Source: Steroidobacteraceae bacterium
GTDB taxonomy: Bacteria; Pseudomonadota; Gammaproteobacteria; Steroidobacterales; Steroidobacteraceae
Assembly (NCBI GenBank): GCA_025451275.1
Contig: JANWKR010000056.1
Span: forward strand, 1-33,408
Direction of reading: 5' to 3'
Length of the DNA: 33,408 nt
The position numbers and the translations under genes are program-made. This document shows positions 1 through 33,408 of this stretch, in pieces; within the stretch, counting starts at the first letter, position 1, and each line of letters starts with the position of its first letter. A model generated the notes under the pieces. That model was not told the origin of the DNA. It was given only the letters and a program-made list of their open reading frames with translations, and did not search any database.

Positions 1-118
1 GCACCAGGAGCGTGGCGATGAACGCCGAGACCCCGATGCTGAAGGCCGGGAAAATGATGTGGAAGCTGATGGTGAAGGCGAACTGCAGGCGCGCCAGCAG
101 CAGGGCGTGAGCTTCCAC
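1..118 (-). CDS. cydA: Cytochrome bd-type quinol oxidase subunit I, N-terminal fragment (runs off left edge)
   Basis: The minus strand encodes the first 39 residues of a CydA/CioA-type subunit, the membrane protein that binds haem and oxidises quinol in cytochrome bd oxidases. Visible are the start VEAHALLLARLQFAF and then SFHIIFPAF, which lines up with the first transmembrane helix of the family. His20 corresponds to the haem-ligand histidine near residue 19 of E. coli CydA. The GTG at 118 was chosen because family members begin with a similar M-E-x-x-ALLL pattern; a second in-frame GTG at 133 is possible. Phe-rich SFHIIFPAF is more like the cyanide-insensitive CioA branch than E. coli CydA, but too little is visible to decide. 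It is divergent from rpoH. Confidence 0.8.
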   Translation of the reverse strand, partial: MEAHALLLARLQFAFTISFHIIFPAFSIGVSAFIATLLV

Positions 119-248
119 TTGGGGATTCTGCACCCCCTCGGGGACGGCGGCGACCCCTCCTCCGGGGGATTCGCCCGGGCGGGGGCAGGCGCAAGCTCTT
201 GTTTCGATGGCCCGATCGCCAGCCCCCCGGGCGGAACTTCGGGGGCCC

Positions 249-275
249 TTAGCACTCTAAACAGGCGACTGCTAA
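249..275. promoter_or_regulatory. CIRCE operator (HrcA-binding inverted repeat) upstream of rpoH
   Basis: TTAGCACTC at 249-257, a 9-nt spacer, and GACTGCTAA at 267-275. The established CIRCE consensus is TTAGCACTC-N9-GAGTGCTAA, so 17 of 18 arm positions and the exact spacer length match; only position 3 of the right arm differs. HrcA is the heat-shock repressor that binds CIRCE, usually in front of groESL, dnaK or hrcA. Here the element lies over the probable rpoH promoter, so binding should block transcription of the heat-shock sigma factor. hrcA itself is not in this window. Confidence 0.85.
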
Positions 276-278
276 AAT
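249..278 (+). promoter_or_regulatory. Probable housekeeping promoter of rpoH
   Basis: A -35-like TTAGCA (249-254) is separated by 18 nt from a -10-like TAAAAT (273-278, five of six matches to TATAAT). Transcription would begin near 285, giving a leader of about 20 nt before the ATG at 304. Both elements fall inside or directly beside the CIRCE arms, as expected for repression by promoter occlusion. The layout also argues against the in-frame ATG at 277, which would lie at the -10 box. Confidence 0.55.
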
Positions 279-303
279 GCCCATCCAAGCCACGGGAGAT
301 CGA

Positions 304-1179
<876 letters not shown>

Positions 1180-1186
1180 AGCAACC

Positions 1187-1222
1187 GGGAGCCCGGCCTC
1201 CGCCGGGCTCCCGCTTTCCTTT
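1187..1222 (+). terminator. Intrinsic terminator of rpoH
   Basis: A perfect 11-bp stem (GGGAGCCCGGC at 1187-1197 with GCCGGGCTCCC at 1202-1212) encloses a 4-nt loop and is followed by GCTTTCCTTT. It begins 7 nt after the rpoH stop. The T-tract is interrupted by C, so efficiency may be moderate. Confidence 0.75.
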
Positions 1223-1266
1223 CCTGGGATTTGCCACCCGCGCCCGCGGACGCTAGCGTCGCGGGC

Positions 1267-1734
1267 ATGCGCAGCGTGAGCACCTGGCTCGCCGAATACG
1301 GCGCCAGCCACCAGCACCCGACCAACAAGCTACTGCACTGGCTGTGCGTGCCGCCCATCGTGCTCTCGGTGCTGGGCCTCTTATGGTCGACGCCGGTGCC
1401 GCCGGCCTGCGCCGCGCTCTCGCCGTGGCTCAACTGGGCGACGCTTGCCGCCCTCGCCGCACTTCTTTACTACCTGGCGCTCTCGGTGCGGCTCGCCCTC
1501 GGCGTGCTCGTGGCATTCGCCGCGCTGCTCGCGCTGACCAGCGCGCTCGCCCGGCTCCCCTGGCCGTTGTGGGCGACCTCGCTCGGCATTTTCGTCATCG
1601 CCTGGATCGGCCAGTTCATCGGCCACGCCATCGAAGGCGCCCGCCCGTCCTTCTTCAAGGACCTGCAGTTCCTGCTCATCGGCCCGCTGTGGCTGGTGGC
1701 CGCGGCCTACCGCCGCTTCAGCGTGCCGTACTAG
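1267..1734 (+). CDS. Mpo1-like (DUF962) integral membrane protein
   Basis: A 155-residue protein of the Mpo1/YGL010w-like family. The yeast member is an Fe(II)-dependent dioxygenase acting in alpha-oxidation of 2-hydroxy fatty acids; the bacterial role is not established. Family hallmarks are the N-terminal YGASHQHPTNKLLHWLCVP block and the C-terminal GHAIEGARPSFFKD block, whose histidines are the likely metal ligands. About four hydrophobic segments lie between and after these blocks. The ATG at 1267 starts directly before the conserved WLAEYG; an in-frame TTG at 1231 would add 12 low-complexity residues. No clear ribosome site is seen. The stop overlaps the stop of the convergent permease: both TAG codons share the palindrome CTAG at 1731-1734. 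Confidence 0.8.
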   Translation: MRSVSTWLAEYGASHQHPTNKLLHWLCVPPIVLSVLGLLWSTPVPPACAALSPWLNWATLAALAALLYYLALSVRLALGVLVAFAALLALTSALARLPWPLWATSLGIFVIAWIGQFIGHAIEGARPSFFKDLQFLLIGPLWLVAAAYRRFSVPY

Positions 1735-3335
1735 GCCGGTTCGTCCGCGCCCGCGCGCGCCACCGCCGGCGTCGCCCACCCCGAGCGGTAGCCCCACAGG
1801 AAGAACACGAAGCCGACCGCGGCCACGACCACGAGGTCCCAGCCCCACGGCAGGTAGTCGCGGCCGCCGAACTTGGCGCTGCCCGCCCACGAGACCGCGG
1901 CGATGGCAGGCAGGTACACGATCATCCACCACGCGCCGCGCAGCTGCCGCGCGAAGTCATCCCAGCCCGATCGGGACTGGTAATAGAAATACACCGGCAG
2001 GGCCACGATGACGAGCAGGATGACGCCGCCCGTCAGCGGCCACTTGGCCCAGTAGAGCAGCTCGGTGGCGAACACGAAGGCGAGCGCGGCGATCCCCTGC
2101 AGCCCCGGCAGGCGCAGCGGCCGGGGCACGTTCGGCGCGGTGCGACGCAGCGTCAGCGCACTCACCGGACCGGTGAGATAGGAAATGATGGTCGCCACCG
2201 AAATCACCGCCGCCAGCTTCCCCCAGCCGCGGAAGAAGAACAGGAACAGGAACGACACCACGAGGTTCAGCCACATGGCCGGGCGCGGCACGCCCCACAC
2301 CGGGTGCAGCCCCCCGAAGACCTTCGGCAGCGTGCCGTTCTTCTGCATGCCGAAGATCATGCGCGCGGTGCTCGCGGTGTAGGTGATGCCGGTGCCGCTC
2401 GGGCTCACGAAGGCGTCCGCATACAGCAGCACGGCAAGCCAGTTCAGGTTGACGAGCAGTGCGAGCTCGGCGAACGGCGAGCGGAAATCGATGCCGTGCC
2501 AGCCCGAGCGCGCCAGCAGCTCCGGCGGCACCGCGCCGAGGTACGCCACCTGCAGCAGCACGTACACCACGGCGGCGAGCGCGATGGACCCGAGCACGGC
2601 GATCGGCACGGAGCGCGCCGGATTGCGCGCCTCGCCGGCGAGGTTCACCGGGCTCTGGAAGCCGTTGAAGCTGAACACGATGCCGGCGGTCGCCACGGCG
2701 TTGAGCACCGCGGCGAAGTCGACCGCGTGCGCCTCGCCATGGATGCCGACGCTGAAGTTGTGGGCATGGAAGCCGCTGGCGATGAGCGCCACGCCGGTCG
2801 CCGCCGGCACCACCAGCTTGAACAGCGTGATGGTGGTGTTGGAGTGGGCGAAGACCTTGACGCTCCAGAAGTTGATCAGGAAGTACACGACCACCAGCGC
2901 CGCGGCGATCCACAGCCCCGCCGCCGCCAGCTCGCCGTGACCGTCGGGCATGTGCCGGTAGAGGTCGTGCGCCCACTGGTACGGCCAGGAGGCCATGTAC
3001 TGCACGGAGGCCTCGGCCTCGACCGGGATCACCGAGACGATGGAGATCCAGTTGGCCCAGGCGGCGATGAAGCCGACCAGCGAGCCGTGCGAGTAGTGCC
3101 CGTAGCGCACCATGCCGCCGGTCTCGGGGAACATGGCGCCGAGCTCGGCGTAGGTGAGCGCGATGATGATGATGATCGCCGCGCCGAGCACCCAGGCCCA
3201 GACCGCGCCGGGTCCGGCCAGTCCCGCGGCGCGCCAGGCGCCGAACAGCCAGCCCGAGCCGATGATGGAACCGAGTCCGGTCAGCATGAGCGCAAAGGTG
3301 CCGACCTGCCGCCTCGCGGGGCTGTTTGAGCTCAT
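1731..3335 (-). CDS. APC-family amino-acid permease
   Basis: A 534-residue inner-membrane transporter with about 12 hydrophobic helices. It has the APC signature near the N-terminus (residues about 12-30: FALMLTGLGSIIGSGWLFG), where the GSIIGSGW loop forms part of the substrate site. Later blocks such as GIVFSFNGFQSPVNLAGEARNP also match APC permeases of the aspartate/proton symporter (YveA-like) group. Substrate cannot be fixed from sequence. The ATG at 3335 has AGGAA five to six nt upstream. It lies 51 nt downstream of the malic enzyme on the same strand and is probably co-transcribed with it, which would fit uptake of a C4 amino acid feeding malate metabolism; that link is inference. Confidence 0.9.
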   Translation of the reverse strand: MSSNSPARRQVGTFALMLTGLGSIIGSGWLFGAWRAAGLAGPGAVWAWVLGAAIIIIIALTYAELGAMFPETGGMVRYGHYSHGSLVGFIAAWANWISIVSVIPVEAEASVQYMASWPYQWAHDLYRHMPDGHGELAAAGLWIAAALVVVYFLINFWSVKVFAHSNTTITLFKLVVPAATGVALIASGFHAHNFSVGIHGEAHAVDFAAVLNAVATAGIVFSFNGFQSPVNLAGEARNPARSVPIAVLGSIALAAVVYVLLQVAYLGAVPPELLARSGWHGIDFRSPFAELALLVNLNWLAVLLYADAFVSPSGTGITYTASTARMIFGMQKNGTLPKVFGGLHPVWGVPRPAMWLNLVVSFLFLFFFRGWGKLAAVISVATIISYLTGPVSALTLRRTAPNVPRPLRLPGLQGIAALAFVFATELLYWAKWPLTGGVILLVIVALPVYFYYQSRSGWDDFARQLRGAWWMIVYLPAIAAVSWAGSAKFGGRDYLPWGWDLVVVAAVGFVFFLWGYRSGWATPAVARAGADEPA

Positions 3336-3386
3336 GTGATTCCTGTCGACTGTTGTATGGGTCGCGGTGACTCGGTGCGTCGCGGC

Positions 3387-4685
3387 TCAGGCGGCGGGCG
3401 CTGCGGCCGCGCGCACGGCGGCCGTAACTTTTTCGTGCACCTCCTTGTCGAGCGGGTCGGGCACCAGCTCATCGCCGCTCGCGACGCCTGCGATGGCTTC
3501 CGCAGCCGCCATCAGCATGGCGTCGGTGAACGAGCGGGCCCGCGCCTCGAGCGCACCCTTGAAGAGGCCGGGGAAGGCCAGCACGTTGTTGATGCCCTTG
3601 CCGTCGGCGGCGAACGCCGCGCCCTGCTCGCGCGCCACCAGCGGTTCGATCTCCGGGTCCGGGTTCGACAGCGCCAGGATCACCTGGCCTTTGCGCACCC
3701 AGGCGGGCCTGATGAGGCCCTTGACGCCGGTGGTCGCGATCACGATGTCGGCGCGCTGCATGAGCGCCTCCAGCGTCACGCCCTCGCCGCCGCCGGCCTC
3801 CAGTCGCTGCACCGCGCCGGCGTTGCGGTCGGTGCCGAGCACGCGCTTGACGCCGTAGGCCTGCAGCAGGCGCACGATGCCGGAGCCGGCGGCACCCAGC
3901 CCGATCTGGCCGACGACGCTGGCGGCGAGGTCGATGCCGGAGCGGCGCGCGGCGTTGAGCAGCGCGGCGAGTGTCACCACCGCCGTGCCGTGCTGATCGT
4001 CGTGCAGCACCGGCTTGTCGAGGCGCGCGCGCAGCTGCGTCTCGATCTCGAAGCATTCCGGAGCCGCGAAATCCTCGAGCTGGATGGCCCCGAAGGAGGG
4101 GGCAATGCCGGCCACCAGCTCCACGACCCGGGCCGGCTCGGTGGCATCGATGAGGATCGGCACGCCGGACAGGCCGACCAGGTCGGAGAACAGCGCCGCC
4201 TTGCCTTCCATCACCGGCAGGCCCGCGAGCGCGCCGATGTTGCCGAGGCCGAGCACCGCGGTGCCGTTGGTGACGATGGCGACGGTGCTGCCGCGCGCGG
4301 TGTACTCCCACGCCGCCTGCGGGTCCTTCTGGATCGCCAGGCACACGCGCGCCACCCCCGGGGTATAGACATCACGCAGCACCTGGCGCGTGTTGATCGG
4401 CAGGCTGGCCACGGTCTTGATCTTGCCGCCGCGGTGGCGGTTGAAGACGCGGTCGGACTTGCCGACGAAGCGCGCGTTCGACAGCTGCCCGATGCGCTCG
4501 TAGAGGGAGCGGTCCGCCTCCTCGTCCATCTCCAGCGTGATCTCCCAGAGCGTCTTGCCCTGGTCGCGCCGCAGCGCGGTGAGGTGCTCGATGGCGAGTC
4601 CTGCGTCGGCGATCACCTGCAGCACCCGGGCGAGGCTCCCCGGCTGGTGCACGGTCTCGACGATGATGATCTCCGGGATCTTCAT
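3387..4685 (-). CDS. NAD(P)-dependent malic enzyme with N-terminal ACT domain
   Basis: A 432-residue cytoplasmic enzyme converting malate to pyruvate and CO2. Residues 1 to about 75 form an ACT-like regulatory domain ([21 protein letters not shown]), a fold that commonly binds amino acids. The catalytic part is the short bacterial type. It shows the tyrosine motif DVYTPGVA, the lysine region [10 protein letters not shown], the metal-binding stretch [13 protein letters not shown] with HDDQHGTA, and a Rossmann nucleotide site [11 protein letters not shown]-terminal SNPDPEIEP and [16 protein letters not shown] are also family hallmarks. Cofactor preference (NAD or NADP) cannot be read here. It is the first gene of a two-gene unit with the amino-acid permease, and an amino acid could be the ACT ligand (inference). 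Confidence 0.93.
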
Positions 4686-4736
4686 GGCCGCAAAGGGTGC
4701 CCCAACGATCGCCGCTGCGCCACCGGTCGGGCCCGG

Positions 4737-4766
4737 ATGTCACGGGCTGCGGATACCCGCTATCAT
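4737..4766 (+). promoter_or_regulatory. Possible promoter of the glutaryl-CoA dehydrogenase gene
   Basis: ATGTCA (4737-4742) and TATCAT (4761-4766, five of six matches to the -10 consensus) are spaced by 18 nt. The predicted start near 4773 leaves a leader of about 34 nt before the GTG at 4807. It lies in the 121-nt gap between two divergent genes. No operator-like repeat was recognised there. Confidence 0.4.
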
Positions 4767-4806
4767 GCGCGCCCCCCGCAGGGGGCCCGATTCCCAGGAG
4801 ACTGCC

Positions 4807-6018
4807 GTGGCCACAGCCGCCGGTACCGCCAAGCCAGCCGCCGCCAAGTCCGGCGGCGCCGCCATCGACCCGCTCGACTTCTATGCCGTGCGCGCCGCGC
4901 TCAGCGATGAGGAGCGCCTGGTGCAGGAGTCGGTGGCGCGGCTGGTCGACACCGAGGTGCTGCCGGTCATCCGGCAGTGCTTCGAGCAGCACCGCTTCCC
5001 GCACGAGCTGGTGCCGAAGCTCGCCGAGCTGGGCCTGCTCGGCTCCTCCATCCAGGGTTACGAGTGCGCCGGCCTCAACGGCGTCAGCTACGGGCTCATC
5101 TGCCAGGAACTCGAGCGCGGCGACTCGGGCATCCGCAGCTTCGTCTCGGTGCAGTCCTCGCTGTGCATGTACCCGATCTACGCGTTCGGCTCCGAGGAGC
5201 AGAAGCAGCGCTACCTGCCGCGCATGGCGCGCGGCGAGCTGATCGGCTGCTTCGGGCTCACCGAGCCGCACGGCGGCTCCGACCCGGCCAACATGAAGAC
5301 GCACGCCAAGCGGCGCGGCGGCGACTGGGTGCTGAACGGCGCCAAGATGTGGATCACCAACGGCAGCATCGCCGGCCTCGCCGTGGTCTGGGCCATGACC
5401 CCGGATGGCATCCGCGGCTTCCTGGTGGAGAAGGACTCGCCGGGGTTCGCGGCACGCGAGATCGAGCACAAGTTCTCGCTGCGTGCCTCGGTCACCGCCG
5501 GGCTGTTCTTCGACAACGTCGTCGTGCCGGAGAGCCACGTGCTGCCCGGCGTGGTCGGCCTCAAGGGCCCGCTGTCGTGCCTGACGCAGGCGCGCTACGG
5601 CATTTCCTGGGGCGTGATCGGCGCGGCGCAGGCCTGCCTGCGCTCGCTGCTCGACTACAGCGCGACGCGGACGCTGTTTGGTCGGCCGCTCGCCGCCAAC
5701 CAGACGATCCAGGTACGCCTCGCCGACATGGCACGACACATCACCACCGCGCAGCTGCTGGCGCTGCAGCTCGGGCGCATGAAGGACGCCGGCACCCTGC
5801 AGCCGGCGCACGTCTCGCTCGCCAAGTGGAACAACTGCCGCATGGCGCTCGACATCGCGCGCGACTGCCGCGACATGCTCGGCGGCGCCGGCATCAGCGC
5901 CGAGTACCCGCCGATCCGGCACATGCTCAACCTCGAGAGCGTGATCACGTACGAGGGCACCGAGACCATCCACCAGCTCACGATCGGGAGGGAGCTCACC
6001 GGCATCAACGCGTTCTGA
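4807..6018 (+). CDS. gcdH: Glutaryl-CoA dehydrogenase (acyl-CoA dehydrogenase family)
   Basis: A 403-residue flavoenzyme that oxidatively decarboxylates glutaryl-CoA to crotonyl-CoA in lysine, tryptophan and aromatic-acid degradation. Close agreement with glutaryl-CoA dehydrogenases is seen in RSFVSVQSSLCMYPIYAFG, whose arginine matches the substrate-binding Arg94 of the human enzyme. It is also seen in GCFGLTEPHGGSDPANM, in MWITNG and in the C-terminal TYEGTETIHQLTIGRELTG. Glu383 in YEGT is the catalytic base. The terminal GINAF matches the family's GIQAF. The start is GTG at 4807 with AGGAG at 4796-4800 and 6-nt spacing. The first 20 or so residues are Ala/Lys-rich and nonconserved. No electron-transfer flavoprotein or other lysine-pathway gene is adjacent, so the gene appears monocistronic. 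Confidence 0.95.
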   Translation: MATAAGTAKPAAAKSGGAAIDPLDFYAVRAALSDEERLVQESVARLVDTEVLPVIRQCFEQHRFPHELVPKLAELGLLGSSIQGYECAGLNGVSYGLICQELERGDSGIRSFVSVQSSLCMYPIYAFGSEEQKQRYLPRMARGELIGCFGLTEPHGGSDPANMKTHAKRRGGDWVLNGAKMWITNGSIAGLAVVWAMTPDGIRGFLVEKDSPGFAAREIEHKFSLRASVTAGLFFDNVVVPESHVLPGVVGLKGPLSCLTQARYGISWGVIGAAQACLRSLLDYSATRTLFGRPLAANQTIQVRLADMARHITTAQLLALQLGRMKDAGTLQPAHVSLAKWNNCRMALDIARDCRDMLGGAGISAEYPPIRHMLNLESVITYEGTETIHQLTIGRELTGINAF

Positions 6019-6047
6019 AGAACGCGTTCTGAAGAACGCGTTCTGAG
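6007..6047. repeat. 14-bp tandem repeat across the gcdH stop codon
   Basis: The unit AACGCGTTCTGAAG occurs exactly at 6007-6020 and 6021-6034, and all but one base of a third copy follows at 6035-6047. The TGA stop of gcdH is inside the first unit, so the stop triplet is present three times. Copies two and three, with the preceding G, form the perfect 10-bp palindrome GAACGCGTTC. Because 14 is not a multiple of three, each copy presents the stop in a different frame. Confidence 0.9.
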
Positions 6048-6082
6048 GTGCCCGCGCCCGCGCCGGGCGGCATACTGCGGGC

Positions 6083-6180
6083 ATGCGACTTGCCGGCGCG
6101 CTCGCCGTGCTGCTGCTCGTGGCCGTGGTCGCGTCGCTTGAGCTGTGGCCGTCGCGTCCCGCACCACAACCTGCGATCCA
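6083..6180 (+). other. Out-of-frame signal-peptide-like segment upstream of the following gene
   Basis: The ATG at 6083 opens MRLAGALAVLLLVAVVASLE, a typical signal peptide or membrane anchor: a short basic start, then a Leu/Val-rich core. After about residue 30 this frame turns into low-quality sequence and ends without a recognisable domain. The better-looking coding frame downstream (6145-6819) is offset from it. The two pieces read like a single exported protein broken by a frameshift between about 6145 and 6190, either a real mutation or a sequence error. Confidence 0.45.
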
Positions 6181-6819
6181 GCGCCGGGCGGCTACGCCCG
6201 CCGCGACAATGCGGTGCTGCGGCAGGCGGCCGCCGCTCTGGGGAATCCGCGCGACATCACGCGCGGCGACGATGTTGATGCCGAGATCGCCTTCGACCGC
6301 AAGCTGACGGCGGCCGGCGATCCCAATGGTGTGGAGGCTCTCGCGGACGCGCTGTTGCGCAAGGACGCGCCCGCGAGCCAGGCGGAGGCCGTGACCTTAT
6401 TGCGCACCGCTGCCAAGAATTCCGCCGTGGCCAAGACCCGCCTGGCGGTGTGTCTGCTCGAGGGGTGTCCCACTCCCGCCGCCGAACCCGACGAGGCGCG
6501 CCAGCTGCTGACCGCGGCGGCACCGGCCGGCGAGCTCGAGGCGCTGCGCAGGCTCTCAGGCGAGACCGCCGTGGTTGCCGGGCCTGGCGCCATCGATGTG
6601 CCCGTCGCCGAGCGCTACGCGTGGAGCGAGATGCTGCACCGGCTGCAGGCCGGGGGCTGCTTCGGCTCGACGATGTTCGAGGTCTGGACTCAATCGCCGC
6701 AGCCGGTGTCGCCGCTGGCCGCCATGTCACCCGCCGACGCCGACGCGGCTCAGGCCCGCGCCCGCGAGCTGCTGGCGGTGCAGCTCGATCAGACGCGGGC
6801 GCAACTCGGCTGCGACTGA
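6145..6819 (+). CDS. Hypothetical alpha-helical protein, probably lacking its signal peptide through a frameshift
   Basis: About 224 residues of helix-rich sequence that I do not assign to a family. The middle (ASQAEAVTLLRTAAKNSAVAKTRLAV and PDEARQLLTAAAPAGELEALRRLSG) resembles two degenerate Sel1/TPR-like helical repeats. There are four cysteines (CDP, CLLEGC, GGCFG) plus one near the C-terminus, compatible with an exported protein. Only a GTG (6145) is available in this frame after an in-frame TGA at 6139-6141, and no ribosome site precedes it. A signal-peptide-like start lies 62 nt upstream in another frame. The original product was therefore probably exported and the present reading frame may be broken. 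Confidence 0.5.
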   Translation: MAVASRTTTCDPAPGGYARRDNAVLRQAAAALGNPRDITRGDDVDAEIAFDRKLTAAGDPNGVEALADALLRKDAPASQAEAVTLLRTAAKNSAVAKTRLAVCLLEGCPTPAAEPDEARQLLTAAAPAGELEALRRLSGETAVVAGPGAIDVPVAERYAWSEMLHRLQAGGCFGSTMFEVWTQSPQPVSPLAAMSPADADAAQARARELLAVQLDQTRAQLGCD

Positions 6820-6820
6820 G

Positions 6821-6853
6821 TGCAGCCCCCGGCTCTCCGCGCCGGGGGCTGCA
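6821..6853. terminator. Strong hairpin between convergent genes, probable terminator
   Basis: A perfect 13-bp stem (TGCAGCCCCCGGC at 6821-6833 and GCCGGGGGCTGCA at 6841-6853) with a 7-nt loop fills the gap between the hypothetical gene (stop 6819) and the lactate permease (stop 6857). Neither side has a proper T-tract (only GGTTTA on the plus side), so termination is likely but not classical. Confidence 0.6.
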
Positions 6854-6856
6854 GGT

Positions 6857-8497
6857 TTACTGCTTCAGCTCCATCGCGCCCGGGTGCACGAAGTAGCACA
6901 GCACCGCGATGACGATCAGGTAGGCGAGCAGGATGAACGTCCAGCCCATGTTGTGGCGGATGACGTCGCCTTCCTTGCGCACGAACTTGCTGGTCGAGAC
7001 CCCGACGCTCGCGGTCTGCGGCGCGATCGGCTTGCCGATCTCGGCGCCCACCGAGTTGAGCGAGGGCAGGAGCAGCAGCGGCAGACCGAGCTGCGTGCCC
7101 ACCAGCGCCTGGAACTTGCCGAACATGGCGTTGGTGGAGGTGTTCGAGCCCGACAGCGCCACACCGATGAAGCCGAGGATCGGCGCCACGATGATGAACG
7201 CCGTGCCCATGCTCGAGAAGCCCTTGGCGAGCGAGGCCGCCATGCCCGAGTAGTTGAACGTGTAGGCGAGCCCGAAGATGAACACGCCCACCAGGCACGC
7301 GCCCCACATCTGGTGGAACGTGCGACGGAACACCTCGCCGATCTGCCCGCCCTTAAGTTTCCCCATCGCCAGCAGCAGGATGGCGACGATGATCCAGGAG
7401 GCGAGGATGGCGCTGCCGCCGACGTAGGGGGCGAAGTTGAACACCGCCGTGACGTTGCCTTTTGCCGGGCAGGTGGCGGCGAGCGCCGAGCAGGCCACCG
7501 CCTGCGTCTTGAACCAGCTGATCTTCGGCAGCGGCGACCACGGGCCGGTCCAGGCCGCCACCACCACCAGCAGCACCAGGAAAGGCAGCCACGCCTGCAT
7601 CACCCCGCCGGTGGTGAGGCCGTGGCCCCGTGTCTGCCGCGCAGCCGCCGCATCGACCGGCACACCGCCGTAGCCGAGCACGGTCTTCGGCTGCCATACC
7701 CGCAGCAGCAGCAGCAGCGCGATGAAGCAGACGATCGAGCCGGTGATGTCGGGCAGGTACGGCCCGAGGTAGACGGCTACCGGATACTGCCCGGCGATGT
7801 AGGCGAGCGAGCCCACCACCGCGAGCGGCCAGCCGCCCTTCATGCCCTCCTTGCCCGACACCAGGTACAGCAGCACCCACGGCGGCAGCAGCGCCAGCAC
7901 CGCGACCACCGTGCCGACCGAGCCCGACAGCGCCAGCAGCGGATAGCCGGTGACGGCCGCGAGCGCGATCACCGGCGCGCCGAGTGCGCCGTAGGACACC
8001 GGTGCGTTGTTGGCGATCGCCGCGACGCGGATGGCGTTGAGGTCTGAGATGCCGAGCGAGATCAGGATCGGCGCGACCACCGCCCACGGGTAGCCGAAGC
8101 CGACCAGGCCCTCCAGCAGCGCGCCGAACGCCCAGGCGAACAGCATGGTCTGCACGCGCACGTCCATGCTGCCCTGGGCGATGAGCCAGCGGCGGAAGTT
8201 CTCGAACAGGCCGCTGATGGACAGGGTGTTAAACAGCACCATGCCCCAGAAGGTGATCCAGTCGACGTTCCACACGCCGGTGGCTGCACCGTACAGATAG
8301 GCGCGCGAGCCTTGGTCGGTGGGCATCTTCCACAGCCACACGGCGAGCAGGAACGTGACGATCGAGCCGAGCAGCGTCGCCAGCCACGCCGGCAGGCGGA
8401 AGATCGCCAGCAACGCCAGGAGGAAGACAACCGGAATCAGCGCCACGAGGCACGTGAGCGTCAGATTGCCGAGGGGGTCGATCAGCTGCGTGAACAT
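6857..8497 (-). CDS. lldP: L-lactate permease (LctP family)
   Basis: A 546-residue inner-membrane transporter, matching the usual length of about 550, with at least 12 hydrophobic segments. It imports lactate (and probably glycolate) with protons. Family blocks include GFGYPWAVVAPILISLG, NNAPVSYGALGAPV, LSGSNTSTNAMFGKFQ and GAEIGKPIAPQTASVG. The C-terminal VRKEGDVIRHNMGWTF is likewise typical. The ATG at 8497 has an excellent GGAGG with 4- to 5-nt spacing. A 9-bp hairpin stands just upstream of that ribosome site. No lactate dehydrogenase or LldR regulator lies beside it in the window, so it appears to be transcribed alone. Confidence 0.95.
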   Translation of the reverse strand: MFTQLIDPLGNLTLTCLVALIPVVFLLALLAIFRLPAWLATLLGSIVTFLLAVWLWKMPTDQGSRAYLYGAATGVWNVDWITFWGMVLFNTLSISGLFENFRRWLIAQGSMDVRVQTMLFAWAFGALLEGLVGFGYPWAVVAPILISLGISDLNAIRVAAIANNAPVSYGALGAPVIALAAVTGYPLLALSGSVGTVVAVLALLPPWVLLYLVSGKEGMKGGWPLAVVGSLAYIAGQYPVAVYLGPYLPDITGSIVCFIALLLLLRVWQPKTVLGYGGVPVDAAAARQTRGHGLTTGGVMQAWLPFLVLLVVVAAWTGPWSPLPKISWFKTQAVACSALAATCPAKGNVTAVFNFAPYVGGSAILASWIIVAILLLAMGKLKGGQIGEVFRRTFHQMWGACLVGVFIFGLAYTFNYSGMAASLAKGFSSMGTAFIIVAPILGFIGVALSGSNTSTNAMFGKFQALVGTQLGLPLLLLPSLNSVGAEIGKPIAPQTASVGVSTSKFVRKEGDVIRHNMGWTFILLAYLIVIAVLCYFVHPGAMELKQ

Positions 8498-8510
8498 GCA
8501 ACCTCCGTCG

Positions 8511-8539
8511 AACGCGGCGGCGCGTGGAAGCGCCGCGTT
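8511..8539 (-). promoter_or_regulatory. Leader hairpin before lldP
   Basis: AACGCGGCG (8511-8519) and CGCCGCGTT (8531-8539) form a perfect 9-bp stem with an 11-nt loop, directly upstream of the GGAGG ribosome site of lldP. It could stabilise the mRNA or affect translation; no T-tract follows, so it is not a terminator. I found no convincing -35/-10 pair farther upstream (8540-8710). Confidence 0.4.
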
Positions 8540-8710
8540 TGATTCTTATTTAGCGACTGCTCCTGCCGAGGTAACACCTGCGCTTCCCGGCGCGGGCCGC
8601 CACGCTAGCACGCCGGGGCTGCGCCGCTCAACGGTGCGCCAGGAACGGCACGCGCAGGGCGGCCGGAACGCGCCAGCGTCAGCCGGGGCGTGTCGCTGGG
8701 CAGGGCTTGG

Positions 8711-8872
8711 TCAGGGCACGCAGCAGCGGGCGGGCGGGTGCGACGCGGCAGGCCCGCCATCGGCCGCCGGTCCCACGACGCCGAGCGCCAGCAGCGCGAG
8801 CAACGCCAGCCAGTTGGCGAGCCGCTCGCGCCGCTCGGCGGCGCTGCGCGATGTGGGCCGTGGCTCGCTCAT
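8711..8872 (-). CDS. Possible small single-pass membrane protein (53 aa)
   Basis: A 53-residue reading frame beginning MSEPRPTSRS, with a charged stretch (AAERRERL), one hydrophobic helix (NWLALLALLALGVVG, about residues 20-34), and a short tail ending RCCVP. The ATG at 8872 is preceded by GGGAG with about 8-nt spacing, a good ribosome site. I do not recognise a family. It is divergent from pdsR and upstream of lldP on the same strand, more than 200 nt away. In GC-rich DNA short frames arise by chance; the ribosome site plus membrane-protein layout is the only support. Confidence 0.4.
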   Translation of the reverse strand: MSEPRPTSRSAAERRERLANWLALLALLALGVVGPAADGGPAASHPPARCCVP

Positions 8873-9046
8873 GGCAACTCTCCCGCTTGCGACACGGGAG
8901 CAGTGTTGGCTGGCACGGCGCGGGTGGCGCGGGCGCAAAAGTGCCGGCGCGGCGAATAATTCTGGCGAATTGTGGCAGCGGCAGTGCGACCTGCGTCGCG
9001 CGCACGGCCGTGGCAGCAGGCGCGCGCAGCCTGTAGCCTTGAGCGC

Positions 9047-9736
9047 ATGAAACGCCTCATCGCCATCGTCGAAGACGAGGCCGCGCTGCGTGACAACTAC
9101 GCGGCCGCGTTCACGCGCGATGGCTTCGCGGTGCGCGGCTACGCCAACCGCGCGCAGGCCCTGGCGGCCTTCGGCACGCGCCTGCCGGACCTGGCGATCA
9201 TCGACATCTCGCTCGAGGACGAGCCCGAGGGCGGCTTCGAGTTGTGCCGGCAGCTGCGTGCCATGTCGGCGGAGCTGCCGATCATCTTCCTCACCGCGCG
9301 CGACAGCGAGCTCGACGCGGTTTCGGGCCTGCGGCTCGGCGCCGACGACTTCCTCACCAAGGACCTGAGTCTGGCGCACCTGTCGGCGCGCGTGCACGCG
9401 CTGTTCCGCCGCGTCGATGCACTGCGCCAGCCCGAGAGCGCCGAGGAGCTGCTGCGCCGCGGCCCGCTCACGCTCGATGCCGAGCGCATGCAGGCGCAGT
9501 GGGACGGGCAGGTGGTGCTGCTGTCGCTGACCGAGTTCTGGATCGTGCACGCGCTGGCGCGTCATCCCGGCCACGTGCGCAACCGCCAGCAGCTGATGGA
9601 CGCCGCCAGCGTGGTGCTGGACGACAACACCATCACCTCGCACGTGAAACGCATCCGGCGCAAGTTCCAGGCGCTCGACCCCCGGTTTGACGCCCTGCAG
9701 ACCGTCTACGGTATGGGCTATCGCTGGGTCGAATAG
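9047..9736 (+). CDS. pdsR: Response regulator of the proteobacterial dedicated sortase system
   Basis: A 229-residue OmpR-type regulator. The receiver domain (about 1-120) has the acidic pair Glu9-Asp10, phosphoacceptor Asp53 (LAIIDISL), the Thr of FLTARD and the Lys of DDFLTKD. The C-terminal winged helix (about 130-229) contains TLTEFWIVHALARHPGHV-like sequence and TITSHVKRIRRKFQ, followed by TVYGMGYRW. These stretches match my memory of the marine/proteobacterial dedicated sortase response regulator family (TIGR03787). The ATG at 9047 was chosen because it directly precedes the first beta strand (KRLIAIVED). It is 9 nt upstream of its partner kinase and clearly co-transcribed. No sortase or sortase-substrate gene is present in the window. 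Confidence 0.85.
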   Translation: MKRLIAIVEDEAALRDNYAAAFTRDGFAVRGYANRAQALAAFGTRLPDLAIIDISLEDEPEGGFELCRQLRAMSAELPIIFLTARDSELDAVSGLRLGADDFLTKDLSLAHLSARVHALFRRVDALRQPESAEELLRRGPLTLDAERMQAQWDGQVVLLSLTEFWIVHALARHPGHVRNRQQLMDAASVVLDDNTITSHVKRIRRKFQALDPRFDALQTVYGMGYRWVE

Positions 9737-9745
9737 CGGCGCGCG

Positions 9746-11764
9746 ATGTCCCTGCGCCTGAAGCTGCTGCTGCTCGGACTTGCGACCCTGGTGCTGCCGT
9801 GGGGCGGCTGCCGCTACGCCCGCGAGATGGAGTCAGCGCTGCGCGAGGGCGAGGCCAACTCGCTCCAGGCCGTGTCGCAGACCATCGCCGCATCGCTGCA
9901 GGGGCGCACCGACCTGTTGTACCGCGCGCCGCCCCCGCCCGCCGAGGCGGCCGACGAGCCGCAGCCGGACAGCGGCGCGCAGCAGGCGACCGCCCAGGCC
10001 TTCGACAAGCCCGGCCCCGATGACCTCGAGCCGCTGGCACTCACGGCGGCGCCGCTGCTGGACGGCTACGGCGATGACTGGCCGCACCAGCCCGACGCGT
10101 GGACGGGTTTCAAGAAGGACGAGCATCACCACTTCGCGGTGCTGAGCGGTGTCTACGAGCGCATGCTGTACGTGTTGCTCGAGGTGAACGACGAGCACCC
10201 GCTGTACGACGCGCCGGGCACCAACACGCTGGATGCGGCGACCTTCGGCGACCGCGTGTGGCTCGGCTTCGACGATGCCCAGGGCGAGCAGCATCAGGTG
10301 TTCATCTCCGCCACCGGACCCGGCTCGGTGAGCGCGCGGCGCATCGAGAGCGGCGAGTACGGCCAGCGCAGCGCGCCGGTCGAGCCGCGCATCCGCGGCG
10401 CCTGGCAGCCGAGCCGCGACGGCTACCGCATCGAGCTGCGCGTGCCGCTGTCCATGATCGGCCACAGCTTCGGCATCCTGGTCGACGACCGCGACGCGCG
10501 CGGCGCGGCGCCGGTCAGCTACGGCACGCTGCGCAGCGACGACCTGCACACCCTCGGGCGCCTGATCGTCGCCTCGCCCGAGCTCAGCCCGTACCTGACG
10601 CAGTTCCTGCAGCCGGGCCTGAAGCTCGCGGTCAGCTCGCCCGCCGGGCGGGTGCTGGCGCGTGCGGATGCACTGGCGCGGCCGCTGACACTCGGCCGCG
10701 AGACCCCGGTCCTGGCGAGCCTCTACCGGCGCTTCGTCGACCGGCCGGGCGAGCGGCAGGTGCTCGAGTCGACCGCGCCCATCTACGACCGCGATCACGC
10801 CGCCGTGATCGGCAGCCTCGAGGTCACGCAGACCGCCGACCGCTGGATCCGGCTGCGCGATCACGCCCTGACGCGCATGCTCACCTTCACCCTCGCGACG
10901 AGCCTCGTGGCGGTGGTGGCGATGTTCGCATTCGCCGCGTGGCTGGCGCTGCGCCTGGCACGCCTGCGCAGCGCCAGCGAGTCCGCGCTCACGCGCTCGG
11001 GCCTGGTCACGAGCTTCCCCGAGACCGAGGCGCGCGACGAGCTCGGCGACGTCGCCCGCAGCTTCTCGACGCTGCTCGCGCGCCTCAACGAGTACACCAG
11101 CTACCTGCGGACGCTCGCCGGCAAGCTGGCACACGAGATCCGCACGCCGCTCACCATCGTGCGCTCCTCGCTCGACAACCTGGACAGCGAGCCGGTCGGC
11201 GAGGAGGCGCGGGCCTACCTGACCCGCGCCCGCCAGGGGAGCGAGCGGCTGAACGCCATCCTGCTCGCCATGGGCGCGGCGACCCGGGTCGAGGAAGCCA
11301 TCGGCGGGGCGGAGCGCGTCACCTTCGATCTGGTGCCATTGCTCGGCTCCGCGGTGGCCGCCTACCGCGGCGCGTTCCCGGGGCGCGAGTTCCTGGCCGA
11401 GCTGCCCCCCGGCCCGGTGAGCCTGAACGGCGCCCCGGACCTCATCGTGCAGCTGCTCGACAAGCTCATCGACAACGCGGTGGATTTCAGCCCGGCGGGC
11501 GCGCGTATCACGGTCCGGCTGCACCTCGAGCCCCAGGCGGCGCTCATCGAGGTCGAAAACCCGGGCCCGCCCCTGCCCCTGCACGTCGAAGGCCGGCTGT
11601 TCGAGTCGCTGTGGCAGTCCCGGCCCGATGGGGACAGCCGCCCCCATTTCGGGCTCGGACTTTACATAGTGCGGCTGATCGCCGAATTCCACGGGGGCGA
11701 GGCCGCCGCCCGCAACCTCGAGGACGGGAGCGGAGTACGGGTCAGCGTCCGGCTCGCCCGCTGA
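9746..11764 (+). CDS. pdsS: Membrane sensor histidine kinase of the dedicated sortase system
   Basis: A 672-residue sensor kinase. Helix one is at about residues 4-20 (KLLLLGLATLVLPWGG) and a second at about 378-402 (MLTFTLATSLVAVVAMFAF), enclosing a periplasmic region of about 350 residues. That region contains a segment like a CBM9/DOMON-type beta-sandwich (LDGYGDDWPH, GDRVWLGFDD, YRIELRVPLSMIG). The dimerisation/phosphotransfer domain has His463 in LAHEIRTPLTIV, and the ATPase domain has the N box DKLIDNAVDFSP and G box FGLGLYIVRLIAEFHGG. The overall plan fits the dedicated sortase histidine kinase family (TIGR03785), paired with the adjacent regulator. The periplasmic module suggests it senses a glycan or cell-surface ligand (inference). 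Confidence 0.85.
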   Translation: MSLRLKLLLLGLATLVLPWGGCRYAREMESALREGEANSLQAVSQTIAASLQGRTDLLYRAPPPPAEAADEPQPDSGAQQATAQAFDKPGPDDLEPLALTAAPLLDGYGDDWPHQPDAWTGFKKDEHHHFAVLSGVYERMLYVLLEVNDEHPLYDAPGTNTLDAATFGDRVWLGFDDAQGEQHQVFISATGPGSVSARRIESGEYGQRSAPVEPRIRGAWQPSRDGYRIELRVPLSMIGHSFGILVDDRDARGAAPVSYGTLRSDDLHTLGRLIVASPELSPYLTQFLQPGLKLAVSSPAGRVLARADALARPLTLGRETPVLASLYRRFVDRPGERQVLESTAPIYDRDHAAVIGSLEVTQTADRWIRLRDHALTRMLTFTLATSLVAVVAMFAFAAWLALRLARLRSASESALTRSGLVTSFPETEARDELGDVARSFSTLLARLNEYTSYLRTLAGKLAHEIRTPLTIVRSSLDNLDSEPVGEEARAYLTRARQGSERLNAILLAMGAATRVEEAIGGAERVTFDLVPLLGSAVAAYRGAFPGREFLAELPPGPVSLNGAPDLIVQLLDKLIDNAVDFSPAGARITVRLHLEPQAALIEVENPGPPLPLHVEGRLFESLWQSRPDGDSRPHFGLGLYIVRLIAEFHGGEAAARNLEDGSGVRVSVRLAR

Positions 11765-11811
11765 GGGCATCTGTCGACAAATAGAGACATGGTTTTCTCC
11801 TCTGGAGTGAG

Positions 11812-12210
11812 TACAATTGGTGACGGAAGGTACCGTCGCTAAAAGAATTTCTGAGCCACTGCGGTCAGGTTGTTGCGGCGGTGATGCAGATTAGCTGCGG
11901 CGACACAGGAAGGTTTAAAACAGAAACTCGGGGATCGACGCGGGCACGGGTACGACAGCACCAAACTTGTTGGGGTTGTCAGGAACGACACAACGCGTGG
12001 ATGAACACGCGGGCCTCGCGATAGAAGCCGGAGCGATGGCTCCAAGCGTTTCAGCCGGAAAGTCTAGATGCTCGTGATGACGCGACATGCCGGAGCGCAG
12101 CGCCGACTCATCTGGGTCTGATACGCGCGCCCCGGGACGAGCTGACAGCGAGCCACCGGGTCAGTCGAGGCGATGACGATAAAGCCCTGCTCTTGAGCAG
12201 GGCTTTTTTT
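11812..12210 (+). ncRNA. Candidate structured noncoding RNA (or long structured 3' UTR of pdsRS)
   Basis: The 537 bp between pdsS and gltD hold no convincing gene, and their first half is visibly AT-richer than the flanks. A -10-like TACAAT stands at 11812-11817 (no good -35). Hairpins follow: GACGG/CCGTC 11822-11837; GTTGTC with loop AGGAAC 11975-11994; CGCGTG/CACGCG 11994-12011 with loop GATGAA; GGAGC/GCTCC 12030-12043; CTGAC/GTCAG 12142-12164. The stretch ends in a classical plus-strand terminator at 12181-12210. I compared it from memory with tmRNA, RNase P RNA and 6S RNA and saw no match. A CsrB-like RNA is conceivable, since several GGA triplets sit in or beside loops, but the GGA count is not above chance. 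It may instead be a pdsRS 3' UTR. Confidence 0.45.
12181..12210 (+). terminator. Strong Rho-independent terminator
   Basis: AAAGCCCTGCT (12181-12191) pairs with AGCAGGGCTTT (12196-12206) around the loop CTTG, and a run of seven Ts covers 12204-12210. It is the best terminator in the window and points in the plus direction, towards gltD's 3' end. On the minus strand the tail is only TTTAT, so it could also help terminate gltBD weakly. Confidence 0.9.
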
Positions 12211-12213
12211 ATC

Positions 12214-12240
12214 CGGCCTCGCCCTGCGGGCCTGAGGCCG
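12214..12240. terminator. GC-rich hairpin downstream of gltD
   Basis: CGGCCTCGCCC (12214-12224) pairs with GGGC and GAGGCCG (to 12240), about 11 bp with a 2-nt bulge and a 3-nt loop. It lies about 60 nt past the gltD stop, immediately before the terminator at 12181-12210 in the minus direction. It has no T-tract and may protect or terminate the gltBD mRNA. Confidence 0.4.
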
Positions 12241-12301
12241 ACGATGTGGGCGAGATCGCGCGCCGCTCCATCGTCATGATCACTGCTTAAGTCGCCAATA
12301 C

Positions 12302-18179
<5,878 letters not shown>

Positions 18180-18228
18180 AGTGATGATCCGGTGGAACGG
18201 GCAGCCCACGTCGGTGCCGCGGACTTGC

Positions 18229-18245
18229 AGTCCGCAACCGCGGAG
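18229..18245. promoter_or_regulatory. Hairpin in the gltB leader
   Basis: GCGGACT (18229-18235) and AGTCCGC (18239-18245) form a perfect 7-bp stem with a 3-nt loop, inside the roughly 160-nt gltB leader. It is flanked by CCGCGG on both sides. Possible roles are mRNA stability or a protein-binding site; no T-tract follows. Confidence 0.3.
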
Positions 18246-18345
18246 CGGGCCGGCAATTCGTGCGTGGAGGCGAGAACGGGCGGCCGGTGCGCACGCGTGA
18301 CGCGTGCCGTCGACCGGGCTGCCCTACACCATCACTATGCGTTCG

Positions 18346-18373
18346 ATAATACCGGCATGCGAGTGCCTTGCAA
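18346..18373 (-). promoter_or_regulatory. Probable sigma-70 promoter of gltBD
   Basis: On the minus strand TTGCAA (18368-18373) and TATTAT (18346-18351) are spaced by 16 nt. TATTAT matches five of six -10 positions and TTGCAA four of six -35 positions. Transcription would begin near 18338, giving a leader of about 160 nt. The -35 box touches the start region of the divergent acetyltransferase gene (ATG 18380), so the two may interfere. Confidence 0.55.
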
Positions 18374-18379
18374 GCATCG

Positions 18380-18934
18380 ATGCACACCCTGACGACCGCG
18401 CGGCTCACGCTGCGCCAGTGGCGCGAGGCGGACCTCGTGCCCTTTGCCGCCCTGCATGCCGACCCGGTGGCCATGCAGTTCATGCCGCGCTGCCTGAGCC
18501 GGGCCGAGAGCGACGACTTCGCCCGACGCCTGCAGGGGCAGCTCGCCGCGCGCGGCTTCGGACTGTGGGCCGTGGAGCACCGCGCCGGCGGTGAATTTCT
18601 CGGCTGCGTCGGGCTTGCGGCGCCGGGTTTCGAGGCGCACTTCACCCCGTGCACGGAGATCGCCTGGCGGCTCGCCCGTGAGCACTGGGGCTGCGGCTAC
18701 GCGACCGAGGCGGCGCGCGCGTGCCTGCAGTTTGCCTTCCAGACGCTCGCCCTGCCCGAGGTGGTGTCCTTCACCGCGCTCGACAACCTGCGCTCGCAGG
18801 CGGTGATGCGCCGCCTCGGCATGCGCCAGGACGGCGAGTTCGAGCATCCGCGTCTGCCGCCCGGGCACCGCCTGCGCTCGCACGTGCTCTACCGCATCGC
18901 GCGGGGGGACTGGCCGCCGCCCGTCGGCGCCTGA
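18380..18934 (+). CDS. GNAT-family N-acetyltransferase (RimJ/RimL-like)
   Basis: A 184-residue acetyl-CoA-dependent transferase. It has the typical RimJ/L start TTARLTLRQWREADLVPF. Motif A is recognisable in IAWRLAREHWGCGYATEAARACLQFAF, where the R-x-x-G-x-G/A acetyl-CoA loop is represented by EHWGCGYATEA. Motif B follows in SFTALDNLRSQAVMRRLGM. The C-terminus (HVLYRIARGDW) is also usual. Substrate is unknown; members acetylate ribosomal-protein N-termini or small amines and amino acids. The ATG at 18380 lacks a clear ribosome site; an in-frame TTG at 18368 is an alternative. It is divergent from gltB and convergent with the YdeI pseudogene 4 nt downstream. Confidence 0.9.
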   Translation: MHTLTTARLTLRQWREADLVPFAALHADPVAMQFMPRCLSRAESDDFARRLQGQLAARGFGLWAVEHRAGGEFLGCVGLAAPGFEAHFTPCTEIAWRLAREHWGCGYATEAARACLQFAFQTLALPEVVSFTALDNLRSQAVMRRLGMRQDGEFEHPRLPPGHRLRSHVLYRIARGDWPPPVGA

Positions 18935-18938
18935 GGGA

Positions 18939-19440
18939 TCAGCGTCGCCCGCCCCCCGCCGGGCGCCGGCGCAGGAACTGCGGGATCAGGCGAGCGCGCC
19001 CCGACAGCCGGATCAGCGTCGCGGCACGTTTGGAGACGTGTCGCTTCGCGGCGTGCGCTCAGCGCCCACCGGGGGGCGGCGCGCCGGTACGACGGCGTCC
19101 GGGCGTCGAAAAAGGCGGGGGCCGGCCGGTTGCGCTGGAGCATGCCGGCGTAGGACGCCACCAGGCGCCCGGGCCGCGCGTAGGAGTAACGGCCGGAGCG
19201 GTTCGCGGTGCGCGAGGCGAACGCCGCCCGTCCCGCAGCGCGCATGCGGCCGGCGGCGGTGAGGGCCGCGCCTTGGCGATGTTCACCGTGCTGCAGGTGC
19301 CGCCGGGCGCGGTGCGACGCTTGTGGAAACCCGCCAGGACCTGGGGCGCGCGCGTGGTGACGAGCCAGCCAGCGGCGCAACTGCGCGGGCGTGGTGAAGA
19401 ATCGCGGCTGCACGCGAGGCTGGTATTTCACGACGCGGGC
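18939..19440 (-). pseudogene. Decayed YdeI/OmpD-associated family gene
   Basis: Fragments of the YdeI/OmpD-associated family can be followed on the minus strand only by changing frame. First comes PRFFTTPAQLRRWLARHHA (about 19410-19350), then, in another frame, VLAGFHKRRT and STVNIAK. Back in the first frame come LTAAGRMRAAGRAAFASRT, RSGRYSYARP, PSYRRAAPRWALSARREATR, and in the second frame RAATLIRLSGRARLIPQFL to a TGA at 18939-18941. That makes three frame changes. The family's central block (normally with WPE, DEALCFGWIDG and FTPR motifs, about 50 residues) is missing between FHKRRT and STVNIAK. Several independent lesions make sequencing error unlikely. Intact members are small cytoplasmic proteins of unclear function. 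Confidence 0.75.
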
Positions 19441-19517
19441 CCTTGCATCGCGTGGTGCTCTGCTCCACCATGCGCGCCGCCGCGACCGTCCGCGGCGAGC
19501 GAGGTGTTGCACGTAAA

Positions 19518-19898
19518 ATGAAGCCGCGCAAAGTGTCGACTGACAGCGACCCTGGGCCCCGCCTTCAACGTCTCAACGCGTACCTGGAACGGAATTTCCC
19601 CGATTTCTTCGCCGAAGCCCGCTTCCAGGTCGGCAACGACGACTACTTCCTCTACGCGCGCTTTGGTGAATACCTGGCGCGCACCATCGAGCAGAACCGC
19701 GCCTCCGGACGCACCATCAGCCGCGGCTTCACGCTGCTGAACAAGATGGCGCAGGCCTCGGCGCGCCACCCGGCGATCCGGCAGATGCTGGTTTCGGGGC
19801 CGCTCGAGTACATCCTGGATGCGCCCAAGGCGCGGGAGCTGGCCCGCACGCGCCTGTCACCCGAGGCGCAGAGCTATCTCGAGAGCCTGTGCGAGTAG
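19518..19898 (+). CDS. Hypothetical protein (126 aa)
   Basis: A 126-residue soluble protein with mixed, natural-looking composition. The core reads RLNAYLERNFPDFFAEARFQVGNDDYFLYARFGEYLARTIEQN, followed by helical SRGFTLLNKMAQAS and a Leu/Glu-rich end. I do not recognise the family. No signal peptide or membrane helix is seen. The ATG at 19518 precedes a Lys/Arg-rich start (MKPRK). A GAGG lies about 13 nt upstream, farther than ideal. It ends 25 nt before the convergent htrA-like gene and shares no operon with its neighbours. Confidence 0.75.
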   Translation: MKPRKVSTDSDPGPRLQRLNAYLERNFPDFFAEARFQVGNDDYFLYARFGEYLARTIEQNRASGRTISRGFTLLNKMAQASARHPAIRQMLVSGPLEYILDAPKARELARTRLSPEAQSYLESLCE

Positions 19899-19923
19899 CT
19901 CACGGCCTGCGGCCCGGAGCAGA

Positions 19924-20919
19924 TCAGGGCGGCTCGCGGGTGGTGAGCGGCACGGTCAGCAGCTGCGTGCGGCGCACGATGCCGAGCTCCAGCGTCGTAC
20001 CGGGCGGCACCCGCCCGAGCAGCCGGTGCAGCGCATCGATGCCGTCGACCACCTGACCGCCCACGCCGACGATCAGGTCGCCGGGGTGCAGGTCGGAGGC
20101 CGCGGCCGGGCCCTCGCTCTCGCGTGACAGCACCTCGACCGCCTGCGTGGCGCTGAGGCCGAGCGCGCGCACCAGGCGCGTGTCGAGCGGCCGGTCGCGC
20201 GCGGCGACTCCGAGCCAGGCGCGCCGTACGCGTCCCTGGGTGAGGATCTCGGTCAGCACCCACTGCGCGGTCGCGGCCGGGATGGCGAAGCCGATACCCT
20301 GAGCCATGGCGATGATGGCGGTGTTGATGCCGACCACGCGCCCGGCGGCATCCACGAGCGGGCCGCCAGAGTTGCCGGGATTGAGCGCCGCGGTGTGCTG
20401 CACCACCCCCTCGATGAGGCGCCCCTGGCGACTGCGCAGCGAGCGTCCGAGCCCGCTCACCACCCCCGCCGACACCGTCGACTCGAAGCCGAGCGGGTTA
20501 CCGACCGCGACCACCAGCTGCCCGGCGCGCAGGCGCTGGCCGCTCGCGAGCTGGGCGTACGGCAGCGCCCCGGCCTGCGCGCGCAGCACGGCAAGATCGG
20601 TGGCGGGGTCACGCCCGGCGACGACGGCCGGCACGCTGCGGCCGTCGACGAAGGTCACGCGCGCCTCGCTCACCCGCTGCACGACGTGCTCGTTGGTGAG
20701 CAGGTAGCCGTCCGGGGTCACGACCACGCCCGAGCCGGCGCCGCCACGCGCCTGCGCGGCCTCGGCCGCACCGCCGACGTAGACGCTCACCACCGCCGGC
20801 CCGACCTGGTCGACGGCGCCGACCACGGCGGCCGAGTAGGCATCGAGCGCCGCGGCGGGCGGCTGCACGTCCGGCGCCGGCTCGCCTGCAGAGGGTTGAT
20901 CCAGCATTCGCGCAGGCAT
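19924..20919 (-). CDS. HtrA/DegP-like S1C serine protease without a signal peptide
   Basis: About 331 residues: a trypsin-like domain followed by one PDZ domain. The catalytic triad is complete, numbered from the ATG at 20919: His78 in TNEHVV, Asp108 in ATDLAVL, Ser184 in NPGNSGGPL. The usual QTDAAINPGNSGGPL is here QHTAALNPGNSGGPL, so the conserved Asp of the QTDA stretch is absent. The PDZ region begins near AWLGVAAR and includes DLHPGDLIVGVGGQVVDG. Unlike DegP or DegS, there is no signal peptide or anchor; the start is Pro/Ala-rich. Upstream in-frame alternatives are a TTG at 20943 and an ATG at 20907, none with a good ribosome site and none adding a hydrophobic segment. It may act in the cytoplasm. 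It is divergent from the antiporter. Confidence 0.88.
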   Translation of the reverse strand: MPARMLDQPSAGEPAPDVQPPAAALDAYSAAVVGAVDQVGPAVVSVYVGGAAEAAQARGGAGSGVVVTPDGYLLTNEHVVQRVSEARVTFVDGRSVPAVVAGRDPATDLAVLRAQAGALPYAQLASGQRLRAGQLVVAVGNPLGFESTVSAGVVSGLGRSLRSRQGRLIEGVVQHTAALNPGNSGGPLVDAAGRVVGINTAIIAMAQGIGFAIPAATAQWVLTEILTQGRVRRAWLGVAARDRPLDTRLVRALGLSATQAVEVLSRESEGPAAASDLHPGDLIVGVGGQVVDGIDALHRLLGRVPPGTTLELGIVRRTQLLTVPLTTREPP

Positions 20920-20987
20920 GGGGACCGGTGCCGGCAAACTCAAGGGGTGAAGCCGGCGACGGATTCCTGCGAGAATCGGCCGGCCGC

Positions 20988-22760
20988 ATGATTTCCCTCG
21001 CCCAAACCATGATCCTGCTGGCCGCGGCCGTCGTCGCGGTGTCGCTGTTCCGCTTCGCGCGGCTGTCCTCGATCCTCGGCTACGTGGCCGCCGGTCTCGT
21101 CATCGGCCCGTGGGGTCTCAACCTCATCGGTGACATCGGCCGCATCACGCACGTCTCCGAGTTCGGCATCGTGCTGCTGCTCTTCATCATCGGGCTGGAG
21201 CTGCAGCCGACGCGCCTGTGGGTCATGCGGCGCCTGGTGTTCGGCCTGGGAGCCGCACAGGTGCTCTCGTGCACGCTGCTGCTCGGCCTGCTGGCGTGGG
21301 CCTGGGGGCAGCCACCGGCGGCCGCGGCCGTGATCGGTTTCGGGCTGTCCCTGTCCTCCACTCCGCTGGTGCTGCAGGTGCTGGCCGAGCGCGGGCAGCT
21401 CAAGACCCAGTACGGACGCAGCGCCTTCGGCATCCTCCTGTTCCAGGACCTGGCGGTGCTGCCGGTGCTCGCCGTGCTGCCGCTCCTGTCCCCCCAGGGA
21501 GGCGCGCACCCCGCCGGCGGCGCCGGGCTGGCGCTGGTGAAGCTCGTGGTCGTAGTGGCCGCGGTCATCATCGGCGGGCGGCTGCTGCTGCGGCCGGCGC
21601 TGCGACTGGTGGCGAAGGTGCGCGTCAGCGAGGTGTTCACCGCGGCCGCGCTCCTGACCGTCATCGCCACGACGCTGCTCGCCAACCTCGCCGGGCTGTC
21701 CGCCTCGCTCGGTGCCTTCATCGCCGGCGTGCTGCTCGCCGACTCGGAGTTCCGCCACGAGCTCGAAGCCGACCTCGAGCCCTTCAAGGGGCTGCTGCTC
21801 GGGCTGTTCTTCGTGTGCGTCGGCATGGCGGCAAACCTCGGCCTCATGAAGTCCGAGCCGCTGATGCTGCTGGCGCTCACCGCCACCTTCCTCGCGGTGA
21901 AGATCGCCGCGGTGACCGCGCTCGGGAAGCTCGCGCGCCAGAAGGGCGACGTGGCACGGCGCCTGGGGTTCGTGCTGCCGGCGGGTGGCGAGTTCGCGTT
22001 CGTGTTGTTCACGCTCGCCGCCGGCGAGCGGCTGCTGGACAAGCAGACCGCCGACCTGCTGGTGCTGGCGGTGACGCTGTCGATGATGCTCGGGCCGCTG
22101 CTGCTCATCGCCTACGAGGCGGTGGCCCGGCGCTGGCTGACCCCGGCGACGGCCCCCTACGACGCCATCGACGAGCACGACATCCCGGTAATCATCGCCG
22201 GCTTCGGCCGCTTCGGGCAGATCGTGGCGCGCGTGCTGCGCGTCAAGGGGCTGCCGTTCACCGCCCTCGACTCCAGCCAGACGGCGGTCGACTTCGTGCG
22301 CCGCTTCGGCAACAAGGTGTACTACGGCGACGCCTCCCGGCTCGACCTGCTGCGCGCCGCCGGTGCGGCCCCCGCGCGGGTGCTGGTGCTCGCGGTCGAC
22401 GACACCGAGGCCTCGGTGCGCATCGCCACGCTGGTGCGCGAGCAGTTCCCGCAGCTGAAGATCTTCGCGCGCGCGCGCAACCGCCAGCACGCCTTCGCGC
22501 TCATGGACGCGGGCGTCAGGAATGTGATCCGCGAGACCTACGTGTCCAGTCTGGAAATGGCGAGCTCGGTGCTCGAGGCGCTCGGCGAGAGCCCGGCGGC
22601 GGCACGCGAGGCGGTGCGGCGCTTCCGCACCCACGACGAGGCCACGCTCGAGGCGCAGTACGCGGTCAAGGAAGACCAGGTGAAATTCGTCGCCACCACG
22701 CTCGCGGCTGCGCAGCAGCTGGAGCGGCTGTTCGAGGCTGACCAGGCGCGCTCGGAGTAG
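20988..22760 (+). CDS. KefB/KefC-type monovalent cation:proton antiporter
   Basis: A 590-residue CPA2-family antiporter with an attached RCK domain. The membrane part (about 1-385) has 11 to 13 helices and shows GYVAAGLVIGPWGLNLI, VLLLFIIGLELQPTRLW, SLSSTPLVLQVL, RSAFGILLFQDLAVLPVL and the ion-path motif LGAFIAGVLLADSEFRHELE. The C-terminal NAD-binding RCK_N domain begins near residue 400 (VIIAGFGRFGQIVARVL) and includes VYYGDASRLDLLRAAGA and RNRQHAFALMDAGV. E. coli KefB/KefC release potassium in response to glutathione adducts; ancillary KefF or KefG is not seen here. The ATG at 20988 lacks a strong ribosome site. It is 2 nt upstream of the DUF924 gene and surely co-transcribed. Confidence 0.93.
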   Translation: MISLAQTMILLAAAVVAVSLFRFARLSSILGYVAAGLVIGPWGLNLIGDIGRITHVSEFGIVLLLFIIGLELQPTRLWVMRRLVFGLGAAQVLSCTLLLGLLAWAWGQPPAAAAVIGFGLSLSSTPLVLQVLAERGQLKTQYGRSAFGILLFQDLAVLPVLAVLPLLSPQGGAHPAGGAGLALVKLVVVVAAVIIGGRLLLRPALRLVAKVRVSEVFTAAALLTVIATTLLANLAGLSASLGAFIAGVLLADSEFRHELEADLEPFKGLLLGLFFVCVGMAANLGLMKSEPLMLLALTATFLAVKIAAVTALGKLARQKGDVARRLGFVLPAGGEFAFVLFTLAAGERLLDKQTADLLVLAVTLSMMLGPLLLIAYEAVARRWLTPATAPYDAIDEHDIPVIIAGFGRFGQIVARVLRVKGLPFTALDSSQTAVDFVRRFGNKVYYGDASRLDLLRAAGAAPARVLVLAVDDTEASVRIATLVREQFPQLKIFARARNRQHAFALMDAGVRNVIRETYVSSLEMASSVLEALGESPAAAREAVRRFRTHDEATLEAQYAVKEDQVKFVATTLAAAQQLERLFEADQARSE

Positions 22761-22762
22761 CG

Positions 22763-23374
22763 GTGGACGAGGCGCGCAGCGTCCGCGACTTCTGGTTCGG
22801 CAAGCTGCCGCTGACGGCCGCGGCACTCAACCGCCGCATGCGCTTCTGGTTCGGCAACGAGGGGGTGCAGGAGCGGGACGAGCAGATCCGGGTGCGCTTC
22901 GGCACTCTGCTCGAGCGCGCCGCGCGCGGTGAGCTGGATGCCTGGGCGGACGGGCCGCGCCGCCGCCTGAGCCTCGTCATCCTGCTCGATCAGTTTCCAC
23001 GCCACATCGTCCGCGGCACGGCGCGCGCCTTCGACTACGACGCCCAGGCGCTCGGCCTGACGCTCTCCGGCATGCAGTCGGCGGCCGATGCGGCGCTCGG
23101 CGTGGTGGAGCGCATCTTCTTCTACATGCCGCTGCAGCACGCCGAAGTGACCGAGGTGCAGGAGGAGTCGGTGGCCGCCTACCGGCGGCTGCTCACCGAA
23201 GCGCCGGGCGAGCTGCGTCCGGTGTTCGCAGGCGCGCTGCGCTCGGCCGAGAACCATCGCGCCATCGTCGAGAAATTCGGGCGCTTCCCGCACCGCAACC
23301 GCCTGCTGCAGCGGCCGAACACGCCGGCCGAAGACGCCTGGCTGCGCCGCGGCGGCGAGAGCTTCGGTCAGTAG
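22763..23374 (+). CDS. DUF924 family protein
   Basis: A 203-residue soluble helical protein of the DUF924 family, whose function is unknown and which resembles TPR folds. All hallmark blocks are present: DFWFG near the start, RMRFWFGNEG, ILLDQFPRHIVRGTA followed by AFDYDAQAL, FFYMPLQHAE, and the C-terminal FGRFPHRNRLLQRPNTPAE. The GTG start at 22763 lies 2 nt after the antiporter stop, so translation is probably coupled. It overlaps the convergent cbpM by 7 nt at the 3' end. Confidence 0.92.
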   Translation: MDEARSVRDFWFGKLPLTAAALNRRMRFWFGNEGVQERDEQIRVRFGTLLERAARGELDAWADGPRRRLSLVILLDQFPRHIVRGTARAFDYDAQALGLTLSGMQSAADAALGVVERIFFYMPLQHAEVTEVQEESVAAYRRLLTEAPGELRPVFAGALRSAENHRAIVEKFGRFPHRNRLLQRPNTPAEDAWLRRGGESFGQ

Positions 23375-23694
23375 TCCCCGGCGAGCCGCTCGAGGTGCCG
23401 GATGCGGCTCTCGAGCTGACGCTGTGCCTCGAGCAGCTCCACCGCCAGCGCCGCGCCGCTCACGTTGACGCCCAGATCGTGCATCAGCCGCCCGACCACG
23501 CGCAGGCGCGGCAGCGCGGTCGCCGGGACCTGCCACTCACCCGGTCCTGCCTCGCGCGACGCGACCAGTCCCAGCGCCGCGAGCTCCAGCATGGCCTCCA
23601 GATCGATGCGACACAGCTGGCAGATGTCGCTGGCTGCGATCCAGTCGCCGTCACCGATCAGGTGGGCTTCGAGCACATGTGTCACGCGTACCAT
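23368..23694 (-). CDS. cbpM: Chaperone modulator CbpM
   Basis: A 108-residue MerR-like helical protein that binds the J-domain of CbpA and inhibits its co-chaperone and DNA-binding activities. The N-terminal half has the winged-helix-like ICQLCRIDLEAMLELAALGLV, and the C-terminal half is a predicted helix (ALAVELLEAQRQLESRIRHLERL). The strong ribosome site AGGTGA includes the cbpA stop codon and lies 3 nt before the ATG at 23694, so it depends on translation of cbpA. It overlaps the convergent DUF924 gene by 7 nt. Confidence 0.93.
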   Translation of the reverse strand: MVRVTHVLEAHLIGDGDWIAASDICQLCRIDLEAMLELAALGLVASREAGPGEWQVPATALPRLRVVGRLMHDLGVNVSGAALAVELLEAQRQLESRIRHLERLAGDY

Positions 23695-23697
23695 GAC

Positions 23698-24666
23698 TCA
23701 CCTCTGCGCCGCGCGCGGATCGAAGTTCAGCTTCGCGCGCATGTCCTCGTAGACCGCACGCGCCTCCGGCGAGTTCGCCGCCGGCAATACCACCTTCAGC
23801 TGCACGTACTCGTCCCCGGGCGGTGAGCCCGGCAGGCCGCGGCCGCGCAGGCGCAGCTTCTGTCCGGACTGGCTGCCGGCGGGGACGTGCATCTCGACCT
23901 CGCCGCCGAGAGTCGGCACCGTGACCGCCGCGCCGAGCGCGGCCTCCCACGGCGCGACCGGGAAGGTCAGCGTCACGTCGCGGTTGTCGAGCTGGTAGAG
24001 ACGGTGCGGCAGGATGTGCGTCTCCAGGTACAGGTCGCCGGCGGCGCCCTCGCCCGCTCCCGGCTCGCCCTGGCCGGCAACCCGGATCAGCTGGCCCGTG
24101 GCGACGCCGGCCGGAATGCTGACGCGCACGGTGCGCGTGCGCATCTCGACCGTGCCGTCGGGCTTCACTTCCGGGTGGCGCAGCTCGAACGTGCGCGTGG
24201 TGCCGCGGAAGGCCTCCTCGAGCTCGATGTCGATGCGCGCGTGATGATCGCGGCCGCCGGCGTGCATGCGCTCGGCGCCGGCGAACGGCGAGCCGCCGCC
24301 GAACAGTGAGGAGAAGAACTCGCTGAAGTCCTGCTCGGAGGCGCCGCCGCCGCGGCCGGCGCTGCGGCCGCGGCGGCCGCCCGGGGCGCCTCCGGCGGAC
24401 TCGAAGCCGCTGCCCCAGTCCGGCGGCGGCCGGAACTGCTGCCCCGACGTCCACTCGCTGCCGAGCTCGTCATACGCGGCGCGCTTCTGCGGGTCCTTCA
24501 GCACCTCGTACGCCTCCTGCACTTCCTTGAAGCGCGCCTCGGCGTCGGCCTCCTTGCTCACGTCCGGGTGGTACTTGCGCGCCAGCCGCCGGTAGGCGGT
24601 CTTGATCGCATCGGCGGCCGCGCCGCGCTCGACGCCCAGGACTTTGTAGTAGTCGCGGAATTCCAT
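23698..24666 (-). CDS. cbpA: Curved-DNA-binding protein / DnaJ-class co-chaperone CbpA
   Basis: A 322-residue J-domain protein. The J-domain (about 5-70) contains the essential HPD at 33-35 (KYHPDVS), which stimulates DnaK ATPase. A Gly/Phe/Ser-rich linker follows (about 80-130, with [15 protein letters not shown]). Then come two beta-sandwich substrate-binding domains with the family repeats [19 protein letters not shown] and [19 protein letters not shown]. There is no zinc-finger region, which separates CbpA from DnaJ. Its own start has GAAGG about 6 nt upstream. It is operonic with cbpM and preceded, about 150 nt upstream, by a near-consensus sigma-32 promoter, which fits a heat-shock co-chaperone. 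Confidence 0.95.
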
Positions 24667-24825
24667 TGCTTGCCTTCGCGGGTCTGAAAGCCCTGCGGCG
24701 CGGGTGAGCGCAGCGGCTCGATTCTAGGCCGGACGCACGCGCGCGGTGCGCGCACCACCGCCCGGGCACCACGGCGATGCAGACTCCCGCGCCGTGGCCG
24801 CGCCGAGCGCGCCAGGGCGCCCTTC

Positions 24826-24854
24826 ATATGGGGCATGGAACTTGCTACCTCAAG
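24826..24854 (-). promoter_or_regulatory. Sigma-32 (heat-shock) promoter of cbpA-cbpM
   Basis: On the minus strand CTTGAG (24849-24854), a 15-nt spacer and CCCCATAT (24826-24833). The known sigma-32 consensus is CTTGAA with CCCCATNT about 13-15 nt away, so the -10 is perfect and the -35 has one mismatch. Transcription would begin near 24819, leaving an unexplained leader of about 150 nt (24667-24818) in which I see no gene. RpoH is encoded at 304-1179. Confidence 0.8.
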
Positions 24855-24991
24855 AAAGCCGGCCGGCTTCGTAACCTCACTGCCTTGAGCGGCGGCGAGA
24901 ATCGCAGGCGGCGGCAACCATGACCGGAGCGGGAGGCGGGGCGTACAGATTCGATCCCCCTCGAGCGCGTCTCGCCTCCCCTCCGATCACC

Positions 24992-25031
24992 AAAAAAAAC
25001 GCCGCGAGGCGGGGGAAGTCGCATCGCGGCG
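24992..25031 (-). terminator. Rho-independent terminator (minus strand)
   Basis: An 8-bp GC-rich stem (25000-25007 with 25024-25031) encloses a 16-nt loop that can extend by a few inner pairs, followed on the minus strand by eight consecutive Ts. It terminates transcription coming from the SPOR-lipoprotein side. The 137 bp between it and the cbpA promoter (24855-24991) hold nothing I recognise. Confidence 0.85.
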
Positions 25032-25111
25032 TACAGGAGCGAACACGGGGAAATTGTTCGCAACTGGGCTTATCAAAGCAAAGCCCATGCCACCGCATGA
25101 AATTCATTTAA
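24992..25111 (-). ncRNA. Candidate small RNA, or structured 3' end of the SPOR-lipoprotein transcript
   Basis: Reading the minus strand, three hairpins with perfect stems follow one another: GGGCTT/AAGCCC (25066-25086), GCGAACA/TGTTCGC (25039-25061), and CGCCGCGA/TCGCGGCG (25000-25031). They end in eight Ts (24992-24999). The segment is AT-richer than its surroundings and has no reading frame of note. A weak extended -10-like TGTTTTAAA lies at about 25107-25115; no good -35 is seen. The lipoprotein gene ends about 110 nt upstream, so this may be its 3' UTR or an RNA processed from it. I do not recognise a known family. Confidence 0.45.
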
Positions 25112-25149
25112 AACAAAGAGTTATTGGATCCTGGAGCGGTCCGTACAGG

Positions 25150-25164
25150 TGACAGGAATTGTCA
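25150..25164. repeat. Perfect dyad TGACA-N5-TGTCA
   Basis: TGACA and TGTCA flank GGAAT, a 15-bp operator-like dyad about 60 bp beyond the 3' end of the SPOR-lipoprotein gene and upstream of the candidate small RNA. It could be a regulator site for that RNA or just another transcript hairpin. No specific regulator is recognised. Confidence 0.35.
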
Positions 25165-25221
25165 GTTTGGGGCTTTGGCCACCCAAACGTGGCAGGTACC
25201 GACGCGCGGGAACGGGCCGCT

Positions 25222-26055
25222 TCAGCGCGGCAGCACGGGCACGCAGGACTGGGACTGCTCCTTGAGGGAATCGCACAGCGCGCGTGCCTGGGCTTCGCCG
25301 GCTGCGGCGACCTGCAGGCGGTAGAGCTGGCCCGAACCGGTGCTGGCCTGGACGATGCGCGGCGACAGGCCGCCGAGCTCCGCGCCGAAGCGCTCGTGCA
25401 GGCGCTGCCACTCGCGGCCGGCGCTGGCGGGACTGCCGAAGGCACCGAGCTGAACGCCGTAGCCACCGTCCGGGACACCCACGGCATCGGCCGCGACGGG
25501 TGGCGGCTCGGGCGTTGCGGCCGCGAGGCGCACGTCCGCCGGCATCGCGGCTTCACCGGGCTGCGCCAGCTCCCCCACCGCGGCGCGGGCCGGGGCCACG
25601 GCCGGCTCGATCACGCCGGCGGCGGGCAGCGGCGCGGGGGCCACCACGCCGGTCGCCAGCTGCAGGGCGCGCACGCCGGTGCGCGCGACGGCCGCCTCGG
25701 CGGCGGTCTGCGGCGCGATACGCGGCGCGGAGCCGAGCGCGGAAGCCTCGATGCGGATGCGCGCCTCCTCGGACCAGTGCCCGCTCGGGTGGTGGGCGAG
25801 GAACTCCCGGTAGGCGTCCACGGTTCCGACCGTACCGGCGTGCTGCCAGTCGCGCTGCTCGGCCAGCTGCGCGATGCGCTCGCGCGCCTGGGCGGCGAGC
25901 TCGCTGTCGGCGTGCTGTTCGAGGAAGCGGCCATAGGCCTCGGTCGTGTCGGCGGACTCGGCCGAGCGCCAGTCCTGCTGCTCGCGGCTGCAGGCCGCGC
26001 AGGCAATCCCCAGAAGTGTGATCAGTGCCACCCTTCCTGCCCGGAATGTGATCAT
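25222..26055 (-). CDS. SPOR-domain lipoprotein with tandem helical repeats
   Basis: About 277 residues. An N-terminal signal (ALITLLGIACAAC) ends in two cysteines that suggest lipoprotein processing, although neither site fits the lipobox perfectly. Two repeats follow: RDWRSAES with AYGRFLEQH and ARERI, then RDWQHAGT with AYREFLAHH and ARIRI, resembling half-TPR repeats. A Pro/Ala-rich linker of about 100 residues leads to a C-terminal SPOR domain (YGVQLGAFGSPASAGREW to LYRLQVAAAGEAQARALC), the fold that binds denuded peptidoglycan glycan at division sites. The ATG at 26055 has AAGGA with 8-nt spacing; the upstream ATG at 26064 has none at a proper distance. It is divergent from a bactofilin. 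Its transcript probably ends at the terminator at 24992. Confidence 0.85.
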   Translation of the reverse strand: MITFRAGRVALITLLGIACAACSREQQDWRSAESADTTEAYGRFLEQHADSELAAQARERIAQLAEQRDWQHAGTVGTVDAYREFLAHHPSGHWSEEARIRIEASALGSAPRIAPQTAAEAAVARTGVRALQLATGVVAPAPLPAAGVIEPAVAPARAAVGELAQPGEAAMPADVRLAAATPEPPPVAADAVGVPDGGYGVQLGAFGSPASAGREWQRLHERFGAELGGLSPRIVQASTGSGQLYRLQVAAAGEAQARALCDSLKEQSQSCVPVLPR

Positions 26056-26116
26056 GGTCGGCATCCTTGTAGGACCAGCTCCGTATTATGACCCGGCGCA
26101 CCCCGCGGAGCACCGG

Positions 26117-26515
26117 ATGAGCGAAACCCTCAAGCGCAGACTGATAGACCAGATCGGCGATTCGCCGACTTTCGTCGCCGAAGGCTCGCGGCTGACCGGC
26201 GACGTCGAGAGCGCCGGTCCGCTCGTGGTCTGCGGCGCCATCCGCGGCGACGGTCGCGTCGGCGGCGCGCTGCGCATGGCCGTGACCGCCGAGTGGGACG
26301 GCGAGATCCACGCGCGCGCGGCCGTGATCGCCGGGCGCATCAGCGGCCGGCTCGTGGTCGAGGACAAGCTCGAGGTTGGCGCGACCGCCGTGCTGCGGGC
26401 GGACATCGTGGCGCGCAGCATCGCCGTGGCCAAGGGCGCCATCATCGACGGGGTGGTCACCGTCACCAGCGGCGAGCCGGTGCTCGAGTTCGAGGAAAAG
26501 CGCGCCGCGCGCTGA
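26117..26515 (+). CDS. Bactofilin (polymer-forming cytoskeletal protein)
   Basis: A 132-residue bactofilin-family protein. These polymerise without nucleotide and scaffold cell-wall enzymes at the membrane. The core (about 20-120) is a chain of short Gly- and Val-rich turns typical of the beta-helix: SRLTGDVESAGPLVVCGAIRG, GEIHARAAVIAGRISG, VEDKLEVGATAVLRADI and SIAVAKGAIIDGVV. The short charged N-terminus (SETLKRRLIDQIG) may be the membrane-targeting part. The ATG at 26117 has GGAG with 7- to 8-nt spacing. It lies 61 nt from the divergent SPOR lipoprotein start; both concern peptidoglycan, so common regulation is plausible (inference). Confidence 0.88.
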   Translation: MSETLKRRLIDQIGDSPTFVAEGSRLTGDVESAGPLVVCGAIRGDGRVGGALRMAVTAEWDGEIHARAAVIAGRISGRLVVEDKLEVGATAVLRADIVARSIAVAKGAIIDGVVTVTSGEPVLEFEEKRAAR

Positions 26516-26520
26516 GCGTC

Positions 26521-27573
26521 TCAGGAGTTCTCGCCCAGCACCTCGGCCTCCACCGGCGTCCCGGCACGCGTGGCCTCCGCCCCGAGCTGCCTGAGGATCA
26601 GCCTCTCGAGCCAGGTCTCCCCACCCAGCCGCTCGAAGAAGCCGCAGTGCCCGCCCCGGCGCGTCACGGTCAGCGTCAGCGCCGGCGGCCGCGCCAGCTG
26701 CGCCAGTCCCGCCGCCGGGATGATCGGATCGTCGAGCGAGGTGATGATGCGCGCGGGCACGGCGAGGCCGGCCAGCCGCGCGCCGGTGATCGCATAGCCC
26801 TCGAGATAGTCATCGAGCGTCGGGTACTCGGTGTGGGCGCGCACCAGCTCCGCGGTCATGAGCTTCAGGTCGCGCCGCCGCGCGAGCGGGCCGAAGTCAT
26901 ACGCGTCCGGCCAGGCGGCCTGCTTGCGGCGCAGGCTGCGCAGCCACTTGCGTACGAAGTAGCGCTCGTAGCCGGGAATGCCGTTCTGCAGCGCCACCAG
27001 GGTCGCGGCCGGATCGAGCACCGGCGACACCGCGATCACCCCGGCGAGCTGCAGCTGCGCGGGCCCCGCCTGCGCCGCGACCCGCAGCACGAAGTTGCCG
27101 CCGAGCGAGAAGCCGATCAGGTACGGCGGCCGGCCCGGATAGCGCTGCTGCACGGCGCGCACCGCGCCGACCACCTCGGGCAGGCGGCAGGAGTGGAACA
27201 GGTCCTGGTTGAGGTGATGGGTCTCGCCGTGATCGCGCAGGTTGAGGCGCAGCACGTCGAAGCCGCGCGCGAACAGCAGCGCGGCGAGTGACAGCACGTA
27301 GTAGGAGTCGGCACTGCCCTCCCAGCCGTGCAGCAGCACCACCGGGCGGCCGTTGCCCGCCGGCGGGCTCGACAGGAAGCACTGCAGGCGCACGCCCGCA
27401 CCGCAGTCGAGCAGCAGCTCGCGCGCCGCGGCGAGCAGCGGCGCCGCACGCCGCAGGACGCGCCCGCGCCGCCAGCCCGTGCTCGCCAGCATCGACTGCA
27501 CATGGTGGTTGCCCAGCCAGCGCGCCGGGCGGAAGTCATCGTCAGCGGTGCGCTCGGGCGTATTTCCGTTCAA
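26521..27573 (-). CDS. YheT-family alpha/beta hydrolase
   Basis: A 350-residue alpha/beta hydrolase of the YheT/ABHD1-3 group, whose physiological substrate in bacteria is uncertain (lipid esters are likely). It begins with the family's FRPARWLGNHHVQSM. The oxyanion region is VVLLHGWEGSADSYY, the nucleophile serine sits in IGFSLGGNFVL, the acid in TSLDDPIIP and the histidine in RRGGHCGFF. The only start before the conserved FRPARW block is TTG at 27573, which overlaps the upstream gene's TGA in the sequence TTGA, so translation is probably coupled to the receiver-domain gene. It ends 5 nt from the bactofilin stop, convergently. Confidence 0.92.
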   Translation of the reverse strand: MNGNTPERTADDDFRPARWLGNHHVQSMLASTGWRRGRVLRRAAPLLAAARELLLDCGAGVRLQCFLSSPPAGNGRPVVLLHGWEGSADSYYVLSLAALLFARGFDVLRLNLRDHGETHHLNQDLFHSCRLPEVVGAVRAVQQRYPGRPPYLIGFSLGGNFVLRVAAQAGPAQLQLAGVIAVSPVLDPAATLVALQNGIPGYERYFVRKWLRSLRRKQAAWPDAYDFGPLARRRDLKLMTAELVRAHTEYPTLDDYLEGYAITGARLAGLAVPARIITSLDDPIIPAAGLAQLARPPALTLTVTRRGGHCGFFERLGGETWLERLILRQLGAEATRAGTPVEAEVLGENS

Positions 27574-28871
27574 CGCACGCGGATCTCGACGCGATTGTTG
27601 GCGCTGGCGGCGCGGTTCCAGTCGCCGGCGTTGACCTCGCTCCCGGCCGGCGGATACGGGCTCAGCACGCTCGCCGGGTCACCCACCGACACCTGCGCGT
27701 CGAGCGCGCCGTGGGTGGAAGCGCGGATGTCGCCGATCAGGTTGGCGAGCCCCAGCGGGATGCGCTGCGTGGGCGACAGCGCCTCCTCGGACGGATTGCC
27801 GACGATGTCGCACTTGGCGAGCGGCGTCTCATCGGGCGCGGGCGAGTAGCCGTCCACCGTGTTGCCGACCAGGCAGAAGCGCCCGGCGAAGGTCTTGATG
27901 TCGGCCACACCGGCGACCTTCTGCTTCGCCAGGCGATACAGCAGCTGGCGGATGGTCTCCAGACGGGCACCGCCGAGGGCGTCGGCGCCGTAGGGCACCG
28001 GCACCACGATCGGCTTGTTGTCGGTCGGCAGGGCGCTGCGGGTCGCGCCCGGGGCACGCGGCGCCTCCGGCGTCCCGGCCGGCGCGACCGCGGTGGCGGC
28101 GAACGGTGTGGCCTGGCGCTGACGCAGCTGCGTCAGCTGCGCGTCCATGTCCTCGAGCAGCTGCACGCTGCGCCACCACAGCGCGCTGCTGAGGAGCGCG
28201 ATGGCGAGAGCGGCACAGGCGACGATCCAGGCCCACGGCGGGGTGAGCGGGCGCGGCGGCGGCGGCGCGTCCTCGGCCGGCGGCGGCGGCAGCGCCTCGA
28301 GCAGCAGCGCGCGCACCTCGGCGGTGATGCGGTCGGTCTGCGTATCGACCCCGGCCACGAGCGCGCGGCGCAGCTCCGCGAAATGCTCGCGCAGCGCCGT
28401 GTCGGTGAGCGCCTTGGCGTTGGCGGGCAGCCCCGGCTCGCCGGCCTCGACCGCCACGTTGACGGGAGTGAAGGTCGACTGCTCGCTGCTGCGGCGGTCG
28501 GGCACCAGGTGCAGCTGGTACAGCACCTTGGAGACGTCCGTGGGCTTGATCTGCTTGGGCAGCACGCCGACCGCGCCGAGCGCGCGCGCCTGCCCGAGGT
28601 ACAGCTCACCTTCCTGCGAGGTGTACATCATGATGGGGATGGTGGCGGTGCGCGGGTCGTTCTTGATCGCCTGCACCGCCTGCAGGCCGTCCATGCCCGG
28701 CATCATGTGATCCATGAAGATCACGTCGGGGCGGTTGTTGGTGAGGTAGTCGATCGCCGCTTCGGCGTTCTCGGCGGCATCGACGTCGATGTCGTACTTC
28801 TCGAGCACGCGGGCCAGAAACAGTCGCGCGGACTTGGAGTCGTCCACGATCAAGGCCCGTTTTGCCCCCAT
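27570..28871 (-). CDS. Membrane-tethered receiver-domain protein with a C-terminal (probably periplasmic) domain
   Basis: A 433-residue protein with an unusual plan. Residues 1-125 are a complete CheY-like receiver: Asp10-Asp11, phosphoacceptor Asp54 (VIFMDHMMPGMDG), Thr84 and Lys106. A linker rich in acidic helices and then prolines (about 130-212) leads to one transmembrane helix (WAWIVACAALAIALLSSALWW, about 213-233) and a short coiled-coil-like stretch (LLEDMDAQLTQLRQRQ). The C-terminal 180 residues contain two cysteines (GRFCLVGN and LAKCDIVGN) that could pair outside the cytoplasm, and end NNRVEIRVR, reminiscent of OmpA-like domains. There is no DNA-binding or enzymatic output. The ATG at 28871 has GGGAGCGG upstream. 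No kinase is adjacent. It is co-transcribed with the YheT hydrolase. Confidence 0.85.
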   Translation of the reverse strand: MGAKRALIVDDSKSARLFLARVLEKYDIDVDAAENAEAAIDYLTNNRPDVIFMDHMMPGMDGLQAVQAIKNDPRTATIPIMMYTSQEGELYLGQARALGAVGVLPKQIKPTDVSKVLYQLHLVPDRRSSEQSTFTPVNVAVEAGEPGLPANAKALTDTALREHFAELRRALVAGVDTQTDRITAEVRALLLEALPPPPAEDAPPPPRPLTPPWAWIVACAALAIALLSSALWWRSVQLLEDMDAQLTQLRQRQATPFAATAVAPAGTPEAPRAPGATRSALPTDNKPIVVPVPYGADALGGARLETIRQLLYRLAKQKVAGVADIKTFAGRFCLVGNTVDGYSPAPDETPLAKCDIVGNPSEEALSPTQRIPLGLANLIGDIRASTHGALDAQVSVGDPASVLSPYPPAGSEVNAGDWNRAASANNRVEIRVR

Positions 28872-28988
28872 TTCCGCTCCCGAAAGACCTGCGGCGGCGC
28901 GCTTTCGGGAGTGTAGCCGAGAACGCCGGGGGTTCAACTGCTGTCGCTGCGGGAAGACGCGCCGCGACGGTCGCGCGGCGCGCTCCGC

Positions 28989-30155
28989 TCAGGCCAGGAG
29001 CGCCGGTGCGTGACGCAGCTCACAGTAAATGCCCGCCAGGCGCTGCGCCATGGCGGCCGACGACCAGGTGCGCGCGTAACCGCGGCCGCGCACGCCGAGC
29101 TCGGCGCGCAGCTCCGCATCCTGCAGCACGCGCACCACCGCCGCGGCGAACGGCGCCTGCTGCTCCGCCACCACCAGCGCGCCGCTGCCGGCGACCAGGA
29201 TCGAGCGCGTGCCGAGCTCGGCGGTCGAGACCACCGGCGTGCCCTGCGCCATCGCTTCCAGCAGCACCAGTCCCTGCGTCTCGGTGCGCGAGGCGAACAC
29301 GAATACGTCGGCGGCCGCGTAGCAGTCGAGGAGCTCGGTGGCGCGCTCGAGATAGCCGGCGAAGTGCACGCGCTCGCTGAGCCCGAGTGCCGCGACCTGC
29401 GCGCGCAGCGGCTCGCGCGCCGGTCCCTCGCCGGCGATGACCAGCAGTGCCTCGGGCACCGACTCGAGCACCCTGACGAACATCTGCACCAGGAAGCCGA
29501 TGTTCTTCTCGTGCGCGACGCGGCCGATGTAGGTGACCAGCGGGCGAGCGGCGCCGATGCCGGCGCGGGCGCGAAATGCCGCGCCGTCGCCGGCGCGGAA
29601 GCGGTCGGCCGCGAGCCCCGTGGGCAGCACATGGATGGGCGTCGTGACGCCGTACTGCGCCAGCACCGCGCGCATCGGCTCGGAGGGCGCGATGAGGCCC
29701 TGCACCGCCGCGCACTGCGAGCGGGTGAAGCTGCGCGCCAGCTGCCGCCCGAGCACGCGCGGCAGCAGCGGCAGGTAGTGGTGCAGGTACTCCTCGAAGA
29801 AGGTGTGATAGGTGGCGAGCGCCGGGATGCGGGCGCGGCGCGCGAGGCCGACGCCGGCGTAGTGCGCCACGAACGGCGTATGAATGTGCACCAGGTCGAA
29901 GCTGCCGTCATCGAGGGCCGCGAGGGCGCGACGCAGTGCCCGCCAGCCCATGCGCCGGTCCTCCGGGTCCCCGGGCACGCCGGCTGCGGACACGCGCGTG
30001 ATGCCCGGCTCCGCACCGGCGCCGGCCGGGTACGCCGGCGCCACCAGGTGCGTGTCGACGCCGGCCTGTGCCAGGTCGTCCCGGAAGGTGCGGATGGAGG
30101 TCGAGACGCCGTTGACGCGCGGAAAGTAGACGTCGGAGACGAACAGGACCCGCAC
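28989..30155 (-). CDS. Glycosyltransferase family 4 protein
   Basis: A 388-residue GT-B fold enzyme transferring a sugar from a nucleotide donor. The N-terminal acceptor domain begins VLFVSDVYFPRVNGVSTSI, with HIHTPF and ALATYHTFFEEYLHHY typical of the diacylglycerol glucosyltransferase-like group. The C-terminal donor domain has TYIGRVAHEKNI and the E-x7-E motif in SRTETQGLVLLEAMAQG. The acceptor is therefore probably a lipid (inference). The start is GTG at 30155, only 3 nt after the PAP2 phosphatase stop, so the two form an operon. No ribosome site is obvious, again consistent with coupling. A 117-nt gap separates it from the receiver-domain gene downstream. Confidence 0.92.
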   Translation of the reverse strand: MRVLFVSDVYFPRVNGVSTSIRTFRDDLAQAGVDTHLVAPAYPAGAGAEPGITRVSAAGVPGDPEDRRMGWRALRRALAALDDGSFDLVHIHTPFVAHYAGVGLARRARIPALATYHTFFEEYLHHYLPLLPRVLGRQLARSFTRSQCAAVQGLIAPSEPMRAVLAQYGVTTPIHVLPTGLAADRFRAGDGAAFRARAGIGAARPLVTYIGRVAHEKNIGFLVQMFVRVLESVPEALLVIAGEGPAREPLRAQVAALGLSERVHFAGYLERATELLDCYAAADVFVFASRTETQGLVLLEAMAQGTPVVSTAELGTRSILVAGSGALVVAEQQAPFAAAVVRVLQDAELRAELGVRGRGYARTWSSAAMAQRLAGIYCELRHAPALLA

Positions 30156-30158
30156 GCG

Positions 30159-30698
30159 CTAGGCGAGACTCAGGCCGAGTTGCGCCAGCCCCGCGCCCAC
30201 GGCTGCGCCGGCCAGCACGTCCGAGGGGTAGTGCAGTCCGAGCACCACGCGCGAGCCGGCGATGAGCAGCGCCACCGGCACGAGCACCCAGGCGAGCTCG
30301 GGGAAGTGCGCGCATACCTGCCAGGTGAAGGACACGGCGTGCAGCGTGTGCCCGGAAGGGAAGCTGTAGCGATCGAGCGGCACCGCGGCGCGGCTGATGG
30401 CGGCGTGGGTGATGAACGGCCGCTCGCGCACGAACACGCGCTTGAGCAGGGCGTAGACCGCCACCCCGAGTGCGCCGGTCCCGGCCATGACGATGGCAGG
30501 CCGCGCCGCCGGCGCGCCGTACAGCAGCGGCAGCGACAGGATCAGCACGTACCAGATGAGGCCGTTGCCGAGCCGGCTGGCGAGCTGGAACACCCGCCGC
30601 GTCGGGGCAAAGTCGGCCCCGCGGTTGAGGCGCCGGCACAGGCCGTACTCGGCGGCATCCACCCGCGCCATGAAGGCATTGAAGGCGGTCGCTTTCAT
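30159..30698 (-). CDS. PAP2-family membrane phosphatase
   Basis: About 179 residues with several hydrophobic segments. All three PAP2 active-site motifs are present in order: KRVFVRERP, then SFPSGHTLHAV with the catalytic His, and SRVVLGLHYPSDVLAG. Such enzymes dephosphorylate phosphatidic acid, undecaprenyl pyrophosphate or similar lipids at the membrane. The ATG at 30698 was taken; a GTG at 30725 would add nine residues, and neither has a convincing ribosome site. The gene leads a two-gene unit with a lipid-type glycosyltransferase, which suggests glycolipid or lipid-carrier metabolism. The 108 bp upstream are AT-richer than average and probably hold the promoter, though I could not place -35/-10 boxes. 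Confidence 0.92.
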   Translation of the reverse strand: MKATAFNAFMARVDAAEYGLCRRLNRGADFAPTRRVFQLASRLGNGLIWYVLILSLPLLYGAPAARPAIVMAGTGALGVAVYALLKRVFVRERPFITHAAISRAAVPLDRYSFPSGHTLHAVSFTWQVCAHFPELAWVLVPVALLIAGSRVVLGLHYPSDVLAGAAVGAGLAQLGLSLA

Positions 30699-30833
30699 AC
30701 GGGTGACAGGTTCGATCCGGCGCACGTCAGCGCCATGAAGGAAATGTGAAAGTTTCTTTGCGCCAGAGGCTTAGGCGCTATTTTGTGTGCGGTGTCTCAC
30801 ATAATTGCCGGGCGGTGCCGGGCCGGCCGCGCT

Positions 30834-31727
30834 TCAGGGACGCGACAGCCTGGCCAGCGCGGCGTGCGCGTAGCGTGCGGCCGAGCCGGCTGCATGGCTA
30901 AAGAACAGTGATGGCTCGCACAGCTCGAGCTCGAGCAGGCATGGGGCCCCTTCGGTGCCGCGGATCAGGTCGATGCGCGCGTACAGCAACGAGCCGAACG
31001 GCAGCTGCGCGAGGATGCGCTCCCCGACCGCCAGCTCGTCCGGGCCGGGGGCCCGCGCGCTGATGTCCTCGGGGGCGAAGAGCGCCGCGGTGGCGGCCGC
31101 GCCCGGGCTCAGCAGCGGCCCCTTGCGGATGGAGTGGCTGAAGCGCCCGGCGATGAACACCAGCGCCGTCTCCCCGTGCGCATCGACGCCCGAGAGGTAG
31201 GGCTGCAGCATCGCGCTGCGTCGCGCCGCGAGCAGCGAGCCCATGTGCGCGAGGATCTCGGCGCGGGCGGTGCGCGCGTGGCGACGCGTGTCGCGCGAGC
31301 CGGCACCGACTGCGGGCTTGACCACGAGGTCGTCGCAGGCGTGTCGCGCCAGGAACGCCTCCAGCACCGCGCCGGCATCTCCGCCGGGCTCGGCAAAGTC
31401 GGTCGGCACCACCGGCAGCCCGGCGCGCGTCAGGTCCCGCAGGTAGTGCTTGTCGCAGTTCCAGCGCACCACCGGCACCGGATTCAGCAGCTGCGTGCAC
31501 GCAGCCGTGCGCTCCACCCAGGCGAGGAACTCCGGCAGCCGCTCGGTGTAGTCCCACGCCGAGCGCAGCAGCGCCAGGTCGAAGCGCTGCCACTCGACCT
31601 GCGGGTCGTCCCAGTCAGCGCTCTCGGCCGGGGCGCCGGCGGCAGCGAACGCCGCGAGCAGCGGCGGCATGTCATCGTCCAGGCCGCGCGCAGCGCGCGC
31701 GCTCACCAGCGCGACGGCGGAACTCAC
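30834..31727 (-). CDS. ATP-grasp ligase (DcsG-like / RimK-related)
   Basis: A 297-residue ATP-grasp enzyme, a fold that joins a carboxylate to an amine or thiol through an acyl-phosphate. Family blocks are WDDPQVEWQRFDLALLRSAWDY, NPVPVVRWNCDKHYL, the ATP-binding lysine in LVVKPAVGAGSRDT, LQPYLSGV, GETALVFIAGRFSHSIRKG and the metal-binding LLELELCEPSLFF. These resemble the group containing DcsG of cycloserine biosynthesis, but the substrate here is unknown. The GTG at 31727 overlaps the stop of the ABC permease in GTGA, with GGGA upstream, so it is translationally coupled to the transporter. It is the last gene of the yadG-yadH unit. Confidence 0.88.
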   Translation of the reverse strand: MSSAVALVSARAARGLDDDMPPLLAAFAAAGAPAESADWDDPQVEWQRFDLALLRSAWDYTERLPEFLAWVERTAACTQLLNPVPVVRWNCDKHYLRDLTRAGLPVVPTDFAEPGGDAGAVLEAFLARHACDDLVVKPAVGAGSRDTRRHARTARAEILAHMGSLLAARRSAMLQPYLSGVDAHGETALVFIAGRFSHSIRKGPLLSPGAAATAALFAPEDISARAPGPDELAVGERILAQLPFGSLLYARIDLIRGTEGAPCLLELELCEPSLFFSHAAGSAARYAHAALARLSRP

Positions 31728-32533
31728 TCCCGCGTTCCCGTCCCGCGGTTCATGAGGCCGACCGCAACGGCGAACAGCACCACCGCCGCGCCCGCCATCA
31801 GCGCGAATGCCGCGCCGACGTCGACGTCGGAAACACCGAGGAAGCCGTAGCGGAAGGCGTTGACCATGTAGAGGATGGGATTGACGTAGGAGAGCGTGCG
31901 CGCCCAGTCCGGCAGCAGGCTCACCGAGTAGAACACGCCGCCGAAGTAGGTGAGCGGCGTGAGCACGAACGACGGGATCCAGTTGACCTGGTCGAAGTTC
32001 TTGGCGAACAGCGCGTTGAGGAAGCCGGCGAGCGCGAAGGTGAGCGAGGTCAGTACCAGCGCGCTCACGATCAGCCCGAGGTGATGCACGTGCAGGTGCG
32101 TGAACACCAGCGACACCACGGTCACCGCTACCCCCACCAGCACGCCGCGCACGACGCCGCCGGTGGCGTAGCCGGCCACGATCACCCAGTTGGGGAGCGG
32201 CGAGACCAGTAGCTCCTCGACGTGCTTGCCGAACTTGGCGCCGAAGAACGAGGCCACCACGTTGCCGTAGGAGTTGGTGATCACCGACATCATGATCAGG
32301 CCGGGCGCGATGTACTGCTTGTAGTCGAAGCCGCCCATGACGCCGACGCGGCGGCCGATCAGGCTGCCGAAGATGGCGAAGTACAGCACCGCGGTGACCA
32401 CCGAGGGCACGATGGTCTGGCCCCAGATGCGGATGATGCGCCCGTATTCGCGGATGACGATGGTGCGGAAGCCGACCCAGCGCACCACCCTGAGCTGCAG
32501 CGGCGGGGCGGCGGCAGCGGCGACGTCGTTCAC
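31724..32533 (-). CDS. yadH: ABC-2 type transporter permease (YadH-like)
   Basis: A 269-residue inner-membrane permease with about six helices. It agrees closely with E. coli YadH as I remember it: RIWGQTIVPSVVTAVLYFAIFG, then PGLIMMSVITNSYGNVVASFFGAKF, VEELLVSPLPNWVI, FVLTPLTYFGGVFYS and a final NPILYMVNAFRYGFLG. The substrate of YadGH is not established; the ABC-2 class exports lipids, polysaccharides or drugs. The start is GTG at 32533, overlapping the ATPase stop in GTGA. Its own stop overlaps the start of the ATP-grasp gene in the same way. Confidence 0.95.
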   Translation of the reverse strand: MNDVAAAAAPPLQLRVVRWVGFRTIVIREYGRIIRIWGQTIVPSVVTAVLYFAIFGSLIGRRVGVMGGFDYKQYIAPGLIMMSVITNSYGNVVASFFGAKFGKHVEELLVSPLPNWVIVAGYATGGVVRGVLVGVAVTVVSLVFTHLHVHHLGLIVSALVLTSLTFALAGFLNALFAKNFDQVNWIPSFVLTPLTYFGGVFYSVSLLPDWARTLSYVNPILYMVNAFRYGFLGVSDVDVGAAFALMAGAAVVLFAVAVGLMNRGTGTRE

Positions 32534-33408
32534 GGCGTCACCCCCGGCGACGGGCGCGCGCCGCCCGCCGCCGCCGGCTCGCCGCGGGCGCCGTCGCCGG
32601 CCGCGCCGCGCCCCTCGACCAGGCGCATGAAGATCTCCTCGAGCCGGTTGACCTTGTTGCGCATGGAAAGCACCTCGATGCCGAGCGCCGAGAGCCGCGC
32701 GAAGATGTCGTTGAGATTTTCCTCCTTCGACACCTCGACCTCGAGGGTGTGGTCGTCGATCAGGCGCGTGAGGTAGCCGGGCAGCGTCGGCGCGGCGGTG
32801 AGTGCGTCGCGCACATTGAGCACGAAGGTCGCCACGTGCAGGCGGCGCAGCAGGCTGCTCATGCGGTCACGCTCGACGATGCGGCCGCCGCTGATGATGG
32901 CGATGTTGCGGCACAGGGTCTCGGCTTCCTCGAGATAGTGCGTGGTGAGGATGATGGTGGTGCCGCGCGCGTTGATCTCGCGCAGGAACTCCCACATCGA
33001 GCGGCGGATCTCGATGTCCACCCCGGCGGTCGGCTCATCCAGGATCAGCAGGCGCGGCTCGTGCATCAGGGCGCGCGCGATCATCAGGCGCCGCTTCATG
33101 CCGCCCGACAGCGCGCGCGCGATGGAATTGCGCCGGTCCCAGAGCTGCAATTGCTTGAGATATTTCTCCGCGCGCAGCTTCGCGAGCGGCCGTGGTATGC
33201 CGTAGAACCCGGCCTGGTTCACCACGATGGTGAAGCAGGTCTCGAACATGTTGAAATTGATCTCCTGCGGCACGAGGCCGATGCAGGACTTGGCGGCCTC
33301 GAGGTCCCGGTCGATGTCGGGCCCGAACACCTCCCCCCCGCCGCCGGTCTGGTTGACGAGCGAGGTGACGATGCCGATGGCGGTGGTCTTGCCGGCGCCG
33401 TTCGGCCC
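32530..33408 (-). CDS. yadG: ABC transporter ATP-binding protein (YadG-like), N-terminus beyond the right edge
   Basis: The last 292 residues are visible; the first 35 or so are cut off by the window. At the very edge is the Walker A motif GPNGAGKTT. Then come the Q-loop region GLVPQEINFN, the signature LSGGMKRRLMIARAL, Walker B LLILDEPTAGVD and the switch histidine in LTTHYLEEAE. Agreement with E. coli YadG is strong, including VVNQAGFYG and SMRNKVNRLEEIF. The C-terminal tail after MRLVEG is Gly/Ala-rich and longer than in E. coli. It powers the YadH permease encoded directly downstream with a 4-nt overlap. Confidence 0.95.
   Translation of the reverse strand, partial: GPNGAGKTTAIGIVTSLVNQTGGGGEVFGPDIDRDLEAAKSCIGLVPQEINFNMFETCFTIVVNQAGFYGIPRPLAKLRAEKYLKQLQLWDRRNSIARALSGGMKRRLMIARALMHEPRLLILDEPTAGVDIEIRRSMWEFLREINARGTTIILTTHYLEEAETLCRNIAIISGGRIVERDRMSSLLRRLHVATFVLNVRDALTAAPTLPGYLTRLIDDHTLEVEVSKEENLNDIFARLSALGIEVLSMRNKVNRLEEIFMRLVEGRGAAGDGARGEPAAAGGARPSPGVTP

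Follow-up and report, generated by a model that had tools for sequence, protein, structure and literature searches.

In the textbook account, a response regulator is a switch that acts within the cell, its output being DNA binding, enzymatic activity or protein binding. The stator subunits MotB and PomB keep their N-terminus in the cytoplasm and continue through one membrane helix into a periplasmic OmpA-like domain. Precedent for inside-out signalling via a membrane protein is given by LapD, a c-di-GMP receptor in which a regulatory domain in the cytoplasm is linked through the inner membrane to an output domain in the periplasm (available sections of PMC3032545). Inside-out signalling by LapD is also described in the available sections of PMC3032553, the periplasmic region of a hybrid kinase is likened to that of LapD in those of PMC11481889, and the phrase “periplasmic output domain” is used in those of PMC4409338. 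The 2005 census by Galperin left out response regulators by its own account (PMC1183210, in the sections available). In the literature searched (most subscription papers lay outside its scope), no description of a receiver with a periplasmic OmpA-like domain was found and the term “membrane-bound response regulator” was absent.

The gene analyzed here lies in a 33,408-nucleotide stretch of a Steroidobacteraceae genome (GCA_025451275.1, contig JANWKR010000056.1, positions 1 to 33,408; hereafter the window). An earlier note, made from the letters alone, had proposed at 27570-28871 a response-regulator receiver tied through a membrane helix to an extracytoplasmic domain, and the coordinates, domain order and motifs that it gave all proved correct; the strand is minus. 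The gene runs from an ATG at 28871 to a stop at 27570-27572 and encodes 433 amino acids, the ATG being placed there because close homologues have the same start (MGAKRALIVDD). Its parts and immediate neighbor are as follows:

27570..28871, minus strand: whole gene, with receiver, linker helix, membrane helix and OmpA-like domain (433 aa plus stop)
28506..28871, minus strand: receiver domain, residues 1-122, with D10, D11, D54, T84 and K106 (Pfam PF00072, AF2)
28293..28418, minus strand: predicted linker helix, residues 152-193 (AF2 model)
28158..28235, minus strand: membrane helix, residues about 213-238 (hydropathy, family conservation and controls)
28020..28157, minus strand: remainder of the membrane helix, then a low-confidence linker rich in Ala and Pro, residues 239-284 (AF2)
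27573..28019, minus strand: OmpA-like domain, predicted extracytoplasmic, residues 285-433 (AF2, Foldseek, VIA-align)
27873..27875, minus strand: Cys333, first of the conserved cysteine pair (invariant, 43 rows and 42/42)
27810..27812, minus strand: Cys354, second of the conserved cysteine pair (invariant, 43 rows and 42/42)
27615..27620, minus strand: invariant Trp418-Asn419, upstream of the NNRVEIRVR end (42/42)
26521..27573, minus strand: neighboring ORF of a YheT-type alpha/beta hydrolase, whose start overlaps the receiver-gene stop by TTGA

The N-terminal domain shares with receivers of the CheY/PhoB type (PF00072) both their fold and all of their phosphorylation residues. Pfam Response_reg spans residues 7-115 (E = 3.7e-25; 88.7 bits against a cut-off of 30.2), block means of AF2 pLDDT across the receiver were 87-98, and D10, D11, D54, T84 and K106 are present in the sequence, as had been claimed. 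Among 43 aligned family members (alignment A2, in which L047, L081 and L087 begin inside the receiver), the three aspartates were retained wherever a letter was present (D10 and D11 in 40/40 each, D54 in 42/42), K106 was found in 43/43 and T84 in 42/43, with one Ser. Unlike receivers of the CheY/PhoB type, the window protein has no DNA-binding, enzymatic or stand-alone output and instead runs on through the membrane. The other four Pfam matches (E ≤ 1) fell below their cut-offs and included no DNA-binding or enzymatic regulator output, which upholds the earlier claim on this point; cREC_REC (PF20274) reached 18.8 bits against a curated cut-off of 27. Neither EAL nor HAMP, nor any c-di-GMP domain, appeared among Pfam matches to E = 1, so that where LapD has EAL and HAMP the window protein has a receiver and one helix. 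NCBIfam searches with alignment A2 returned many receiver models, and the window protein was below the cut-off for all of the best 25 shown. Within its own genome (an 81%-complete assembly), the 21 protein matches comprised this gene and 20 that covered the receiver part only.

Beyond the receiver, the full-length AF2 model comprised a low-confidence stretch (130-151), a helix at 152-193, a second helix at 213-253, another low-confidence stretch (257-277, pLDDT under 50) and a domain at 288-433 (pLDDT mostly 90-98); because pTM was 0.43, the model does not fix how the domains are arranged. The linker had been called acidic, and it is, but weakly so (13 D/E against 9 K/R). The strongest hydrophobic 19-mer was found at residues 214-232 (mean hydropathy 2.11), and a between-domain peak of at least 1.6 was present in 42 of the 43 aligned members (the exception, L073, reached 1.29), compared with 0/40 complete receivers (highest 1.33) and 0/43 C-terminal domains (highest 1.34), in support of a single membrane helix. 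Exactly two cysteines follow the helix in 43/43 members and none precede it in 34/43, which at the level of sequence is the pattern of an oxidising compartment; Cys333 and Cys354, the pair that had been pointed out, may form a disulfide. Flanking charges (charge bias) do not discriminate between topologies, and placement of the C-terminus outside therefore rests on the cytoplasmic receiver and the cysteine pattern. Calculation thus supports that part of the earlier interpretation that put the receiver inside, one helix in the membrane and an OmpA-like domain outside; the suggestion that this domain binds peptidoglycan did not find support at the residue level (see below).

The outer domain does exist, but at nearer 150 residues than the 180 originally estimated, as it folds at about 288-433 after the low-confidence stretch. 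It was modelled alone (residues 283-433; AF2 pLDDT 93.2, pTM 0.85) because fold searches with the full-length model gave receivers at the top. Against the PDB, the best 50 of 314 Foldseek matches were all of OmpA-like type by title or by kind of protein (OmpA-like, Pal, MotB, PomB, MotS, YfiB, TagL/TssL, PorE and flagellar T-ring proteins), with a best E of 3.6e-3, a probability of 0.99 and TM scores of about 0.3-0.6; none reached E ≤ 0.001. The best 50 of 220 chains (Z ≥ 2) in VIA-align were likewise of OmpA-like type, with a best Z of 6.4 over 111 residues (rmsd 3.5) and none at Z ≥ 8, the value under which the program warns that a score may reflect merely a common arrangement. No competing fold was found among the best 50 of either comparison. 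The domain is therefore predicted to be OmpA-like in fold, with modest scores, in agreement with what its C-terminal end (NNRVEIRVR, confirmed in the sequence) had been taken to indicate.

Sequence profiles did not extend this agreement. None of 42 members matched PF00691 at E ≤ 0.1, the C-terminal domain was without a relevant Pfam match, and a PDB sequence search with its profile gave three hits (E = 0.57-0.59) that we read as chance. An hhalign comparison with 15 OmpA domains was discarded as proof of kinship: it gave a probability of 8.7% in an end-to-end register, and its score of 23.2 was above that of every one of 60 column shuffles (19.7 at most) yet below that of the reversed profile (26.4), so that the comparison is no evidence on its own. 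In OmpA, a conserved Asp and Arg form the diaminopimelate pocket. D355, directly after Cys354 and aligned with the Asp of the OmpA TD motif, was Asp in 17/42 members, and R370, aligned with the first Arg of LSxRRA, was Arg in 25/42, with Gln in 23/42 at the next position, in a register that was taken from a weak profile alignment and is uncertain by at least one position; the pocket Arg of OmpA presumably corresponds to the position after R370. A conserved diaminopimelate pocket is thus not supported by the aligned sequences, given this uncertain register, and peptidoglycan binding was set aside as the default function because the residues aligned with the pocket vary. Instead, Cys333, Cys354, Ala415, Trp418 and Asn419 were invariant, and Gly321 and Tyr406-Pro407 were conserved in 41/42 each (alignment A3, which leaves out L043). 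The outer domain resembles OmpA-like domains (PF00691: OmpA, Pal, MotB, YfiB) in predicted fold, but it has no Pfam match, varies at the residues that this register aligns with the pocket, inserts additional strands and the two cysteines between its second strand and the helix after it, and has an invariant Trp-Asn. The overall layout is that of MotB and PomB (available sections of PMC9093738), except that the window protein has a receiver where these have a short cytoplasmic tail and that its outer domain is not recognized by Pfam as OmpA. No MotA-type partner was present among the 15 window ORFs scanned.

Searched against 60 genomes, the protein had matches at E ≤ 1e-30 in 26, one of them its own, and members in other families of the same order showed 35-41% identity over most of their length. 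A scan of GTDB contigs recovered, among the matches listed, members from Steroidobacteraceae, Nevskiaceae, Woeseiaceae, Ectothiorhodospiraceae, Thiotrichaceae and Competibacteraceae, as well as from Candidatus Thiodiazotropha and gamma proteobacterium HdN1 (L074), with identity down to about 30%. The matches listed comprised 80 loci, of which 28 (L090-L117) matched as other receivers only; ten short, cut or tail-anchored loci of the remaining 52 were excluded from alignment A2, and some contig-scan and genome-search loci come from the same genomes. Across 370 gammaproteobacterial genomes, 36 matched the whole protein at E ≤ 1e-22 (some by the receiver only), and the C-terminal-domain profile matched 24 at E ≤ 0.01, of which 22 were strong (E = 3.5e-29 or lower) and two weak (G376, with L206, a cut or stop-interrupted member, and G290, read as chance). 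In all 22 genomes with a strong hit, the outer-domain match coincided in contig and position with the receiver already located. Of 299 phylum-wide genomes, four matched the profile: two strongly, within the class, and two weakly, outside it (E = 4.3e-4, judged chance, and E = 5.2e-3). No stand-alone copy of the outer domain was seen among the profile hits; a 173-aa hit (L191) stops at the edge of its locus, 42 bases beyond the match (up to 1,500 were permitted), and was read as a gene cut by the contig end. Chance is also the likely explanation of three further weak hits (L207, L209 and L210). By sequence, this is a real family conserved across Gammaproteobacteria, in which the architecture of receiver, membrane helix and OmpA-like outer domain recurs. 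Selection on its parts was unequal: dN/dS in four pairwise comparisons within the genus ranged from 0.05 to 0.11 in the receiver, from 0.31 to 0.68 in the linker and from 0.22 to 0.58 in the C-terminal domain; the membrane helix gave 0.28 twice, no defined value once and 1.5 for the most distant pair. Purifying selection was therefore strongest in the receiver and the outer domain evolves faster. Recurrent matches in 26/60 genomes together with low dN/dS argue that the ORF is not a chance one.

Our leading interpretation, to which we give a probability of roughly 45%, is that the protein is a membrane-tethered receiver whose phosphorylation alters an outer domain that interacts with the envelope. 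The response regulator would be held in the inner membrane with its N-terminus in and its C-terminus out, and Asp54 would receive its phosphate from a histidine kinase or phosphotransfer protein whose gene lies elsewhere. Phosphorylation would then change the α4-β5-α5 face of the receiver, most likely in how it pairs with a second copy, and we infer that this change would be relayed by way of the linker helix (152-193) and the membrane helix to the disulfide-stabilised OmpA-like domain in the periplasm, altering its binding to a ligand that may be an envelope protein or the wall. Three points led us to rank this inside-out direction first: receivers normally serve as inputs, no copy of the outer domain was seen without this receiver, and helix α4 is conserved with the outer domain. 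The phosphorylation residues kept throughout the family, the strong purifying selection on the receiver, the membrane-helix peak with two cysteines beyond it, the OmpA-like predicted fold and the co-occurrence of both domains in all 22 strong-hit genomes (of 370) all point the same way, as far as calculation can indicate. Against it, no recurrent kinase or envelope partner was recognized among family neighbors (neighbor clusters were read by eye), tail-anchored relatives manage without the outer domain, and, as would be expected of a sensor input, the outer domain changes more quickly in sequence than the receiver does.

These tail-anchored relatives have the same receiver subfamily and a long helical linker, followed by a membrane helix at the extreme C-terminus and no outer domain. 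They were found at 14 loci (L086 from Oleispira, L088 from Ketobacter, L089 from Parendozoicomonas, L139, L141, L143, L144, L145, L176-L179, L181 and L183), and no description of such a receiver class was found in the literature searched. At one of them the tail-anchored receiver lies within a longer open frame (L145:841-3444, minus strand; 897 residues). Since these relatives have no outer domain, tethering alone can suffice, and an alternative that we consider unlikely, if a serious one, is that the outer domain is an anchor or scaffold that merely positions the receiver at the envelope, where a cytoplasmic partner would bind the α4 face in a phosphorylation-gated manner. The 14 loci that keep receiver and membrane helix speak for this explanation, as do two genomes (G322 and G362) that each hold both the OmpA-like and the tail-anchored form, and one locus (L138:1495-2799, plus strand) at which the family receiver and membrane helix lead into an outer sequence of another kind, with two cysteines. 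This sequence had no Pfam match up to E = 1 and no match in the other genomes of the 370 (in a search with the whole protein, which would overlook distant relatives).

The receiver itself bears on this alternative in two directions. In receivers, helix α1 is the usual kinase-docking face and α4 is part of the usual output face. Conservation of α4 was 3.31 bits in outer-domain members (44 rows), 2.39 in tail-anchored forms (14) and 1.40 in other receivers (34), compared with 2.89, 3.26 and 1.53, respectively, for α1, the three sets being of unequal divergence; the α4 motif QARxxGA was present in 35/44 outer-domain members versus 2/14 tail-anchored forms and 0/34 other receivers. High conservation of α4 would suit a cytoplasmic partner, but its fall in the tail-anchored forms is unexpected if both forms share a cytoplasmic output, and the invariant C333, C354, W418 and N419 suggest that the outer domain has a particular binding task and is not just a passive plug. 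The α1 and α4 patterns are consistent, at this level, with one kind of phosphodonor for both forms and a role for α4 tied to the outer domain. In a receiver tree of few columns (28/67 forks open; 70/95 rows after near-identical members were removed), members with the OmpA-like domain were split off together from all other rows in 72% of the bootstrap trees, and of the 14 tail-anchored rows seven were placed with other receivers, five formed their own group and two were unplaced. The tail-anchored rows included L140, which is cut short, and L176 dropped out through a motif filter.

Signalling in the opposite direction, in which the periplasmic domain senses the state of the envelope and alters how the receiver accepts, holds or passes on phosphate, as a regulated phosphate sink or adaptor, seems to us improbable. 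An outer domain that evolves faster than its receiver and that can be replaced, as at L138, does recall the exchangeable sensor domains of membrane kinases, but receivers normally act as inputs, this one carries no fused downstream output, and its constant pairing with one outer domain (22/22 genomes) is unlike the behavior of freely shuffled sensors. Finally, a cytoplasmic C-terminal fold with the hydrophobic stretch buried inside it would be compatible with flanking charges that do not fix topology, but is very improbable given that the stretch is predicted in a long helix (213-253) apart from both domains, is kept in 42/43 members, is followed by exactly two cysteines in 43/43, and precedes a domain whose matches among the best 50 are folds that we take to be extracytoplasmic.

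Should the inside-out interpretation hold, two-component systems would gain a direct route to change the envelope without transcription, and a phosphorylation signal may be sent outward rather than to genes. In its broadest form, which we hold tentatively, the proposal is of a widespread gammaproteobacterial class of response regulators with an output outside the cytoplasm, in which phosphorylation would drive a disulfide-locked OmpA-like domain to grip a wall or envelope ligand. This would be a branch of two-component signalling that works post-translationally and bypasses transcription, alongside a tail-anchored sister class whose phosphodonor would be of the same kind. With members spread this widely, the family can be tested in cultivable relatives.

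The surroundings of the gene were also compared. The coupling to a YheT-type hydrolase that had been reported holds in the window, where the two genes overlap, but is lineage-restricted in the family: of the 47 loci with at least 1.2 kb of downstream sequence, 25 had the hydrolase following on the same strand at a distance of no more than 2.5 kb. The 22 loci without it comprised 19 of the OmpA-like form (27-37% identity to the window protein) and three tail-anchored ones, and because those 19 keep the whole architecture, YheT is not part of the family mechanism and was rejected as a functional partner at the level of a family rule. Neighbors of distant members (presumably GGDEF-EAL-like, PEP-carboxylase-like and AprA-like, judging from their sequences) were likewise rejected as partners, the set not being coherent. 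None of the 15 window ORFs scanned was a histidine kinase adjoining the receiver gene; the only kinase among them belongs to a separate two-component pair with an OmpR-type regulator (8972-11761, plus strand) that ends about 16 kb away. The bactofilin and SPOR genes that the earlier note placed nearby are indeed there, as a SPOR-domain ORF (25222-26064, minus strand) and a bactofilin ORF (25946-26515, plus strand) that overlap in opposite directions, and one of the two starts probably lies further in. Elsewhere in the window are a Trypsin-PDZ protease ORF (19927-20943, minus strand), which we take to be of the periplasmic DegS/HtrA type, and, at 12305-18209 on the minus strand, a glutamate synthase large-subunit gene followed by a pyridine-nucleotide oxidoreductase, probably the small subunit.
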